Assembly: GCA_944324085.1 (NCBI GenBank)
Contig: CALUUX010000003.1
Location: forward strand, 1-64,000
Source of the DNA: an uncultured Mailhella sp.
GTDB taxonomy: Bacteria > Desulfobacterota > Desulfovibrionia > Desulfovibrionales > Desulfovibrionaceae
DNA: 64,000 nt
Direction: 5' to 3'
Shown here: positions 1-64,000 of the stretch, piece by piece
Layout: each line of letters opens with the position of its first letter
How positions within the stretch are numbered: position 1 is the stretch's first letter
Translations under genes and position numbers: made by a program
Notes under the pieces: generated by a model
Told to the model about the DNA's origin: nothing
Seen by the model: the letters and a program-made list of their open reading frames with translations, nothing else
Databases searched by the model: none

Positions 1-63
1 ACGAGGAAAAAAAGGGCGAATGACATCCATCTGAGCGGAAGAAAGGTAAAAAAGAATGGACAT
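1..63 (-). CDS. IS5-family transposase, N-terminal fragment (runs off the left edge)
   Basis: An ATG at 63-61 on the minus strand is preceded by GGAGG at a 5-base spacing and stays open to the window edge. The 21 visible residues begin MSILFYLSSAQ and end RPFFPR. This resembles the start of many IS5-family DDE transposases, which open with an LFWLTDAQM...PFFPKSHG-type sequence. Only the first few percent of the gene is present, so neither catalytic residues nor intactness can be judged. The family call rests on memory of that N-terminal pattern. The fragment and the sequence just upstream of it appear to abut repeat unit A1. Confidence 0.65.
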   Translation of the reverse strand, partial: MSILFYLSSAQMDVIRPFFPR

Positions 64-126
64 AGAAACCTCCATATCCATACTTATCCTTTTTTGACGT
101 CATTGGAAGTAATGAGTCCTGAGCCT
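64..126 (-). mobile_element. Probable terminal segment of the IS5-like element
   Basis: This is the non-coding stretch between the transposase start and repeat A1. Read on the minus strand, the outer end would begin GGCTCAGGACTCATTAC. The junction with the repeat lies in CTAG (125-128), the kind of TA-containing target used by some IS5 subgroups. The opposite end is outside the window, so the terminal inverted repeat cannot be confirmed. Confidence 0.4.
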
Positions 127-271
127 AGAGCATTTTCAGTTTGAAATGCTTCGCATTTCAAACCATACGGCCTGTCGTTTCGCGGAAAAAACGCGGTTTT
201 TCCGCTCACTTTGGGCCGGGCGGCGCTGTGCCGCCGCCTCGCGTTTTGCCTTTTCAAAGGCAAAACGCTCT
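127..271 (+). repeat. Repeat A1: full-length MITE-like four-hairpin unit
   Basis: This copy defines the family. It runs from AGAGCATTTT to AAAACGCTCT, so its ends are inverted repeats (AGAGCRTTTT). Inside are four successive perfect or near-perfect hairpins: TTTGAAATGC/GCATTTCAAA, GCGGAAAAA/TTTTTCCGC, GGCGGC/GCCGCC and GCGTTTTGCCTTT/AAAGGCAAAACGC. No coding potential is visible. Related copies recur in most gaps between genes up to about 30.2 kb. Confidence 0.85.
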
Positions 272-276
272 AAAAA

Positions 277-358
277 ACGCGCTGGGGGAGGGGTTGGGGG
301 TCTGGGGGAAGGGGAACACCCTCTCGCGTTAGCAGAGGGGGTTCCCCTTCCCCCAGCC
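277..358 (-). repeat. Repeat B1: long G/C palindrome at the 3' end of the chemoreceptor gene
   Basis: The arms GGGGGAAGGGGAAC and GTTCCCCTTCCCCC are separated by a short CTCTCGCGTTAGCAGAG-type centre, and a GCGCTGGGGGAGGGG tail lies on one side. The unit ends 16 bases from the stop codon of the gene at 374. It lacks a U-tract, but the stem is strong enough to act as a transcription or decay barrier. Confidence 0.75.
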
Positions 359-373
359 AATAAAACTACCCCT

Positions 374-2017
374 CTAGCGCTTGCGGACAAAGGGCGTAAT
401 GGCCTTGTCCGTGACCTTGATATGGTTAAGCAGCCAGTTCTTGAGGAAGGACAGGATATCGAAGCTGACGGTGGTGGAATCGCCGGACGCATGGGTAAAG
501 CTGTCCACCTTGGCTTCAAATTCCCTGTGCTGGGCAAGGTGCTTGTCCTTGGCGCGGTATTCCTCAATGGGCATGAACAGGGCTTCTTCCGTGCGGAAGT
601 GATTGCGGGCGTAATTGCGCAGGAGTTCGAGCAGTTCGCCCACGCGGGCCTGCCGCCCTTCGCGCATGGCGGCATGCAGGGCGTTGAGGTATTCGCAGAG
701 CTGCTTGTGCTGGGCGTCCACTTCGGGCACGCCGATTTCCAGCTGAGGACTCCAGACCACGAAGGCGTCGGTATTTTCCGGCGGCAGCATGTCGTAGGAA
801 TCGGAAACCAGCGCATGCACAAGCATGTCCATGTCTTCCATGCCGCTGCGCAGCTGCAGCAGCGACGCGGAAAAGGTGTGCATGAGCTGTTCGGTTCTTT
901 CGGCCACGGCGCGCATATCGTCCACAGCGCCGCTGGTGACGTTGCTGGCGTCGGCCTGTTCGGAAGACTTTTCGGCAATGAGCTTGAGACGCTGCGCCAT
1001 GAGCTGGGCATCGGCCATAATGTCCTTCATGGTCACGCCCACCTTGCTGGCCTTTTCCGCGCCGCTGATGCTGGCCTCGGTGGCGCTTTCCACGGCTTCG
1101 AGGTTGGCGTGCGTGGATTCCTGAATGGAACGCACGGAATCGGCCACGCCCTTGGTGGCGTCCATGGTCTTTTCGGCCAGCTTGCGCACTTCGTCGGCCA
1201 CGACGGCAAAACCGCGCCCGGCCTCGCCCGCGCGGGCGGCCTCGATAGCCGCGTTGAGGGCCAGCAGATTGGTCTGATCGGCCACGTCGTTGATCACGCT
1301 CATGACCTTCCCGATGCCCGAGGACTTGTCGTTGAGTTCGCGCATGGCCTCGCGCAGGGAGAGCATGGCCGCCTTGACGCCGTCAATGGCGTCCTGCGCC
1401 TCGCGGGATTCCTGCTCGCTGAGACTGGCCTTGTCGTAGGAGGAACGGGCGCTGTCCCAGACCTCGCGGGAGCTGTTCGACGAAACCTGCGCGGCTTCCA
1501 CAATGGAATTCATGGCGGTCGTGGTGCTTTCCAGCCTGTCATGCTGCACCTGCACGCCCTTTTCCACGTCGCTGACCATACCGGCCAGCCCGCGCACATC
1601 CTCGGACAGACGGGAACATAAATCGCTTGCGCGCTGAAGCACGGCGGTACGCTGCTGCGCGTTTTTGTCGGCCATGCGCCGCGCGCTCTGCATCAGGTCG
1701 AGCCTGTTGTGATTTTCCAGCAGCTCGTCGCGCGTATGCTTCAGGTCATTGCGCAGGGCTGCGTTGTCGTGTTCCGCCTTCTCCACGCGCTGGAACAGGG
1801 CGTCGGCGGCTTCAAGCGGCGTCTGCCCGCCGGAGGCTCCCAGCTTTTCGGCCAGACGGGCATCCGCCCGCCGCAGGCCCAGCAGACCCGCCACCGCCAG
1901 GATGATCCCGACCGCAAGACCGGCCCCGGCCCACAATGCGCCCAGCCCGCCCAGGGCCCAGGCTCCGGCAGCGGCCCCGAACAGCGCCGCACCCAGACCA
2001 AACAGGAAAATGTGCAT
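374..2017 (-). CDS. Methyl-accepting chemotaxis protein with C-terminal bacteriohemerythrin domain
   Basis: A 547-residue membrane signal transducer, probably sensing O2 or redox state through a diiron hemerythrin domain, as described for DcrH of Desulfovibrio. Residues about 3-48 form two hydrophobic segments with almost no periplasmic loop. A coiled-coil follows at about 75-125. The chemoreceptor signalling hairpin has its conserved tip ([19 protein letters not shown]) near 245-265. The last 120 residues are a hemerythrin domain with its ligand set visible as [22 protein letters not shown] and HIKVTD. The lack of a periplasmic sensor fits sensing by the hemerythrin domain. The gene stands alone between repeat-filled gaps. 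Confidence 0.93.
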
Positions 2018-2142
2018 AGTTCTGTATTCTCCGTCCGTACCTTTCCGCCGGTCAGAACACGCGCCGCGTCCCGACCTCTTTCAAAAAAAAGGCCCCGTGC
2101 ATGCGGCGCAGGCCCGTAAATCCGTTTTGCAGGTCCGCAACA

Positions 2143-2211
2143 GCCCGGCCGAAGTGAGCGGAAAAAACCACGCTTTTTCCCGCGAAACGACAGGCTGTCT
2201 AAAAAAGCTCT
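2143..2211 (-). repeat. Repeat A2: partial copy, inverted
   Basis: This matches the middle of unit A in reverse orientation (GTGAGCGGAAAAA...TTTTTCC...GCGAAACGACAGGC) and ends in AAAGCTCT. Together with A3 it fills most of the 574-base gap between the chemoreceptor and peptidase genes, where I see no gene. Confidence 0.65.
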
Positions 2212-2416
2212 AGTAATTGCGGACAGGGATAGTATATCAGATTACGCGCTTTTTCGGCAAGGTTCAATTGAGCGCCCCGCCCCTCTTTTCAAAGATTCCC
2301 GCCGTTCTTATAGTAACGTCATGAAGACGCGCGTTTCCCTGCATAGCGGAAGACGACGCCGTGTCCGCCGGGCCGTCCCGCCCGGGGGGCCGCCCCCACG
2401 GGACGCGCCTCTGCCT

Positions 2417-2542
2417 GATGAAACGCGCTGCGTTTCAGACCATAGAGCCCGTCGCTTTGCGGAAAATTCGTTTCTCCGCCCGCTTCGGGCCGGGCGGCGG
2501 AGTGCCGCCGCCTCGCGTTCCGCCTTTTTGCAAAGGCAAAAT
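2417..2542 (+). repeat. Repeat A3: diverged copy upstream of the peptidase gene
   Basis: The hairpin order is as in A1: GAAACGCGCTGCGTTTC, a GCGGAAA/TTTCTCCGC pair, GGGCGGCGGAGTGCCGCC, then CGCCTTTTTGCAAAGGC. It ends about 50 bases before the peptidase start. Confidence 0.7.
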
Positions 2543-2591
2543 GATTTATCGACAAAAAAACGAAAGTCTCGATACTAAGGAGCAATAACTG

Positions 2592-5528
2592 ATGCAACAC
2601 GGCTTTACGCTGCTGACGGAAAGGAAACTGCACGAAGCGGGCGGCGTGGCGCGACTCTGGCGTCACGACGTTACGGGCGCGCAGTTGCTGTCCATTGTCA
2701 ACGACGACGAGAACAAATGCTTCGGCGTGACCTTCCGCACGCCCCCGAAGGATTCCACCGGCGTGGCGCACATTCTGGAGCATTCCGTGCTGTGCGGTTC
2801 CGACAAGTACCCGGTGAAGGAGCCCTTTGTGGAGCTGCTGAAAGGCTCGCTGCAGACCTTTCTGAACGCCTTCACCTTCCCGGACAAGACCTGCTACCCC
2901 GTGGCCAGCGCCAACCTTCAGGACTTCTATAATCTGATGGATGTCTACATTGACGCGGTGTTCCATCCGCGCATCAGCGAGGACATCTTCCGTCAGGAAG
3001 GCTGGCACGTGGAGGCCGAGAGCGCCGAGGGGCCGTGGTCCTACAAGGGCGTTGTCTACAACGAGATGAAGGGCGCGTATTCCTCGCCGGATTCGGTGCT
3101 GGCCGAACAGAGTCAGCAGTCGCTGTTCCCGGATACGCTGTACAGCCTTGATTCCGGCGGCAATCCCGAAGTCATTCCCGATCTGACCTACGAGGCCTTT
3201 GTCAATTTCCACCGCAGCTACTACCACCCGAGCAACGCCCGCTTCTTCTTCTGGGGCGACGACCCGGAAGAGGAACGTCTGCGCCGCATCAACGAGGCCC
3301 TGCAGGGCTATGAGCGCCGTCCGGCGGATTCCGACGTGCCGCTCCAGCCCCGCCTCGACACGCCCCGTCAGATTGAAGTCCCCTATGCCGCGGGCAAGGA
3401 AGAAAACCGCGCGCACATGACGGTCAACTGGCTGCTGGGCGAGCGCGCCGACGTGGAACAGGCGCTGATCATGGAAATGCTGGAGCATATCCTCGAAGGC
3501 ATGCCCGGCTCTCCCCTGCGCCGCGCGCTCATTGCCTCGGGCCTTGGCGAGGACGTGACCGGCTGCGGCCTTGAGACGGATCTGCGCCAGATGTACTACT
3601 CGACCGGTCTCAAGGGGGTGAAGCCCGCCGACGTGCCCCGCGCCGAGCTGCTCATCTTCGAGACGCTGGCCGAGCTGGCGGAAACGGGCTTTGATCCCAT
3701 GCTGGTGGAAGCCGCCGTCAACACGGTGGAGTTCGCCTACCGGGAAAACAACTCCGGGCGCTTCCCCCGGGGTCTTGCGGCCATGATTCAGGCCCTGTCC
3801 ACCTGGCTGTACGACGGCGATCCGCTGGCCGCGCTGGCCTGGGAAGCGCCGCTGGAAGGCATCAAGGCCCGGCTTGCCGCGGGCGAGCGCGTGTTTGAGG
3901 ACGCCGTGCGCCGCTGGATGCTGGATAATCCGCACCGCTCCACCGTGGTGCTGCTGCCCGATCATGAGCTGGGCCGCCGCCGCGAGGAGGCCGAAGCCGC
4001 CCGCATCGAGGCCGTGCGCGCCGCCGGAACCCCGGCCGATCACGCCCGTCTTGCGGAAGAAACCGCGCGCCTTCAGGCCGCGCAGGAAGCGCCCGACAGC
4101 CCCGAGGCGCTGGCCACCATTCCCAACGTGGGCATTGCCGACCTGCCCCGCCTCGGCACGGAACTGCCCATTGCCGTCACCGAAGGCTTTACGGCGCACA
4201 GCACGCTGCTGGAGCACGAGCTGCCCACGCGCGGCGTGGCCTACAACTGCCTGCAGCTGCCGCTGGATCAGGTTGACGACGATCTCGTGCCCCTGCTGCC
4301 GCTCTTCGGCCGCTGCCTGACCGAGCTGGGCACGGCCCGCCGCGACTTTACCGAACTGGGCGCGCGCATTGCCGCCAAGACCGGCGGACTCGGCGCGGGG
4401 GCCGGTTTCGGCACCACCCGCAGCCGCGAAACGCTGCGGCACTTCGTCATTTCCGGCAAAGTCGTCTACGACAAGCTGCCGGATTACTACGAGCTGCTGC
4501 ACGAAGTGCTGTTCGAGCCGCTGACCGACAAGGAACGCATTCTCGAACGCGCGGGCCAGATGCTGCTGGAGGAAAAATCCCGTCTTGAGCAGGGTCTTGT
4601 GGCCGGCGGGCACGCCACGGTCAGCGGTCGTCTGCGCGCGCACTTTGCCCAGGCGGGCCGTCTCATGGAGCGCACCGGCGGCCTGAGCTATCTGCAGAGC
4701 CTGCGCGGTCTGCTGCGTCGTCTCAAGACGGAGCCCGAAGGTCTGCTTGCCGATCTGGAGCGGCTGCGCCGGGCCGTCATTGCCGCGCCCGGAGCCGTGG
4801 CCGACTGCACCGCCGAGGCCGCGGGACTGGCGCAGGCCCGTCCCCTGCTCTCCGGGCTGTTGCAGGCCCTGCCGGAGCAGCGCCCCGCCTGCGCGCTGCC
4901 CTGCGGCGAGGGGGCATTCGCCCTGCCCGATCACGAGGCCATTCTGACCGAAGCCCAGATCAACTACGTGGGCAAGGCCGCCAATCTCTATGATCTCGGG
5001 CATCCCTTCCACGGTTCCTTCAACGTCATTCTGCGCGCCCTGCGCATGGGCTACCTCTGGGAGCGCGTGCGCGTGCGCGGCGGGGCCTACGGCGCGTTCT
5101 GCAATCTGGATCGCAACAGCGGCACGCTGATCTTCGCCTCCTACCGAGATCCCAACGTGACCGACACCCTCGACGCCTTTGACGGCGCGGCGGAATTCCT
5201 GCGCACGGCGGCCCCCGCCGGGGAACAGCTGGAACGCGCCATTGTCGGCGCGGTGGGCGATCTCGACGCCTACATGCTCCCCGACGCCAAGGGCGCAACC
5301 GCCCTTGCCCGCTGGTTCTCCGGCGAAACGCCCGAAGAACGCGCCCGCGTCCGCGAGGAAATGTTCGCCACCACCACGGCGGACTTCCGCGCCTTTGCCG
5401 ACATCCTTCAGGAAGTCGCGGAACACGGCAAAACCTGCGTGCTCGGCGGCGCCGCTACCCGCGCCGCGGCAGAGGAACAGCGCTGGAGCAGCGTGGAACT
5501 GATGGAAGCCCCCGGTCAGGACGACTAG
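2592..5528 (+). CDS. M16C-family zinc metallopeptidase (presequence-protease/PreP type)
   Basis: A 978-residue single-chain M16 peptidase expected to degrade oligopeptides inside a closed chamber. The inverted zinc motif HILEH is at residues 60-64. The third ligand is E158 in VYNEMKG, so the first histidine and the glutamate are 98 residues apart, close to the spacing in PreP and Cym1. No signal peptide is seen, so it is probably cytoplasmic. The C-terminal half carries the inactive duplicated M16 domains, with a late RVRGGAYG segment of the kind seen in this family. The start codon follows AAGGAG at a suitable distance. It appears monocistronic, with repeats on both sides. Confidence 0.93.
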   Translation: MQHGFTLLTERKLHEAGGVARLWRHDVTGAQLLSIVNDDENKCFGVTFRTPPKDSTGVAHILEHSVLCGSDKYPVKEPFVELLKGSLQTFLNAFTFPDKTCYPVASANLQDFYNLMDVYIDAVFHPRISEDIFRQEGWHVEAESAEGPWSYKGVVYNEMKGAYSSPDSVLAEQSQQSLFPDTLYSLDSGGNPEVIPDLTYEAFVNFHRSYYHPSNARFFFWGDDPEEERLRRINEALQGYERRPADSDVPLQPRLDTPRQIEVPYAAGKEENRAHMTVNWLLGERADVEQALIMEMLEHILEGMPGSPLRRALIASGLGEDVTGCGLETDLRQMYYSTGLKGVKPADVPRAELLIFETLAELAETGFDPMLVEAAVNTVEFAYRENNSGRFPRGLAAMIQALSTWLYDGDPLAALAWEAPLEGIKARLAAGERVFEDAVRRWMLDNPHRSTVVLLPDHELGRRREEAEAARIEAVRAAGTPADHARLAEETARLQAAQEAPDSPEALATIPNVGIADLPRLGTELPIAVTEGFTAHSTLLEHELPTRGVAYNCLQLPLDQVDDDLVPLLPLFGRCLTELGTARRDFTELGARIAAKTGGLGAGAGFGTTRSRETLRHFVISGKVVYDKLPDYYELLHEVLFEPLTDKERILERAGQMLLEEKSRLEQGLVAGGHATVSGRLRAHFAQAGRLMERTGGLSYLQSLRGLLRRLKTEPEGLLADLERLRRAVIAAPGAVADCTAEAAGLAQARPLLSGLLQALPEQRPACALPCGEGAFALPDHEAILTEAQINYVGKAANLYDLGHPFHGSFNVILRALRMGYLWERVRVRGGAYGAFCNLDRNSGTLIFASYRDPNVTDTLDAFDGAAEFLRTAAPAGEQLERAIVGAVGDLDAYMLPDAKGATALARWFSGETPEERARVREEMFATTTADFRAFADILQEVAEHGKTCVLGGAATRAAAEEQRWSSVELMEAPGQDD

Positions 5529-5544
5529 AACGCGTTTGTAGTTG

Positions 5545-5634
5545 TTCTTCCGGGGGGAAGGGAAACCCCTCTGCTGGCGCGAGAGGGGGTTTCCCTTCCC
5601 CCCGGCCCCCCATCCCTTCCCCAGCGCGCTTTTT
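5545..5634 (+). repeat. Repeat B2 at the 3' end of the M16C peptidase gene
   Basis: The palindrome GGGGGGAAGGGAAACCCCTC / GAGGGGGTTTCCCTTCCCCCC starts about 20 bases after the stop codon. It is followed by the CCCCCATCCCTTCCCCAGCGCGC tail in the opposite orientation to B1. Confidence 0.75.
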
Positions 5635-5705
5635 TCGGGAGAATGCAACGTCGCGGAAGCGCTGCCGCTTTCCTCGCGGCAACCGTCCCCCGGAGCACCG
5701 AAAAA
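5635..5705. repeat. Repeat D-type linker
   Basis: TTTTTTCGGGAGAATGCAACG...CTCGCGGCAACCGTCCCCCGG is the reverse complement of the unit at 27780-27858. It contains the CGGGGGACGG core and the TCCTnAATAAAGCGCG-like edge that adjoins B units elsewhere. Confidence 0.55.
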
Positions 5706-5720
5706 ACAGGTATTTCGTCC

Positions 5721-5754
5721 AGAGCGTTTCAACTTTGAAAAAGGTGAAACGCGA
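5721..5754. repeat. Repeat A4: terminal hairpin remnant
   Basis: AGAGCGTTTCAACTTT followed by AAAAGGTGAAACGC is the end hairpin of unit A with nothing else of the unit attached. Confidence 0.6.
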
Positions 5755-5961
5755 AGGAACAGATAATGCCGCCCGAAAACAGCAAAGCATAAAAAAACGG
5801 CCTTTTTACACGCCCTGAGACGGGAGCCACTCTACCCGCGCACCAGAGATGAAACGCGAAGCGGCAATTCCCCGCGAACGTAAGGAAAAACAGCTCTCCT
5901 GTCCGCCAGTTTTCCGCCTTCACTGCCGCCCGGCAAGGTCACTCCTTTCACCCCTTGCCGC

Positions 5962-6330
5962 TGATGCAGCGTGTCGCGGGCGCGAAGGCGATCCCGGACG
6001 CCCGCAGGGCGGACGGAGCGCCAGAGCAGGCGCGGACATAACCCCGGCCACAGGCCGGGGAAGGTTCGCGCCGATGCCCCACGCGACACGCGGCGGACGG
6101 GGTACAGCCCAATTCAAGAGACAAAATTCGCGTTCCCGCACAAAGGGGAGTACGGGGGTGCAGGGGGTGTAGAGGGGGAACCCCTCTCACCCCATGCCCC
6201 GCGCCGGGCAGGCGACCAACTGCCCGCGCCGGGCAGCAGCCGCAAGCCAAGGAAGAAGAAGGAAGGCAAAAAGAAAAACTGTTCGCCGGGCAGCAGCCGC
6301 AATGCACAGAAGGACACCCGCTTAATACGC
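5962..6330. repeat. Repeat C1: roughly 370-base unit
   Basis: This starts GATGCAGCG and includes GCGGGCGCGAAGGCGATCCC, the hairpin CCCCGGCC-ACA-GGCCGGGG, GGGGAGTACGGGGGTGCAGG and a CGCCGGGCAG...CAGCAGCCGCAA tail. A clearly related copy lies at 27327-27743. Both copies are followed by an A-type hairpin. No frame in it resembles a known protein. Confidence 0.75.
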
Positions 6331-6389
6331 CAGGGCATTTCAACTTTGAAAAAGGAGAAACGCGAGGCGGCGCACAGCGCCGCCTCTCC
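6331..6389. repeat. Repeat A5: partial copy following C1
   Basis: This has the end hairpin (CATTTCAACTTTGAAAAAGG) and the GGCGGCGCACAGCGCCGCC hairpin of unit A, reversed relative to A1. Confidence 0.65.
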
Positions 6390-6724
6390 CCCTGCTGCCG
6401 CATTCCGGGCCGGCAACAGGCTTGCCCCCGCCCGCAACCTCGGCTAGAATCAGCTATGTAAAGGACTTATGCGGGGCCTGTGGCCGTCCGCAGACAGTTT
6501 TGACGCTCCCGGCATGCGGAAAGGCGCGGGAACACGGCGGCGGGAAAGCCGCGCGCAGAATCGGCGCGCGGGAACAGGTATTGGGAAAAATTCCCGAAAA
6601 ACACACCAGAATACCCTTCCCCCCGCCGCTTCTGCTCGTATAACAGATACGCATACCGGACGGCGTTTCTGATCGGAATACGACGACGCGTTCTTTCCAC
6701 CCGGCGGCAGGCGTGCGCGCTCCC

Positions 6725-6870
6725 GGAGTATTTTCCGTGTGAAACGCGTTGCGTTGCACACCATACGGTCTGTCGTTTGGCGGAAAAACACGCCTTTTCC
6801 CGCCAAGTTCGGGCCGGGCGGCGCTGTGCCGCCGTCTCGCGTCCGGCTTTTTTCAAAGAAAGAACGCTCT
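6725..6870 (+). repeat. Repeat A6: near full-length copy
   Basis: GGAGTATTTTCCGTGTGAAACGC through to GAACGCTCT, with all four hairpin positions recognisable. It ends 30 bases before the sulfotransferase start, so that gene's promoter must lie within or upstream of the repeat. Confidence 0.75.
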
Positions 6871-6900
6871 TAACACTGCAATCAAAAAAGGATATTTTAT

Positions 6901-7806
6901 ATGGCCAATGATGCGGCACGGCGACTGATTCTGGTTCTGGGGATGCACCGCAGCGGCACAAGCGTGATCACCCGGGCCCTTGGAGCCCTTGGCGCGGCGC
7001 TGGGGCCGCGGCTGCTGCCCGCGCTGCCGTGCAATCCCCGGGGCATCTTTGAGGATCGGCGCATCACCACGGCCAACAATGCTCTGCTGGCGGCCATGGG
7101 CATGCGCTGGTACAGCCTCCAGCCTATGCCCGTTGCGGCCCTGCGCCAGACTGCCTTGAGCGAGAGCGGGGCCGAGGCCCTGACCTTTTTGCTGGAACTG
7201 CTGGAAAGCGGGCCGGTATGCGGCCTGAAAGACCCGCGCCTGTGCCGCCTGATGGCCTTCTGGCGGCCGCTGCTGGGCAATCTGAGCCGGGGCGGCGTGG
7301 CGGTTTCCTGCGTGCTGTCGGTGCGGCATCCCGATGCGGTGGCGGCATCGCTGAAAACGCGGGACGGCATGTCGCGGGCGCATGCGCTGCGCCTGTGGAT
7401 ACAGCACGAGCTGGGCGCGCTGGCGGGCAGCGCGGGACTCCCCCGGGTGGCGGTAAGCTACGACGCCGTGCTGGAGCAGCCGGAAAAGGAGCTGCGCCGC
7501 CTGAGCGAACGTCTGGGGCTGCCTGTGGAAGACGCGGCCCTGCGCGCCTTTGCGGACGATTTTCTGGACAAGGACCTGCGCCACGGGAGCGCGGTCACGA
7601 ACGAGGACGAGGACGACGCGGGCGCGTTCGAGCTGGCGCAGGAAATGTATGAGTGCCTGCTGGCGGCGGCCGCGGACGACATGGATCTGGAAAGCGCGGA
7701 AGCCACGCGGCTTCTCGGGCAGTGGCTTGAAGCTGAACGGGCGCTGCCGCCGCTTCCGGCGCATCTGATATACAGCATTGCGGATGTAAAGACAAAATGT
7801 CAGTGA
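6901..7806 (+). CDS. Sulfotransferase-like P-loop protein
   Basis: A 301-residue protein with the nucleotide-binding loop GMHRSGTS at residues 14-21, the PAPS-phosphate loop expected of sulfotransferase-fold proteins. The later stretch SVRHPDAVAASLK matches the 3'-phosphate-binding RxPxxxxxS region seen in this family. The acceptor cannot be predicted; in bacteria such proteins often act on cell-surface glycans. No membrane segment is seen. Its last codons overlap the next gene by 10 bases, so it is probably the first gene of the run that extends to 12012. Confidence 0.8.
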   Translation: MANDAARRLILVLGMHRSGTSVITRALGALGAALGPRLLPALPCNPRGIFEDRRITTANNALLAAMGMRWYSLQPMPVAALRQTALSESGAEALTFLLELLESGPVCGLKDPRLCRLMAFWRPLLGNLSRGGVAVSCVLSVRHPDAVAASLKTRDGMSRAHALRLWIQHELGALAGSAGLPRVAVSYDAVLEQPEKELRRLSERLGLPVEDAALRAFADDFLDKDLRHGSAVTNEDEDDAGAFELAQEMYECLLAAAADDMDLESAEATRLLGQWLEAERALPPLPAHLIYSIADVKTKCQ

Positions 7807-10037
7807 AACAGAAACCGCTGTTTCCCTCAGTTCTGCTGATTATTGTTTCCGTCTTACTGTTCTGCGGCATGTTCCTGCATTTCGTGCAGGTACTGCGGGA
7901 TAATCTGCGCTACGATACCGGCATTACCTTGAGAGAAACGGCCCGGCAGGGCGTCAACACGCTCCATGCCGTCACGGAAGGGCATCTGCGAACGCTGCGC
8001 TTCATTGCCGCGCGTCTTACGGACATGGCCCTGAGCGACCCGGACGCGATGGTGAAACAGCTTCAGGCCATTCTGAAGCTGCGGGAAGACAAGCGCCTGG
8101 GCTTCGTGCTCACGGACGGCCGCATCTTCACGACCGACGGCGACACCATGCCCGCCGCTTCCGGTCTGTGGCGGGCCTCACTCGAAGGACAGGAACAGAT
8201 TTCCGATCCCCTGCGCGACTGCCGGGACGGCCAGTCCGTGAATCTTTACATCGTGCCCATGTTCAAGGAAGGCAATCCCGTGGGCGCGCTGTTTTCCGTC
8301 ATCCCGCATGACGATTTTTCCCGTCATCTTGTCACGACCTTCTGGCAGAACGAGGGCTTTTCCTTTCTGATCAAGAAGGACGGCTCCGTCATTGTGCCGA
8401 GCCGGCGGGTGGAAGCCGCGGGCATCGTCAACTATATTGCCACGCTGGCAGCTCTGCCGCAGGCGGGCCACACGCTGGCCGCGCGGGTGCAGCAGGCGCT
8501 GGACAGCGGCAGCACGGCATTTCTGCAATACTACAGTCTGTCCGGCAACCGCTACGCCTACCTGATGCCCGTGGGCATCAACGACTGGAGCCTTGTTTCC
8601 GTGCTGCCCGCCTACATGACGGAAGACCACCTGCGCTCCGTCATGCTGGGCACGGGCATGCTGGGCGCCGTGCAGATTCTCTGCATTCTGGCGTTCATCT
8701 GGCATATCAACCGGGTGCAGTACAATGCCAGCACGCGCCTGTGGCAGCAGGTCTATGTGGATACGCTCACGGAGGGCTGTTCCTACACGCGCTTTCTTAT
8801 GAAGGCCTCCGAGCAGCTGAGCGAACTGCCCGGCCGCTGGGCGCTGATGTCGCTGGATATCGACAACTTCAAGCTCGTCAACAGCATTCTGGATCAGGAA
8901 ACAGGCAACGCGACGCTGCTGAAGCTGTACCGGCTGCTGCGTGCCTGGGCGGGCAGGCCGCACGAACTCGTCGCCCGGCATACCGGCGATGTCTTTGTGG
9001 CCCTCCTGCCGCTGACCGGCGAAAGACAGCTGGAGCAGCGGCTCGACGAACTGTGCAACCAGATTCTTCACACCCGCGTGGATGAAAACGACAGTTACCG
9101 GCTGGTGCCGTCCATCGGCATCTGTCTGCTGCCGGAAAACCCCCTTCAGGACTCGTCGCTGGAAACCTGGCTCGACAAGTCCACGCTGGCGCGCCGGACC
9201 GTCAAGGGCAATCACGAACAGCTCTATGCCTTCTTTGACGAAAGCATGGAAAGCATCATCCGTTATCGTAAAAGCATCGAAAACGACATGGTGTCGGCCC
9301 TGGCCCGGGAAGAGTTTGAAATTTTTTATCAATCCAGGAATGCCGCATCCGACGGGCGTCTTGTGGGCGCGGAAGCTCTGGTGCGCTGGCAGCGCAACGG
9401 CGTGCAGGTGCCGCCCGGCGACTTCATTGCCGAATTTGAGCGCAACGGCTTTATCGTCAATCTGGATCGCTACGTCTTCCTGCATGTCTGCCGTCAGATA
9501 CGGGAATGGCGCAAGGCCGGGCTGGAGCCCGTGCCCGTGTCGGTCAATATCTCGCGCCTGCACCTCTATGATCCCGGCTTCGTGGAACGCTACATCCGCA
9601 TGCTGGACGTGGCCGAAAAGGATCGCAAGCTGCTCCAGCTGGAAATCACGGAAAGCGTGCTGCTGGAAAACGCCTCTCTCATCAAGGATACCGTCTCCCG
9701 TCTGCGCGCGCAGGGCGTGACCATCCTCATCGACGACTTCGGCACGGGCTATTCCGCCATGAGCATGCTCAAGGAAATAAAGGTGGACGGCGTCAAGCTG
9801 GACAAGAGCTTCCTCGTGGGCATAGGCTCGCCGCGCACGGACACCCTCCTGCGCAGCACCATCAGCATGTGCCGCTCGCTCGACATGGAAGTGACGGTGG
9901 AAGGCGTGGAAACGGCTCACGAAGTGGCCTTCCTGCGTTCGCTGGGCTGCGACACGATTCAGGGCTATTATTTCTCGCGCCCGTCTCCGGCCGCCGTCTT
10001 TACGGCCATGCTTCAGGAAGCCCAGCCCCATGACTGA
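7797..10037 (+). CDS. Membrane sensor c-di-GMP phosphodiesterase with degenerate GGDEF and intact EAL domain
   Basis: 746 residues. A membrane segment at about 10-30 and a second near 285-303 bracket a periplasmic, Cache-like sensor region. Next comes a GGDEF-fold domain in which the signature is TGDVF (residues 396-400), so cyclase activity is unlikely. The EAL domain (about 500-735) keeps GAEALVRW, the substrate and metal region DDFGTGYS and KLDKSFL, and EGVET, so it should hydrolyse c-di-GMP. The start overlaps the sulfotransferase gene by 10 bases and the stop overlaps the next gene by 8, indicating translational coupling. Confidence 0.9.
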   Translation: MSVKQKPLFPSVLLIIVSVLLFCGMFLHFVQVLRDNLRYDTGITLRETARQGVNTLHAVTEGHLRTLRFIAARLTDMALSDPDAMVKQLQAILKLREDKRLGFVLTDGRIFTTDGDTMPAASGLWRASLEGQEQISDPLRDCRDGQSVNLYIVPMFKEGNPVGALFSVIPHDDFSRHLVTTFWQNEGFSFLIKKDGSVIVPSRRVEAAGIVNYIATLAALPQAGHTLAARVQQALDSGSTAFLQYYSLSGNRYAYLMPVGINDWSLVSVLPAYMTEDHLRSVMLGTGMLGAVQILCILAFIWHINRVQYNASTRLWQQVYVDTLTEGCSYTRFLMKASEQLSELPGRWALMSLDIDNFKLVNSILDQETGNATLLKLYRLLRAWAGRPHELVARHTGDVFVALLPLTGERQLEQRLDELCNQILHTRVDENDSYRLVPSIGICLLPENPLQDSSLETWLDKSTLARRTVKGNHEQLYAFFDESMESIIRYRKSIENDMVSALAREEFEIFYQSRNAASDGRLVGAEALVRWQRNGVQVPPGDFIAEFERNGFIVNLDRYVFLHVCRQIREWRKAGLEPVPVSVNISRLHLYDPGFVERYIRMLDVAEKDRKLLQLEITESVLLENASLIKDTVSRLRAQGVTILIDDFGTGYSAMSMLKEIKVDGVKLDKSFLVGIGSPRTDTLLRSTISMCRSLDMEVTVEGVETAHEVAFLRSLGCDTIQGYYFSRPSPAAVFTAMLQEAQPHD

Positions 10038-10794
10038 TCGCTTCCGGCTTGCCGCGCCCTCCTTCGTGCTGCCCGGCGACGTGGCCGCCAACGGGCGCTT
10101 TCTGGCCGGGCGCGTGGACGAGGTGGCCCTGTGCTTCTTCGAGACGGAGGCCTGCCTTGCCTATACGCGCGCGGATATTCCCCCGGAGCTGGCGGGCCTG
10201 CCCGGCCGCGACGGCGCGCCCCTGCGCTGGCATGTGCATCTGCCGCTGGATCTGCCCTGGCCGTCGTCCCGCGATGCGGCGGGCTGCCGCGAAACGGCCC
10301 GGCTGGCCCTGCGGGTGCTGCACCGGGCCGGGCATCTTGCGCCGCGCTGCGCCGTGCTGCATGCGCCTGCGGGCAGCCCCGATCAGCAGCGCCGCATGCT
10401 GACGGCCTTTATTGAATTCTGGCGTCGGCACAGCTCCGTGCCCCTGCTGCTGGAAAATACCGAACACTGCGACGTGCTGTCTCTGGGAGAAAATTTTCTT
10501 TTTGCTCAGGGGGCGGCTTTCTGTCTGGACGTAGGGCATGCGATGGGGTACGCTCAACATACATTAATCCGGTCATCCCTGCCCGCCCGCGCAAGCATGA
10601 TACACTGGAGCGCCCCCGGAGCAGGCGACGCCCACGCCGCGCTGACAGCATGGACGCCGGCGCAGCGGCAGACGGCCGAGGCGCTGGCCGCTGTTCTGTC
10701 CCCTTCGGCAACGCACGTTCTGGAGCTGTTTTCATGGCAGCGACTGCAAGCATCCCTGCCGCTTCTGGAAGAACTGCTTGCACCGGCACGCTGA
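10030..10794 (+). CDS. cbiR: CbiR-like cobamide-remodelling phosphodiesterase (TIM-barrel)
   Basis: A 254-residue AP-endonuclease-2-like protein. CbiR opens the nucleotide loop of salvaged cobamides so that the lower ligand can be exchanged. The call rests on the N-terminal pattern LAAPSFVLPGDVAANGRFLAGRVDEVALCFFE in two adjoining parts and the following HVHLPLDLPW, which match my recollection of the family. Other TIM-barrel residues fit loosely: CAVLHAP, LLLENTEH and FCLDVGHA, with Glu/His/Asp at strand ends that could bind metal. It overlaps the EAL gene by 8 bases. No other cobamide gene is in the window, so the assignment lacks contextual support. Confidence 0.6.
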   Translation: MTDRFRLAAPSFVLPGDVAANGRFLAGRVDEVALCFFETEACLAYTRADIPPELAGLPGRDGAPLRWHVHLPLDLPWPSSRDAAGCRETARLALRVLHRAGHLAPRCAVLHAPAGSPDQQRRMLTAFIEFWRRHSSVPLLLENTEHCDVLSLGENFLFAQGAAFCLDVGHAMGYAQHTLIRSSLPARASMIHWSAPGAGDAHAALTAWTPAQRQTAEALAAVLSPSATHVLELFSWQRLQASLPLLEELLAPAR

Positions 10795-10839
10795 CGGCGT
10801 TCCGATTTGCCGCACCCGCAACACAGGCACAGAGGATCC

Positions 10840-12012
10840 ATGTCCCCCGCCACTCCCACCAATGCTGCTGCCATGCGCGCCATGCGCGAATGGCGTCGTT
10901 CTCTGACCAAAGATCAACGCTGGTGCATTCTCATCACGGCAGACCCCGATGCCCTGGCCTCGGCGCTGGCCCTCAAGCGCATCATGCAGACGCGCGTGCG
11001 CAGCGTGGACATTGCCCGCACCAATGAAGTCTCCCGGCCGGACAATCTCGCCATGATCCGCTATCTGCGCATTCCGGCCCGCCAGTGGCAGCCGGAAAAG
11101 GCCGCCTCGTACACGCATTTTGCCATTGTGGATTCGCAGCCGAGCCACAATCCCGCCTATTTCGACATCCGCTTTGACGTGATCATCGATCACCATCCCC
11201 CCAAGCCGCTGCCGCAGGAGGCCGCGCCGTGCGGCAAGGCCGCTGAAAACGGCGGCGCTCCCGAAGCCGACGCGGCCCCCGCGGAAGCCGCGCCGCCGCA
11301 TGTGCCCGCGCTGGTGGACATCCGCCCCGGCTTCGGCGCCACCAGCACCATGATGACCCGGTATCTTCAGGGGCTGCGCATCAGCCCGTCCCCCCACCTG
11401 GCAACGGCCCTGCTCTACGGCATCCGCACGGATACGGCGGCCTTCGAGCGTTCCGGCGGGGAAGACGATCTGCGCGCCTATCAGTGGCTCTCGCGCTTTG
11501 CCGATACGGGTATCCTGCGCCGCATCATCCGCAGCGAATACCTCCGCGCCTGGCTGCCGCTCTTTTCGCGCGCCTTCCGCTCCCTGCGCGACTGCCGGGG
11601 CGGCGGCGTGCAGGCCTGGCTCAACGAGGTGGACACCGGTGATCTGCTGGTGGCCGTGGCCGACTTCTTCACGCGGGTGCACGGCCTCAAGTGGGTTGCC
11701 GTCAGCGGCATTGTGGGCAAGAAGGTCATCGTCATCTTCCGGGGCGACGGCAGCCGCGACATAGGCCGCCTTGCCGACGCCTGCTTCCATGACGTGGGCA
11801 GCGCCGGAGGGCATCGCACCCTGGGCCGCGCGGAATTTCCTCTTTCCGCCGTCACGCCCGGCATGAAGCCCGCGGATTTCGTGCAGCATCGCCTCATGAG
11901 CCGCAAGCTGCGGCCCCTGCCCGTGCAGCAGCCGCCCGTGCCGGCGGAAGCGGAAGGCGACGGACGCGATCACGACAGGGATTCTCACGGAGACAGTCAG
12001 AGCGTCGCCTGA
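10840..12012 (+). CDS. DHH-family phosphoesterase (NrnA/RecJ-like fold)
   Basis: 390 residues from an ATG preceded by AGAGGAT; an in-frame TTG 33 bases earlier has no ribosome site. The DHH motif is visible as VIIDHHPP. Other family marks are TADPDALASALAL, where the usual DxDG is altered, FAIVDSQ, and LYGIRTDTAAFERSG. The C-terminal part has the glycine-rich HDVGSAGGHRTLGRAEFP typical of DHHA1 domains. An alanine- and proline-rich insertion follows the DHH motif. Members hydrolyse short oligoribonucleotides, pAp or cyclic dinucleotides. Since it sits directly behind an EAL phosphodiesterase, clearing the pGpG product is an attractive but unproven role. Confidence 0.8.
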   Translation: MSPATPTNAAAMRAMREWRRSLTKDQRWCILITADPDALASALALKRIMQTRVRSVDIARTNEVSRPDNLAMIRYLRIPARQWQPEKAASYTHFAIVDSQPSHNPAYFDIRFDVIIDHHPPKPLPQEAAPCGKAAENGGAPEADAAPAEAAPPHVPALVDIRPGFGATSTMMTRYLQGLRISPSPHLATALLYGIRTDTAAFERSGGEDDLRAYQWLSRFADTGILRRIIRSEYLRAWLPLFSRAFRSLRDCRGGGVQAWLNEVDTGDLLVAVADFFTRVHGLKWVAVSGIVGKKVIVIFRGDGSRDIGRLADACFHDVGSAGGHRTLGRAEFPLSAVTPGMKPADFVQHRLMSRKLRPLPVQQPPVPAEAEGDGRDHDRDSHGDSQSVA

Positions 12013-12700
12013 TCCCGCGGTCCGCGCGGGCGTTCCCTTTCGTCGCGGGGCCTTTCCGCGCCCTTCGTCCGCGCGCAGCGCATCACGGGGCGTCGCCGCC
12101 GTGCGTCCGCATATCCGGAGCATTTTCAGTTTGAAATGCTTTGCCGCCGCCCGCAGTCTCCGCGACTGGCGGCGGGCTTTCCGACGCCCTCCGCCCGGCA
12201 TGCGCCACGACGGCGCTGTCCTGCGCGGCCCGCGGCTCCCGGCCGTGAAACTGCGGCAGCGTCCGCCCCGCTGCTCCGCCCCTCCTGCCGCAGCCCCGAA
12301 CCTCCGTTCCCGCCCTCTGCCGACAGGCGGAAAGCCCGATTTTTTTCAACCCGGCTCCTCATCTCAAGATATCGCCAAAAGCGCGCCCCGCGGGGGGAGA
12401 ATCATAGTCATTCTTGCTATACTCCCGATTTTTTTTCCTCTTTTGACATTGACGAAGCTCTTTTCCCTGCGTATTGGAGATATCACGCAATGTTTCCGCG
12501 TCCCCTTCCCCATGCCGCGAATGCGCCGCCTCCCGCGGCGCTCCGCTTTATGCTGCATTTGCGGCAGACGCCGATGCGACAGGACGGCTCGTGTTCCGCA
12601 GGTTGGCCGCCCCGACGACAGCCTGCCGGACGCGCATGTCGTTTTTTCGGCCCCGGAAGAGGAGGCGGCATGCATAGTGAAAGTCCAGGGAGGGCACATC
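12013..12700. other. 688-base gap without a convincing gene
   Basis: This contains the A7 remnant and a GC-rich stretch in which several overlapping frames are open but none resembles a protein. TTGACG-N17-TATTGG at 12449-12477 is a weak promoter candidate for the XRE gene. A 73-codon frame from 12490 overlaps the XRE start by 11 bases, but its composition (Pro/Arg/Gly-rich) suggests that it is not translated. Confidence 0.5.
12117..12145 (+). repeat. Repeat A7: terminal fragment
   Basis: GAGCATTTTCAGTTTGAAATGC matches the first part of unit A; the rest of the unit is absent. Confidence 0.6.
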
Positions 12701-13057
12701 ATGGACGTTGAAAATGCGCGGACGCTGGCGATGCAGGTCGGCACCGTCATTGCCACGCGACGAAAGAAAATGGGATTGACACAGGTCCAGCTGGCAACAC
12801 GGCTGGGCATCACGCAGGACTCGCTCTCACGCATGGAAAACGGCGCCATTGCGCCCAAGTTTTCCCGCCTGCCCGAGCTCGCGGCCAGTCTGGACTGCGC
12901 CGTGGTGGATCTCTTCCGCCAGCCGACCAGGCAAACCCGCATCATGGCCGATGCCGTGGCCGACGAACTGAGCAGCCTGCCGCCGGAAATGCAGGCGCTC
13001 ATCCTGCGCATGGTGCGCGATACCAGCCGCACCCTGCGCAAACTCTCCAAAAAATAA
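12701..13057 (+). CDS. XRE-family transcriptional regulator
   Basis: A 118-residue protein with an N-terminal Cro/C1 helix-turn-helix: MGLTQVQLATRLGITQDSLS is the recognition unit, followed by RMENGAIAPKFSRLPELAASLDC. The C-terminal 45 residues are helical and may mediate dimerisation. The start was chosen for the CCAGGGAGGGC ribosome site 4-10 bases upstream and because the helix-turn-helix begins at the usual distance; the frame stays open upstream. No operator or neighbouring target is evident. It converges on the large sensor gene, with a long hairpin between them. Confidence 0.85.
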   Translation: MDVENARTLAMQVGTVIATRRKKMGLTQVQLATRLGITQDSLSRMENGAIAPKFSRLPELAASLDCAVVDLFRQPTRQTRIMADAVADELSSLPPEMQALILRMVRDTSRTLRKLSKK

Positions 13058-13060
13058 CCC

Positions 13061-13133
13061 GGAATGATGTTCGGCTGCGAAAGCCCCTCTCCCCCGATTC
13101 CGGGAGGGGCCTCCGCAGCCGAACGGCATTCCG
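13061..13133. terminator. Long hairpin between convergent genes
   Basis: Nested complementary arms GGAATG/CATTCC, TTCGGCTGCG/CGCAGCCGAA and GCCCCTC/GAGGGGC fold into one stem of more than 20 pairs around a CCCGATTCCGG loop. No U-tract follows. It lies directly after the XRE stop and could serve both strands. Confidence 0.55.
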
Positions 13134-13161
13134 GCGGAAAATCCGGCTTCTTCGCAGATTT

Positions 13162-13268
13162 AAAGCATTTTCAGTTTGAAATGCTTTGCATTTAAATCAT
13201 ACAGCCTGCCATTTCGCGGAAAAGCGCGGTTTTTCCGCTCAATTCGGGCCGGGCGGCGCTGTGCCGCC
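13162..13268 (+). repeat. Repeat A8 at the 3' end of the sensor gene
   Basis: AAAGCATTTTCAGTTTGAAATGC, GCGGAAAAGCGCGGTTTTTCCGC and GGGCGGCGCTGTGCCGCC are present; the last hairpin is missing. It ends within 10 bases of the stop codon at 13276. Confidence 0.75.
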
Positions 13269-13275
13269 CCAAACA

Positions 13276-16173
13276 TCACGCATCCTGCACAGTAACAAGA
13301 CAGTCCTTTTCCAGCATTTCCTCGTACTCGTTCAGGGGCATGGGGCGGGCCATGAAGAAGCCCTGCCCGTAGCTGCATCCCAGATTACGCAGGCGGTCGA
13401 ACTGTTCCCGGGTTTCGATGCCTTCGCACAGCACCTTGAGGCCGAGATTGCGGCTCAGCTGTACCAGCGGATGCAGCAGCGCCTCATAAAGTTCGTTGTG
13501 CAGGAAGTCCTTGTCCAGCTTGATGACGTCGATAGGGAATTCCAGCAGCGTGGAAAGCGAGGAATAGCCCTTGCCGAAGTCGTCCAGCGCGATCTTGATA
13601 TTGTTCTTCTTGAGCAGCCGCAGGTTGCCGAGCAGAAGATCCATATCGCAGTCGGCCATGCTCTCGGTGATCTCCACCGTCACGAGGTCCCGGGGAATCC
13701 CGTACTTGTCGAGAATGTTGATAAAGGTATCGCAGTAACGCTGCGACAGGAACAGGGAGCGCGACTGATTGATGGAGACGGGCGCAATCTTTCTGCCCTG
13801 ATCCAGACGCTGCCGCAGCCAGATGCAGACCTGCTCCAGCATGTGCAGGTCCAGCGCCTGCACAAAGCCGTTCTTTTCAAAAATGGGGATGAAGGACGCC
13901 GGGGAAATGACATCCCCCGCCGCCGTGCGCCAGCGCACCAGCGCCTCGCCGCCGGAAATCCGCCCGGTGCTCAGACTCACCTGCGGCTGCATGTAGACCT
14001 GAAACTCACCCTTTTCCAGAGCAGCTTCCATTCTGTTCTCAATATGGCAGATCAGCAGCCGTTCCTGCTCGATTTCCGGGCTGTAATAGGCGTAATGCGA
14101 CTTATAGGTCACGTCGCCGATGCTGTTCTTGGCCGTTTCCGCAGCTTCCACCAGCCGCGGCACATCATCGCCCAGCTCCGGCGTGACGCGCACGATGCCC
14201 ACCGACAGAATCACGATGTGGCCCAGCTCGTCGCCAAAGACGGAGAACTTTCTGAACACGCACTTGAGGCGGGTTTCCACCTCCGCGTCGGCGTCGCAGT
14301 GCCAGAGGCAGAGAAAGCGCCCGCGTCCGGAATGCGCGGCCAGATCATGCGGTTCGCCGCAGGCTGTCAGGGCTGCATGACAGGCCCTGATGGCCTCGTC
14401 GCCCTTATCGTAGCCGTAGAGCTGATTGATATGGCCCAGCTGACGGATATTGACGCTGACAATATAGCAGGCCCGCCGCTCCAGCATGGCCTCCCCGGCC
14501 TTCTGCAAAAAGAAGGACAGGTTGCCGCCCCCGGTCACGGAATCCGTATAGGCCACCTTGCGCAGACGGTACACCTCGCGCCGGGCCGACCAGAGCCAGA
14601 CCATGAAGACCAGCCCCACGGCCAGCAGCACAAAACCGTAATAGTGCTCCAGCAGATAGGTCAGCAGCGGCAGCCCGTCCAGCGGGGCCACTTCCAGCAG
14701 GAGGGACTCCACCTCGGCCGTGGGAAAGCCCGCAATGGCCTTGCCGAACACGGAACGCACAGCCGGGGGCAGGTGCTGCCCGAAGCCCAGCGCCATGGGA
14801 TACAGGGCCTGCGTGCTCTGGTAGCGGAACTTGCCGCTCTTGCTCTTGCTGTGCGGCACGCCGGGATAAAAGGGAATAAAGGCGTCGATCTTTCCCAGCT
14901 CCAGGGCGGCCAGGCATTCGTGAATGGTGGCAAAGACCTGAATTTTATCCTGCGGATAAATAAAGCTGTAGGCCTCGCGCACGCTGTTCATTTCAGGAAT
15001 GATGCCTACGCGCAGGCCGGAGCCGGGCTCGACGGTCTTCCGGACCGCCAGCTCAATCAGCGGGCTGTAATACGGCAGGCCGGTGTCGACGCCGAACTTG
15101 TCGCGGAACTTGCGGCCGGGAAACACATTGGTGACGATATCCGCCTTGCCTTCCCGCAGCAGCGCTAAAGAAGCATTATAATCGGCTGCGGGGATGATCT
15201 CCAGCCTGATGCCCATGCTTTCCGCAAGGCGTTCCACAAAGCGCAGCAGAAAATAATCATAGCGCCGCCGCGTCGTGGATTCCTCATACTGGCTGAGAGC
15301 CACGCGCAGGGTCGGCCTGCCGGCAAGCCAGTCCTCCTCGGCATGATCCAGCGCTATATTCAGATTCTTGCAGATATCCACATACTGATTGGCAAAATTG
15401 GCGACGGTATGTTGCGGACTGAGAATCAGCAGATTCCGCAGCATGGCATTGATGCGCGGCATGAAGCGCGTATCGCCCGGAGCCGACACGAAATAGAAAG
15501 GACGCATGTCGAACACGCCGACGACCTTTCCCTCGCCGAACAGACTCCCGCTCACATAGGCGTCGATCTTTCCGGATCGGAAATCCTGCTGCAGCTTCTC
15601 CACATCCCGGTAGAGCACCGGCGTATAGGAAAAGCCGTACATTTTCGCCTGCCGTTCAAAAATCTTCAGATTGGACGACTTTTCAAAAAAGCCGATGCGC
15701 AGGCCGTTGAATTCCGCAAAGTCCATGTAGTGCACGTGACTGTTCTGCGGCACGCGCAGAGTCGTCGCGTACATGCCCGCCCGGATGGAAGAAAACTGAA
15801 ACTGGCGGGCGCGCTCGGATGTCCAGCTTACCCCGCAGGCAAGATCGATCCTGCCCTTTGCGAAGTCCTCCTCCAGCGAATCCAGCGTGACGGAAACCCA
15901 TTCCACCTTCCAGCCCGCCAGCTGCCCCATGCTCTCGAACAGCGCGGGCATATAGCCCCGCAGCGCATTGTCCCGGCTATGGAAAAAGCCGTAGGCTTCC
16001 AGCAGGCCGATCCGCACCACCTGCGGCTTTCTGGCCAGATGCGTGGCCATCGGCGGGAAAAACGGCAAGCTCCCCGACGAAAATATCTGCGCTCCGGCAG
16101 GCTGCGCCGGCATACTCCACAGCGCACAGCACCAGAACACACAGATCAGCATGGAAAATGCAAATCTGCCCAT
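13276..16173 (-). CDS. Sensor phosphodiesterase: signal peptide, two substrate-binding domains, TM, degenerate GGDEF, EAL
   Basis: 965 residues. An N-terminal signal sequence (ending near PAGAQ) is followed by two type-3 periplasmic solute-binding domains (about 45-265 and 285-510), as in BvgS- and EvgS-like sensors. A membrane segment follows at about 517-540, then a GGDEF-fold domain with the motif reduced to GRGRF and a C-terminal EAL domain with GGEALVRWR and DDFGKGYSS intact. It should therefore bind an amino acid-like ligand outside and control c-di-GMP hydrolysis inside. It is the second EAL protein with a dead GGDEF in 6 kb. It is monocistronic and converges on the XRE gene. Confidence 0.9.
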   Translation of the reverse strand: MGRFAFSMLICVFWCCALWSMPAQPAGAQIFSSGSLPFFPPMATHLARKPQVVRIGLLEAYGFFHSRDNALRGYMPALFESMGQLAGWKVEWVSVTLDSLEEDFAKGRIDLACGVSWTSERARQFQFSSIRAGMYATTLRVPQNSHVHYMDFAEFNGLRIGFFEKSSNLKIFERQAKMYGFSYTPVLYRDVEKLQQDFRSGKIDAYVSGSLFGEGKVVGVFDMRPFYFVSAPGDTRFMPRINAMLRNLLILSPQHTVANFANQYVDICKNLNIALDHAEEDWLAGRPTLRVALSQYEESTTRRRYDYFLLRFVERLAESMGIRLEIIPAADYNASLALLREGKADIVTNVFPGRKFRDKFGVDTGLPYYSPLIELAVRKTVEPGSGLRVGIIPEMNSVREAYSFIYPQDKIQVFATIHECLAALELGKIDAFIPFYPGVPHSKSKSGKFRYQSTQALYPMALGFGQHLPPAVRSVFGKAIAGFPTAEVESLLLEVAPLDGLPLLTYLLEHYYGFVLLAVGLVFMVWLWSARREVYRLRKVAYTDSVTGGGNLSFFLQKAGEAMLERRACYIVSVNIRQLGHINQLYGYDKGDEAIRACHAALTACGEPHDLAAHSGRGRFLCLWHCDADAEVETRLKCVFRKFSVFGDELGHIVILSVGIVRVTPELGDDVPRLVEAAETAKNSIGDVTYKSHYAYYSPEIEQERLLICHIENRMEAALEKGEFQVYMQPQVSLSTGRISGGEALVRWRTAAGDVISPASFIPIFEKNGFVQALDLHMLEQVCIWLRQRLDQGRKIAPVSINQSRSLFLSQRYCDTFINILDKYGIPRDLVTVEITESMADCDMDLLLGNLRLLKKNNIKIALDDFGKGYSSLSTLLEFPIDVIKLDKDFLHNELYEALLHPLVQLSRNLGLKVLCEGIETREQFDRLRNLGCSYGQGFFMARPMPLNEYEEMLEKDCLVTVQDA

Positions 16174-16304
16174 GAAATCCCCCCCAGGCCGCGCCAGAGG
16201 CGACGGCGTTGATCCAGCATGACAGACTTATCGGCTCAGGTCGAGAGGGGAATACTGCTAATTTACTAAAAATTAAGAAATTTTACAAAAAGGAAACCGA
16301 TATC

Positions 16305-17204
16305 CTACCTCCCGGACGCCTCTCCCCCGTTCCGGGGTTCTTTCCGCGCTCCCTGCCCCAGCACGGAAAGGGCAATGCCGCCGAGAATCAGCGCCGCGCA
16401 CAGCACAAAACGCACGGTAATGGCCTCGCCCAGCGTCGCCAGCGCCAGCAGCGCCGTAATAACCGGCACGCTCAGCTGAATGATGGACGCATTCACCAGC
16501 GAATAACGCGGCACAATCATGTACCAGATCACATAGCCGCAGGCCGACGCGCCCGCGCCCGCGCATATGGCCCACGCCACAGCCACAGGGTGCGCCGCCT
16601 CCGACGACAGCCCCGCAAGACCGGCCAGCGCCGCCAGCGGCGCGCAACGCCAGAAATTGCCCGCCGTCGCCTCCACGGCATCCTCTGCCGCCCGGCCGCA
16701 GATGCTGTACGCGCTCCACGCCAGCCCCACGCCAATCATGAACACCGCGCCCGTCAGCGGCGGCGCCGTCAGCCCCGGCAGCAGCAGCGCCACCAGACCG
16801 GCCAGCGCCACGCCAAGGCACAGCGTCTGCCGCCGCCCCGGCCGCACCCCGTGCCGCACGCCCCAGCCCACCATGCCGAACTGCACCGTTGCATTGATGA
16901 TCAGCGTCCCCGCCGCCGTGGGCATGTCCACATAGCCCCAGGAAAAAAACGCCATGTAGGCAAACAGCGACAACGCCCCCGGCCATGAACCCTGCGACCA
17001 GACCCGCCGCCACCAGCATTCCTCCTTCGAACGCTGACGCACATGCCACCAGCCCAGCAGACACAAAGTCGCCGCCGCCGACAAACCGCGCACCGCCGTG
17101 TACTGCCCCGGGTCCATCCCGTACTCCACCAGCGCCGCACGACAAAACACAGAATTCGACGCAAACAGCGTCATGCACAACAACGTCAACCCAAATAACC
17201 GCAT
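16305..17204 (-). CDS. EamA/DMT-superfamily transporter
   Basis: A 299-residue membrane protein of two five-helix EamA repeats (about 1-140 and 150-285), expected to be a drug/metabolite or amino acid exporter. The start MRLFGLTLLC was preferred because the upstream extension of the frame is encoded by a B repeat (Gly/Pro-rich, MGVWGKGNPLS-like) and AGAGAG precedes this ATG. Substrate unknown. The tail KEPRNGG is charged and cytoplasmic. The gene sits head to tail with the large sensor, 131 bases away, but no link is evident. Confidence 0.85.
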   Translation of the reverse strand: MRLFGLTLLCMTLFASNSVFCRAALVEYGMDPGQYTAVRGLSAAATLCLLGWWHVRQRSKEECWWRRVWSQGSWPGALSLFAYMAFFSWGYVDMPTAAGTLIINATVQFGMVGWGVRHGVRPGRRQTLCLGVALAGLVALLLPGLTAPPLTGAVFMIGVGLAWSAYSICGRAAEDAVEATAGNFWRCAPLAALAGLAGLSSEAAHPVAVAWAICAGAGASACGYVIWYMIVPRYSLVNASIIQLSVPVITALLALATLGEAITVRFVLCAALILGGIALSVLGQGARKEPRNGGEASGR

Positions 17205-17258
17205 GTCTCGCCTGTCTCTCTTGCTGATGGTCTTTGGCGGGGAAGATCGGGAAGGAAG

Positions 17259-17345
17259 CTGGGGGAAGGGGAACCCCCTCTGCTCGCGCGAGAGGGGGTT
17301 CCCCTTCCCCCAGACCCCCATCCCCTCCCCCAGCGCGCTTTATTC
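17259..17345. repeat. Repeat B3 upstream of the EamA gene
   Basis: The arms CTGGGGGAAGGGGAACCCCC and GGGGGTTCCCCTTCCCCCAG form a nearly perfect long stem around CTCTGCTCGCGCGAGAG. The CCCCCATCCCCTCCCCCAGCGCGC tail leads into the D tandem. This unit lies at the 5' side of a gene, unlike most B copies. Confidence 0.75.
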
Positions 17346-17625
17346 CGGAGGATGAGACATCCCGGGGACGCCGCCTTCATGCAGCGCCCGCCGTCCCCTC
17401 CTCGTTTCCAGCCCTTCCGCACGCGCACGTCTCCCGCGCGCCCGCGCTGCCGGGGGGACGGACAGTCACAGGGCGCAAGGACGCGCTTTATTCCGGAGGA
17501 TGAGACATTCCGGGGACGCCGCCTTCATGCAGCGCCCGCCGTCCCGTCCTCATTTTCTGGCCTTCCGCACGCGCACGTCTCCCGCACGCCCGCGCTGCCG
17601 GGGGACGGGCAGACAGCGGCGGAAC
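17335..17625 (+). repeat. Tandem duplication of a 148-base D unit
   Basis: Two consecutive copies begin GCGCTTTATTCCGGAGGATG at 17335 and 17483. They share CGGGGACGCCGCCTTCATGCAG, CCTTCCGCACGCGCACGTCTC and the CCGGGG-ACGG core with only scattered differences. The region is non-coding and fills most of the 564-base gap between the EamA and DUF4125 genes. Confidence 0.85.
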
Positions 17626-17657
17626 GGACGCGCTACCGCGCGGGAGATTTTCCGGAA

Positions 17658-17752
17658 AAGCGCGTTTTGGGGAGGGGTGGGGGAGCTTGAGGGGGAGGGG
17701 AACCCCTTTTCTCGCGCCAGCGAAAAGGGGTTCCCCTCCCCCTCAAAAACAA
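17658..17752 (-). repeat. Repeat B4 at the 3' end of the DUF4125 gene
   Basis: The arms GAGGGGGAGGGGAACCCCTTTTC and GAAAAGGGGTTCCCCTCCCCCTC flank a CGCGCCAGC loop and end 17 bases from the stop codon. A GTTTTGGGGAGGGGTGGGGG tail is on the far side. Confidence 0.75.
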
Positions 17753-17768
17753 AACCGCAACTTACGTA

Positions 17769-18326
17769 TTACTTAGCCGCGGCTTCGCACTCTTCGAGGG
17801 TTCCCTTGCCGAGCAGGCGGAGAAGCGTGCGGTGGCGTTCTTCGGCAAGGTTGCGGCCTTCGGCCCGGGCGCGGCGGACTTCCGCGGCGTAGAGTTCCAG
17901 CGTGGCGTCGGAGAGGGTTTCGAGTTCGCAGCGCAGGTAGCGGCGGAAGAAGTTTTCGCCGTTGCGCTTGATGACGTGCGGGAAACGGGCGGCGGCTTCT
18001 TCAAGAAAAGCGGTTTCAGCGTCGGCGATTTCATCCAGCAGCGGGCTGCTGGAGAGCGGCGGCAGCCGGTCGTCCATGCGCGCATACTTTTCTATCATGA
18101 AATTACGGCCGGTTTCGGCGGCAAGGCGCAAATCATGAAGGTAGGAAACGAGCGTGGCGTCGTCGTGGATGCAGTGCGTCATGCGGCGCATGGTGCGGAA
18201 GGCGTCGGGGTGCATCTGGCACTGGGCCACGCCGCCTTCGTTGGGGGTTGCCAGAAACATGACCAGTTCCCGTTCAATGATTTCATGCAACAAGCCTTCA
18301 CGGGTGGTTGCGGTTTCCTGAGTCAT
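17769..18326 (-). CDS. DUF4125-family protein
   Basis: A 185-residue soluble protein of unknown function. The family signature is visible as ERELVMFLATPNEGGVAQCQMHPDAFRTMRR in two adjoining parts, corresponding to the EWEMFxxVxNxGGRAxCQxDxxTFxIMR pattern I recall for DUF4125. The start is the ATG preceded by AGGAGA; the frame remains open 59 codons upstream without a ribosome site. The next gene encodes DUF4037, a pairing that recurs in anaerobes. No catalytic residue can be assigned. Confidence 0.75.
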   Translation of the reverse strand: MTQETATTREGLLHEIIERELVMFLATPNEGGVAQCQMHPDAFRTMRRMTHCIHDDATLVSYLHDLRLAAETGRNFMIEKYARMDDRLPPLSSSPLLDEIADAETAFLEEAAARFPHVIKRNGENFFRRYLRCELETLSDATLELYAAEVRRARAEGRNLAEERHRTLLRLLGKGTLEECEAAAK

Positions 18327-18565
18327 GGCGATTCTCCTGCTCCGGAAGAGCGATAGCGTCGCGCATGCAGGGGGGAAGGGCTGCGCGAAGCGACGTTGAG
18401 GGAGCAAAAACACGAAATACGTGCCTTGCTCCAGAGAGTTGTCTTTAGTGTAGCAATAAATGCGGTCTGCGCGCAAGCCAGCGCCGCTGTTGCGGACCTG
18501 CAACCTGATGTTTCAATAAAGAGACTGTGCGCTGCCGAAAAGATATAACTGACGGCCCGGACGGA

Positions 18566-18602
18566 AAACGACGGCGTTCCCCTGCCGCCCTGTCCTCCCG
18601 AA
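18566..18602. repeat. Repeat D fragment
   Basis: ACGGCGTTCCCCTGCCGCCCTGTCCTCCCGAATAAAGCG carries the CCTCCCGAATAAAGCGCG edge that joins D units to B units. With B5 it occupies most of the 327-base gap upstream of the DUF4125 gene. Confidence 0.5.
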
Positions 18603-18648
18603 TAAAGCGCGCTGGGGGAAGGATGGGGGTTCCCTTCCCCCCAGAAAA
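18603..18648 (-). repeat. Repeat B5: shortened copy at the 3' end of the DUF4037 gene
   Basis: GCGCTGGGGGAAGGATGGGGGTTCCC followed directly by TTCCCCCCAG. The central palindrome has been deleted, leaving a GGGGGAAGG...CCTTCCCCCC remnant 5 bases from the stop codon. Confidence 0.6.
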
Positions 18649-18653
18649 AGCAC

Positions 18654-19589
18654 CTATCCTTTCAGAAGATCGCGGCGGCGGAGTTCTTCGTTCTGCACAT
18701 GCCGGAGGATATGCGGCCCGTGGGCCCAGAGCCAGGGCTCGTCCAGCGGGGAGTAGCCGCGTTGCTGCAGGATGCGGGCGACCTGCGCGCAGAAGGCTTC
18801 CACGGGTTCGGCCACGTCGGCATCTTCGGGGCCGCGCAGGGGGTGAGCGGCAAGGGCGGTCAGCAGCGCGGCGACTTCCGCGCCCAGCACGGGCAGATCC
18901 GCCGCCAGCCGCACGGCCCATTTGTAGAAGGGCATATAGCGGCGGTTGAGCAGATAGACCATGGAAAGGGCGGCCTCGCCGAAACGGGCGGCGGCCAGCA
19001 TGGCGGCCCCGGCTTCGCCGCGGGCGAGGCAGCGGGGCAGGTTGTACTGCCCGGCCTGCGCCATGCGCATGCAGCAGGAGGCAAGCTTCTGCAAATGGAC
19101 ATCCTGCGGATAGTAGTCCAGCAGGAGGGCGCGCCGCCGCGAAAATTCGCCGAGGGCGTCGGCAAAGACAGCCCCGTTGGTGCAGGCGGCCAGATTGTAT
19201 TCGGGAATGGCAAGCCAGTCCTGCCAGGCGGCAGGCATGTTTTCCGTGCCGAGAAAGAAGCCGTAGAACTTTTCTATGGACAGGGGGCCGACGCGCCCCA
19301 TGCGCCGGGTCTTGTCCATCCGGGAGGGGAAGCCTTCAAAGGCGGCGGGCAGGGCCGCAAAGGCCTCCTCGATGCGCGGCAGGGCCGCCACGCCCACGGC
19401 GCGCGGAACCCAGAGGCAGAAGGCCGGGCCCCAGTCGTGATCGCGGGAAATATCGTCGTCACAGTCGAAGCACTCCGAACCTTCGCCCACCAGCCCCACG
19501 GCCGCCTGCGCCATGACATCGGGAATACGTTCCTGCAACAACGGGGCGCAAACTTCGTAATAGGCGCGCGCCAGCTCCAGTCCTTTCAT
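18654..19589 (-). CDS. DUF4037-domain protein (nucleotidyltransferase-like fold)
   Basis: 311 residues from the ATG preceded by AAGGATTT. The N-terminal half has GEGSECFDCDDDISRDHDWGP, whose GxGSE...D(D/x)SxDHD pattern is the family's nucleotidyltransferase-like signature. The C-terminal half is helical and alanine-rich (about 200-305), with YLLNRRYMPFYKWAVR typical of DUF4037. Biochemical function unknown. It lies upstream of the DUF4125 gene on the same strand with 327 bases of repeat between, so co-transcription is uncertain. Confidence 0.8.
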   Translation of the reverse strand: MKGLELARAYYEVCAPLLQERIPDVMAQAAVGLVGEGSECFDCDDDISRDHDWGPAFCLWVPRAVGVAALPRIEEAFAALPAAFEGFPSRMDKTRRMGRVGPLSIEKFYGFFLGTENMPAAWQDWLAIPEYNLAACTNGAVFADALGEFSRRRALLLDYYPQDVHLQKLASCCMRMAQAGQYNLPRCLARGEAGAAMLAAARFGEAALSMVYLLNRRYMPFYKWAVRLAADLPVLGAEVAALLTALAAHPLRGPEDADVAEPVEAFCAQVARILQQRGYSPLDEPWLWAHGPHILRHVQNEELRRRDLLKG

Positions 19590-19679
19590 GGGAAATCCTT
19601 GAACACAGGGTTGCACGGCAACCGCCCCTTCAGCAGAAGAACGGAACACCGCGAAAGAAACAAAAACAAAGGACATTCC

Positions 19680-19809
19680 AGAGCGTAGTACCTTTGAAAA
19701 GGTACTACGCGAGGCGGCGGACAGCGCCGCCCGGCCTGTCGTTTTGCGGAAAAACAGCAGTTGTTCCATGAAACAACAGACCGCATGATTTGAAACACCC
19801 GTTTCAAAC
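19680..19809 (-). repeat. Repeat A9: inverted copy
   Basis: AGAGCGTAGTACCTTTGAAAAGGTACTACGC is the end hairpin. Its stem sequence is changed on both arms compared with A1, so pairing is preserved. GCGGCGGACAGCGCCGC and GCGGAAAAACAGCAGTTGTTCC follow. Confidence 0.75.
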
Positions 19810-19977
19810 CGCAAATACTTTAGAGACGTCTTTCCGCTTCGGCAAGACGGCGCATCGGACATCGGCCGCGCCGTCAAAAAACCGATACGGCGCGCCTGCC
19901 TTTCCGTTCATGCCGCCGGGGGACGGGCACTGATGCACCGGGGTCGGCAGCCCCGCGCCGCCACATCCTCCTGAATA

Positions 19978-20060
19978 AAAGTTTTCGGGTGGAGGATGGG
20001 GGGCGCGGGGGGAAGGAGGGGCCCCTTTTCCAAAAGGGGGCCCTCCTTCCCCCCGCACGC
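19978..20060 (-). repeat. Repeat B6
   Basis: GGGGGGAAGGAGGGGCCCC/TTTTCC/GGGGGCCCTCCTTCCCCCC with a GTGGAGGATGGGGG tail. It lies beyond the flhA terminator within the 625-base gap between flhA and the DUF4037 gene, which otherwise holds A9 and nothing recognised. Confidence 0.7.
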
Positions 20061-20077
20061 TTCCCGCCTTCTTCCCA

Positions 20078-20113
20078 AAAGAAAAGGGCCGCTTTCCCGA
20101 TAAAAGCGGCCCT
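20078..20113 (-). terminator. Intrinsic terminator of flhA
   Basis: On the minus strand AGGGCCGCTTT-TATCGGG-AAAGCGGCCCT is followed by TTTCTTTT, a textbook stem and U-tract about 100 bases past the flhA stop. Confidence 0.8.
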
Positions 20114-20164
20114 GCGGACAAACGGCGGCGCGAGTGGGGAGGAATATCCCGCGCCGCCCCGCCG

Positions 20165-20213
20165 GATTTCCTGAACGGCGGGCTCTGTGCGGGCCCGCCG
20201 TTTTATTTTTTGC
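20165..20213. terminator. Second hairpin directly after flhA
   Basis: AACGGCGGGC/GCCCGCCGTT with a nine-base loop is followed on the plus strand by TTTATTTTTT. The U-tract faces away from flhA, so it would stop antisense transcription entering from the left. Confidence 0.6.
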
Positions 20214-20214
20214 T

Positions 20215-22332
20215 CTAGTCGGCGTTGACCACGCCCACGGACTGGAGGCGCACATCCGCGGGGATTTCCGCCTGCGAGATGACCGGCACGGTCGGCAGGA
20301 AGCGGGTCAGCAGCTGGGCCAGATGGGGGCGAACCATGGGGCTGGTGAGGACGACGGGCTGTCCGTCGGTCATCACGGCATTTTCCACGGCGCTGTTGAT
20401 GTTCTGGATGAGGCGCTGCGCGGCGGCGGGGTTGAGCGAGAGGAAGGTTGCGCCGTTTTCGCTCTGGCGCAGGCCTTCCTGCACCATCTTTTCCGCCGAG
20501 GGGCCGAGGGTCAGCACCGGCAGGGCGCTCTGGCTGTCCAGATAGGGCCGCACGATGGAGCGCGACAGCTTTTCCCGGACGAATTCCGACAGCATGTCGG
20601 GATTCTTGATGTTGGAGCCGTAGTCGCCGAGGGTTTCCACGATGGTGAGCATGTCGCGGATGCTGACGTTTTCGCGCACCAGATTCTGGAGAACCTTCTG
20701 GACGATACCGAGGGACACCACGCCGGGCACCAGGTCTTCCACAGCCTTGGGAGCCGTGCGGGCCAGGGTATCCAGCAGGCCCTGCACCGCCTGACGGTCG
20801 AGGAATTCGGAGAGGTGACGCTTGAACACTTCCGTCAGGTGGGTGGCGATAACCGTCGCCGGGTCGACCACCGTGTAACCGGCCATCATGGCTTCTTCGC
20901 GCTGGGCGTCGGGGATCCAGAGGGCGGGCAGGTTGAACGCGGGTTCGCGGGTTTCGATACCCTTGATCTGGGTCGTCACGTTGCCGGGGTCCATAGCCAG
21001 GAAGTGATCCACCAGGATTTCGGCGGAGGCCACCTGATTGCCCTTAATCAGCAGGGCATACTGGCCGGGCTTGAGCTGGAGGTTGTCACGCAGGTGCAGC
21101 GACGGAATAATGACACCCATATCCAGAGCAAACTGCCGGCGGATGGAGCGGATACGCGCCAGAATATTGCCGCTCTGCTCTTCGTCCACCAGAGGAATCA
21201 GACCGTAACCAACTTCGAGTTCCAGCATATCCAGAGGCAGCAGGGCCTGCACTTCCTCGGGCGTGTCCGCCGTGGGGCTGGTGCGCTTGCCGCTCTTGCC
21301 GCTCTTGCCGGACGCGCCGCCCTTGGCGTCTTCGCCTTCCGCGGCGTTGTTGTCGTCCGCGAAGCGCGAGGCAAGGAAGATGGCGCAGGAAAGAACCAGG
21401 AAGGGAATGGTCGGCAGACCGGGCACCAGGGCGAAGACGAGCAGCACGATGGAAACCAGCTTGAGCGCGCGGCTGTTGAGCGTCAGCTGCGCCATGAATT
21501 CTTCGCCCATCTTGGCTTCGGAGGCCGCGCGCGACACCAGAAGACCGGTACCCGTGGAAACGATGATGGAAGGAATGGTGGACACCAGACCATCACCGAT
21601 GGTCAGCAGGGAATACGTCGTCAGAGCGGTGTTCCAGTCCATGTCCTTCAGGACGACGCCGATGATGATGCCGCCCACCAGGTTCACGATGGTGATGAAC
21701 ATGCCCGCGTTCACGTCCCCGGACACGAACTTGCACGCACCGTCCATAGCGCCGTAGAAGTCGGCTTCCTTACGCAGGGCCTGCCGGCGTTCGTTGGCTT
21801 CTTCTTCGCCGATAAGACCGGCGTTCAGGTCGGCTTCAATGGCCATCTGCTTACCGGGCATGGCGTCCAGGGTGAAGCGGGCCGCCACTTCGGCGATACG
21901 CGACGTACCGGCGGTGATGACCACCTTGTTCAGAATGAACAGAATCAAAAATATGACGGCGCCGACAACGTAGCTGCCGCCCACAACGAACTCACCGAAG
22001 GCCCGGATGACCGTACCGGCGGCTTCCACGCCCTGATCGCCGTTCAGCAGAATCAGACGGGTGGACGCCACGTTCAGCGCCAGACGAAGCAATGTCGTCA
22101 CCAGCAGCAACGACGGAAAAATCGTGAACTCCAGCGGCGAGTTCATGAACATCGTGGTGATGAGCACCAGCAGCGAAATGGAGATGCTCACGCACAGCAT
22201 GATGTCCAGAAGGAACGTCGGCAGAGGCACCAACATCACAAACAAAATAACGACAACGCCCGCGGCGAGCATGACTTCGCCCTGCCGCGAGAATTTGCCG
22301 TAGTCCAACTTCGGAAGCGATACCGTCGCCAT
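20215..22332 (-). CDS. flhA: Flagellar export apparatus protein FlhA
   Basis: A 705-residue core component of the flagellar type III export gate. About eight membrane helices lie in the first 330 residues. The FHIPEP-family signature is clear in RLALNVASTRLIL and in RFTLDAMPGKQMAIEADLNAGLI. The linker carries a Gly/Lys/Ser-rich stretch (GKGGASGKSGKSGKR), and a cytoplasmic domain of about 330 residues follows for docking of chaperone-substrate complexes. The start codon has GAGGAGAGG upstream. It is separated from flhB by an unrelated gene on the opposite strand, which is unusual because the two are commonly adjacent. Confidence 0.97.
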   Translation of the reverse strand: MATVSLPKLDYGKFSRQGEVMLAAGVVVILFVMLVPLPTFLLDIMLCVSISISLLVLITTMFMNSPLEFTIFPSLLLVTTLLRLALNVASTRLILLNGDQGVEAAGTVIRAFGEFVVGGSYVVGAVIFLILFILNKVVITAGTSRIAEVAARFTLDAMPGKQMAIEADLNAGLIGEEEANERRQALRKEADFYGAMDGACKFVSGDVNAGMFITIVNLVGGIIIGVVLKDMDWNTALTTYSLLTIGDGLVSTIPSIIVSTGTGLLVSRAASEAKMGEEFMAQLTLNSRALKLVSIVLLVFALVPGLPTIPFLVLSCAIFLASRFADDNNAAEGEDAKGGASGKSGKSGKRTSPTADTPEEVQALLPLDMLELEVGYGLIPLVDEEQSGNILARIRSIRRQFALDMGVIIPSLHLRDNLQLKPGQYALLIKGNQVASAEILVDHFLAMDPGNVTTQIKGIETREPAFNLPALWIPDAQREEAMMAGYTVVDPATVIATHLTEVFKRHLSEFLDRQAVQGLLDTLARTAPKAVEDLVPGVVSLGIVQKVLQNLVRENVSIRDMLTIVETLGDYGSNIKNPDMLSEFVREKLSRSIVRPYLDSQSALPVLTLGPSAEKMVQEGLRQSENGATFLSLNPAAAQRLIQNINSAVENAVMTDGQPVVLTSPMVRPHLAQLLTRFLPTVPVISQAEIPADVRLQSVGVVNAD

Positions 22333-22482
22333 ATTGACACCTCTCCTCGTCTCGCCGTGCTGCGATATTTCCTTAATTCCCTGAAATACCTCTTTTTCCT
22401 TACCGGGACACCCTTCGTCGCCGGGCAGGCACGGCCTTTTTCTCCCCCTTCTTTTTCAATTTTCGTACCAACACGAAAACGT

Positions 22483-22541
22483 TTTTCCGGGGGGAAGGAA
22501 ACCCCCTTGGCTGGCGCACAAGGGTGTTTCCTTCCCCCCGA
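22483..22541. repeat. Repeat B7 between flhA and the CitC-like gene
   Basis: GGGGGGAAGGAAACCCCCTTG / CAAGGGTGTTTCCTTCCCCCC around GCTGGCGCA. It lies in the divergent space between the flhA start and the gene at 22636; the rest of that 303-base gap shows nothing recognisable. Confidence 0.7.
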
Positions 22542-22635
22542 CATTTCACAAATCAAACCATACGCCCGCCGCTTCCGGCAGGTCGCCCGGAAACGCCTTC
22601 CCAAGCGCGCGGATTTGGGGCAGTATGGGGAAGTC

Positions 22636-24075
22636 ATGTATCAGGCATTGTTGCACAAGATAGCCGCTAGCGGGGCCCGGCTGCTGCTGGTGCGCGTGGC
22701 GCGGCCGGTGGAGCGTATCCGGCGGCCCTCGGCGCACGAGCGGGATATTTGCGTGGAGCGGCGTTTCTGGCGCTATTATCTGAATCCCGCCAACCGGGAA
22801 GAGCTGGCCGCGCTCTATCCGGGCATGTCGGCGCAGGAGCGGGAGGAGCTTTTCTTTTACGAGCGCTCGGGCTTTCGGACGTTTGCCTGCAACGGGCTTT
22901 TCCTGCTGGCGGACACGGCCTCGCGCTTTTACAATGTCGTCAACCATGAGCGCGTCACGGACGGAAGCCCGGCCGACTGGCGCAAAACGATCTACTTTTT
23001 CGGCAACTGCGTTGCCGTGGGGGCCTTTGCCGCCGACGCGCAGACCGTGGCCAGCCGGATACAGCGGGCCTTCAACGAACAGGCCCCGGACGAGGGCGTG
23101 CGGGTGGTCAATGCGGCCAACTGGGGCGGCGTGCCCGTGGCGGCCCGTCAGATATTGTCCCCGCGCACGACCTTTCAGCGGGGCGACGTGGCCGTGCTCA
23201 TTACCAGCGATATAGACAAGGCGGCCCTGCGGCAGGCTCTGCGCGCCTTCCCCGACAAAAGCTTCTTTGCCTTCAAGGATATTTCCGCCATCTTCCAGCG
23301 GCCGCACACGCAGGGAGAGATCTTTTTCGATACGGTGCATATGAACGGCGGCGGCTACGCGCTGGTCGCGGAACGGCTTTTTCCCTGCCTGCGGGAGCTG
23401 GTGCGGGAACGCGCCCCCGTCGTGCCTCCGGGCCTGCGTGACTACGTGCGGGAGCTGGAGAAACTGAAGACGCGGCGTCCCCCCGAGGCCCGGGACGTGG
23501 GCGCCATCGTCATGAACGCCAATCCCTTCACGCGCGGGCACGCCTTTCTGGTGCGGGAGGCGCTGCGGCGCTGTGATTTTCTCTATGTCTTCATTCTGGA
23601 AGAGGACAAGTCGCAGTTCAGCTTTGAAGCCCGTTTTGCCATGGCCCGCGCGGCGCTGGCGGAGGAAGAGCGCGTTGCGGTTGTGCCCGGCGGCAGGCTG
23701 ATCATTTCCTCCGAAACGCTGCCGGAATACTTCGACAAGGATAAACTCCAGCATGTCCGCATCGACGCCGGGCGCGATCTGGAGATTTTTGCGACCGTCG
23801 TTGCGCCGCTGCTGGGTATCCGCAAGCGCTTTGCGGGCGAGGAGCCCCTCTGCCGCCTGACGCGCCAGTACAATGCCGCCATGCGCGCCATTCTGCCGCG
23901 TCACGGCATCGAATTTGTGGAACTGCCCCGCCGCGCCACCGCGGACGGGCGCATCATCAGCGCATCGTCCCTGCGGCGCGCCCTGAAATACGGCGATATG
24001 GCACAGCTGGAACAGCTGGCCCCGCCCACGACGCTTGACTATCTGAAACAGCACGGCTATCTGCCGTCGGTCTGA
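22636..24075 (+). CDS. SGNH-like domain fused to a CitC-type (citrate lyase ligase) nucleotidyltransferase domain
   Basis: 479 residues. The N-terminal part (about 90-260) has IYFFGNCVAVGAFAAD and a late DTVHMNGGGYALVAE, resembling the block I Gly-Asn and block V Asp-His of SGNH hydrolases. The C-terminal part has the cytidylyl/adenylyltransferase motif MNANPFTRGH (293-302), EEDKSQFSFEARFAMAR and the PGGRLIISSETLPEYFDKDK stretch characteristic of citrate lyase ligase. No citrate lyase genes are nearby, so the acyl substrate is unknown. ATG at 22636 opens the region conserved with its paralogue at 25762 (both begin MYQALLHK). It lies between flhA and flhB. Confidence 0.75.
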   Translation: MYQALLHKIAASGARLLLVRVARPVERIRRPSAHERDICVERRFWRYYLNPANREELAALYPGMSAQEREELFFYERSGFRTFACNGLFLLADTASRFYNVVNHERVTDGSPADWRKTIYFFGNCVAVGAFAADAQTVASRIQRAFNEQAPDEGVRVVNAANWGGVPVAARQILSPRTTFQRGDVAVLITSDIDKAALRQALRAFPDKSFFAFKDISAIFQRPHTQGEIFFDTVHMNGGGYALVAERLFPCLRELVRERAPVVPPGLRDYVRELEKLKTRRPPEARDVGAIVMNANPFTRGHAFLVREALRRCDFLYVFILEEDKSQFSFEARFAMARAALAEEERVAVVPGGRLIISSETLPEYFDKDKLQHVRIDAGRDLEIFATVVAPLLGIRKRFAGEEPLCRLTRQYNAAMRAILPRHGIEFVELPRRATADGRIISASSLRRALKYGDMAQLEQLAPPTTLDYLKQHGYLPSV

Positions 24076-24114
24076 GACAGTTCCAGACCTTCTTTTCCTG
24101 ACGCCCGCAGGCGC

Positions 24115-24250
24115 AAAAGCGTTTGCCTTGAAAAAGGTATAAGCGAGGCGTCCAGCGCCGCCCGGCCCGGAGTGAGCGGAAAAACCGCGCTTTTTCCGCG
24201 AAACGACAGGCCGTATGGTTTGAAACGCACAGCATTTCAAACTGACAATG
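24115..24250 (-). repeat. Repeat A10: inverted, nearly complete
   Basis: AAAAGCGTTTGCCTTGAAAAAGG through GTGAGCGGAAAAACCGCGCTTTTTCCGC to TTTGAAACGCACAGCATTTCAAA. It is arranged in direct tandem with A11. Confidence 0.8.
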
Positions 24251-24254
24251 CACA

Positions 24255-24397
24255 AGAGCGTTTCAACTTTGAAAAAGGTGAAATGCGAGGCGGCGGCACA
24301 GCGCCGCCCGGCCCGGAGTGAGCGGAAAAACCACGCTTTTTCCGCGAAACGAAAGGCCGTATGGTTTGAAATGCACAGCATTTCAAACTGAAATTGC
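24255..24397 (-). repeat. Repeat A11: inverted, complete, directly upstream of flhB
   Basis: AGAGCGTTTCAACTTTGAAAAAGG to AAATGCACAGCATTTCAAACTG, with all four hairpins. It ends 13 bases before the flhB start codon, so the flhB ribosome site (AAGGACC) adjoins the repeat. A10 and A11 together occupy nearly the whole 335-base gap. Confidence 0.8.
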
Positions 24398-24410
24398 ACA
24401 AGGACCGCAT

Positions 24411-25496
24411 ATGTTCGGCAAGCAGAAAGACCCCAGCAGAACAGAAGAAGCCACCCCAAGACGCGAACAGAAAATGCGTAACGAGGGCAACGTCCCTCGT
24501 TCGCAGGAACTGCCGCGCATGGTCAGCCTGTACGGCGGCATGGCCCTCATCACCGCGTGGATCGGCACCATACAGGAAGGCATGCTCGCTCTGTTCCGCC
24601 GCTTCCACGGCGGCATCTGGAACTTTGACCCCACCATCGAGAACGTGCGCGATCTTGCCATCGAGCTTACCTGGCGCTTTGCCATTATGGTGCTGCCCAT
24701 TCTGCTGGGCCTGTGGATTCTGGTTCTCGTGGTTCAGCGCGTGCAGGTGGGCAAGCTCTGGACCTTCAAGGTCTTCAAGTTCAGATGGCAGCGCTTCAAT
24801 CTCGTCAAGGGCCTGAAACAGGTTCTGTTCTCGCCCATGACCATCCTCCGCGCGCTCAAGAGCCTCGCCTTTGCCGTCATTCTGGCCGCCATCCCCGGCT
24901 ATATCATTTACAGTCAGTATCTGAATTTCCTGCCCATGTACTACGCCACGCCCGAAGGCGTGGCCAGTTTCATGCTGGGCATGGCACGACAGATTCTTTT
25001 CTATACGGCCATCCCCCTGCTGGCCATCACCATTTTCGACGTCTGGCAGACCCGCTATTCCTATAAGGAAAATATGAAAATGACCAAGAGCGAGGTCAAG
25101 GACGAACGCCGGCAGGCCGAAGGCGATCCCGTCATCAAGGGCAGACAGCGCAGAAAGATGATGGAAGTGGTGCAGCAGCGCATGATGCAGAACGTGCCCA
25201 AGGCCGACGTCGTCGTCACCAACCCCACCCATCTTGCCGTGGCCCTGCGCTACAACGCCTCGGAAGCCCCCGCGCCCGTCGTGCTGGCCAAGGGCGCGGA
25301 TCTCATTGCCGAACGCATCAAGGAAATCGCCCGGGAAAATCACGTGCCCATTCGTGAAAACGTCCCCCTTGCCCGCGCCCTCTACAAGTCCGTCGAGGTC
25401 GGCGACATGATTCCCGAAGAACTCTACAAGGCCGTCGCCACCCTCCTTGCCAGTATCTGGAAGCTCCGCCCCACGGCGCAGCAGGCCCAGTACTAG
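24411..25496 (+). CDS. flhB: Flagellar export switch protein FlhB
   Basis: A 361-residue membrane protein that sets substrate specificity of the flagellar export gate through autocleavage. The N-terminus FGKQKDPSRTEEATPRR is typical. Four membrane helices lie at about 30-210, and the autocleavage motif NPTH is at residues 271-274 in VVVTNPTHLAVALRY. ATG at 24411 was preferred over the open extension upstream, which is repeat A11. It is expected to act with FlhA, encoded 2 kb away on the other strand. Confidence 0.97.
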   Translation: MFGKQKDPSRTEEATPRREQKMRNEGNVPRSQELPRMVSLYGGMALITAWIGTIQEGMLALFRRFHGGIWNFDPTIENVRDLAIELTWRFAIMVLPILLGLWILVLVVQRVQVGKLWTFKVFKFRWQRFNLVKGLKQVLFSPMTILRALKSLAFAVILAAIPGYIIYSQYLNFLPMYYATPEGVASFMLGMARQILFYTAIPLLAITIFDVWQTRYSYKENMKMTKSEVKDERRQAEGDPVIKGRQRRKMMEVVQQRMMQNVPKADVVVTNPTHLAVALRYNASEAPAPVVLAKGADLIAERIKEIARENHVPIRENVPLARALYKSVEVGDMIPEELYKAVATLLASIWKLRPTAQQAQY

Positions 25497-25515
25497 GCTG
25501 CTGACGCTGCATTAT

Positions 25516-25604
25516 TCTTCTGGGGGGAAGGAAACCCCCTTGGCTAGCGCGCAAGGGTGTTTCCTTCCCCCCAGGCCCCCATCCTTCCCCCAACGCGCTT
25601 TTTC
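25516..25604 (+). repeat. Repeat B8 at the 3' end of flhB
   Basis: GGGGGGAAGGAAACCCCCTTG / CAAGGGTGTTTCCTTCCCCCC, then CCCCCATCCTTCCCCCAACGCGC. It starts about 20 bases after the flhB stop. Confidence 0.75.
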
Positions 25605-25725
25605 AAGCTTCGCATCTCAAACCTACGGCCTGTCGTTTCGCGGAAAAATCGCGCTTTTTCCGCTCAATTCTGGCCGGGGCGGCGCTGTGCCGCTGCTTGA
25701 GTTTTACTTTTTTTAAAGGTAACAG
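25605..25725 (+). repeat. Repeat A12: partial copy
   Basis: GCTTCGCATCTCAAA, GCGGAAAAATCGCGCTTTTTCCGC, GGCGGCGCTGTGCCGC and a reduced final hairpin. The first hairpin arm is missing. It ends 36 bases before the GTG start of the next gene. Confidence 0.7.
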
Positions 25726-25761
25726 ACTGGAATCTTAGTCATTATTCACGGAGTCGCCGTC

Positions 25762-26934
25762 GTGTATCAGGCCCTGCTGCACAAATGTCATGCCATCCGC
25801 GCGGGGCTTTGCCTCGTCTGTCTCGGCAATCCGCTCTGCGATGTCCGCAATCCCTCCCCGCATGAGCAGGCCGTGCTTCAGGAAGAGCGGGATTTTCACT
25901 ACTACCTCAATCCCCGGCGGCAGGCCGCGCTGACGGCCTTCTATCCCGGTCGCAGCCCTGAAGACTGCGTGCGCATCTTCGATTATCAGGCCGCCGGGCT
26001 GCGTCTGGTGCGGCGTAACGGTCTGCTCCAGCCTGCGCCCCTGCATTCGCCCTTTTACACCATCGAGGGCGGCCGCCGTCGGGTGGCCGACGTTCCCGCC
26101 CGCTGGCAGCACACGCTGCATCTGCTGGGGGACGCTCCGGCCCTCGGGCTCTTTGCTCCTGACGATCAGACCGTAGGCAGCCATCTCCAGCGCGCTTTCA
26201 ACGCCCATGCGCCCGAAAGCGTGCGCGTCCTCAATCCGGCTTCCGGCGGCCCCTTCATCGAGGCCGCGCGGCAGCTTCTTTCCCCGCGCTACCCTCTCCG
26301 CCCCGGCGATCTGATCGTGCTGCTGCTGCATGAATGCGACAGCCGCGCTCTTGCCGCCGCCGTGGACGCCGTGCCCACCGCCCGGGAATTCCTCTGCTGC
26401 CTCACCACCGGCGAGGCCTTCCAGCGTCCGCACGCCCACGGGGAAATCTTCTTTGACGTGCGCCACATGGGGCCCGGCGGCTATGCGCTGCTGGCCGAGT
26501 ACCTCTTTCCGCGCCTCCTGCCCCGTTTTGCCGCCCTTGCGCCCGCCCTGCCCCCGGCCCTCGCCCCCTTTGCCGCGCAGCTCCGCCGTCTGCGCGGCCG
26601 CCACGGCACGCCCCCCGGCGGCACGGGCGGCCTTGTGCTCCCCGCGCCCCTGCCGGACAACGGCCCCGCGCGCATCGCCGCGGCCCGCGCCCGCTGCGAC
26701 CTCCTCTATGTGCTCCTGCCCGAACAGGCCGACGCCAGCCGCCCCGACTACGCCGCCGCCCTCGCCGCGCCCGGCGTCGTCCCCGTCGCCTGCCCCTCGC
26801 TGCCCCTGCCCGCCGCAAGCCTCGAACCCTACTTCCCGCCGCAGCCCGCGCCCGCCTTCCTGCCCGTGGCCGAAGACCCCGCGCTGCTCGCCTCCCTCAT
26901 CCTCCCCGCCCTCGGCATACAGCAGATGTTTTGA
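25762..26934 (+). CDS. Paralogue of the 22636 SGNH/CitC-like protein with a degenerate transferase domain
   Basis: 390 residues from a GTG start (CACGGAG upstream). It is alignable with the 479-residue protein from the first residues (MYQALLHKC) through YYLNP, FGxGD-like LLGDAPALGLF, RPHAHGEIFFDVRHMGPGGYALLAEYLF and CDLLYVLLPE. The nucleotidyltransferase motif NPFTRGH is replaced by PLPDNGPAR, and about 90 residues of that domain are shortened or missing. The SGNH-like HxxGxGY end is kept. It probably lost nucleotide transfer and may now be an acyl-binding or hydrolase-only protein. The alanine- and proline-rich composition of its C-terminal half also suggests relaxed constraint. Confidence 0.65.
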   Translation: MYQALLHKCHAIRAGLCLVCLGNPLCDVRNPSPHEQAVLQEERDFHYYLNPRRQAALTAFYPGRSPEDCVRIFDYQAAGLRLVRRNGLLQPAPLHSPFYTIEGGRRRVADVPARWQHTLHLLGDAPALGLFAPDDQTVGSHLQRAFNAHAPESVRVLNPASGGPFIEAARQLLSPRYPLRPGDLIVLLLHECDSRALAAAVDAVPTAREFLCCLTTGEAFQRPHAHGEIFFDVRHMGPGGYALLAEYLFPRLLPRFAALAPALPPALAPFAAQLRRLRGRHGTPPGGTGGLVLPAPLPDNGPARIAAARARCDLLYVLLPEQADASRPDYAAALAAPGVVPVACPSLPLPAASLEPYFPPQPAPAFLPVAEDPALLASLILPALGIQQMF

Positions 26935-26940
26935 TTTGAT

Positions 26941-27030
26941 AGTGTTGGGGGGAGAGGGAACCCCTCTGCTCACGCGAGAGGGTTTCCCTCTCCCCCCAAG
27001 CCCCCCTCTCCCTCCCCAGCGCGTTTTATT
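26941..27030 (+). repeat. Repeat B9
   Basis: TTGGGGGGAGAGGGAACCCCTC / GAGGGTTTCCCTCTCCCCCCAA, then CCCCCCTCTCCCTCCCCAGCGCG, starting 6 bases after the stop of the preceding gene. Confidence 0.75.
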
Positions 27031-27110
27031 CTGGTGGATGAAGCATTACGGAAACATAATCGCTTTCCTTCCCGCACACGTCCCCCGGTGGCGCAAAGAT
27101 TCAGCTCCAG
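27022..27110 (+). repeat. Repeat D fragment
   Basis: GCGCGTTTTATTCTGGTGGATGAAGCATTACGGAAAC...CCCGCACACGTCCCCCGGTGGCG follows the same pattern as the 17335 tandem units (GCGCTTTATTCCGGAGGATG...CACGTCTCCC). Confidence 0.55.
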
Positions 27111-27117
27111 TTCTACC

Positions 27118-27245
27118 GTCGCCTCGCATTTCACCTTTTCCAAAGTTGAAAAACTCTATCGCCGCCTGATGCTTGCCTTGCCCGCGGGCCTGTGCCCCTT
27201 TCCCGCCGCCTCGCGTTTTAACTTTTTCAAAGCTGAAACGCTCTG
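27118..27245 (+). repeat. Repeat A13: two terminal-hairpin remnants
   Basis: CGCATTTCACCTTTTCCAAAGTTGAAAAACTCT and CGCGTTTTAACTTTTTCAAAGCTGAAACGCTCT are two successive copies of the closing hairpin of unit A with about 50 bases between. Confidence 0.6.
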
Positions 27246-27326
27246 AAACAGCCGTCCGGCCTCATTTCTGCCGCTGGTCCACCGCCCCGCGTTGTCTGAT
27301 ACGGCTCCCCCCTCCGCCCCCTGTCC

Positions 27327-27743
27327 TGATGCAGCGATGGCGCGGGCGCGAAGGCGATCCCGGACGCCCGCAGGGCGAACGGAGCGCCGCAGCAGGCGCG
27401 AACATCACCCGGCCACAGGCCGGGAAGGTTCGCGCCGACGCCCCACGCGACACGCGGCGGGCGGGGTACTGCCCCATAAAAGAGACACCTTTCACGCTCC
27501 CGCAAAAAGGGGAGTACGGGGGTGCAGGGGGTGTAGAGGGGAATTTTCCCCTCTCACCCCATGCCCCGCGCCGGGCAGGCGACCTGCCGCCCATGCCGGG
27601 CAGCAGCCGCAAGACAAAGAAGAACCAAACTAACGACAGAGCAAGAAAGCCCTTCTCACCCCATGCCCCACGCCGGGCAGGCGACCCGCCGCCCATGCCG
27701 GGCAGCTGCCGCAATGCACAGAGGAACACCGACTCAATACGAC
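27327..27743. repeat. Repeat C2: roughly 415-base unit
   Basis: The order of blocks is as in C1 (5962-6330), with most bases identical by eye. The final CTCACCCCATGCCCC-CGCCGGGCAGGCGACC block is present twice (27548 and 27654), making this copy longer. Confidence 0.75.
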
Positions 27744-27779
27744 CAGAGCGTGTTACCTTTTTCAAAAGTAACACGCTCT
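27744..27779. repeat. Repeat A16: terminal hairpin following C2
   Basis: AGAGCGTGTTACCTTTTTC/AAAAGTAACACGCTCT is a clean inverted repeat with AGAGCG ends and a stem sequence unlike A1, so pairing rather than sequence is conserved. Confidence 0.6.
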
Positions 27780-27858
27780 GGTTGGAGTAATCACCACCGG
27801 GGGACGGCTGCCACGAGGAAAGCTCCGGCGCCTCCGCAGCGCCGCATTCTCCTTAATA
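27780..27858 (-). repeat. Repeat D unit
   Basis: ACCGGGGGACGGCTGCCACGAGGAAAGC...GCAGCGCCGCATTCTCCTTAATAAAGCG, the reverse complement of the 5635 unit. Confidence 0.6.
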
Positions 27859-27942
27859 AAGCGCGTTGGGGGAAGGATGGGGGGCTTGGGGGGAAGGAAA
27901 CGCCCCTTGCGCGCCAGCCAAGGGGGTTTCCTTCCCCCCGAC
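27859..27942 (-). repeat. Repeat B10 at the 3' end of argJ
   Basis: GGGGGGAAGGAAACGCCCCTTG / CAAGGGGGTTTCCTTCCCCCC, ending 8 bases from the argJ stop. Confidence 0.75.
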
Positions 27943-27950
27943 ATCCAGCT

Positions 27951-29135
27951 CTATGAACGATAATCGGAATTCAGGGTCACGTAGTCGTGGCTCAGATCGG
28001 ACGCCAGCAGCGTGTACGCGCCCTGCCCGACGCCCAGGGAAATGTGGATGTCCACGTCATTGCCCTGAAGCAGTTCGTAGAGACGATCTTCGGCATCGTC
28101 GTTGACGGGCTGTCCGTTGCGGAAGCGCTCGATGCCGCACAGCGTCAGCACCAGCGCATCCGGCCTGACCGTTGCGCCGCTGCGGCCCACGGCAGCCACA
28201 ATGCGGCCCCAGTTGGCGTCCTTGCCGTAGATGGCGGTCTTGACGAGCTGCGAATGGCCCACGGTCCGGGCGATGGTTTCGGCTTCGGCATCGGAGGCCG
28301 CCCCTTCCACGCGAATGTGCATGACCTTGGTTGCGCCTTCGCCGTCCTTGACGAGCATGTGGGCGAGCTGTCCGAGAATATCCGTCAGCGCCGTTTCCAG
28401 CGTCGCGGCGTCATCTCCCGAGGCCGTCACGCCGGAAGCGCCGTTGGCCAGCCCCAGCACGGTGTCGTTGGTGGAGGTGTCGCCGTCCACGGAAACCCGG
28501 TTGAAGGTCGCGTTCACGGCCCGGCCGAACATGGCCTGCCATACCGCCCCTTCCACCTCGGCATCGCACAGCACAACGGAAAGCATGGTCGCCATATTGG
28601 GGCAAATCATGCCCGCGCCCTTGGCCATGCCCGCCAGCCGCACCGTGCCGCCGGAAAGCGTCACTTCCCGCACGGCATACTTGGGAAAGGCATCCGTCGT
28701 CATGAAGGCGCGGGTAAAGCCTTCGGCATCCCGCGTGCCCAGATTGGCCTTGAGCTCGGGCATGGCCGCGCGCCAGCGATCCATGCGCAGCTGCGCGCCG
28801 ATGACGCCCGTGGACAGCGTCAGCACTTCTTCAGGCGCAATGCCCGTAATCTCCGCCACCAGACGGCGGGTTTCGCGGCAGTTGGCCAGTCCTTCCTCCC
28901 CGGTGCAGGCGTTGGCCTGCCCCGAATTGGCAACCACGGCCCGGGCCACGCCGCGCTCGCGCACCACCTCGCGGCAGACCTGCACCGGCGCGGCGCAGAA
29001 AACGTTGGTCGTGAACAGCGCCGCCACCTGCGCCGGACGATCCGAAACAATCAGCCCCAGATCATAGCGATTGGGAGCCTTGAACCCGGCCTGCGCCGAA
29101 CTGGCCCGAAATCCTTTGGGCAAATCCTTTTCCAT
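27951..29135 (-). CDS. argJ: Bifunctional glutamate N-acetyltransferase / ornithine acetyltransferase
   Basis: A 394-residue arginine-biosynthesis enzyme. It transfers acetyl from N-acetylornithine to glutamate and may also use acetyl-CoA. The self-cleavage site is in KGAGMICPNMATMLSVVLCDA, where scission before the nucleophilic Thr of ATM yields the alpha and beta chains. Other family marks are LTLSTGVIGAQL, the NSGQANACTG oxyanion region and VNATFNRVSVDGDTSTNDT. Length is normal. No other arginine gene is adjacent. Confidence 0.96.
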   Translation of the reverse strand: MEKDLPKGFRASSAQAGFKAPNRYDLGLIVSDRPAQVAALFTTNVFCAAPVQVCREVVRERGVARAVVANSGQANACTGEEGLANCRETRRLVAEITGIAPEEVLTLSTGVIGAQLRMDRWRAAMPELKANLGTRDAEGFTRAFMTTDAFPKYAVREVTLSGGTVRLAGMAKGAGMICPNMATMLSVVLCDAEVEGAVWQAMFGRAVNATFNRVSVDGDTSTNDTVLGLANGASGVTASGDDAATLETALTDILGQLAHMLVKDGEGATKVMHIRVEGAASDAEAETIARTVGHSQLVKTAIYGKDANWGRIVAAVGRSGATVRPDALVLTLCGIERFRNGQPVNDDAEDRLYELLQGNDVDIHISLGVGQGAYTLLASDLSHDYVTLNSDYRS

Positions 29136-29301
29136 CGCTCCGTGAACCTCTCAAACTGTTTTTTACTGCTTTGTGTTTACACAACCCCTTTCGGGGTATC
29201 GGAAACGGGTGTCGGGGGGGAAGGAACACACCTCATCTCTGCCGTTGATGCCCGTTCTTTCGTCGCCACTGTGGCCCTGCCTGCGGCCACCAGAGGAGAT
29301 A

Positions 29302-29394
29302 AGAGCATTTTCAGTTTGAAACGCTGTGCGTTTCAAACCATATGGCCTGTCGTTTCGCGGAAAAAACGCGGTTTTTCCGCTCACTTTGGGCCGT
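29302..29394 (+). repeat. Repeat A14: truncated copy
   Basis: AGAGCATTTTCAGTTTGAAACGC, its hairpin partner, and GCGGAAAAAACGCGGTTTTTCCGC are nearly identical to A1, but the unit breaks off at GGGCCG and passes into a D unit. Upstream of it (29136-29301) nothing is recognised. Confidence 0.75.
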
Positions 29395-29486
29395 ACGCCG
29401 GTTCTTCTCTTCATCTTGCCGGGGGACGACTGACGCGGGAACGGCGGCAGCGCAGCCGTAACGCCTCATCCCCCCGGAAAAACGCT
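29395..29486. repeat. Repeat D unit, left flank of the orphan gene
   Basis: CTTCATCTTGCCGGGGGACG...GACGCGGGAACGGCGGCA...CCGTAACGCCTCATCC is nearly identical to 30201-30286 on the other side of the 204-residue gene. Confidence 0.7.
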
Positions 29487-29489
29487 TTT

Positions 29490-30104
29490 CTACGCCTCGT
29501 CTTCGTCCTCGTCTATATGCCCGAGCTCCGAGAAATTCGGCCGGAACTCCTCGTAATCGACGCCTTCCAGCGGCTCCTTGCGGATTTCGATGGACTGCAC
29601 GCTGTCGCACCAGCTCCCCACGGCATCTTCCATATCTTCGTCATCTTCAAAATCGAAGTTGCCGCCGCCCGGGGCGTCATGGCCGATGGAGATCAGGAGC
29701 GGCAGGGGCGCGATATATTCGTGGTCGTTGGGGCAGTGCTTCAGATCGATGAACTCTTTCAGCTCATGGTTATAAATATAGCGCAGGCCGTGATCCTCGG
29801 TATCCACCTCGTCCGGCTGCAGCCTTTTGCACTGCTTGTTCGCAGAGCTCGCCACGTTCCGCATGCCGAAGACCTTCCGGGCGTAGTTCAGCTCATCGCT
29901 GTACTCGTCGTCCACATCGCCCAGATCGTCCGCAAAGACATACACCCGGTCGCCCTTCCAGCGACCGGCCAGCAGATTATGCAGGGCCAGCACCGGCTTG
30001 TCGTAATGGTAGCACCATTCCGCCATCTTCGCGCCGTATTTGAAATCGTGCGGAGAAACAGCTTCCTTCTTGTCCACGTTGATGATCGTGTAATAAATGC
30101 CCAT
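29490..30104 (-). CDS. Hypothetical acidic protein, unrecognised
   Basis: 204 residues starting MGIYYTIINVDKKEAVSPH. I do not recognise a family, although the opening resembles uncharacterised proteins that begin MGxYYxxxNxxKKExVxPH. It is soluble with no signal or membrane segment. The C-terminus is strongly acidic (FDFEDDEDMED, ending HIDEDEDEA). Aromatic residues and histidines are enriched in the first half (WCYHYDK, KHCPNDHEY). The gene is flanked on both sides by directly repeated A and D units, which suggests that it may have been inserted or moved as a cassette. An immunity- or anti-restriction-like role would fit the acidity but is speculation. Confidence 0.6.
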   Translation of the reverse strand: MGIYYTIINVDKKEAVSPHDFKYGAKMAEWCYHYDKPVLALHNLLAGRWKGDRVYVFADDLGDVDDEYSDELNYARKVFGMRNVASSANKQCKRLQPDEVDTEDHGLRYIYNHELKEFIDLKHCPNDHEYIAPLPLLISIGHDAPGGGNFDFEDDEDMEDAVGSWCDSVQSIEIRKEPLEGVDYEEFRPNFSELGHIDEDEDEA

Positions 30105-30143
30105 GCGTCACCACCTTCAGAAAGTTATTGCCGGCGTTCGCAC

Positions 30144-30200
30144 CGTCCGGCCCCGGGTGAGCGGAAAAACCGCTTTTTTTCCGCTCCCCCGGGGCCGGAC
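30144..30200. repeat. Repeat A15: core only
   Basis: GGCCCCGGGTGAGCGGAAAAACC / TTTTTTCCGCTCCCCCGGGGCC is a long palindrome centred on the GCGGAAAAA/TTTTTCCGC hairpin of unit A. Confidence 0.6.
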
Positions 30201-30286
30201 GCCGGAGTTTTATCTTCATCTTGCCGGGGGACGATTGACGCGGGAACGGCGGCAATGCAACCGTAACGCCTCATCCTCCCGAATAA
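30201..30286. repeat. Repeat D unit, right flank of the orphan gene
   Basis: This is the direct repeat of 29395-29486, ending in CCTCCCGAATAAAGCGCG and leading into B11. Confidence 0.7.
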
Positions 30287-30364
30287 AGCGCGTTGGGGAA
30301 GGATGGGGGGCACGGGGGGAAGGAGCCCCCTTACGCGCCAGCTAAGGGGTTTCCTTCCCCCCGG
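30287..30364. repeat. Repeat B11 (last B copy in the window)
   Basis: GGGGGGAAGGAGCCCCCTTACGCG / CTAAGGGGTTTCCTTCCCCCC with a GCGCGTTGGGGAAGGATGGGG tail. No further A-D copy is seen to its right. Confidence 0.7.
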
Positions 30365-30404
30365 AAAAACGATGCAGCAACGGGCCCCCTGAAAAATACC
30401 CGTT

Positions 30405-30443
30405 GCAAAAAAGAAAGGGACATTGCCGCGGCAACGTCCCTTT
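30405..30443 (-). terminator. Intrinsic terminator of the str operon
   Basis: On the minus strand AAAGGGAC-GTTGCCGCGGCAAT-GTCCCTTT is followed by CTTTTTT. The loop is itself palindromic (TTGCCGCGGCAA). A GGGGGAG-GTTCG-CTCCCCC hairpin lies closer to fusA at 30530-30547. Confidence 0.8.
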
Positions 30444-30576
30444 CAGGAAAGCAGAAAACGTTCTTCACTCGCCTGACTGCGAGCCTCTTCCGCCGGACAG
30501 CCGGATACGGCGCGCCGGGGAAGGATTCGGGGGAGGTTCGCTCCCCCGTATAACAATCAGGCAGACATACGGATCG

Positions 30577-32655
30577 CTAGCTCTTGCTCTTCTGGATTTC
30601 GTCGGCAATGGCCTGCGGCACGCGTTCGTAGTGATCGAACTGCATGGTGAAGGTGGCGCGGCCCTGCGTACGGGAGCGGAGGTCGGTGGCGTAACCGAAC
30701 ATGGAGGCCAGAGGCACCTGAGCGCGGACGCTCTGAGCGCCGCCGGCGCGGGCTTCCATGCTCTGCACGCGGCCGCGGCGGCCGTTGAGGTCGCCCATGA
30801 CGTCGCCGAGGTATTCTTCGGGCGTCACCACTTCCACGTCCATGATGGGCTCAAGCAGCACGGGAGCGGCCTGACGCATGGCTTCCTTGATGGCCATGGA
30901 GCCGGCCACGTAGAAGGCCTGTTCGGAAGAGTCCACTTCGTGGTAGGAACCGAACACCAGGTTGACCTTGATGTCCACGCAGGGGAAGCCGGCCATGACG
31001 CCGGACTTCATGGCGTCCTGAATACCCTTGTCCACAGCGGGGATATATTCCTTGGGAATGACGCCGCCGGTGATGGAGTTGACGAACTCGTAACCCTTGC
31101 CCGGATTCGGCTCCACCTCGATGACCACGTGACCGTACTGACCGCGACCGCCGGACTGCTTGGCGTGCTTCATGTCCACCTTGGCAGTCTTGGAGATGGT
31201 TTCGCGGTAGGCAACCTGCGGCTTGCCCACGTTGGCGTTCACGTTGAATTCGCGGGTGAGGCGGTCGACGATGATTTCCAGATGCAGTTCGCCCATGCCG
31301 GCGATCAGGGTCTGGTTGGTTTCTTCGTCGCCCTTCACGCGGAAGGAGGGGTCTTCCTTGGCCAGCTTGTTGAGGGCGGCGGACAGGGCGTCGCGGTCGG
31401 CCTTGGTCTTGGGCTCGATGGCCACCTGGATAACGGGATCCGGGATGTCCAGGGATTCCAGAACCACGGGGGCGTCGTCGTGGCAGAGGGTGTCGCCGGT
31501 GGAGACGTTCTTGAGACCCACGAGAGCGACGATGTCGCCGGCGCCGGCCCACTTGATTTCTTCACGCTTGTTGGCGTGCATGCGCACGATACGGCCGATG
31601 CGTTCGGTCTTGCCGGAAGTGGAATTCAGCACGGACATGCCGGGTTCCACATAACCGGAGTACACGCGGAAGAAGGAGAGGTGGCCGATATAAGGGTCGG
31701 CGGCCAGCTTGAACACGAGACCGGCAAGGGGAGCCTTGTCGTCGGCGTGGCAGATCACTTCTTCGCCGGTGTTGGGGTTCGTGCCCTTCATCTGCTCGAT
31801 GTCGAGCGGAGAAGGCAGATATTCCACGATGGCGTCGAGCAGGGGCTGCACGCCCACATTGCGGAAGGCGGTGCCGCACAGCACGGGCACGATGGTCTGA
31901 GCGATGGTGGCCTTGCGGATGCAGTAATGGAGATCCTCTTCGGAAAGAGTGCCTTCTTCAAGGTACTTCTCCATCATGGCTTCATCTTCTTCGGCCACGG
32001 CTTCCATCATTTCCAGACGCTTTTCTTCGTACAGATCCATGAGGTCGGCGGGGATCTCTTCTTCCCAGAAGTTGGAGCCCTTGCTTTCCTTGTCGAACAT
32101 GATGGCCTTGCCCTTGACGAGGTCCACCACGCCGCGGAATTCGTCTTCGCGACCGATGGGCAGCTGCAAGATGACGGGGTTGGCCTTCAGGCGGTCATGG
32201 ATGGTCTGCACGGAGTGGAAGAAGTCGGCGCCGATTCTGTCCATCTTGTTGATGAAGCAGATGCGGGGCACGTTGTAGCGGTTGGCCTGGCGCCACACGG
32301 TTTCCGACTGGGGTTCCACGCCGTTCACGCCGTCGAACACGGCCACGGCGCCGTCGAGCACGCGCAGGGAACGTTCGACTTCAATGGTAAAGTCCACGTG
32401 GCCGGGGGTGTCGATGATGTTGATGGTGCGACCCTTCCACTGGCAGTGGGTGGCGGCGGAAGTGATGGTGATGCCGCGTTCCTTTTCCTGCTCCATCCAG
32501 TCCATGGTGGACTCGCCTTCGTGCGTTTCGCCGATCTTGTGGTTCACGCCGGTGTAGAAAAGGATGCGTTCGGTGGTCGTCGTCTTGCCGGCGTCAATAT
32601 GGGCCATGATGCCGATATTGCGCAGATCCTTGATTTCAAAGGTACGGTTGGACAT
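30577..32655 (-). CDS. fusA: Elongation factor G
   Basis: A 692-residue translocation GTPase. G1 is AHIDAGKTT near the N-terminus, the switch region is [10 protein letters not shown], and [10 protein letters not shown] gives nucleotide specificity. The domain IV loop [16 protein letters not shown] is normal, and so is the length. It lies 6 bases downstream of rpsG as the third gene of the str operon; no tuf gene follows. Confidence 0.98.
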
Positions 32656-32661
32656 GGCGGC

Positions 32662-33132
32662 CTACCAGCGGAAATGAGCGAAAGCCTTGTTGGCTTCGGC
32701 CATGCGGTGGGTGTCTTCCTTCTTCTTCACGGAACCACCACGGTTGTTGAAGGCATCGATAAGTTCGGCGGAGAGCTTGGCGATCATGCCTTTTTCGCCG
32801 CGGGCGCGGGAATAGGTGATGAGCCAGCGCAGAGCCAGGGAGATCTGGCGTTCGGGACGGACTTCGACGGGCACCTGATAGTTGGCGCCGCCGACGCGGC
32901 GGGACTTGACTTCAACGTGGGGCTTCACGTTTTCCACAGCCTTCTCGAAAGCGTGCAGAGCGTCTTCACCGGTCTTTTCGCCGAGGATTTCAAGCGAGCG
33001 GTAGAAGATGGTTTCCGCGGGGCCCTTCTTGCCGTCGTACATGAGACGGTTCACGAAGCGGGCCACGAGGCGGCTGTTGTAGATCGGATCGGGCAAGATT
33101 TCCCTTTTGGCAATGGGACCTTTGCGGGGCAT
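32662..33132 (-). CDS. rpsG: Small ribosomal subunit protein uS7
   Basis: 156 residues, standard bacterial length, beginning [16 protein letters not shown] and containing [11 protein letters not shown] and the [11 protein letters not shown] [16 protein letters not shown] segment. It nucleates assembly of the 30S head and binds the 3' domain of 16S rRNA. It lies between rpsL (78-base gap) and fusA. Confidence 0.98.
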
Positions 33133-33210
33133 GGTGATTCCTCCGTAAACAAGTTGGAATGGCCTTCAGAACCACTGAGAGGCCATAAAAATGGAGCGTT
33201 CGCTCTGAGA

Positions 33211-33585
33211 TCAGTTCTTGGGACGCTTGGCGCCGTACTTGGAACGACGCTGACGGCGATCCTGCACGCCGGAGGTGTCCAGGGTACCACGAACGATGTG
33301 GTAACGGACACCGGGAAGGTCCTTCACACGGCCGCCGCGGATCATCACGACGGAGTGTTCCTGAAGGTTGTGGCCTTCGCCGGGGATGTAAGCCGACACT
33401 TCGATGCCGTTGGTCAGGCGCACACGGGCGACTTTACGGAGAGCGGAGTTAGGCTTCTTGGGGGTGGTGGTGTACACACGGGTGCACACGCCGCGGCGCT
33501 GGGGGCATTCCTGCAGGGCCGGGGTCTTCTTTCTCTTCACCACCTTCTTCCGTTCGATACGGATAAGCTGCTGAATAGTAGGCAT
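33211..33585 (-). CDS. rpsL: Small ribosomal subunit protein uS12
   Basis: 124 residues from the ATG that follows TTGGAGGAACAC; an in-frame TTG four codons earlier is part of the ribosome site. The decoding-centre loop [13 protein letters not shown] is wild type, with lysines at the positions altered in streptomycin resistance. It is the first gene of the str operon. Confidence 0.98.
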
Positions 33586-33893
33586 GTGTTCCTCCAAAAT
33601 AAAAACACAAAGTTAGGCCAAAGAACGATATCAAATATCTTTGAATGATTAAATTGTCAAGGAAATTTTCTGAAATCTCCGGCATTGCAGGTTCGGAGGG
33701 GAAAACGCGCGATGGCGGCGTCGGACGGAAAGGATCGGACGGATTGTCGCGGAGGGCGACGGGACCGGAGAGAAGGATTCGCGTTTTTTATCATGGAGCG
33801 GAAAGGACGGAGAGCTGGACAGGGAGGGCGCGTTCCGTTGACATGGGGGAGCGTCGCGTTTACCCAGAAAGGAAGTTTTGTTCAGGAGGCCGC
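33586..33893. other. Divergent gap between rpsL and hypD
   Basis: The left 75 bases are AT-rich and carry the rpsL promoter. The remainder is GC-rich, with the hypD ribosome site CAGGAGG at its right end. I see no gene, repeat or hypD promoter in it. Confidence 0.5.
33632..33660 (-). promoter_or_regulatory. Promoter of the str operon
   Basis: Minus strand TTGACA (33660-33655), 17-base spacer, TATTTG (33637-33632). The -35 is consensus and the -10 weak. The start site would lie about 40 bases before rpsL. Confidence 0.6.
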
Positions 33894-35000
33894 ATGGATA
33901 TTTCTTCTTCGTTTCACGATCCGGCGCTTTGCCGCGCGCTGTTGGACAGATTGTCTTGCGAACTGGACGCGCTGGGCCGGCCTTTGCGCTTTATGGAAGT
34001 GTGCGGCACGCATACGGTGTCCATTTTTCGCAGCGGTTTGCGCTCGCTGCTGCCCGCCGGACTGGAGCACCTTTCCGGGCCGGGGTGCCCGGTCTGCGTG
34101 ACGCACGATTCGGAAGTGTCGGCCTTTCTCCGAGCGGCGGAGAAGCCGGACGTCATTGTGGCCACGTTCGGCGATCTTCTGCGCGTGCCCGGGCCGGACG
34201 GGCGATCCCTCAAGAACGCCATGGCCGAAGGCGCGCGCGTGCGGGTGATTTATTCCCCGATGGACGCCGTGAAGATGGCGGCGGATCATCCCGGCGACAC
34301 GGTGGTTTTTCCTTCCGTGGGCTTTGAGACTACGGCTCCCGTCATTGCCGGCGCGGTGATGACCGCGCGTAAGCTGGGAGTTTCCAATTTCTGCGTCATT
34401 CCCTGCAACAAGCTTGTGCCTCCGGCCATGCGGGCTCTTCTCACGGGCGACGATGGCGCGGCCCGCCGCGTTGACGCTTTTCTTCTGCCCGGTCATGTGG
34501 CCGTGGTGCTGGGGCTCGCTCCGTTCGAGTTTCTGGCGAAGGAGTTCGGACGTCCGTCCGTGGTGGGCGGCTTTGAACCGGCCGACATTCTTTCCGCCTT
34601 GTGTCTCATGCTCGACATGCTGCGCCGGGGAAAGCCGGAGGTGGGCAACACCTACACCCGCGCCGTGAGCGAGGAGGGGAGCCCGCAGGCGCGCCGCGTC
34701 ATGGAAACGGTGTTCCGCGTGACCGACGCGCGCTGGCGCGGACTGGGCGTCATTCCGGACAGCGGCCTCGCCCTGCGCGACGAGTGGCGGAATTTCGACG
34801 CCATGGAGCGTCTCGGTCTGGAACTCGGCGAAACGGGGACGATTCCAGGATGTCGATGCGGTGACATTCTGCGCGGCGCGCTGACGCCGGAGCAGTGTCC
34901 GCTTTTCGGCAAGGTATGCACGCCGCAGAATCCCACGGGGCCTTGCATGGTGTCCACGGAAGGAAGCTGCGCGGCGTGGTATCGGTACCGTGGGGCGTAG
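33894..35000 (+). CDS. hypD: Hydrogenase maturation factor HypD
   Basis: A 368-residue Fe-S protein that with HypC carries the Fe(CN)2CO unit for [NiFe]-hydrogenases. Conserved cysteine motifs are all present: MEVCGTHTVS near residue 34, GPGCPVCVT, and the C-terminal GCRCGDILRG with CPLFGKVCTPQNPTGPCMVSTEGSC around the [4Fe-4S] site. The start ATG has CAGGAGG upstream. hypE lies 20 kb away and hypA, B, C and F are not in the window. Confidence 0.96.
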   Translation: MDISSSFHDPALCRALLDRLSCELDALGRPLRFMEVCGTHTVSIFRSGLRSLLPAGLEHLSGPGCPVCVTHDSEVSAFLRAAEKPDVIVATFGDLLRVPGPDGRSLKNAMAEGARVRVIYSPMDAVKMAADHPGDTVVFPSVGFETTAPVIAGAVMTARKLGVSNFCVIPCNKLVPPAMRALLTGDDGAARRVDAFLLPGHVAVVLGLAPFEFLAKEFGRPSVVGGFEPADILSALCLMLDMLRRGKPEVGNTYTRAVSEEGSPQARRVMETVFRVTDARWRGLGVIPDSGLALRDEWRNFDAMERLGLELGETGTIPGCRCGDILRGALTPEQCPLFGKVCTPQNPTGPCMVSTEGSCAAWYRYRGA

Positions 35001-35060
35001 GGTGGGCGACGGCTGCGAGCTTCGCGACGAACGCGAGGCGGGAATGTTTCCGTCTTCCCC

Positions 35061-35089
35061 TTGACAGAAACGCAACTTTTCGCTAAAGT
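35061..35089 (+). promoter_or_regulatory. Promoter of the trpL-trpB unit
   Basis: TTGACA (35061-35066), a 17-base spacer and TAAAGT (35084-35089). The predicted start site falls about at the leader ATG (35097), so the leader mRNA may have no 5' untranslated region. Confidence 0.65.
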
Positions 35090-35096
35090 TGAACCC

Positions 35097-35150
35097 ATGA
35101 AAACAACGATTTCCAGAACTCTTTCCTGCATGTGGTGGTGGCCCTGCTAA
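35097..35150 (+). CDS. trpL: trp leader peptide
   Basis: A 17-codon frame reading MKTTISRTLSCMWWWPC, with three consecutive Trp codons just before the stop. This is the hallmark of a ribosome-mediated tryptophan attenuator. There is no ribosome site, and the ATG lies 7 bases after the -10, so translation is probably leaderless, as known for the rhizobial trpL. The gene and its terminator sit directly upstream of trpB. Confidence 0.85.
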   Translation: MKTTISRTLSCMWWWPC

Positions 35151-35225
35151 AGGGGCCGGGTTCTGGAGTGTTTGCCAGAGTAAATCATTGAACCGCGGTC
35201 GGGAGCAACGGCCGCGGTTTTTTTA
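35140..35225 (+). promoter_or_regulatory. trp attenuator
   Basis: The arms GGCCC (within the Trp-Pro codons) and GGGCC can form a first hairpin. TCTGG/CCAGA (35162-35179) forms a second. The terminator ACCGCGGTC/GGCCGCGGT (35192-35218) is followed by seven T residues. A ribosome stalled at the Trp codons would block the first hairpin. The exact antiterminator pairing is not obvious by eye. Confidence 0.75.
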
Positions 35226-35272
35226 TAGCCGGAATCGGAAGGCCGTGCTCCAGGCAAAAAAAGGAGTCAGTC

Positions 35273-36487
35273 ATGAGCGTTTCCGAGTCCAGCAAGATCT
35301 GCGCCAAAGCGTTTGAAACCGGTTTCTTCGGCCCCTATGGCGGTCAGTTCGTTCCGGAGCCTCTCAAGAAGGTGCTGAACGAAGTCAACGAAGCCTTCAT
35401 TAAATATCGCGACGATCCCGAATTCAAGGCTGAGCTCGCCGATCTTTTCGCCCACTACTGCGGGCGTCCTTCTCCCGTCTTTCATTGCCGCAATCTGAGC
35501 CGCGAACTGGGCGGCGCGCAGATCTATCTGAAGCGCGAAGACCTTAATCATCTCGGCGCGCACAAGATCAACAACACGCTGGGACAGGTGCTGCTCGCCA
35601 AGCGCATGGGCAAAAAGCGTCTCGTGGCGGAAACCGGCGCGGGGCAGCATGGCGTGGCCACCGCGGCCACGGCCGCCCTTTTCGGCATGGAATGCGTGGT
35701 TTACATGGGCGAGGAGGACATGCGCCGTCAGGCCCTCAACGTGTTCCGCATGCGGATGATGGGCGCGGAAGTGCGCGCGGCCATGAGCGGTCAGCGCACC
35801 CTCAAGGAAGCCGTGGATGAAGCGTTGGACTGCTTCGTGAACGAGCCCGACATGTTCTATGTGCTCGGTTCCGCCGTGGGGCCGCATCCCTATCCCGTCA
35901 TGGTGCGTCATTTCCAGTCCATTATCGGCCGCGAGGCGCGCGAGCAGAGCATGGAACAGATCGGACGCCTGCCCGATTACGTTGTGGCCTGCGTGGGCGG
36001 CGGCTCCAATTCCATCGGCATGTTCGCGGGGTTCCTCGACGATGAGAACGTGAAACTCGTAGGCGTGGAACCCGGCGGCAAGGGGCCCGGTTACGGTCAG
36101 CACGCCGCCAGTCTGTGCAAAGGCAAGCCCGGCATTCTGCACGGCTTCAACGGCTATGTGCTTCAGGACGAAAACGGCGGTGTGGCGCCCGTGTATTCCA
36201 TTTCCGCCGGTCTCGACTATCCCGGCGTGGGGCCGGAACACTGCCAGCTCAAGGACTCCGGTCGCGCCGAATATGTGACGGTCACCGACCAGGAAGCCGT
36301 GGACGCCTTTTTGGCCTTGTCCCGCAAGGAAGGCATCATTCCCGCGCTGGAATCTTCCCACGCGCTGGCTCACGCCATGCGTCTCGCTCCCACGCTGGAC
36401 AAGGACAAGATCATCATGGTGTGCCTCTCCGGCCGCGGCGACAAGGACGTGACGCAGATTGCCGATCTTCTGAAGGGTAAAATGTAA
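35273..36487 (+). CDS. trpB: Tryptophan synthase beta chain
   Basis: A 404-residue PLP enzyme joining indole and serine. The PLP lysine is K98 in LGAHKINN, the phosphate loop is [11 protein letters not shown], and the N-terminal [10 protein letters not shown] is typical of TrpB1, the form that pairs with TrpA. The gene is alone: no trpA or other trp gene is within reach, yet it has its own leader and attenuator. Ribosome site AAAAGGAG. Confidence 0.97.
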
Positions 36488-36530
36488 GCGTGAGCGTGTG
36501 ACGGTCGGTTGGAAAGACGTCACGTTGCGA

Positions 36531-36570
36531 TAAAAGCGGCCCCGGCCTTCGTAGGAAGGCCGGGGCCGTT
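36531..36570. terminator. Bidirectional terminator between trpB and the aldehyde oxidoreductase gene
   Basis: A 14-pair stem CGGCCCCGGCCTTC/GAAGGCCGGGGCCG with a 4-base loop. On the minus strand it is followed by CTTTTA, on the plus strand by TTGTCG. Confidence 0.7.
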
Positions 36571-36736
36571 GTCGTCCGAGCGGCGGAAATCACATGGTGA
36601 CGAAGCGCGTCCCGCCGGGGAAAACGGGACGGTCCGACGCCGGACGCGCGCCTTCGTCCGGGGGGATACGCGCGCATGATCCGTTGACGGCCGGCAGGCG
36701 TCGTTTACAAACGTCGCGTCGCCGGCCGGAGCGACC

Positions 36737-39583
36737 TCACTGATAGTTGTTTTCCTTGTTGTAGGGATGCTTTTTCAGGTAGTCCAACCTGTCGTACAGT
36801 TCGCATCCCAGATTCCACGGACGCTGGCGGAGTTCCTCGCCGCGTTCGCGGGCGTCCATGGCGGCCTTGACCTTTTCCGGCGTCGCGGGAAGCGTGTAGA
36901 TGCGTACGTCCACGGCGTCGGCTATGGCGTTCAGAATGGCGGCGTGTCCCGCGCTCTGGAAGCCTTCGGAACATCCGGTTCCGCCGAACGGAGCGTCGGG
37001 GCGCGGCGTTTCGTGGAAAATGACCCGGATGTTGTCGGGAACGTTGTTGCAACGCGGCACGCCGGCTCCGAGCATGGTGGCGTGTTTTTTGACGTCGTCG
37101 TAATTTTCGCTGAGGGCGAAGCCCAGCGCGTGGGAGAATCCGCCCCACGCCTGGCCCAGCGCGCCGTGCTGGCTGCCGATTTTGCCGATGTCGGCAATGA
37201 CGGTGGCTTGCGTCACCTGCGTTTTGCCCGTGGCGACGTCCACTTCCACTTCGGCGAGGAAGAGCATGTAGTTCTGCTCTATGGCGCCGTATCCGTGACC
37301 GGAGTCCGGATCAATGTTGGCGGAGATTTTTTCGAATTTCCCCAGGTATCTGGTGGGAATGTTTTCGTCTTTCATCTCCTGATAGGTGCGGAAGGTGCCG
37401 TCCGGTTTGCGCATGGCGTCGAGCAGCTGCCTTGCGGCGTCCTGCGTGGCCTTGCCGCCGACGTGGAAGGAACGGCTGCCTCCCGAAGGTCCCATGTCCG
37501 GAGTGAGGGCGGTATCGCCGGAAACGAAATGAAGCTGTTCCGGCTTGAGTCCCAGAGGACGCAGGCATTCATGAAGATGAACCAGCGCCGCCAGATCCGC
37601 GCCCTGGCCGATGTCCATCCAGCAGTTGAACATGGTGACGGTATTGTCGGGGTTGAGTTCAAGAACGATCTCGGAATGTTCCGGAGAAGGCTTGCCGACG
37701 TGATATCCGCCCCAGGCAATGCCGACGCCGTGTTTCTTTTCCGCGGTGTCGGCCTGACGGGCGTTTTTCACGGCCTCGTCGTAGTAGGGTTTCATCATGT
37801 CCATCATGGCCTGCATGGGATATTCCCGGTACGGAACGGACGTGGTGCACAGATCGCCTTCATGCGCGATGTTTCTGTAGCGGATTTCAAAAGGATCCAT
37901 GCCGATTTTCTTCGCCAGCATGTCCACGAGCTGTTCGCTCGCCATATAGGTCTGCGGCGAGCCGAAGCCCCGGTATTGAACGCCGAAATTGTTGTTGGTG
38001 TAGGCCATCTGCACGAGACCGCGTATGTTGTCGATGGCGTACGGATACCCGAAGAAGCGGGCGATTTTGGAGGCCAGCGCGCCCGCGCTTTCGTCGTACG
38101 CGCCGTGGTCTACGCCCACATGATATTCCATGGCGAGGAATTTGCCGTTTTCATCGCAGGCCAGGCGCGCGTTGGTGTACGCCGGCGACCGCTTTCCCGT
38201 AAAGCTCTGATGTTCTTCGTAGCTCATGACCAGAGAAACCGGCGCGTTGAGCGCGAGAGCGCACGCGGCCGCGAGCGCGGGCGCGCCCGGCGACATGGAG
38301 TAGCCGAAGCTGCCGCCTACGGGATTTTGGATGATATGGATTTTTTCCTGCGGCAGGCCGATGGCGTTCGCCATGAAGTAAATGGCGCTGTGCGGCCACT
38401 GGGCCTTGTACTGGACGGCCACGCCGCCGTCGCCTTCGGGATAGGCCTGAACGCATTCCGGTTCAAGCACCAGATGCGGTTCTCGGCTGGTGCTGAAACT
38501 GCCGGACACGGAAAACGGCGCGTTGTCGATGACGCGTCTGGCGTCTTCGCCCTTGTGCATCGGCTGTTCCATGAACAGGTTGGGAACGCCGACGTTTGCC
38601 ACATGTTCGTGAATGGGCTTGGCCGAGGGATCAACCGTCTGCTCGTAGGTCATGTAGGCCGGCAGAGGTTCATAGTCCACGACGACTTTCGCGGCCGCGT
38701 TGCGGGCTTCTTCACGCGTTCTGGCGGCGACCACGGCCACGATGTCGCCGTATCTGTACACCGTGTCGTCACAGATGACGGGGCGTCCCTTGGCGTCGGA
38801 ATAATGACGCACGGGGCCGAAGGGCGCGTCCAGTCTGTTGGTGCCCTTCACGTCCTTGGCGGTGATGATCTTCACGACGCCGGGCATGCTTTGCGCTTCT
38901 TCCGCATGGATGCCTTTTATGGACGCGTGATGCGTTCTGGCCTGCACGACCGCCAGATGATAGGTGCCGGCCGGCATTTTCTGCGCGATGTCCGCGCCGT
39001 ATTCGCACTGGCCCAGAACGCGGGCGAGCGCGCCTGGCTTGGGCACGGCGGAACCGAACACCGACCCGTCGGACGGCGGCGTGAAGGTGATGTCCTGCAT
39101 GGTTTTTTCGCCGCGCAGCACGGCGGCGGCCGCCATGACCGCGTCCACGATGGGTTTGTAGCCGGTGCAGCGGCAGATGTTGTTATGACTGGTGAACCAG
39201 TCGCGCACCTGCTGACGGGTGGGAGAGGGATTTGTGTCGAGCAGGCCCTTGGCGGACATGATGAAGCCGGGCGAGCAGAAGCCGCACTGCACGCTCGCGT
39301 AGGTCATGAACGCCCGCTGAAGAGGATGAAGCCGTTCTTCGGTGCCGAGGCCTTCAATGGTTTCCACGCGCGAGTGATCGGGCACGGTTTTCATCTTCTT
39401 GGTGCATGAACGGATCACCTTGCCGTTGAGGATCAGGGTACAAGCTCCGCACTGACCGGTTCCACAGCCGACTTTGGTTCCTGTAAGGCCCATTCGCCGG
39501 ACAACGTCCGCCAGGGAATCCTTTTCCGGATCGCAGACGCCTTCGCGTTGCACTCCGTTTATGATAAGGATAAAGCGCCTCAT
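36737..39583 (-). CDS. mop: Molybdopterin aldehyde oxidoreductase (MOP, xanthine-oxidase family)
   Basis: A 948-residue single-chain enzyme oxidising aldehydes to acids. Two [2Fe-2S] domains come first: C40, C45, C48 and C60, then C100, C103, C137 and C139, the same numbers as in the D. gigas enzyme. The molybdenum-cofactor domains follow. A catalytic Glu candidate is E873 in FGGTGCSEG, near the position of the D. gigas active-site Glu (869). No FAD domain is present, as in MOP. It lies 164 bases downstream of dctP on the same strand, so it probably belongs to the uptake operon and could oxidise acetaldehyde released by the GRE. It has its own ribosome site (AAGGAG). Confidence 0.93.
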   Translation of the reverse strand: MRRFILIINGVQREGVCDPEKDSLADVVRRMGLTGTKVGCGTGQCGACTLILNGKVIRSCTKKMKTVPDHSRVETIEGLGTEERLHPLQRAFMTYASVQCGFCSPGFIMSAKGLLDTNPSPTRQQVRDWFTSHNNICRCTGYKPIVDAVMAAAAVLRGEKTMQDITFTPPSDGSVFGSAVPKPGALARVLGQCEYGADIAQKMPAGTYHLAVVQARTHHASIKGIHAEEAQSMPGVVKIITAKDVKGTNRLDAPFGPVRHYSDAKGRPVICDDTVYRYGDIVAVVAARTREEARNAAAKVVVDYEPLPAYMTYEQTVDPSAKPIHEHVANVGVPNLFMEQPMHKGEDARRVIDNAPFSVSGSFSTSREPHLVLEPECVQAYPEGDGGVAVQYKAQWPHSAIYFMANAIGLPQEKIHIIQNPVGGSFGYSMSPGAPALAAACALALNAPVSLVMSYEEHQSFTGKRSPAYTNARLACDENGKFLAMEYHVGVDHGAYDESAGALASKIARFFGYPYAIDNIRGLVQMAYTNNNFGVQYRGFGSPQTYMASEQLVDMLAKKIGMDPFEIRYRNIAHEGDLCTTSVPYREYPMQAMMDMMKPYYDEAVKNARQADTAEKKHGVGIAWGGYHVGKPSPEHSEIVLELNPDNTVTMFNCWMDIGQGADLAALVHLHECLRPLGLKPEQLHFVSGDTALTPDMGPSGGSRSFHVGGKATQDAARQLLDAMRKPDGTFRTYQEMKDENIPTRYLGKFEKISANIDPDSGHGYGAIEQNYMLFLAEVEVDVATGKTQVTQATVIADIGKIGSQHGALGQAWGGFSHALGFALSENYDDVKKHATMLGAGVPRCNNVPDNIRVIFHETPRPDAPFGGTGCSEGFQSAGHAAILNAIADAVDVRIYTLPATPEKVKAAMDARERGEELRQRPWNLGCELYDRLDYLKKHPYNKENNYQ

Positions 39584-39644
39584 GCTAATACTCCTTGGAA
39601 CAATGAGGAAAAGTAAGAAGTTGGCGTCGAGTCGACCTGGGGAA

Positions 39645-39691
39645 ACGGTACGTTATGATAAAATTCAGGAGACTGCAAAGTAACGTTTCCT
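39645..39691 (-). other. Imperfect hairpin between dctP and mop
   Basis: GGAAACGGTACGTTA and TAACGTTTCC can pair around a 25-base loop. It might tune transcript levels between transporter and enzyme; no U-tract is seen. Confidence 0.3.
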
Positions 39692-39747
39692 ATGGCGCGC
39701 TGACAGAGATGTTATATAATGACGCTGGCGCTGTATATGCGCTGAAC

Positions 39748-40746
39748 TTAGCTGTTTTTGGCGAGTTCGACGCGAATCTGCTCAACGAGCTCCTTCTGCT
39801 GGGGATCAAGGAGATCATAGACCTTCTTGGTGCGCTCGATCCAGCGAGCCTTTTCCTTGGGATCCAGCTGGGTGATGACGATGTTGTATTTTTCGCGGAG
39901 TTCTTTGTAGGTTTCTTCGGTGGCGGTTTCGTAACGCTTCTTCAGATCTTCGTAAAACGCGTTGGCGGCTTCGTCGAAAACGGCCTTGTCTTCGTCGGAA
40001 AGGCTCTTGTACCACTTGTCATTGCCGAAGAAGGCGAAGGCGACGACGCTGTAGTCGGCCAGCAGAACGTGCTTGATGACGTCGCAGAAACGATAGCTGA
40101 TGAGGCCGGTGACGTCAGTGTCGGAGCCGTCAACGACGTGCTGCTGAATGGCGGGCACCATTTCCGAGGGAGGAAGCGGGCTGGGCGTCATGCCGAGGGC
40201 GGAAATGATGCCCATGTGAATCTTGTTCGCGGTGGAGCGGAACTTCTTCCCCTGAATGTCTTCCAGCGTGCGCCAGTATTCGATGGTGGCCATGGGCCGA
40301 TAGCTGCTGGGGATGATGTTGTAGATCTTGATTCCTTTCTTTTCCAGAATGTTCAGAATATGCGTTTTGCCGAATTCGCTGTTGATGACTTTGGCCATGT
40401 CGGCGGCGGTCAGGAACAGGTAGGGGCAGTCCGTGATGCCGAGTCTGGAGTCGAACTGGGACAGGTTGGAAGTCGTTTCAAAGCCGAAGTGGATGGTGCC
40501 GAACTGAATGCCCTGCACGACGGTGTCGCATGCGCCCAGCGAGTTGCTGTAATACAGGTCGACCTTGTATTTACCCTTGCTCTTTTCTTCCACCACCTTC
40601 TTGAAGGTGGAGAGAGCCTGACCGGGATGGTCCGTGATGTTATTTTGGCATGATACTTTGATTGATATAGGCTCGGCATAGGAATTTTCCGCAGGAAATG
40701 CCATAAAGAGGCCGATCATGACAGATAATGAAACGAGTTTGCGCAT
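39748..40746 (-). CDS. dctP: TRAP transporter solute-binding protein DctP
   Basis: A 332-residue periplasmic receptor that captures an organic anion for the DctQM permease. A signal peptide ends at about residue 24 (AENSYA). The core shows the TRAP pattern of a central SSYRPMATIEYWRTLEDIQGKKFRS segment, where a conserved Arg usually holds the ligand carboxylate or sulfonate. Third gene of dctQ-dctM-dctP on the minus strand; the context suggests a sulfonate such as isethionate as ligand. Confidence 0.93.
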   Translation of the reverse strand: MRKLVSLSVMIGLFMAFPAENSYAEPISIKVSCQNNITDHPGQALSTFKKVVEEKSKGKYKVDLYYSNSLGACDTVVQGIQFGTIHFGFETTSNLSQFDSRLGITDCPYLFLTAADMAKVINSEFGKTHILNILEKKGIKIYNIIPSSYRPMATIEYWRTLEDIQGKKFRSTANKIHMGIISALGMTPSPLPPSEMVPAIQQHVVDGSDTDVTGLISYRFCDVIKHVLLADYSVVAFAFFGNDKWYKSLSDEDKAVFDEAANAFYEDLKKRYETATEETYKELREKYNIVITQLDPKEKARWIERTKKVYDLLDPQQKELVEQIRVELAKNS

Positions 40747-40801
40747 ACTTTCTCCTTGAAAGCGTTAAGAGTTGATCTGCATCACTTTGCAGTCTTCCTG
40801 A

Positions 40802-42067
40802 TCAAACGAGTAAGAGAGTAATTTGAGGAATGTACGTTATAAGCAGCAGAACGATCAGCATGGCCAGAATGAATGGCAGCACGGCTCTCGACAGCTGCAT
40901 GATGCTTAGTCCGGAAATGCCGCAGGCGACAAACAGATTCGTTTCCACGGGAGGCGTGAGGAAGCCTATGCACAGCGCCACGGTCATGAAGATGCCGAAG
41001 TGTATGGTGTCAACGCCGTAGCTGCGGACCAGGGGAACCAGCAGCGGGGTCATGATCAAGATGCACGCGGAGGAGTCCAGGATGGTTCCGAGCAGAAGCA
41101 GCAGGATGAGCATCAGGGCCATGAACACGGAAGCGTCCGAAGTCAGCGTGTGCACGGCGACGATGAGCATTCTGTCCACATTGTGGTAGCCGAGAAAAAC
41201 GCCGAGCGCGGTGGCGCCGATGATGACGAGGAAGATGGAGGAGAGCATTCTCATGGAAGAGGCGAGACAGTCGCGGAACAGCTTCAACGTCATGCTTCGA
41301 GTGACGAAGGTTTCGATCACCAGCGCGTAAACCACGGCGATGCAGCCCGCTTCCGTGGGCGTGGTGATGCCGCCGTAAATGCAGCCGAGAACGATGACGG
41401 GAACCAGAATGGCGTATTTGGCATCCCATATGGCCTTGATGCGTTCCTTGGCGGAGGTCTTAGGATGGCGGATGCCGTAGTCGTGCTTGTGGATGATGAT
41501 GGCGGCCGTGATCATGAAGGCGATGGCCACGAGAATGCCGGGAATGATGCCGGCTATGAACAGGCCGGTAATGGATACGCCGCCGGTGGCGCCGTAAAGG
41601 ATCAGCGGAACCGACGGGGGAATGAGAACGCCCAGGCCGCCGGCGGACGCGTTGACCGCCGTGGAAAAGCTGTTGGGATATCCTTCCTTGACCATGGCGG
41701 GGATCATGATGCCGCCCACGGCCGCGACGGTCGCCGCCGCGGAACCGCACAAGGCACCGTAAAACAACGCGGTCAGAATGGAAATGTGAACCAGTCCGCC
41801 TCTCAAGTGTCCGACCAGGCTGCTGCACATGCCAAGCAGGGAGTTGGCAAGGGTTCCCCGCTGCATGATATCGCCGGCCAGCAGGAAGAAGGGAATGGCC
41901 ATAAGGGGGAAGGAGTCAAAGGTATTGTAGAGCTTTTGGGTGAAAAACACGATGGGCGTTCCATCCGCAATGACGCCGGCGAGCGTGCTCAGGCAGAGCG
42001 CGACGCCTATCGGGGTGCCGATAATCAACAAAGCGATGAGAATAACAAAAAGAATGAGGATCGACAT
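40802..42067 (-). CDS. dctM: TRAP transporter large permease DctM
   Basis: A 421-residue membrane protein with about 12 helices, the sodium-coupled transport subunit. Typical stretches are FPLMAIPFFLLAGDIM, ASAGGLGVLIPPSVPLILYG and GFLTPPVETNLFVA. It starts 4 bases after dctQ, so the two are translationally coupled. Confidence 0.95.
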   Translation of the reverse strand: MSILILFVILIALLIIGTPIGVALCLSTLAGVIADGTPIVFFTQKLYNTFDSFPLMAIPFFLLAGDIMQRGTLANSLLGMCSSLVGHLRGGLVHISILTALFYGALCGSAAATVAAVGGIMIPAMVKEGYPNSFSTAVNASAGGLGVLIPPSVPLILYGATGGVSITGLFIAGIIPGILVAIAFMITAAIIIHKHDYGIRHPKTSAKERIKAIWDAKYAILVPVIVLGCIYGGITTPTEAGCIAVVYALVIETFVTRSMTLKLFRDCLASSMRMLSSIFLVIIGATALGVFLGYHNVDRMLIVAVHTLTSDASVFMALMLILLLLLGTILDSSACILIMTPLLVPLVRSYGVDTIHFGIFMTVALCIGFLTPPVETNLFVACGISGLSIMQLSRAVLPFILAMLIVLLLITYIPQITLLLV

Positions 42068-42071
42068 ATTC

Positions 42072-42554
42072 TTACCCCTTTGTGATGAGCTTCTTGAAAT
42101 GATTGCAGAAGGATTCGAGAGCGGCGACTGTGCATATAACGCAGTAGAAGCACATTATGGCCCAGGTAATATAGATGGGATAAGGGAAGGCGAACGCCCG
42201 TTGGTCCAAATCATGAACGCGGCTCGTCATGTCCCAGGTGAGATAGACGAGAATGGCAAAGAAACACAGATTTATGAATTCGCACAGCGTAAGTAAAAAT
42301 TCTCTTGATTTTCCTTTAGTAAAATATATCAGAAGATCTATTCTGAGATGATTTTCCTCTTTCGTGACCACGGCAAAGCCGCTATAGGCAAGCCATATAA
42401 AGAAGAAACGAGACATTTCTTCCGGCCATGCTAGAGCTTGATTTAATACATATCGACAAAAAACTTGTAAGAAAATAATCATGGTCATGACAAAGAGAAA
42501 TGTCATGCCGGAATATTCTGCTATTTTTTGACAAAGCGTAAAAAATTTTTTCAT
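42072..42554 (-). CDS. dctQ: TRAP transporter small permease DctQ
   Basis: A 160-residue protein with four helices and the conserved RYVLNQALAWPEEMSRFFFIWLAY segment (given in two overlapping parts of the usual motif, W-x-E-E). It partners DctM. First gene of the minus-strand operon that starts in the AT-rich region; the ribosome site AAGGAG precedes the ATG. Confidence 0.93.
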   Translation of the reverse strand: MKKFFTLCQKIAEYSGMTFLFVMTMIIFLQVFCRYVLNQALAWPEEMSRFFFIWLAYSGFAVVTKEENHLRIDLLIYFTKGKSREFLLTLCEFINLCFFAILVYLTWDMTSRVHDLDQRAFAFPYPIYITWAIMCFYCVICTVAALESFCNHFKKLITKG

Positions 42555-42605
42555 TTCTACTCCTTAGTGTCCGGATAGAAGTACTGTTCCTTTACCACTG
42601 TCAAA

Positions 42606-42624
42606 ATTCTACTCAGTAGAGAAT
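42606..42624. promoter_or_regulatory. Inverted repeat upstream of dctQ (possible operator)
   Basis: ATTCTAC-TCA-GTAGAGAAT, symmetrical apart from one extra base, 52 bases before the dctQ start and next to the minus-strand TTGACA. Confidence 0.35.
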
Positions 42625-43478
42625 GATCAAATGAAAATGTGTGTCCGTCTCAGTACCTCCAGATCATGGCGTTTTTGGTATTTGATGGAATATTTATTTA
42701 TAATATAAAGGGAAATTATTTATGATGCATAATGACAATGCCTATATTTTGTTAGCGTAACGGGGTAGTATAATAATAATTTTGTCGTTTTAAGCGTTTT
42801 TATCTTGCATTGTGGGGAAGATTTTCTTTTGGTTAATCAAAAAGTATGCCAAAATAAAAATTTATTGTAAAAACAACATATTATATAATATATCCAAAAA
42901 ATTTTTTTATTTTGAAAGTGATGTGTTGCCGAAATGAAAATTTTCAAATCGGCGCGGAAAATAAATATAATATATTGATATTATTATATTATATGATAAT
43001 AACTCCATAACGAAAAAGAGCAGAGCAGGTCTGGAGACGGAAATATCATTTGTGCTTTTGCGAGCTTGCAAATATGAAAACGCGCAATTTTTTGAAAGGG
43101 GAAGGGGGAAGGAAAATACGTGAGCTATAACTTGTTGATATAATAATACTTATTACACATATTATGAAATATTTGCGTGTATGTTTTTTCATTTTGTTAA
43201 AAATAAGCTTTTTTCGATATAATACTGTATTTTTTTATTTGATATTTATAGATAAATATCTATGTATTTTTATGAAAATAATTATTTTGTATGGGAGATT
43301 CTTGCATTTAAATATATGTTTACATGTTATGTTACAACATAGTTTAATATTTTTTATGAATAATATATAATATTGTGCATTATTTGCAGTTTTGATGCAC
43401 AGGTAAAAAGATATTTTTCGACATGCGCAGGAAAACCGTTTCAAAAGAGAAAACAAAAGAATCGTTTCTATTTGCACT

Positions 43479-43500
43479 TTGGCAATTTGTCTGAGGCCAA
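43479..43500. promoter_or_regulatory. Candidate binding site of the sigma-54 activator
   Basis: TTGGC-N12-GCCAA, centred about 96 bases upstream of the predicted sigma-54 start site, where enhancer sites normally lie. No second copy was found by eye. Confidence 0.35.
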
Positions 43501-43558
43501 GGGAATCATCTTTTCAGAGTCTATTGGTATCTTGTTAGAAATAATCAAGATTTTTCTT

Positions 43559-43575
43559 TTGGCATGATAATTGCT
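43559..43575 (+). promoter_or_regulatory. Sigma-54 promoter of the GRE operon
   Basis: TTGGCATGATAATTGCT matches YTGGCACGRNNNTTGCW at all fixed positions but one, with GG (43561-43562) and GC (43573-43574) exactly 10 bases apart. The start site would be near 43586. The operon encodes its own sigma-54 activator. Confidence 0.8.
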
Positions 43576-43667
43576 TACTTCTGTCTTGTTTTCTTTGATT
43601 CGAATGGCTGGATGCCGTGCCGACGCCTGTCGGTTTGAAAAATATCATCTTTAAGCAGCTGAGAGCT

Positions 43668-43687
43668 ACGCTATGGGTATATAGCGT
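43668..43687 (+). other. Hairpin in the operon leader
   Basis: ACGCTAT-GGGTAT-ATAGCGT, a perfect 7-pair stem about 90 bases before the first gene. A shorter CCGAC/GTCGG hairpin is at 43620-43633. Operator or RNA structure are both possible. Confidence 0.35.
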
Positions 43688-43775
43688 CATTACAAAACAG
43701 ATCGTATATTCCTTGTTTTAACTTGTAACATGCGTTTGACACTACTTTAATAGTAACAAAGAAGAGGAAAATTTT

Positions 43776-44606
43776 ATGTCTATTATAGACTTTCGCTACA
43801 GACCGTCGACAAGAGAATCGTTGGACAGTTTTATAAAACATCCCGTCTATAGAGACTATATTAAATTAACGCCTTTTGCGTCCACGCCATCCAAAAGTTT
43901 GGAAGCGTGTGTGGCAGAACTTCGGGAACTCGGCATTGATAAAGCCGTGTATACCGGTCGTGATTGCGAAAGCACCTATCATTATCCGTCTTCCAACGAT
44001 CTCGTTTACGCCTGCATGCGCACTTATCCCGATCTGTTTATCGGGTTTTACGGATTCGATCCCCATAAAAAAATGGCGGCCGTGCGCGAATTCCGTCAGG
44101 CCGTGGAAAAGGAAGGCATGGAGGGGGCGTCCATAGAGCCATGCATGGCCCACCTGCGTTCCGACGACGCGCTTTATTATCCTCTCTACACGGTATGCTG
44201 CGAGCTGAACGTTCCGGTCATCATTACCGCCGGATTGTCTCCGTTCATGCCCGACGTTTCCATGGACTTCATGAATCCCGTGTATATCGACAATGTGGCG
44301 AGAGATTTTCCCGAACTTCGCATTCTCATCAGCCATGGCGGATACCCGTGGATGCTTGAGGCCGTGGCCGTGACCCAGCGCAACAGAAACGTGTATCTGG
44401 ATTTTTCCACATGCCTCGCCAAGCCCCAGGCGGAAGTGCTTATCGACGCCGCGGCGACGGACATTTCGCGCAAGGTGCTGTTCGCCAGCGCGAATCCGTT
44501 CGTCGACGTGAGCAAAGCCGTAAACGCCGCGCTTAAGCTTCCGTTTTCCCCGGAGGTGAGAGAACGCATTTTCTGTCTCAACGGACAAGAGTTTTTGGGG
44601 TTGTGA
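43776..44606 (+). CDS. Amidohydrolase-2 fold protein lacking most metal ligands
   Basis: A 276-residue TIM-barrel protein, first gene of the sigma-54 operon (AGAGGAAAA ribosome site). The fold is recognisable from IIDFRYRP at strand 1, VPVIITAGLSPF at strand 5, LRILISHGGYPW at strand 6 and VLFASANPF at strand 8. In active members these carry HxH, H, H and D; here the strand 1 HxH is RYR, the strand 5 His is Thr and the strand 8 Asp is Ala, leaving only the strand 6 His. Catalysis of the usual kind is therefore doubtful. A binding or chaperone-like role towards the GRE substrate is conceivable. Confidence 0.75.
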   Translation: MSIIDFRYRPSTRESLDSFIKHPVYRDYIKLTPFASTPSKSLEACVAELRELGIDKAVYTGRDCESTYHYPSSNDLVYACMRTYPDLFIGFYGFDPHKKMAAVREFRQAVEKEGMEGASIEPCMAHLRSDDALYYPLYTVCCELNVPVIITAGLSPFMPDVSMDFMNPVYIDNVARDFPELRILISHGGYPWMLEAVAVTQRNRNVYLDFSTCLAKPQAEVLIDAAATDISRKVLFASANPFVDVSKAVNAALKLPFSPEVRERIFCLNGQEFLGL

Positions 44607-44632
44607 GCAGAGAAACTTTGAACCAGACGGCG

Positions 44633-44685
44633 TTCGGACAAGATTCATGACGCGTCGTCGAGCCTTGTCGGAAAGAGTTTTTTTA
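44633..44685 (+). terminator. Terminator or attenuator between the amidohydrolase-like gene and GRE1
   Basis: TTCGGACAAG/CTTGTCGGAA (one mismatch) around a GC-rich loop, followed by GAGTTTTTTTA. No new promoter is visible before GRE1, so it may work by partial readthrough. Confidence 0.6.
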
Positions 44686-44734
44686 TTCCCGGAACAAGTG
44701 CGGAAGCACAAGCCAATTCTTGAGGAGCATTACC

Positions 44735-47233
44735 ATGTCATGCTGTGAACATCTGGCGTATTCTGGCCAGGAACAGACCATTCTCGATAGAATCGCGGGC
44801 AAGCGCGATCCCAATGAACTCAAACATCCCCGCCTGTACAAACTGATCAGCGTTTTTGACGGAAAGAAGCCCTTCATTGACGTGGAACGCGCCCGTCTGT
44901 TCACGGAATCCATGAAGGAAACCGAGGGCGAAATGCTCGTTCTGCGCTGGGCCAAGGCGTTGAAGCACATGGGCGAGAACATGACCGTCTACATTGACGA
45001 CGATCAGCTCATCGTGGGCCGCATGGGCCATCAGGGTTCGCGTTACGGCATTCTTTATCCCGAGCTTGACGGCGACTATCAGGCGTCGGCTCTGAAGGAA
45101 CTGCCCGCCGATCCCGCGTCTCCTTTTGAGGTGACGGCCGAAGACTCCAAGGTGGTGGAAGAACTCATCACGCCCTACTGGAAGGACAAAACGTTCCATC
45201 AGGATCTGAACAAGCGTCTGCCCAAGGATTCCCATCGTCTGGCCTATGCCGACGAAGGCGGCTATCAGTCCCGCTACATTTGCTGCGAAACGGCGTCCAA
45301 CCGTTCCAGCCTTCAGTGGTGCCTGGACTATGAGCGTCTGCTCAAGCTCGGCTATAAGGGGATCAAGGAAGAGGCTCTTGCCGCCCTTGCCGCGCTGGAT
45401 CCCGACGATCCTCTGGATCAGTGCGAAAAGCGGCCGTATCTCGAAGCCATGGTGCTGCTGAGCGAAGGCATTGTCACCTGGGCGCATCGTTACGCGGCCA
45501 AGGCTCGCGAGCTGGCCGCCGCGGAAAAGAACGAACAGCGTCGCAAGGAACTTCTTCAGATCGCCGAAAACTGCGACTGGGTTCCTGAAAATCCCCCGCG
45601 CACGTTTTATGAAGCCCTTCAGTCGCACTGGTTCGTGCAGGCTTTCGCCCGTCTGGAGCAGAAGATCAGTTCGAATCCCACGAACGGCCGTATGGATCAG
45701 CTGTTCTGGCCCTACTATGAAAAGGACGTGCGCGAAGGACGGCTTGACGAAGACAAGGCCGTGGAGCTGTTGCAGTGCATGTGGGTCAATATGGCGCAGT
45801 GCCTCGATCTGGCCATCACGCCCTACAACAAGGCCACGCATGAAGGCTACTCCCACTGGGAGGCCGTGACCATTGGCGGACAGACGCGGGACGGTCGCGA
45901 CGCCACCAACGAACTCACCTATGTCGTGCTTCGCTCCAAGCGGGAATGTCCGCTGCATTATCCCGATCTTGCGGCGCGCATTCATGCCCGCAGTCCTGAA
46001 AGATACCTGTATGAAGTGGCGGAAACCATCAAGCAGGGTTGCGGTTTCCCCAAGCTGCTCAACGACGAGGAAATCATTCCCCTGCATCTTGCCAAGGGCG
46101 CGCCTCTTGCGGATATCTATGATTATGCGGCTTCCGGCTGCGCCGAAATACGCATGCCCAGAGTGGACACCTACACCAGCGGTCACGCGCAGTTCAGTCT
46201 GGGCGCGGCGGTGGAACTCACGCTGTACAACGGTCGCATGAAGAAGTTCGGAGACGAGCTGCTGACGCTGGAAACCGGCGACGTGCGGACCTTTGACACG
46301 TGGGAGAAGTTCTGGAACGCCTACGTGAAGCAGCAGATGTTCATTATTCGCCACGCGTTCCTTCAGCAGTACTACATCATTCAGACGAGAGCCGAGCACT
46401 TCGCCACGCCCATTTCCGACTCTCTGCACGTGCTGGCCATGCGCGAATGCGTGGATCTGCATCAGCATCACCAGTATAAGGGCGGCCTGAATCTCGGCTA
46501 CTTTGAATGTCTGGGCTACAGCACCGCCATTGATTCCCTCGCCGCCATCAAGAAAGTGGTTTATGAGGACGGCGTTCTTTCCATGCAGGAAGTGCTGGAC
46601 GCGCTGGAGTGCGATTTTGTCGGCAAGGAAGACGTGCAGGCCATTCTCGCCAACGCGCCGAAGTACGGCAACGACGACGAATACGCCGACAGCATCGGTC
46701 TTGAGATTGACCGTCTGGCGCAGGAATTCAGCGCGAAGTACGCGCAGAGACTGGGCATACGTTGCGACTTCCGCATGGTGCCGTTCACGTCGCACGTGCC
46801 TTTCGGACGCGTGGTGTCCGCCACGCCCAACGGCCGCAAGGCGTGGACGCCTCTTTCCGACGGTTCTTCCGCGTCGCACGGAGCGGACATCAACGGCCCC
46901 ACGGCGGTGCTGCGTTCCAACTTCAACACGAAGAACTACAATATGAGCCAGCGCGCGGCGCGCCTGCTCAACGTGAAGTTTTCGCCCAAGTGCCTTGAAG
47001 GGGAAAGCGGAACCAGAAAACTTGTGGATTTCATCCGCGTCTTTTGCGATTTGCGTCTGTGGCATGTGCAGTTCAACGTCATCAATCGCGAAACGCTCAT
47101 TCAGGCGCAGCAGCATCCTGAACTCTACAAGGGGCTGATTGTGCGCATCGCCGGGTACAGCGCGTACTTTACGGAATTGTCCAGAGACCTGCAAAATGAC
47201 CTTATAGCCAGAACGGAACACGATAAGGTCTAG
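44735..47233 (+). CDS. islA: Glycyl radical sulfonate C-S lyase, isethionate sulfite-lyase (IslA) type
   Basis: 832 residues, oxygen-sensitive and cytoplasmic; predicted to split isethionate into acetaldehyde and sulfite. The thiyl cysteine is C469 and the general base E471 in SGCAEIRMP; the glycyl radical is G807 in VRIAGYSAYF. Sulfonate contacts reported for Bilophila IslA (R189, Q193, R678) correspond to R190, Q194 (RSSLQW) and R680 (FRMVPF), all present; the published numbers are from memory. The N-terminus MSCC and total length also fit. HpsG (dihydroxypropanesulfonate lyase) is a close alternative that these residues do not exclude. ATG at 44735 has GAGGAG upstream; the TTG five codons earlier is rejected. 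Confidence 0.82.
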   Translation: MSCCEHLAYSGQEQTILDRIAGKRDPNELKHPRLYKLISVFDGKKPFIDVERARLFTESMKETEGEMLVLRWAKALKHMGENMTVYIDDDQLIVGRMGHQGSRYGILYPELDGDYQASALKELPADPASPFEVTAEDSKVVEELITPYWKDKTFHQDLNKRLPKDSHRLAYADEGGYQSRYICCETASNRSSLQWCLDYERLLKLGYKGIKEEALAALAALDPDDPLDQCEKRPYLEAMVLLSEGIVTWAHRYAAKARELAAAEKNEQRRKELLQIAENCDWVPENPPRTFYEALQSHWFVQAFARLEQKISSNPTNGRMDQLFWPYYEKDVREGRLDEDKAVELLQCMWVNMAQCLDLAITPYNKATHEGYSHWEAVTIGGQTRDGRDATNELTYVVLRSKRECPLHYPDLAARIHARSPERYLYEVAETIKQGCGFPKLLNDEEIIPLHLAKGAPLADIYDYAASGCAEIRMPRVDTYTSGHAQFSLGAAVELTLYNGRMKKFGDELLTLETGDVRTFDTWEKFWNAYVKQQMFIIRHAFLQQYYIIQTRAEHFATPISDSLHVLAMRECVDLHQHHQYKGGLNLGYFECLGYSTAIDSLAAIKKVVYEDGVLSMQEVLDALECDFVGKEDVQAILANAPKYGNDDEYADSIGLEIDRLAQEFSAKYAQRLGIRCDFRMVPFTSHVPFGRVVSATPNGRKAWTPLSDGSSASHGADINGPTAVLRSNFNTKNYNMSQRAARLLNVKFSPKCLEGESGTRKLVDFIRVFCDLRLWHVQFNVINRETLIQAQQHPELYKGLIVRIAGYSAYFTELSRDLQNDLIARTEHDKV

Positions 47234-47248
47234 GCCGCCGTTTTAGAC

Positions 47249-47284
47249 CGGCCCGGAGCGGACGTTCCGGGCCGTATTTTTTTA
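47249..47284 (+). terminator. Intrinsic terminator between the GRE1 and activase genes
   Basis: CGGCCCGGA/TCCGGGCCG perfect 9-pair stem followed by TATTTTTTT. The activase ribosome site AGGAG starts at the end of the U-tract. It would lower activase and downstream expression relative to GRE1. Confidence 0.85.
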
Positions 47285-47293
47285 GGAGCCTTC

Positions 47294-48184
47294 ATGAGCG
47301 CGACTCTCGGCACTATTTTCAATATCCAGAAGTTTTCCATCCATGACGGACCGGGAATACGCACGCTGGTTTTTTTCAAGGGATGTCCCTTGCGCTGTTT
47401 GTGGTGTTGCAATCCGGAATCTCAGTCTCCGGAACTCGAACATGGCTATAATCCCGACAAGTGTTTCGGATGCGGGCGTTGCGTGGCGAGATGTTCTCAC
47501 GGCGTGCTCTCGCTGAAGGAAGACCGCACCTTGGACATACGACGCGACCTTTGCCGGGCCGAATGTCCGGACTGCGTCAAGGTATGCCCGGACAAGGCTT
47601 TGGTTTTCTACGGAAAACGGTACACTGTGGAAGAGGTGCTGAAGGTTGTGGAGCAGGACGCGCTGTTCTATACCCGTTCAGGAGGGGGGCTGACCGTGAG
47701 CGGAGGAGAGCCGCTCATGCAGCCGGAATTTCTTTTGGCGTTGTGCAAGGAGGCCAGACGCAGAAGAATAGACGTGGCTATGGAAACCAGCGGCTTCGCT
47801 TCCGAAGACGTGTTTCTTTCCGTCATGCCCTGGGTGGGATATCTTATGGTGGACGTCAAGCACATGGATGACGAAACGCATCGACGCGTCACGGGGGTGT
47901 CGAATCGTCCTATTCTTTCCAACCTGCGCGCGTTGCGGCGGGAGTTTCCCAACATGCCGTTGCGCGTGCGCACGCCCGTCATTCCTGGCGTCAACGATTC
48001 GGAAGAGAATCTTATGGCGACCAGCGAGTTCGCCCGTTCGCTGGGAGCGGAGTACGAGCTGCTTGCCTACCACAGCATGGGGCGTTCGAAATACCGTTCG
48101 CTCGGCCGACCGTATCCCATGGGCGACGCGGAGCTTTCCAAAGAAGCGTTTGCGTCTCTGCGGGAAAAGGTGTCTTCCCTATAA
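47294..48184 (+). CDS. islB: Radical SAM activase of GRE1 (IslB type)
   Basis: 296 residues. It installs the glycyl radical using SAM and a [4Fe-4S] cluster. The family opening SIHDGPGIRT is intact and the cluster motif is GCPLRCLWC (CxxxCxxC). A ferredoxin-like insert with two cysteine groups follows (CFGCGRCVARC and CRAECPDCVKVC), as in activases of the choline and isethionate lyases. SGGEPLMQP and MVDVKHMD are the SAM-contact segments. Placed directly after GRE1 behind a terminator. Confidence 0.88.
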   Translation: MSATLGTIFNIQKFSIHDGPGIRTLVFFKGCPLRCLWCCNPESQSPELEHGYNPDKCFGCGRCVARCSHGVLSLKEDRTLDIRRDLCRAECPDCVKVCPDKALVFYGKRYTVEEVLKVVEQDALFYTRSGGGLTVSGGEPLMQPEFLLALCKEARRRRIDVAMETSGFASEDVFLSVMPWVGYLMVDVKHMDDETHRRVTGVSNRPILSNLRALRREFPNMPLRVRTPVIPGVNDSEENLMATSEFARSLGAEYELLAYHSMGRSKYRSLGRPYPMGDAELSKEAFASLREKVSSL

Positions 48185-48208
48185 TTTTTTGCAGCCTCCG
48201 GGGGAACC

Positions 48209-50608
48209 ATGAAACGCGCACAGACTCCCGTGTCGTACCGTCGTCCTTCGCATCTGCGCAGACGCATCAGCTTGATAGCTTCTTCCCGTCCGCGACTGCT
48301 TATGGACAGAGCGGTGTATTTCACCGAGTCCATGAAGGAAACGGAAGGGGAGGAGCTTCCGCTGCGTTGGGCGAGGGCTCTCGTTCACGCGCTGGAGCGC
48401 GTTCCCGTGGAGCTTTCTCCCGACGAGTTGCTTGTCGGTTCGTTGGGCTCCGGCCGGTACGGCATTTTTTACCCCGAGCTGGACAGCGTGTTTGTGGAAG
48501 GGGAGGCCTTCGATCCGGAAGAGTTCTTTTTGTCCGAGCGCGACATGGAGCTCGTGCGCGACCGCGTTCTTCCGTACTGGCGCGGCCGCACCTATCCGGA
48601 ACTTTTCTACGCCGAGCTTCCTGACGAGATCAGGAATTTGTTGTATATCGACGACGATCCGTTTCATCCGGCGTTTATTGTGCAGGAAACGGCCACGGTG
48701 CGTCATTCCCTGCAGTGGGCGCTGGACTACAGCAAGGTGATTCGGCGGGGGTTCCGCGGCATTGCGGAAGACGCGGAGCGCATGAAGGAGATGAGTTCCG
48801 ATCCTTCCAAGCGCAGTTTTTACACGGCGGTGGCTGAGCTGTGCCGGGGGATTCGGCGTTTTTCCGAACGGTTCGCGTCGTTGGCGGAGGAGCAGGCTCT
48901 TGGCGCGAACACCGAGGAATTTCGCGAGAATCGCCTGGAGCTCGCCGAGCGTTGCCGTCGCGTGCCGTGGGAGCCGTCCGGCAGTTTTGTGGACGCGCTT
49001 CAGGCGCAGTGGATCACGCAGATGGTGTCCCGCATGGAAGCGGAATACGGAGGCAACGTCAGCAACGGGCGCATGGATCAGTATCTCTGGCCGCTGTATC
49101 GGCATGACCGGGAAAACGGACTGCTGACGGAACAGCGGGCTCGCGAGTATCTTGACGATTTGTGGTGTCACATCGCCCAGTTCGTCCGTCTGAAGCCTTC
49201 GCCCACGGGAGCCAAGATCTACGAGGATCTCGCGCACTGGGAATTCACCACGCTGGGAGGAATGCTTCCCTCCGGGGAGGACGCCACCAACGAACTTTCC
49301 TACCTTCTGCTTCATTCGGCGTCGGAATTTCCTCTTGATTATCCGTACGTCGGCATACGCATTCATCGGGACACGCCGGAAGCGTTTCTTCGGGACGTGT
49401 GCCGCGTGACCCAGAGAAATGACGTCAGTCCGGTTCTTTTCAACGACGAGACCATCGTGGCCAGACAGAGAGCCAACGGAGCCACGCTGGAGGAGGCCCG
49501 CGACTACTGCGGCAGCGGATACTCCGAAGCGCGTCTCATCAACCGGGACACCTATTTCGTCGGCGCGACGTGGCTGAATCTTCCGGCCGTGCTGGAAATG
49601 GCGTTGCGGGACGGCTTTTGTTCGCCCAATCCATGTAGGCGCATGGGGCTGCCCACCGGCGCGGCGGCGGACATCCGGGATTTTTCTTCGCTGATGACGT
49701 GTTTTCGTCGTCAGCTTCTGCACATTCTCGATCTTTCCTTCCGTCAGCAGGCGATTCTTGAGCGGCTGCGTCCGCAGATCATCGCGTCGCCGCTGTTGTC
49801 CAGCCTGCATGATCTCTGCATGAAGCACGGCGTGGACGTGGCCGCGGGGCTTGTGCCCGAGGGGAGGAGCATCGGGGGCTTTCTCGGCATCATCGGTTTC
49901 GCCACTGTGGTGGACTCGCTGGCCGCCATCGACACGTTGGTGTTCCGGGAGCGGCGGCTTTCTCTGCCTGAATTGCTCGACATTCTTGCGGCGAATTTCG
50001 AGGGGCATGAGGACGTGCGTCAGCTTTGCCTGAACTGCCCCAAATACGGCAACGGCACCGCGTGGGTGGACGCCATAGGTCGGGACATAGACAGAATGTT
50101 GCTCAAGCGCGCCCGCTCCGAAGTGAACGCCTACGGCGGCCGCGGAGAAATTTTTTATGTGCCCGTCAAGGCGCATATCGCCATGGGGCGGGTGTCGGGC
50201 GCGACGCCGGACGGGCGTTTCGCCGGAAACAACTTCTCGTTCGGCGTCACGCCGTCGCTGCTGGTGGGCAAGCTGGGGCCGACGGTTTCGCTGAGCTCGG
50301 AAATGGCCGTGCAGAACCCTGACATTCCGTCTCTCGGCGCGAGGGTTATGTTTTCCACGCTTCTTCCCGGCCAGGCGTGCGGCGAGGCGGGGCTGGAAAC
50401 GCTTATGTCCGTGATTCGGACGTGGTGCAGACAGCCGCACTGGTTTCTTCGTTTTCAGATTCTCACGCCGGCGGAATTGACGGTGTTACGCAATTCCCCC
50501 TATGAATACAACAGTCTTTTTTTGAACATTCCGGGATTTAATTCTCAGGGATATTCCTTTCCTTCCGCGGCGTTTTCTTTTAAGTGTCCGTTGCATGAAG
50601 CCAGATAG
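48209..50608 (+). CDS. GRE-family pseudoenzyme: active-site Cys replaced by Tyr
   Basis: 799 residues, alignable to GRE1 throughout (FTESMKETEGE, NGRMDQYLWP, the SSLHDLCMKHGVD region), with a shorter N-terminus. The catalytic motif is SGYSEAR: Y438 (codon TAC) stands where GRE1 has C469, while E440 is kept; a cysteine occurs four residues earlier (C434). The radical loop is LNIPGFN instead of VRIAGYS: G776 is kept, the Arg is Asn. R165 and Q169 (VRHSLQW) match the sulfonate-contact pair, but R680 of GRE1 is F649. It cannot use the normal thiyl mechanism. It is co-transcribed with GRE1, 24 bases after its activase. Partner subunit, sensor or new enzyme are open possibilities. Confidence 0.85.
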   Translation: MKRAQTPVSYRRPSHLRRRISLIASSRPRLLMDRAVYFTESMKETEGEELPLRWARALVHALERVPVELSPDELLVGSLGSGRYGIFYPELDSVFVEGEAFDPEEFFLSERDMELVRDRVLPYWRGRTYPELFYAELPDEIRNLLYIDDDPFHPAFIVQETATVRHSLQWALDYSKVIRRGFRGIAEDAERMKEMSSDPSKRSFYTAVAELCRGIRRFSERFASLAEEQALGANTEEFRENRLELAERCRRVPWEPSGSFVDALQAQWITQMVSRMEAEYGGNVSNGRMDQYLWPLYRHDRENGLLTEQRAREYLDDLWCHIAQFVRLKPSPTGAKIYEDLAHWEFTTLGGMLPSGEDATNELSYLLLHSASEFPLDYPYVGIRIHRDTPEAFLRDVCRVTQRNDVSPVLFNDETIVARQRANGATLEEARDYCGSGYSEARLINRDTYFVGATWLNLPAVLEMALRDGFCSPNPCRRMGLPTGAAADIRDFSSLMTCFRRQLLHILDLSFRQQAILERLRPQIIASPLLSSLHDLCMKHGVDVAAGLVPEGRSIGGFLGIIGFATVVDSLAAIDTLVFRERRLSLPELLDILAANFEGHEDVRQLCLNCPKYGNGTAWVDAIGRDIDRMLLKRARSEVNAYGGRGEIFYVPVKAHIAMGRVSGATPDGRFAGNNFSFGVTPSLLVGKLGPTVSLSSEMAVQNPDIPSLGARVMFSTLLPGQACGEAGLETLMSVIRTWCRQPHWFLRFQILTPAELTVLRNSPYEYNSLFLNIPGFNSQGYSFPSAAFSFKCPLHEAR

Positions 50609-50622
50609 CAGGCGGGCCCGTC

Positions 50623-52494
50623 ATGTCGAAATCCACCAGAGATGAGAAGTTCCCCGTGTCTTCTCTTTCTTTTCTTTCCCTTGATAGCATACGGATCGTG
50701 ACGGAAACGCTTTCCGTCGGCGTGATGCTTGTCGATGCCGACGGCGTGCTCTATCACGTCAATCAGGCGGCGCAGTTTCTTCATCAGGGGGGCGGCGTTC
50801 CCAAGGCGGGCTTTCCGCTGGCGGATGTCAGCCCTCATGACTGGGTGGAAGTGAAAAAAGTGCTGACCACCGGCGTGCCGCAGATCTGTTCTCTGCTGCG
50901 CATGCCCATGGCGACGGTGCTGGTCAGCCGCATGCCCGTCATGCGTCTCGGCGCGACGGTCGGCGTCATGACCATGATGCAGGACATCAACAATTTTAAC
51001 GCCGCGCTCCATGAGTTTCCCGAATTTCAGAATCTCGCCCGTGAGTTTGAAACGGCGGTCGAGCAGTTCGAGGGCGTTTTTTTGTCCTTGAACAGCCGCG
51101 GAATTATTCGTCATGTCAATTCCGCGTATGAAAAGCTCATTCTTTTGGGGCGGCAGGGTCTTGTCGGACGACATATTGAGGACGTTCAGCGGTCGCCCCG
51201 CCATCTGGTGTCGCTGTTCAACGAGGCCAAGGCGTCCCGAGCCGTGGCGACCATGCCCGTCGCGCTTCCCACGGGAAAGACGCTTCAGGGATGCGCCACG
51301 CCGTCTTTTGATGAAAACGGCGAGCTGTTCCGTGTGATGCTCCGTCTGAAGAGCGCGGTTTCTCCCGCCGCGGAAACGAGCCGGCCCGCGGCTTCCGTCG
51401 CGCCGAAGCCGAGCGTGCCCTCGGCGGAATTGCAGCGAGTCTGTCACGCTTCCGGGTTCACGGTGCACAGTTCCGCGATGAATCATGTGGTGCAGCAGGC
51501 CCTCAAGGTGAGCAAGACCAGCTCCTGCGTGCTCATCACCGGGGAATCCGGCGTGGGAAAGACCATGCTGGCCTCTCTGATCCACAACAACAGCGGCCGG
51601 AGTTCCCGACCTTTTGTGGTCATCAACTGCGGAGCGATTCCGGAACAGCTTCTGGAAAGCGAACTTTTCGGCTATGAAAAGGGCGCGTTCACCGGCGCGA
51701 ACGCCCATGGAAAGATGGGACTGATAGAGACGGCCGACAAAGGCACGCTTTTTCTGGACGAGATAGGCGAACTTCAGTATAGTCTTCAGTCTAACTTGCT
51801 TGAAGTATTTGAAAAAAAGTCATTCATCAGAGTCGGCGGAACGAAAAGGACGTCGGTCGACATACGCATTCTCGCCGCCACCAACAAAAACCTGGCGGAA
51901 GAGGTGGAGAAGGGCAATTTTCGTCGGGATTTGTTTTATCGGCTCAATGTCATTCCCATAGCCATTCCGCCGCTTCGCGAGAGGCCCGAGGACATTCAGG
52001 CTATGATCGAACAGCTGATAAGCCAGTATAATTCGCAAAACGGCGCGTCCAAGAAAATGTCTTCCGAGCTTTTGCGCTGGCTTCTTCGCTATCCCTTCCG
52101 GGGGAACATGCGCGAGCTCGTCAATATCATGGAATGGCTGCTGGTGATGAGCGAGAACGACGTGCTTGGCCTGCACGATTTGCCCTCGCGGTTGCAGCAG
52201 GAATATCATCTGACCGAGCAGGCCAGAGTGGAGCCGGCGTCCTTGCCGGACATCACTCAACCGGTCAGTTCTGCGGCGGCGTTTTCCGTTCCGGATATAA
52301 AGATGGGGGTTTCTCTCAAGGATGCCGTGGCGGCGTTTGAAAAAAGTTATCTTGAAAAAGCCATGAAGAAGTACGGCTCCATACAGGCCGTTTCCGACGC
52401 GCTTGACGTGCATTTTTCCACGTTGTGGCGCAAGCTCGTGAAATATGATCTGGTCCAGAACCATGCCGCGCAGGAGAAAAAGTATGTCCCATAG
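50623..52494 (+). CDS. Sigma-54-dependent activator with PAS domains
   Basis: 623 residues. Two PAS-like regions (about 20-120 and 140-240) are followed by a variable linker. The AAA+ domain has Walker A GESGVGKT at 307-314, the sigma-54 contact GAFTGA at 354-359, Walker B TLFLDEIGEL and the arginine region RRDLFYRLNVIPI. A C-terminal helix-turn-helix of the TyrR/PrdR kind (about 570-615: SIQAVSDALDVHFSTLWRKL) completes it. No receiver domain is present, so it probably senses a small ligand or redox state directly. It likely drives the sigma-54 promoter at 43559, giving positive feedback because the gene is inside the operon. Confidence 0.93.
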   Translation: MSKSTRDEKFPVSSLSFLSLDSIRIVTETLSVGVMLVDADGVLYHVNQAAQFLHQGGGVPKAGFPLADVSPHDWVEVKKVLTTGVPQICSLLRMPMATVLVSRMPVMRLGATVGVMTMMQDINNFNAALHEFPEFQNLAREFETAVEQFEGVFLSLNSRGIIRHVNSAYEKLILLGRQGLVGRHIEDVQRSPRHLVSLFNEAKASRAVATMPVALPTGKTLQGCATPSFDENGELFRVMLRLKSAVSPAAETSRPAASVAPKPSVPSAELQRVCHASGFTVHSSAMNHVVQQALKVSKTSSCVLITGESGVGKTMLASLIHNNSGRSSRPFVVINCGAIPEQLLESELFGYEKGAFTGANAHGKMGLIETADKGTLFLDEIGELQYSLQSNLLEVFEKKSFIRVGGTKRTSVDIRILAATNKNLAEEVEKGNFRRDLFYRLNVIPIAIPPLRERPEDIQAMIEQLISQYNSQNGASKKMSSELLRWLLRYPFRGNMRELVNIMEWLLVMSENDVLGLHDLPSRLQQEYHLTEQARVEPASLPDITQPVSSAAAFSVPDIKMGVSLKDAVAAFEKSYLEKAMKKYGSIQAVSDALDVHFSTLWRKLVKYDLVQNHAAQEKKYVP

Positions 52495-53410
52495 TCCTTT
52501 GCGATGCCTTGTCAGCGGAATCCAGCATTTTTCCCCCTGCGTCGGGCACGGTCTGCGCACCACCATTTTTTTGGCGGGTTGTCCTCTGCGTTGCTTCTGG
52601 TGCTGCAATCCTGAATGCCGCATCAACAGACCGGTGCTGGTTTGCAATATGGAAAAATGCATCGGACGGCACGCCTGTGGGCATTGCATGGACGCCTGCC
52701 CGAATTCGGCCATTTACAGCAGCAAGAATGTCATTCGCGTGGCGCGCGACCGTTGCCGCAATTGCGGGGCGTGCGTTTCCCGCTGTCCGTCCGGCGCGTT
52801 GTTCATGAGCGGCCGTTCCATGAGTCCCGAGGAAATCATGGAGGACGTCATGAAGGACAAGGATTACATCATGAACGGAGGCGGCGTCACGCTGAGCGGC
52901 GGCGAACCTATGATGCATCCCCAGGAATCGGCGGAAATACTTCGTCTCGCGCACAGCCTCGGCCTGCATACGGCCATGGAGACCTGCGGTTTTTTTGATC
53001 TTGACGCCCCGGCCGCCATAGCCGCGCTTCAGGAGACGGATCTGCTGTTTTTTGACATCAAGCATAGCGATCCGCTTATCCATCGCCGGGGCACGGGCGT
53101 GGATAATTCCAGAATTCTTTGCAATTTTGAACGGATATCCGTGGAATTTCCCCATTTGGAACTTCACAGTCGCACGCTCATCGTTCCGGGATTCAACGAC
53201 GACGACGCCACCATGCGCAATATCGCGCGCATTGTGAAGAGAACTGGATCGTTCTTGCATATTCTTGAAGTGTATTCCGGCATCTGCCAGGATAAATACG
53301 CGCAGCTCGGCATGCCGTTCAGTCAGTTTCCGGCGTCTCTGGCTCAGGGGAGGATGGAAGCCATCATGGATATTTTCCAGGAAGAAGGGCTTTCCGTGGA
53401 ACTTCATTAA
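52484..53410 (+). CDS. Second GRE activase-like radical SAM protein, diverged
   Basis: 308 residues. ATG at 52484 overlaps the regulator's stop by 11 bases and has CAGGAGAAAA upstream. The cluster motif GCPLRCFWC is intact, two ferredoxin-type groups follow (CGHCMDACP and CRNCGACVSRCP), and the SGGEPMMHP and FFDIKHSD segments are present. The usual opening HDGPGIRT has become CVGHGLRT, losing the Asp and Pro. It is best seen as the partner of the second GRE, which is also diverged; which GRE it acts on is unknown. Confidence 0.82.
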   Translation: MSHSPLRCLVSGIQHFSPCVGHGLRTTIFLAGCPLRCFWCCNPECRINRPVLVCNMEKCIGRHACGHCMDACPNSAIYSSKNVIRVARDRCRNCGACVSRCPSGALFMSGRSMSPEEIMEDVMKDKDYIMNGGGVTLSGGEPMMHPQESAEILRLAHSLGLHTAMETCGFFDLDAPAAIAALQETDLLFFDIKHSDPLIHRRGTGVDNSRILCNFERISVEFPHLELHSRTLIVPGFNDDDATMRNIARIVKRTGSFLHILEVYSGICQDKYAQLGMPFSQFPASLAQGRMEAIMDIFQEEGLSVELH

Positions 53411-53643
53411 TATTGTTCTTGTTATGGCTCCCTTGTCGACGCCGGGAAAATAACGGGAAGACGGCGGCAGCGTTTTTTTGACGCAAGCGTCGTTCGAAAC
53501 GCGGATGTTTTTGCAGATATGCAAGCAAAAACGATGAACGATGGCGCAGGTAGCATATAATATATTGGAATTATATATTAATATAATATGGTATAAAATA
53601 TGCATGTATCCTGGCGCATCATTTATCAACCCAGGAGGCAAAC
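53411..53643 (+). promoter_or_regulatory. AT-rich promoter region of the alcohol dehydrogenase gene
   Basis: The right half shares ATATAATATATTG (53555-53567) with the divergent control region (42965-42977). Several TATAAT-like stretches are present but no clear -35 or sigma-54 site. CCTGG...CCAGG around the start-proximal 25 bases could partly hide the AGGAGG ribosome site. A small GACGC/GCGTC hairpin follows a T-run at the left end. Confidence 0.45.
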
Positions 53644-54762
53644 ATGTTGCAGCTTCTTTTCAAACCGGAACTTCACTATTTCGACACGTGTCGGGAATTC
53701 GCGGAACGGTTTCGCATTACGGCTGACGATCTCGTGCTCACCAACAAATATATTTATGAGCCTTTTTTCGGTCCGTTGGATCTTCCCGCCATGACGCTGT
53801 ATCAGGAAGAATTCGGATCCGGCGAGCCGTCGGACGTTATGGTGAACGCCATTCTTGAAGCCATGGAAACGAAGGCCGTCCGCCGCGTCATAGCCGTGGG
53901 AGGAGGCACCATCATCGACATCGCCAAGGTTTTGGCCGTGGCTCCGACCGGGGAGCGCGTGGATGATCTTTTCCGCGACATGGGAAATCTTCAGTCGCGG
54001 CGCGAACTGGTCATTCTTCCCACCACGTGCGGAACGGGCAGTGAAGTGACCAACATTTCCATACTCAACAGAACGAGCATGGGCACCAAAATGGGATTGG
54101 TTTCTCCGTCCATGTTTGCCTCGCAGGCCGTGCTCGTGCCGGAACTTCTGTCCACGCTGCCTTACGGCGTGTTCGCCACGAGTTCCATCGACGCGCTCGT
54201 GCACGCCGTGGAATCCGCGCTTTCTCCCAAGGCCACGCCGTACACGCGCATTTTCAGTGACAAGGCGATGCAGCTGATTCTTCGCGGGTATCAGCGCGTG
54301 CGGCAGGAGGGGCCGCAGGCCCGCGTGCCGCTGATGAAGGATTTTCTCATCGCCAGCAATTTCGCGGGGCTGGCTTTCGGCACGGCCGGATGCGCCGCCG
54401 TGCACGCCCTGAGCTATCCGCTCGGAGGCTCTTTCCATGTTCCGCACGGGGAATCCAACTATGCGCTTTTCGTGGCCGTGCTCAAGGCGTACCGTCGCGT
54501 TCGTTCGGACGGCGCGCTTGCGGAACTGGAGTCTTTTCTTGCGTCCGAACTGTCCTGCGAGCCGGAGGAAGCGTTCGACGCGCTCGGCGAGCTGCTGGCC
54601 GCGATTCTTCCTTTGAAGCGTCTGCGCGAGTACGGCATGAAGGAAGAGGACATTCCCTCCTTCGCGGGAAACGTGCTGGCGTCGCAACAGAGACTGCTGG
54701 CCAATAATTACGTTCCGCTTTCGGAGCGGCAGATCGAAGAGATTTACGCCTCACGCTGGTAG
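53644..54762 (+). CDS. Iron-containing alcohol dehydrogenase (sulfoacetaldehyde reductase or 4-hydroxybutyrate dehydrogenase type)
   Basis: A 372-residue group III dehydrogenase. NAD(P) loop VIAVGGGTIIDIAK, then LPTTCGTGSEVT. Metal ligands D183, H187, H254 and H268 are all present (SSIDALVHAVES, VHALSYPLGG, FHVPHGESNY). Members next to isethionate lyase genes include the sulfoacetaldehyde reductase that makes isethionate from taurine-derived sulfoacetaldehyde. Reduction of the aldehyde product of the GRE is another possibility. No taurine transaminase is in the window to decide between them. The ribosome site is CAGGAGG; a strong terminator follows. Confidence 0.85.
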   Translation: MLQLLFKPELHYFDTCREFAERFRITADDLVLTNKYIYEPFFGPLDLPAMTLYQEEFGSGEPSDVMVNAILEAMETKAVRRVIAVGGGTIIDIAKVLAVAPTGERVDDLFRDMGNLQSRRELVILPTTCGTGSEVTNISILNRTSMGTKMGLVSPSMFASQAVLVPELLSTLPYGVFATSSIDALVHAVESALSPKATPYTRIFSDKAMQLILRGYQRVRQEGPQARVPLMKDFLIASNFAGLAFGTAGCAAVHALSYPLGGSFHVPHGESNYALFVAVLKAYRRVRSDGALAELESFLASELSCEPEEAFDALGELLAAILPLKRLREYGMKEEDIPSFAGNVLASQQRLLANNYVPLSERQIEEIYASRW

Positions 54763-54835
54763 GCGACGCATGGCTTTCGTTGCGTCCGCTCCGCGTTGAG
54801 AAAGGTCCCCGAGCGGAGAACGGACAGACGCGCCG

Positions 54836-54884
54836 CGCCCGGTTTTCGTCCCGAGAAGGGACGGGAGCCGGGCGTTTCCCTTTG
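54836..54884 (+). terminator. Intrinsic terminator closing the sulfonate island
   Basis: CGCCCGG-TTTTCGTCCC / GGGACGGGAG-CCGGGCG, a 17-pair stem with a GAGAA loop, followed by TTTCCCTTT. Confidence 0.75.
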
Positions 54885-54988
54885 TCGGCTTTTATGCTAT
54901 TCCTGTTGACCGCGGCCTGTCTCTTTCCCGCGGAACGGCGGGACGGTTTCGACGATGCGTCCGCGTAGATTTTTTATAAAGGCCAGCC

Positions 54989-55987
54989 ATGAAAATTCTT
55001 CTCGACAGCGGAAGCGGCGGCAGAGCGTCGCAGCGGCTTATCGCCGACGTGTTTCTCCGGCATTTCGACAACGGCATTCTGCGCCGCATGGACGACGCGG
55101 CCCTGCTTGACCTTAACGGCCCCGTGGTCATGAGCACCGACGGCTATACCGTAACGCCGTTGTTTTTTCCGGGAGGCAGCATAGGCACCTTGGCCGTGCA
55201 CGGCACGGTGAACGATATTTCCATGCTGGGGGCGCGCCCTCGTTATCTTTCCTGCGCCTTTATTCTTGAAGAAGGGCTGGACATGGACGTGCTTGAAAGG
55301 GCGGCGGCCGATATGGCTCTGGCCGCTCGTCGCGCCGGCGTGGAAATCGTGACGGGCGATACCAAGGTGGTGCCGCGCGGCGCGTGCGACGGCATGTTCA
55401 TCACCACGGCCGGCGTGGGCGAGGCGTTGACGGATCCCGCGCCTTCCGGCCATGCGGCCAGACCGGGCGACGCCGTGCTCGTCAGCGGTTCCATGGGCGA
55501 TCACGGACTCACCGTGATGGCGAGGCGGGACGGCCTGACCTTTGCCGCGGACGTGATCAGCGACAGCGCGCCTCTGAACCGCATGGTGGAACGCCTGATC
55601 GCGGAGGTGGGGGACATTCATACGCTGCGCGATCCCACGCGAGGGGGACTCGCCACCACGCTCAATGAAATCGCCGAGCAGTCTGGCGTGGGGTGCGTGA
55701 TTGACGAGTCCGCCGTTCCGGTGCACGAAAGCGTGCGCGCCGGTTGCGACGTGCTCGGACTCGATCCGCTGTATCTGGCCAACGAGGGCAAACTCATCTG
55801 CGTGCTGCCCCGCGAGAAGGCGCAGGCCGCGCTGGACGTCATGAGGTCGTGCGAATTCGGCGCCGAGGCCGCCGTCATCGGCGAGATCACGGCGGCGGAG
55901 AAACCCCGCGTGGAGCTCCGCACCTTTATGGGCGGTTCGCGACTGCTTTCCATGTTGGAAGGGGCGCAGCTGCCCCGCATCTGCTGA
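54989..55987 (+). CDS. hypE: Hydrogenase maturation protein HypE
   Basis: A 332-residue PurM-like ATPase that dehydrates the carbamoyl group on its own C-terminal cysteine to make the cyanide ligands of [NiFe]-hydrogenase. The chain ends PRIC, keeping that cysteine. DSGSGGRAS at the N-terminus, MSTDGYTVTPLFFPGGSIGTLAVHGTVND (here cited in part) and VTGDTKVVPRG are family motifs. It is not SelD, as the Sec/Cys-Gly-rich SelD N-terminus is absent. Heads a run with the next three genes. Confidence 0.95.
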   Translation: MKILLDSGSGGRASQRLIADVFLRHFDNGILRRMDDAALLDLNGPVVMSTDGYTVTPLFFPGGSIGTLAVHGTVNDISMLGARPRYLSCAFILEEGLDMDVLERAAADMALAARRAGVEIVTGDTKVVPRGACDGMFITTAGVGEALTDPAPSGHAARPGDAVLVSGSMGDHGLTVMARRDGLTFAADVISDSAPLNRMVERLIAEVGDIHTLRDPTRGGLATTLNEIAEQSGVGCVIDESAVPVHESVRAGCDVLGLDPLYLANEGKLICVLPREKAQAALDVMRSCEFGAEAAVIGEITAAEKPRVELRTFMGGSRLLSMLEGAQLPRIC

Positions 55988-55994
55988 GGTCGCC

Positions 55995-57047
55995 ATGCGC
56001 GTTGCCGTCTGGAATACCGCGTTTCTGGGAGACTCCGTTCTCACGTTGCCGCTTATTCGCGTGCTCAAGGCCGCGTGGCCGGAGGCGGATCTGGATTTTT
56101 ACGTCCGCGGGGGGCTGTCGTCGCTCTACGAGGCGCAGCCGGAAATTTCCCGCGTCTTCGCCTGCGACAAGCGTGGCAGGGAAAAAGGTCTGGCCGCCGT
56201 GCTGCGTCAGGGGCGCAGGATAGCGGGCGAGCGTTACGACATCTGGGTGGACGCGCATCTCAGTCTGCGCAGTTCCTACATGGCGTGGGTGAGCCGCGCG
56301 CCCGTGCGCGTGGGCTATGCGGAAGCCGCGCTTTCCCGCGTGGCGTTCACGCGGCGCGTGAGTCGTCGTTTCCGGGAATTTCAGGAAATAGAGCGTCTGC
56401 TGCTTCTGGCCGAAGCCCTGGATATTCCCCGCGCCGTGCTGGATGACGCTTCGTTGCGCTGGCCGGAGCTGACGCTGCCGTCAGACGCGCGCGAGGAAGC
56501 GGCCAGACTGCTTTCTCCTCTGCCCGCGGGACAGATCGTCGGTCTGCATCCCGGTTCGGTATGGCCCACCAAACGCTGGACGCCGGAAGGCTTTGCCTTT
56601 ATTCTGCACCGGGCGCTGGAGAGCGGCGTCAACGCCGTGCTTCTGGCGGGTCCCGGCGAGGAAGGCACCGCGGCCGAGGTTCGCGCGATTGCGGGCGTTC
56701 GGGAGAACGAGCCGCGTTTTCTGGATTTGTCAGGGCGCACGTCGCTGCTTTCGCTGGCCGCGGTTCTGGGCAGGCTGGACTGCTACGTCACCAACGATTC
56801 CGGTCCCATGCATCTTGCCTGGGCGCAGCGCGTTCCGGTAACGGCGTTGTTCGGACCCACGGTGCGCGAGCTCGGTTTTGCGCCCCGCGGCGAGATGAGC
56901 TCCGTAATGGAAGCGGACGTGCCATGCCGTCCTTGCGGACTGCACGGTCACAAAGCGTGCCCGAAGGGGCATTTTGACTGCATGAAGAATATCGATCCCG
57001 AAGCCGTGTGGCGCGACGTGGAACGCAAACTGGCGGCGAGGGGCTAG
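55995..57047 (+). CDS. Glycosyltransferase family 9, heptosyltransferase
   Basis: 350 residues, cytoplasmic face, lipopolysaccharide core assembly. The acceptor side motif near the N-terminus is FLGDSVLTLPLIRVLK; HPGSVWPTKRWTPEGF and TNDSGPMHLAWA are the ADP-heptose-binding signatures of WaaC/WaaF proteins. Four cysteines in CRPCGLHGHKACPKGHFDC near the C-terminus recur in WaaF-like enzymes. Starts 7 bases after hypE. Confidence 0.9.
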   Translation: MRVAVWNTAFLGDSVLTLPLIRVLKAAWPEADLDFYVRGGLSSLYEAQPEISRVFACDKRGREKGLAAVLRQGRRIAGERYDIWVDAHLSLRSSYMAWVSRAPVRVGYAEAALSRVAFTRRVSRRFREFQEIERLLLLAEALDIPRAVLDDASLRWPELTLPSDAREEAARLLSPLPAGQIVGLHPGSVWPTKRWTPEGFAFILHRALESGVNAVLLAGPGEEGTAAEVRAIAGVRENEPRFLDLSGRTSLLSLAAVLGRLDCYVTNDSGPMHLAWAQRVPVTALFGPTVRELGFAPRGEMSSVMEADVPCRPCGLHGHKACPKGHFDCMKNIDPEAVWRDVERKLAARG

Positions 57048-57056
57048 GAACAAGCC

Positions 57057-57932
57057 ATGTCTTCATCCAAGAACAGGCCGTTGCCGCAGAGTCTCGGCCT
57101 GCCGTTTACCGGCGCGGACAGCCATGCGCATCTCGATGACGAGCGTCTGCTGCCCGATCTTTCCGGCATGTTGGAACGCGCCGCGGAATCCGGCGTGTCT
57201 CTTATTGTGCACATGTTTCTTCAGCACGAGCGTTACGCGGCCAATCGGAACCGTATTCTCGACGCCGCGGCCGCTCTGCCCAAGGCTCCAGACATCTGTT
57301 TCGCCCGCGGTCTGCATCCCGAAGACGTGCTGCGGGCCGATGAAGAAGAATGGGAACGTCTGGTGGACGCGGTGAAGAACGATCCGCTGATCAGAGCCGT
57401 GGGAGAAATCGGGCTGGATTATCATTATGAGGAAGGCTATTCTCCTTCCGCGCTCCAGGAGCCGTGGTTCCGGCGTCAGCTCAGGCTGGCGAAGGAACTG
57501 GACATGCCTGTGGTTATCCATTCCCGCGACGCGTGGGACAAGGTGTTCGCCATTCTCGACGAGGAGGGCATGCGCGATCGGCCTCTGCTCTGGCATTGCT
57601 TCGGAGGCGACGAGACGCGGGCCAGGCAGATTATGGAACGAGGATGGCATATCGCCTTCGGCGGGGCCGCCACGTTCAAGGCCAACGGCGAAACCCGCGC
57701 CGCGCTTCACGCCGTGCTGCCGGAACGGCTCATGCTGGAGACGGACTGTCCCTATCTGGCTCCCATGCCGTGGCGCGGCAAAACCAACGAACCGGCTTTG
57801 ACCGTGTTTACGGCGCAGTGCCTCGCCGAAGAGCTGGGCGTGAGCGTGGAATCCTTGTGGACGCTTGCCGGAGAAAACGCGCGCCGATTTTTCGGCATGC
57901 CTGTGGGCGGAAGCGCGTCGGCGGAGCGTTGA
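57057..57932 (+). CDS. TatD-family metal-dependent hydrolase
   Basis: A 291-residue TIM-barrel deoxyribonuclease-like enzyme. Metal-binding marks: DSHAHLDD (usual HxH), GEIGLDYHY, VIHSRDAWDK, WHCFGGD and LMLETDCPYLAPMPWRGKTNEP. Length is slightly above the usual 260. Starts 9 bases after the glycosyltransferase gene. Confidence 0.93.
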   Translation: MSSSKNRPLPQSLGLPFTGADSHAHLDDERLLPDLSGMLERAAESGVSLIVHMFLQHERYAANRNRILDAAAALPKAPDICFARGLHPEDVLRADEEEWERLVDAVKNDPLIRAVGEIGLDYHYEEGYSPSALQEPWFRRQLRLAKELDMPVVIHSRDAWDKVFAILDEEGMRDRPLLWHCFGGDETRARQIMERGWHIAFGGAATFKANGETRAALHAVLPERLMLETDCPYLAPMPWRGKTNEPALTVFTAQCLAEELGVSVESLWTLAGENARRFFGMPVGGSASAER

Positions 57933-58043
57933 AGGCTTGCGCCGAAGCGGCCCGGCGGCCACGAAAAACGGCGGGCGCGGCGACGGTCCGGCGGCAACGA
58001 AGATAAACGCGCCTTTCGGGGCGAGACTGTTCAGGAGAGAGGG

Positions 58044-59396
58044 ATGGGCAAGCCCGGATTTCATTGCATTACGTTCGGCTGTCAGATGAACGTCAACGAT
58101 TCCCAGTGGGTGGCTCGCGCGCTCATGCGCATGGGCTTTGAAGAAAAGCCGCTGGAAGAGGCCGACGTGGTGCTTCTCAATACCTGTTCCGTGCGGGAGA
58201 AGCCGGAACAGAAGGTGTACAGCGCGCTCGGACGCGTGCAGCGGTCGAATCCCCGCGCCGTGGTGGGCGTGGCCGGATGCGTGGCCCAGCAGCTCGGCGA
58301 GGAACTCATGCGCCGTCATCCCCAGGTGCGCCTGGTGGCGGGAAGCGACGGCGTGGCTTCCGTGCCCGAGGCTTTTGCGCGCCTGCTCCGCGAACCGGGG
58401 TTGAAACTTTCCTTCCTGGATTTTACCGACATTTTCCCCGATCGCGACCCCTGTCTGCTGAACGCCGAGGGCAGGCCGGAACAGGATGGCGTGACGCCCG
58501 TGGCGTATGTGAACATCATGCAGGGTTGCGACAATTTCTGCGCGTACTGCATCGTTCCTTACACGCGCGGCCCGCGCAAGTCCCGGTCCACGCAGGCCGT
58601 GCTCGATGAATGCCGGTCCTGGGTGGCGCGGGGCGCGGGCGACATCACGCTGCTGGGGCAGAACGTCAACGTTTTCGGCAACGACAAGAGCGGCGACGGA
58701 ACGACGTTTCCTGAGCTTCTGCGTCAGGTGGCGGCCATTCCCGGTTTGCGGCGCATTCGTTTCGTGTCCGCGCATCCGAGAGATTTTTCTCAGGAAACCA
58801 TAGACATGTTCGCCGAGCTGCCGCAGCTCTGCCCCCGTCTGCATCTTCCTCTTCAGTCCGGCTCCGATTCCATGTTGAAGAAAATGGGGCGCGGCTACAC
58901 CATGGAGAGGTATCTCGGCGTGGTGGACGCGCTGCGCAAGGCCCGCCCCGACATCGCTCTTTCCACGGATCTTATCGTGGGCTTTCCGTCGGAGACGGAG
59001 GAGGAGTTTGAAGACACGCTGAAAGCCGTCGACAGCTGCGGATTTATGTCGAGTTTTTCCTTCTGCTATTCCGACAGGCCCGGAACCAGGGCTTCGGCCA
59101 TGCCGTTCAAGATTCCGCACGAGGTGCAGCTCGAGAGACTGGAGAGACTCCAGAGTCTTCAGAACGATCGCGCCGAGGCGTGGCTGAGAAGTCGGGTGGG
59201 ACTGACCACCGACGTGCTTCTGGAAGCTCTCAGCCATCGTCAGGACGGCGGCGGTAACGTCTGGCAGGGACGCGATCCTTGGGGCGACATGGTCAACGTG
59301 CGCATGCCCGAAGGGGAAGGGCGTCCCGGTCAGTTCGTGGACGTGAAGATAGAAAAGGCCCTGAAGCATTCGCTTAAGGCTGTGCCCGCGCGGTAG
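58044..59396 (+). CDS. miaB: tRNA-2-methylthio-N6-dimethylallyladenosine synthase MiaB
   Basis: A 450-residue radical SAM methylthiotransferase acting on A37 of tRNAs reading U-starting codons. The N-terminal domain has the auxiliary cluster cysteines (FGCQMNVNDS, LNTCSVRE, VAGCVAQ). The SAM cluster is C162, C166 and C169 in GCDNFCAYCIVPYTRG, and a TRAM domain closes the chain. ATG follows AGGAGAGAGG. Last gene of the hypE run. Confidence 0.97.
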   Translation: MGKPGFHCITFGCQMNVNDSQWVARALMRMGFEEKPLEEADVVLLNTCSVREKPEQKVYSALGRVQRSNPRAVVGVAGCVAQQLGEELMRRHPQVRLVAGSDGVASVPEAFARLLREPGLKLSFLDFTDIFPDRDPCLLNAEGRPEQDGVTPVAYVNIMQGCDNFCAYCIVPYTRGPRKSRSTQAVLDECRSWVARGAGDITLLGQNVNVFGNDKSGDGTTFPELLRQVAAIPGLRRIRFVSAHPRDFSQETIDMFAELPQLCPRLHLPLQSGSDSMLKKMGRGYTMERYLGVVDALRKARPDIALSTDLIVGFPSETEEEFEDTLKAVDSCGFMSSFSFCYSDRPGTRASAMPFKIPHEVQLERLERLQSLQNDRAEAWLRSRVGLTTDVLLEALSHRQDGGGNVWQGRDPWGDMVNVRMPEGEGRPGQFVDVKIEKALKHSLKAVPAR

Positions 59397-59436
59397 GGCA
59401 TTTTGGCGGAAACGTCGTTTCGCGCGGCGCGCGGAG

Positions 59437-59472
59437 AAAAAGGCGGTCGGTGTGGTCCGGCCGCCTTTTTCT
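59437..59472. terminator. Bidirectional terminator between miaB and the ComEA-like gene
   Basis: AAAAAGGCGG...CCGCCTTTTT with extra pairing inside; U-tracts on both strands. Confidence 0.85.
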
Positions 59473-59490
59473 TATGGGGCATGGGGAAGG

Positions 59491-59787
59491 TCAGCAGTTG
59501 CATTCGGCGCCGGAGATGGCGTCGACGCGCAGATTCTGTTTGGCCTGATCCAGCGCGTTTTTATCCATGCCGGGCACGTCGGCAAGCTCGTCGATGGACA
59601 TGAAGTCCCCCATCTCTTCGCGGTATTGGATGATGGATTTGGCAAGCTCGGCGTTGAGGCCTGGCACGGCCGTGAGTTCTTCCAGCGTGGCGGTGTTGAC
59701 GTTGATGCCGTTCTCTTCGGCAAAGGCGACGGCGGAGAAGGAGAGGCAGAGGGACAGGGCCAGAGCGGAAATGAGCGAACGTTTCAT
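59491..59787 (-). CDS. Small exported ComEA-like helix-hairpin-helix protein
   Basis: 98 residues: signal peptide to about residue 23 (AVAFA), then a short linker and one pair of helix-hairpin-helix motifs (INVNTATLEELTAVPGL and FMSIDELADVPGM), the DNA-binding unit of ComEA. It lacks a membrane anchor and ends in an unusual ECNC. Could bind DNA in the periplasm; a competence role is not established. Confidence 0.85.
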   Translation of the reverse strand: MKRSLISALALSLCLSFSAVAFAEENGINVNTATLEELTAVPGLNAELAKSIIQYREEMGDFMSIDELADVPGMDKNALDQAKQNLRVDAISGAECNC

Positions 59788-59805
59788 GAAATGCTCCTTT
59801 GCGGG

Positions 59806-60009
59806 TTACCAGCTGAGATAGGACCAGGAATACATGAGAAAGCAGACGATGAGAGAAAGCAGCGACGAGGCGGCGAGACAGAGATGCTTGCGCCCCAGTT
59901 CGACCTGCGCCCTGTGGGCGTGAAAGACGCCCATGTAGATGGCCGTGGACGTGGCCCAGAAGAGCAGCAGGGCGAACAGTATCTGGAGGTAGAACGTAAT
60001 GCCTGTCAT
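59806..60009 (-). CDS. Small two-helix membrane protein, unrecognised
   Basis: 67 residues beginning MTGITFYLQILFALLL. Hydrophobic segments at about 5-28 and 44-64 flank a basic loop (HAHRAQVELGRKH). The AAGGAG ribosome site is well placed. It follows the 49-residue gene by 124 bases, which hold an 11-pair hairpin. Could be an accessory subunit of the complex encoded upstream. Confidence 0.65.
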   Translation of the reverse strand: MTGITFYLQILFALLLFWATSTAIYMGVFHAHRAQVELGRKHLCLAASSLLSLIVCFLMYSWSYLSW

Positions 60010-60051
60010 GGAGACTCCTTGAGGAGAAGGGGATCGGCGTGGTTCGGGAGT

Positions 60052-60081
60052 CGCCGGCCGGGTCTGGTACCCCGGCCGGCG
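60052..60081 (-). other. Strong hairpin between two small genes
   Basis: CGCCGGCCGGG/CCCGGCCGGCG with an 8-base loop and no U-tract; likely an mRNA stability or processing element. Confidence 0.45.
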
Positions 60082-60133
60082 GACGAGGGGAGTTCCTGAA
60101 GGGCGGACGGGCCGGTCAGAAAAGTCAGGCGGG

Positions 60134-60283
60134 TCAGAGCCATCCCGCGCGTTGAACGATGACGGTGAGCAGCATGAGCGCGACGGCGGCGAAAATGCCC
60201 ACCATATCGCGGTCGCGTTCTTCCTGCCCGGAATTGTCCATGTAGTTGAAGCCTTCTTCGTCGGTGGTGTGGGAATGGCGCAT
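60134..60283 (-). CDS. Very small single-helix membrane protein, unrecognised
   Basis: 49 residues: an acidic, histidine-containing head (MRHSHTTDEEGFNYMDN) and one C-terminal membrane helix (about 28-45). AAGGAGA precedes the ATG. It lies 10 bases after the exporter gene, so it is surely co-transcribed. Confidence 0.65.
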   Translation of the reverse strand: MRHSHTTDEEGFNYMDNSGQEERDRDMVGIFAAVALMLLTVIVQRAGWL

Positions 60284-60293
60284 GCGTTTCTCC

Positions 60294-61439
60294 TTAGATG
60301 ATCGGGAAGCGGAAGTGGGCCGCGGCCAGCAGACAGCCGACGAGAACGGCGAGGCGCGCCAGCCCGGAGGCAAAGGCCAGAACGACGCCGCGCAATCCCC
60401 ATTGGGCTATCTCGCGCAGGGGAAGCGAAAGTCCGAGGGCCGCGGCCGCCAGGGAAAAGTCCCATTTCACCAGTTCGAAGATGGCGAGGTGGGCGGGTTC
60501 CTTCACAATGTGGAACTGCACCGCGATCCAGGCGACGATGAACGCCACGATGAACAGCGGCAGCGTTTTGTGGGCTTTCGTGGCCATGACGTTTTCCGCG
60601 TGGGGATACCGTCTGGCGCGGATGAACATGACGAAAAACACGAACAGAAAGCCCGCGGGCATGAGCGCGTGGCGGACGGGTTCCACATAGTGCGCCCAGT
60701 GACCGGCCTCGTAGCTGTACCCGAAGGCCGCGTTGAATGTTTGTCCCGTATTGCCCACGCCGAAGACAGAGAGCACGGCGAAGGCCTTGTCGTCCATGTT
60801 CAGGGCGTGTCCCAGAAGGGGAAGCAGGAACGACGTCACAAGGCCGAAGAGCAGCACGCATCCCAGAGCGTTGATGACCTGCCCTCCCTTGGATTTGAGC
60901 ATGGGCATGAGGATGGCGACCACGTGGGGGTCTCCCGTGGAGAGCGCGCCCGCGATGGTGGCGTAGTGTCGATCGTCCATGCGCAGGAGTCGTCCGAGCA
61001 GCATCGTCAGCGAGGCGGTGAACAGCATGACGGCGAAGGCGGCGAGAATAAGGGGCAGTCCCGCCTTTTCCGCGTGGCTGAACATGAAATGCGGCGCCAA
61101 CATGATGATGCCGAGGGGCATGAGAATGTGGATGAAGGAAAGTCCGCGTTTCCAGCAATCCGGAACGCCGAACACGTTGCCGATGACGAGCCCCATCAGA
61201 AAGGGATTCCACACGAAGTTGGAGTTGAGTATCTGAAAGAGCGGCTGATGATTGATGGGGCCGATGACGGCGTCGAGCCAGCGGAACAGGTTTTCCAGGG
61301 TGAGAGGGTTGGGGTTGCCCGCAAGATTGTTGGAAAAGAGCGCGATGAAGAACATGGCCAGCAGTCCGGGCAGGGATTCCCGCAAGCTGTAGAGACAGCT
61401 GAACAAAGAGCGTCGACGCGTTTCATAGGGAATATTCAT
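60294..61439 (-). CDS. Putative sulfate exporter family transporter (YeiH/UPF0324 type)
   Basis: 381 residues with about ten membrane helices. Conserved features include NPFLMGLVIGNVFGVP near the N-terminus, ALSTGDPHVVAILMPMLKS, and FGVGNTGQTFNAAF, which is close to the family's G-N-x-x-T motif. The substrate is not established for the family; sulfate or sulfite export fits a sulfonate-using organism. It lies 18 bases after the large gene upstream. Confidence 0.75.
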   Translation of the reverse strand: MNIPYETRRRSLFSCLYSLRESLPGLLAMFFIALFSNNLAGNPNPLTLENLFRWLDAVIGPINHQPLFQILNSNFVWNPFLMGLVIGNVFGVPDCWKRGLSFIHILMPLGIIMLAPHFMFSHAEKAGLPLILAAFAVMLFTASLTMLLGRLLRMDDRHYATIAGALSTGDPHVVAILMPMLKSKGGQVINALGCVLLFGLVTSFLLPLLGHALNMDDKAFAVLSVFGVGNTGQTFNAAFGYSYEAGHWAHYVEPVRHALMPAGFLFVFFVMFIRARRYPHAENVMATKAHKTLPLFIVAFIVAWIAVQFHIVKEPAHLAIFELVKWDFSLAAAALGLSLPLREIAQWGLRGVVLAFASGLARLAVLVGCLLAAAHFRFPII

Positions 61440-61457
61440 GATGCTTACCTGCTTTTC

Positions 61458-64000
61458 CTATTGGAACTTGAGGGCCGTCCAAGCGTCGAGCCCGCGTTCG
61501 GGGTGGGGATGCGCGCCGGTGCGCCAGTATTCCTGCCATGCGGAACGTTCCATGAGCGACGCGCGCAGGAACCCTTCAATGGTGCCGTTCACGCCCATGA
61601 GCACGTCGATGTTGTTGCGCGGCTGGAAAGCCAGATTGGCGCTTTTGAACACGCGTTTGCGGTAATTGGTTTCGATGTGCCAGGCATGGATCATTTCTCC
61701 GTCGAAGCTGTCGATGACGATGCTGAACTGCGGTTTGCCGTCGGCCATGCGGGGGCCGTCGAATCGGGGATGTTCCTTGTCCAGAATGATGGGGTCGGGG
61801 TTGTCCAGCAGCACTTCGTTGAGCTGGTAACAGTGACCGCACACGTCGGGTCGAACCATGAAACGGGGATCGCCTTCAAAGGGAGTGTCGCTTTCCAGCT
61901 TTTTGAGATCCACATAGGTGTAGAAGGCGGCTTTTCCTTTTTCGAAGGGCGTTTTCACGTCCATTTCGGCCAGAACCTTGTTTTTGCCCTCGTCAAACTG
62001 GAATTGCAGGGAGTTCACCACGCGCTGATGCTGGGGCAGAAAGGCTCGAGTTTCGTCATTGAGCGGGCCGAGCGTTCTGGTTTCGGTCAGAGAGCCGTCG
62101 TTGCGGCGTAGTTCCACGGTGGCGAGTCCGGCGCGCTCGTCAAAGGAAAGCAGCTTCAGGGTATGGTTTTTCCCCAGAGGCTTTTCTTCGCCAGGGGCCA
62201 GAAGGGCGCGCACGGGTTTCTCATAGGTGTACTGCACGCTCTGGATGGCGGGCGTGCCGAAACTTTTGACCCGCACGTAGGTTTCGCCCACGAATTCCGG
62301 TTCTATCCAGGTGGCTCCTTCGGCGAAGCGGTCGTGCAGGTAATAGCGGTCGCCGTTTTCGCGGCTCAGGCCCTGCGCGAGCTCGAAGGGCGCGCCGAAG
62401 TTGTTGCCGGAATACTTCACCACGTTGATCTGCGCCATGGGCCGGTCGTCGAGCAGATGGCTTTCGGTAAAGCGCAGCACCTTGTTGTTGACGCCCAGCG
62501 GCTGATCCTGCCAGTAGATGGGGTGCAGGCTGGCGTCCGGCTGAACGCGCCAGAAATCGATGTCGAAATTGCGCCGCGTGAACGTGGTGGATTCAAAGGT
62601 GGCGATGTAGGCGCGGCGGCCCAGCATGTAGAAGGTTTCCCCGTTCAGGGCGCGCACGTTGCGGGCGTTGCGCGAGGTGTAGAACAGTCCGGCCGGCGGA
62701 ATGACGATGCGGTTGTTTTTCCAGTCCACATAGCTGCCGCGGATGACGAGGCCTTCGGAAGACGTGAGCCGTTCTCCTCTGCGGTTGGTCACCTGCTCGC
62801 GCCCGAAGCCGCGCATGAGCCCGCCGAAGGGAGCCGTGGGATCGGGCGCGTGGAAGGCCATGTTGGGCATGACGCTGGGGAAGGACGTGAAATGCGAACC
62901 CTGAACTTCGGTGCCGAAGTCGGGCATGGCGAGGCGGTTGAGAAAGCTGTCTTCCAGAATGGAAACGAATGTGGGCGTGCGGCCGATGAAGCAGTCGATG
63001 TTTTTGCGTCCCTTGTCCGTGAAGGAAAGGTTGTCCGTGCGCTGGAAGAAGGCGTCCCGCAGATAGTAACTGCGAACTCTGTCTCCCTGAATGTCGTCGG
63101 CCACCAGGCGGAACGCCGGTCGGTTCCAGACGTCGGAGTGCTTGACGGGGCCATCGAAGGCGTCGCGTTCTGCGTCGAGCGTGAAGGGTTCCGCGTTTTC
63201 CAGCGTCAGCCGTTGCAGCTTGCCGGTGAGCAGGTTGGCTTCCAGACCCACGATGTAGCGATGGTCCAGGGGCCAGGGCGCGCCGTTTTTCACGGTGACG
63301 AGATCGCGGTAGACGATCAGGCTGAGCACGCCGTCCTTCCAGTCGTGGGGCACCTCCGTGGACCATGGAACGAAGTCGGAATGGCGCAGATACTCCGGCT
63401 GAACGGCAATTTCAATGCGCATGTCTTCGCCGGGCACGGTAAGACTGTATGAGTCCTTTTCCTTGTCGTCGTCCTTGTATCCCTGAGAGCTGACGGGACG
63501 GATCACTTTTTCGGCCAGTACCTTGTCGCCGCCGAAATCGGTCACGCGAACGCGGAAACCTTCGTTTTCCCGGAAGGCGTAGATGCGTTTCGCGCCATAG
63601 AGACGATATTCTTCCTGACGAAGATCCAGAGCCACCGGTCGAGAGAGCGAAAACGTCGCTTCTTCGATGACGGGATAGGAAAGCGAGGCGAAGGTGGCTT
63701 TCTGGAAATCGTGATCCTTCACTTCAAAGCGGCTGGCGCCGTATTCGAACGCGGGATCAAGAAAGAACTCGTCCAGCTGTTCCACGTCGCCTTCCAAGCG
63801 GCTGCGGTCCGGCAGATCCTTGATGCCGGGAAATTTGGAGGAGACGGAAAATTCCATGGGCCAGTGCCCGGAAGGCGCGATGAGCGCCATCTGAATGTAG
63901 GGCAGATCGTAGTGGTCGGTGGCGTAGTCGAACCACAGACGGTATCCCGCCATGTCCACGGGCTTTTTTTCGCCTTTTTTCAGCGTGACGTCCCTGACCG
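61458..64000 (-). CDS. Large protein of unknown function, 5' end outside the window
   Basis: At least 846 residues; the frame is open to the window edge, and the GTG at 63959 is internal. I do not recognise a family. It is rich in beta-type, aromatic and charged segments (IRGSYVDWKNN, HPIYWQDQPLGVNNKV) without membrane helices in the visible part. One CGHC motif occurs near the C-terminus (VRPDVCGHCYQLNE). The first visible segment (VTLKKGEKKPV) is vaguely like the extracytoplasmic part of ResB cytochrome c assembly proteins, which is only a guess. It heads an operon with the exporter and two small membrane proteins. Confidence 0.6.
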   Translation of the reverse strand, partial: VRDVTLKKGEKKPVDMAGYRLWFDYATDHYDLPYIQMALIAPSGHWPMEFSVSSKFPGIKDLPDRSRLEGDVEQLDEFFLDPAFEYGASRFEVKDHDFQKATFASLSYPVIEEATFSLSRPVALDLRQEEYRLYGAKRIYAFRENEGFRVRVTDFGGDKVLAEKVIRPVSSQGYKDDDKEKDSYSLTVPGEDMRIEIAVQPEYLRHSDFVPWSTEVPHDWKDGVLSLIVYRDLVTVKNGAPWPLDHRYIVGLEANLLTGKLQRLTLENAEPFTLDAERDAFDGPVKHSDVWNRPAFRLVADDIQGDRVRSYYLRDAFFQRTDNLSFTDKGRKNIDCFIGRTPTFVSILEDSFLNRLAMPDFGTEVQGSHFTSFPSVMPNMAFHAPDPTAPFGGLMRGFGREQVTNRRGERLTSSEGLVIRGSYVDWKNNRIVIPPAGLFYTSRNARNVRALNGETFYMLGRRAYIATFESTTFTRRNFDIDFWRVQPDASLHPIYWQDQPLGVNNKVLRFTESHLLDDRPMAQINVVKYSGNNFGAPFELAQGLSRENGDRYYLHDRFAEGATWIEPEFVGETYVRVKSFGTPAIQSVQYTYEKPVRALLAPGEEKPLGKNHTLKLLSFDERAGLATVELRRNDGSLTETRTLGPLNDETRAFLPQHQRVVNSLQFQFDEGKNKVLAEMDVKTPFEKGKAAFYTYVDLKKLESDTPFEGDPRFMVRPDVCGHCYQLNEVLLDNPDPIILDKEHPRFDGPRMADGKPQFSIVIDSFDGEMIHAWHIETNYRKRVFKSANLAFQPRNNIDVLMGVNGTIEGFLRASLMERSAWQEYWRTGAHPHPERGLDAWTALKFQ

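Follow-up and report, generated by a model that had tools for sequence, protein, structure and literature searches.

The window analysed here, a 64,000-nucleotide stretch from an uncultured Mailhella sp., carries GRE2, a glycyl radical enzyme (GRE) homologue with tyrosine at the site of the thiyl cysteine, close to GRE1, an intact GRE of the sulfonate type. Described GREs and aminoacyl radical enzymes (AAREs), as far as the sources cited here present them, depend on relaying a radical to a Cys that is conserved among them. The locus thus raises the question of what a GRE homologue may do once that residue has been replaced.

A GRE homologue with an altered active site

GRE2 (48209–50608, forward strand) is a PFL-like protein of 799 amino acids in an uninterrupted reading frame, and a PF02901 match of 449 bits, a confident structural model and a close match to known structures (see below) bear out its PFL-like barrel. 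At the thiyl-Cys site that marks a canonical GRE, both the codon (TAC, 49520–49522, forward strand) and the alignment give Tyr438, where the aligned residue of GRE1 is the Cys of SGCAEIR. The former glycyl loop, residues 773–779 (50525–50545, forward strand), reads NIPGFNS, in the context LFLNIPGFN, in place of the canonical R[VI]AGYSA; the fingerprint R[VI]xG[FWY] is gone (NIPGF versus RIAGY in GRE1), and Gly776 is kept. The initial annotation had reported the Cys-to-Tyr change, as well as an exchange of the loop Arg for Asn, which is indeed present, at position 773 and not 774. The Gly_radical domain PF01228 has no match in GRE2 at an E-value of 0.001, although the relatives P0019 and P0032 score above the cut-off of that domain model, and the HpsG-type NCBIfam model NF048011 scores 726.1 bits, under its cut-off of 1000. 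The alignment agrees with the initial annotation that Gly776, Glu440, Arg165 and Gln169 are retained. The Arg-Gln-Arg sulfonate clamp, whose residues are described for IseG (PMC6453916), is incomplete: Arg165 and Gln169 are in place, and the third site, that of IseG Arg676 and IslA Arg678, is Phe649.

GRE1 (44735–47233, forward strand) is 35% identical to GRE2 and scores 1330.8 bits with NF048011, over the cut-off of 1000. Its frame is open from a TTG at 44720, and its Cys is residue 469, the number used initially, when counted from the ATG at 44735. With this Cys, the intact RIAGYSAYF loop and all three sulfonate-contact residues (Arg/Gln/Arg), the earlier description of GRE1 as an active-looking sulfonate lyase is a fair statement about its sequence. 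The GRE activase AE1 (47294–48184, forward strand), with HDGPG and CX3CX2C intact, lies between GRE1 and GRE2. An amidohydrolase gene (PF04909; 43776–44606, forward strand), a recurrent neighbour, precedes GRE1, and an iron-containing alcohol dehydrogenase gene (53644–54762, forward strand) lies further downstream. We note that P0006, a protein of Mailhella massiliensis 79% identical to GRE2, bears the database label 'pyruvate formate lyase family protein'; genes of this kind could pass as active lyases in gut metagenomes.

Loss of the cysteine and the glycyl loop in the family

Homologues were taken from two protein searches (the best 120 of 323 and the best 120 of 337), and 82 chosen rows, with the trait columns omitted, gave a tree that was rooted at its midpoint. 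The thiyl Cys is replaced by Tyr, Phe, Val or Ser in 30 of the 82 rows. All 30, together with 10 Cys-bearing rows, lie on the 40-row side of the tree that includes GRE2 (SH-aLRT 94, not starred); Cys is present in every one of the remaining 42 rows. At least three separate Cys changes are required: one in P0032 (Tyr), whose 87% identical relative P0033 has Cys, one in a Ser group (P0035, P0125 and P0128), and one in a clade of 25 rows, whose residue at this site is Tyr, Phe or Val. In the starred clade around P0001, none of the 13 rows has Cys. The homologue check named beforehand, namely whether Tyr438 is an isolated mutation among Cys-bearing orthologues, thus has a negative answer. Cys-less genes were also read from G178 (a 1.27-Mb contig) and G192 (a single 3.17-Mb contig); since the Cys is absent from genes on large contigs elsewhere, an assembly error in this genome does not explain Tyr438 and is rejected.

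The loop fingerprint is gone in 39 of the 40 rows on the GRE2 side, P0129 being the sole fit, and is present in 41 of the 42 rows on the other side, with P0023 (RVAGH) as the exception. Because nine Cys-bearing rows of the tree already have a changed loop, we infer from the midpoint-rooted topology that loop erosion generally preceded Cys loss. The glycine itself persists in 23 of 24 non-Cys rows; Ser takes its place in G191, G192 and P0005. Use of Cys434 as a substitute, one of the roles proposed initially, is unlikely as a family mechanism and is rejected as such, as 10 of the 30 rows without the thiyl Cys have Ser, Thr or Ala there. Tyr438 is similarly unlikely to be a general radical relay, given the Phe, Val and Ser that relatives carry at its site.

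Conservation of the pocket, the fold and the reading frame

For conservation, 24 non-Cys rows (Tyr in 11, Phe in 11, Val in 2) were set against 24 intact Cys-bearing sisters and an altered-loop group of 12 rows, 8 of them with Cys. Identity over the glycyl loop (positions 766–783) is 33% in the non-Cys rows (n = 24), 38% in the altered-loop group and 91% in the intact sisters (n = 24); over the two barrel segments 150–330 and 330–500 the corresponding values are 56 and 59%, 67 and 64%, and 62 and 63%. The equivalents of R189, I192, Q193, W374 and E470 (IslA numbering) are kept in 23, 24, 24, 24 and 24 of the 24 non-Cys rows, respectively, that of I192 as Leu throughout, and the W374 site is stricter in the non-Cys rows (24 of 24) than in the intact sisters, where Trp occupies it in 10 of 24. 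Phe at the position of Phe649 occurs in 11 of the 24 intact sisters, and Val653 of GRE2 (the IslA Phe682 site) is common among them too. The initial annotation named this residue correctly; since so many Cys-bearing sisters share it, Phe649 does not indicate inactivation, and the Arg-to-Phe change is, by this comparison of sequences, a subfamily trait and not damage, and the subfamily probably has a different substrate.

Pairwise dN/dS (Nei–Gojobori) for GRE2 is 0.158 and 0.155, at a dS of 0.9 that is partly saturated. These values, about 0.16, lie close to those for the regulator (0.12–0.13) and the alcohol dehydrogenase, with 0.10–0.13 for AE2 and 0.03 for GRE1, and uphold the earlier claim that the intact frame of 799 codons is under selection. 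In addition, a new C-terminal tail motif, GxNxQGYxFPSAAF, is exact in 10 of 13 close relatives (P0005, P0009 and P0013 deviate).

The monomer model of GRE2 (pLDDT 87.6, pTM 0.89) is confident save for residues 1–7 and 771–799, leaving the loop unplaced at pLDDT below 50, and it matches the HpsG, IseG and IslA structures with TM scores of 0.87–0.90. As a control, the GRE1 monomer was modelled with the same 53 relatives as GRE2; over the last four blocks the mean pLDDT is 56–69 for GRE1 versus 36–53 for GRE2, a modest contrast.

The activase homologue AE2

The activase linked to GRE2, AE2 (52484–53410, forward strand), is a radical-SAM homologue in which CX3CX2C is kept and DGPG has become VGHG. 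Among the matches listed, CX3CX2C stands at the aligned place in 51 of 53 AE2 homologues, the other two being truncated proteins, and it is present in all nine AE2 genes read from the loci and the window. In PFL-AE, Asp16 anchors the target glycine (PMC9326890); this residue aligns with the D of DGPG, and is Val in the window's AE2. The DGPG motif is lost (VGHG or PGHG) in the window and in L039, L040 and L041, and kept in L042–L046; in L042–L044 and L046 the Cys of GRE2 is gone while DGPG is intact. Seven further putative GRE2/AE2 pairs, matched because their contigs have the same length, extend this picture: five in the 25-row clade have a changed DGPG (P0205, P0207, P0211, P0219 and P0223), as does P0230, paired with P0049, and the motif is unchanged in P0217, paired with the intact P0023. 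In G191 and G192, where the GRE2 glycine is Ser, AE2 reads SIQ versus DIK in the window. AE1 has DGPG at every locus read.

Co-occurrence and gene order

A survey of 288 genomes from the family scored GRE2-clade genes at 43% identity or more, with the thiyl-site residue read, and GRE1-type genes at 75% or more; usually three candidates per genome were scored among the matches listed, so that misses are possible. Within these matches, GRE2-clade genes occur in G000, G178, G191, G192, G194, G041, G096, G097, G105 and G170, with Tyr at the thiyl site in seven, Ser in two and Cys in one. All ten frames are open, two of them reaching contig ends. GRE1-type genes occur, again among the matches listed, in exactly the same ten genomes, the next best match being 64% identical. 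The ten genomes span three genera and are not independent of each other; in the window's genus, 5 genomes have both genes and 14 have neither. That the two gene types coincide in 10 of 10 genomes is consistent with a functional link. Homologues of hpsGH and islAB are reported for 75% of 48 Ca. Mailhella genomes (PMC13219744).

Both genes lie on one stretch in eight loci (the window, L039, L040, L041, L043, L044, L045 and L048); the contigs of L042 and L046 end before GRE1 could be read. In the window type, GRE2 is downstream of AE1 and upstream of a gene for a PAS–sigma54 enhancer-binding regulator (50623–52494, forward strand), which overlaps AE2 by 11 bp. The genome-collection scan yielded three loci only, and L007, from a Mailhella MAG, has the same gene order. 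In L042–L046 the order is regulator–AE2–GRE2. With start codons chosen by us, the regulator frame runs 1–4 bp into that of AE2 in all four of L043–L046, and AE2 overlaps GRE2 to the same extent in three of these four, L045 having a 29-bp gap. The GRE2 of L045 bears Cys, and the arrangement is therefore independent of Cys loss.

In L043 and L044, a terminator-like hairpin (judged by eye) lies 3' of GRE2, and a perfect sigma54 site (TGGCACN5TTGCW) separates GRE2 from the GRE1 unit. Past this site, L044 has an amidohydrolase, an MFS transporter (by Pfam), GRE1 and AE1, and L043 has GRE1 and AE1 some 3 kb away. Perfect sites, expected at 0.01–0.02 per locus in shuffles, were found in 3 of the 8 loci scanned; that of L041 is on the other strand, leaving two fittingly placed (L043 and L044). 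The window has a sigma54 −24/−12-like site, TGGCATGATAATTGCT (43560–43575, forward strand), with one mismatch, upstream of the amidohydrolase–GRE1 genes; the window-wide scan for such sites gave no excess over chance, its best site being one mismatch off. The 60-base gap between GRE1 and AE1 holds a hairpin followed by a T-run (47249–47274, forward strand; z −2.53), resembling a terminator or attenuator. A hairpin occupies this gap in all eight loci (z-scores of −1.40 to −5.17 in 5 of the 8), and a T-run accompanies it in four of them (the window, L039, L040 and L048); the terminator scan as a whole gave 19 against 16.7 expected. Lying between GRE1 and AE1–GRE2, the hairpin of the window type suggests that the genes on its two sides are unequally expressed.

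The control consisted of 15 canonical GRE loci (G107, of 4,439 bases, was left out and L047 added). The GRE precedes its activase in all 15, and each fetched stretch contains a sigma54-regulator homologue, adjacent by our reading in 11. As special evidence, the adjacency of such a regulator to GRE2 is weakened by this result: a sigma54 regulator beside a GRE is common in the family, and the relatives differ in having GRE2 last, tightly coupled behind the regulator and AE2.

Possible function of GRE2

The data directly support the residue losses across the clade, a conserved barrel and pocket, purifying selection on the gene, the occurrence of GRE2 in the same genomes as GRE1, and the order of the genes. 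The initial annotation read GRE2 as a pseudoenzyme, and the clade-wide Cys loss, the eroded glycyl loop, the changed activase motif and the selection on the gene all speak for it. Canonical catalysis is very unlikely because the radical relay is lost, and we are highly confident that GRE2 lacks it. The IslA variant C468S takes up a glycyl radical and is devoid of activity (PMC8473560), an analogy by which catalytic death of GRE2 is likely.

The explanation that we favour, tentatively and at somewhat less than an even chance, is regulatory: GRE2, with AE2, would be a ligand-binding partner of the PAS–sigma54 activator of the GRE1 operon. The barrel and its pocket would bind a ligand; GRE2, together with the altered activase, would contact the adjacent activator; and the activator would then switch on the sulfonate-lyase operon of GRE1. 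This role is preferred because the relay is lost, the pocket is conserved and GRE2 is coupled to the regulator and AE2; the perfect sigma54 sites between GRE2 and the GRE1 unit of L043 and L044 also speak for it. Ligand binding and regulator contact, however, are read from gene order and frame overlaps, and the regulator already has a PAS match of its own. The 15 of 15 canonical loci with a sigma54-regulator homologue make the adjacency unexceptional, the window type places GRE2 before the regulator and after AE1, and L045 has the regulator-led order with a Cys-bearing GRE2. Perfect sigma54 sites in 3 of 8 loci, two of them fitting, and a window site one mismatch off also count against it, and the retained Fe–S/SAM motif of AE2 is left unexplained. 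In a more elaborate version, which we regard as doubtful, a natural family with the GRE fold would have given up radical catalysis, through at least three Cys losses and, in the deepest branch, an activase remodelled to a new motif, and would serve as a cytoplasmic sensor of the sulfonate pathway that drives the sigma54 activator; a radical left on Gly776 might then act as a redox signal.

Several other explanations address the same observations. In the main alternative, which we consider rather unlikely, GRE2 might be an inactive partner subunit, or prozyme, that forms a heteromer with GRE1 and activates, stabilises or restrains it. The occurrence of both genes in one shared set of 10 genomes (of 288, over three genera, among the matches listed) agrees with it, as do the dimeric state of characterised GRE eliminases (PMC8473560), the activation of trypanosome AdoMetDC and deoxyhypusine synthase by dead paralogues (PMC5201418, PMC3663545) and a weak TRE1/TRE2 interaction on record (PMC11528403). 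Yet GRE2, at 35% identity to GRE1, groups with a different GRE subfamily, one with an activase of its own, and the hairpin of the window type suggests unequal expression of the supposed partners. A simple 1:1 subunit is disfavoured because GRE2 is coupled to the regulator and AE2, apart from the GRE1–AE1 pair, being upstream of GRE1 in L043–L045; a bare scaffold is disfavoured because the pocket, which a pure scaffold does not need, is strictly conserved. The near-invariance of pocket residues despite Cys loss, together with the purifying selection and a Phe649 and Val653 that, being common in intact sisters, suggest a related ligand, could instead reflect a non-radical enzyme that reuses the Glu440, Arg165, Gln169 and Trp344 pocket to convert a GRE1-pathway intermediate by acid–base chemistry. 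This is improbable: a precedent in the GRE fold was not found in the literature examined, and the retention of the altered activase goes unexplained.

AE2 might alternatively still generate a Gly776 radical for a non-catalytic use, such as a redox or oxygen signal or a radical store. All but one of the 24 non-Cys rows retain Gly776, Cys-less PflB (C418A/C419A) bears a glycyl radical yet is inactive (PMC12338860), as with IslA C468S, and the Gly-to-Ser change in G191 and G192 coincides with the DIK-to-SIQ change in AE2. We nonetheless judge this use slightly less probable than acid–base chemistry, as the fingerprint is gone in 39 of 40 rows, AE2 has Val at the PFL-AE Asp16 site, the Gly is missing from one lineage, the modelled loop is unplaced (pLDDT below 50) and PflB C418A/C419A is no substitute for GrcA (PMC12338860). 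Stepwise loss of the Cys, the loop and the activase motif might also be expected of a decaying relic without function; frames open in all 10 genomes (two reaching contig ends), a dN/dS of 0.155–0.158 and the new tail in 10 of 13 close relatives make that very improbable. Should the favoured control of GRE1 by GRE2 hold, it would offer a handle on the sulfite and H2S that gut Desulfovibrionaceae produce from sulfonates.

Comparison with known systems

In fold, GRE2 resembles IslA/IseG and HpsG (PDB 7kq3, 5ymr and 6lon; 37–39% identity), and it shares with IslA the equivalents of R189, Q193, W374 and E470; the IslA variants E470Q, Q193A, R189E and R678E are inactive (PMC8473560). It differs from IslA and HpsG in lacking the thiyl Cys and the R[VI]xG[FWY] fingerprint and in the changes of Arg678 to Phe and Phe682 to Val. 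The absence of the thiyl Cys is shared with IslA C468S and PflB C418A/C419A, which are laboratory variants of active enzymes, whereas the loss in GRE2 is natural, clade-wide and accompanied by loop erosion. A natural inactive or Cys-less GRE did not appear in the literature searched, in which subscription papers are thinly covered.

The nearest published case is that of the AAREs, in which the radical Gly is replaced by Ala, Ser or Thr and the Cys is preserved (Fu et al. 2024, PMC11528403). That study started with over 25,000 PFL-domain sequences, and the portions of it cited here describe no Cys-less group. The AAREs resemble GRE2 in being non-canonical homologues of GREs encoded near an activase gene, and many of them come from gut MAGs. 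They form radicals with the Cys in place and the Gly exchanged, whereas GRE2 keeps Gly776 in the window, lacks the catalytic Cys and is linked to an activase without DGPG. The trypanosomatid AdoMetDC and deoxyhypusine synthase prozymes are, as GRE2 probably is, dead paralogues kept with an active enzyme; GRE2 differs in that it did not arise by a recent duplication of GRE1.

The regulatory role proposed for GRE2 would correspond to that of trigger-type regulatory (pseudo)enzymes, which bind a ligand and contact a transcription regulator. Within the GRE superfamily, the autonomous glycyl radical cofactor GrcA (YfiD) is a non-enzyme offshoot that keeps the glycyl domain without the barrel, and GRE2 is the reverse. 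In sum, the GRE2 clade is a natural experiment, a GRE fold without the radical relay, its barrel and pocket under selection and its activase changed to match.

Variation in the glycyl domain of GRE2 and in its activase

In GRE2, the glycyl radical enzyme homologue that lacks the thiyl-radical cysteine, a GxNxQGYxFPSAAF C-terminal motif (window 50534–50575) takes the place of the glycyl-domain tail, and is matched exactly in 10 of 13 close relatives. The most reduced relatives (P0021, P0038, P0044, and P0047) have a glycyl domain cut down to a short GLNT-type tail. In loci L039 (genome G192) and L040 (G191), serine occupies the position of the glycyl-loop Gly776, and the linked activase homologue AE2 of both genomes reads SIQ instead of DIK and PDFND instead of PGFND; GRE2 and AE2 are thus altered jointly.

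Two relatives that retain the cysteine also have odd loops, RMPKGF in P0049, whose inferred activase carries DGHG, and RPIGY in P0135. The GRE2 relative at L045 (8557–11061), which adjoins GRE1, the intact sulfonate-type enzyme, retains the cysteine with a HLPGY loop, and is possibly an intermediate of the loss.

Intergenic elements and neighbouring genes

A hairpin followed by a T-run (window 47249–47274) lies between GRE1 and its activase AE1; the equivalent place holds hairpins in the other seven loci, those of L043–L045 differing in sequence. At L041, a perfect sigma54 site (15954) is close to the amidohydrolase start, on the opposite strand. Upstream, within window 36737–42554, a molybdenum-hydroxylase-like ORF (948 aa) and three TRAP-transporter-like ORFs were identified by eye on the minus strand. 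The Fe-ADH (window 53644–54762) weakly resembles SarD, a sulfoacetaldehyde reductase, as well as ErcA, an ADH-like protein with a regulatory role, with both matches far below the cut-off.
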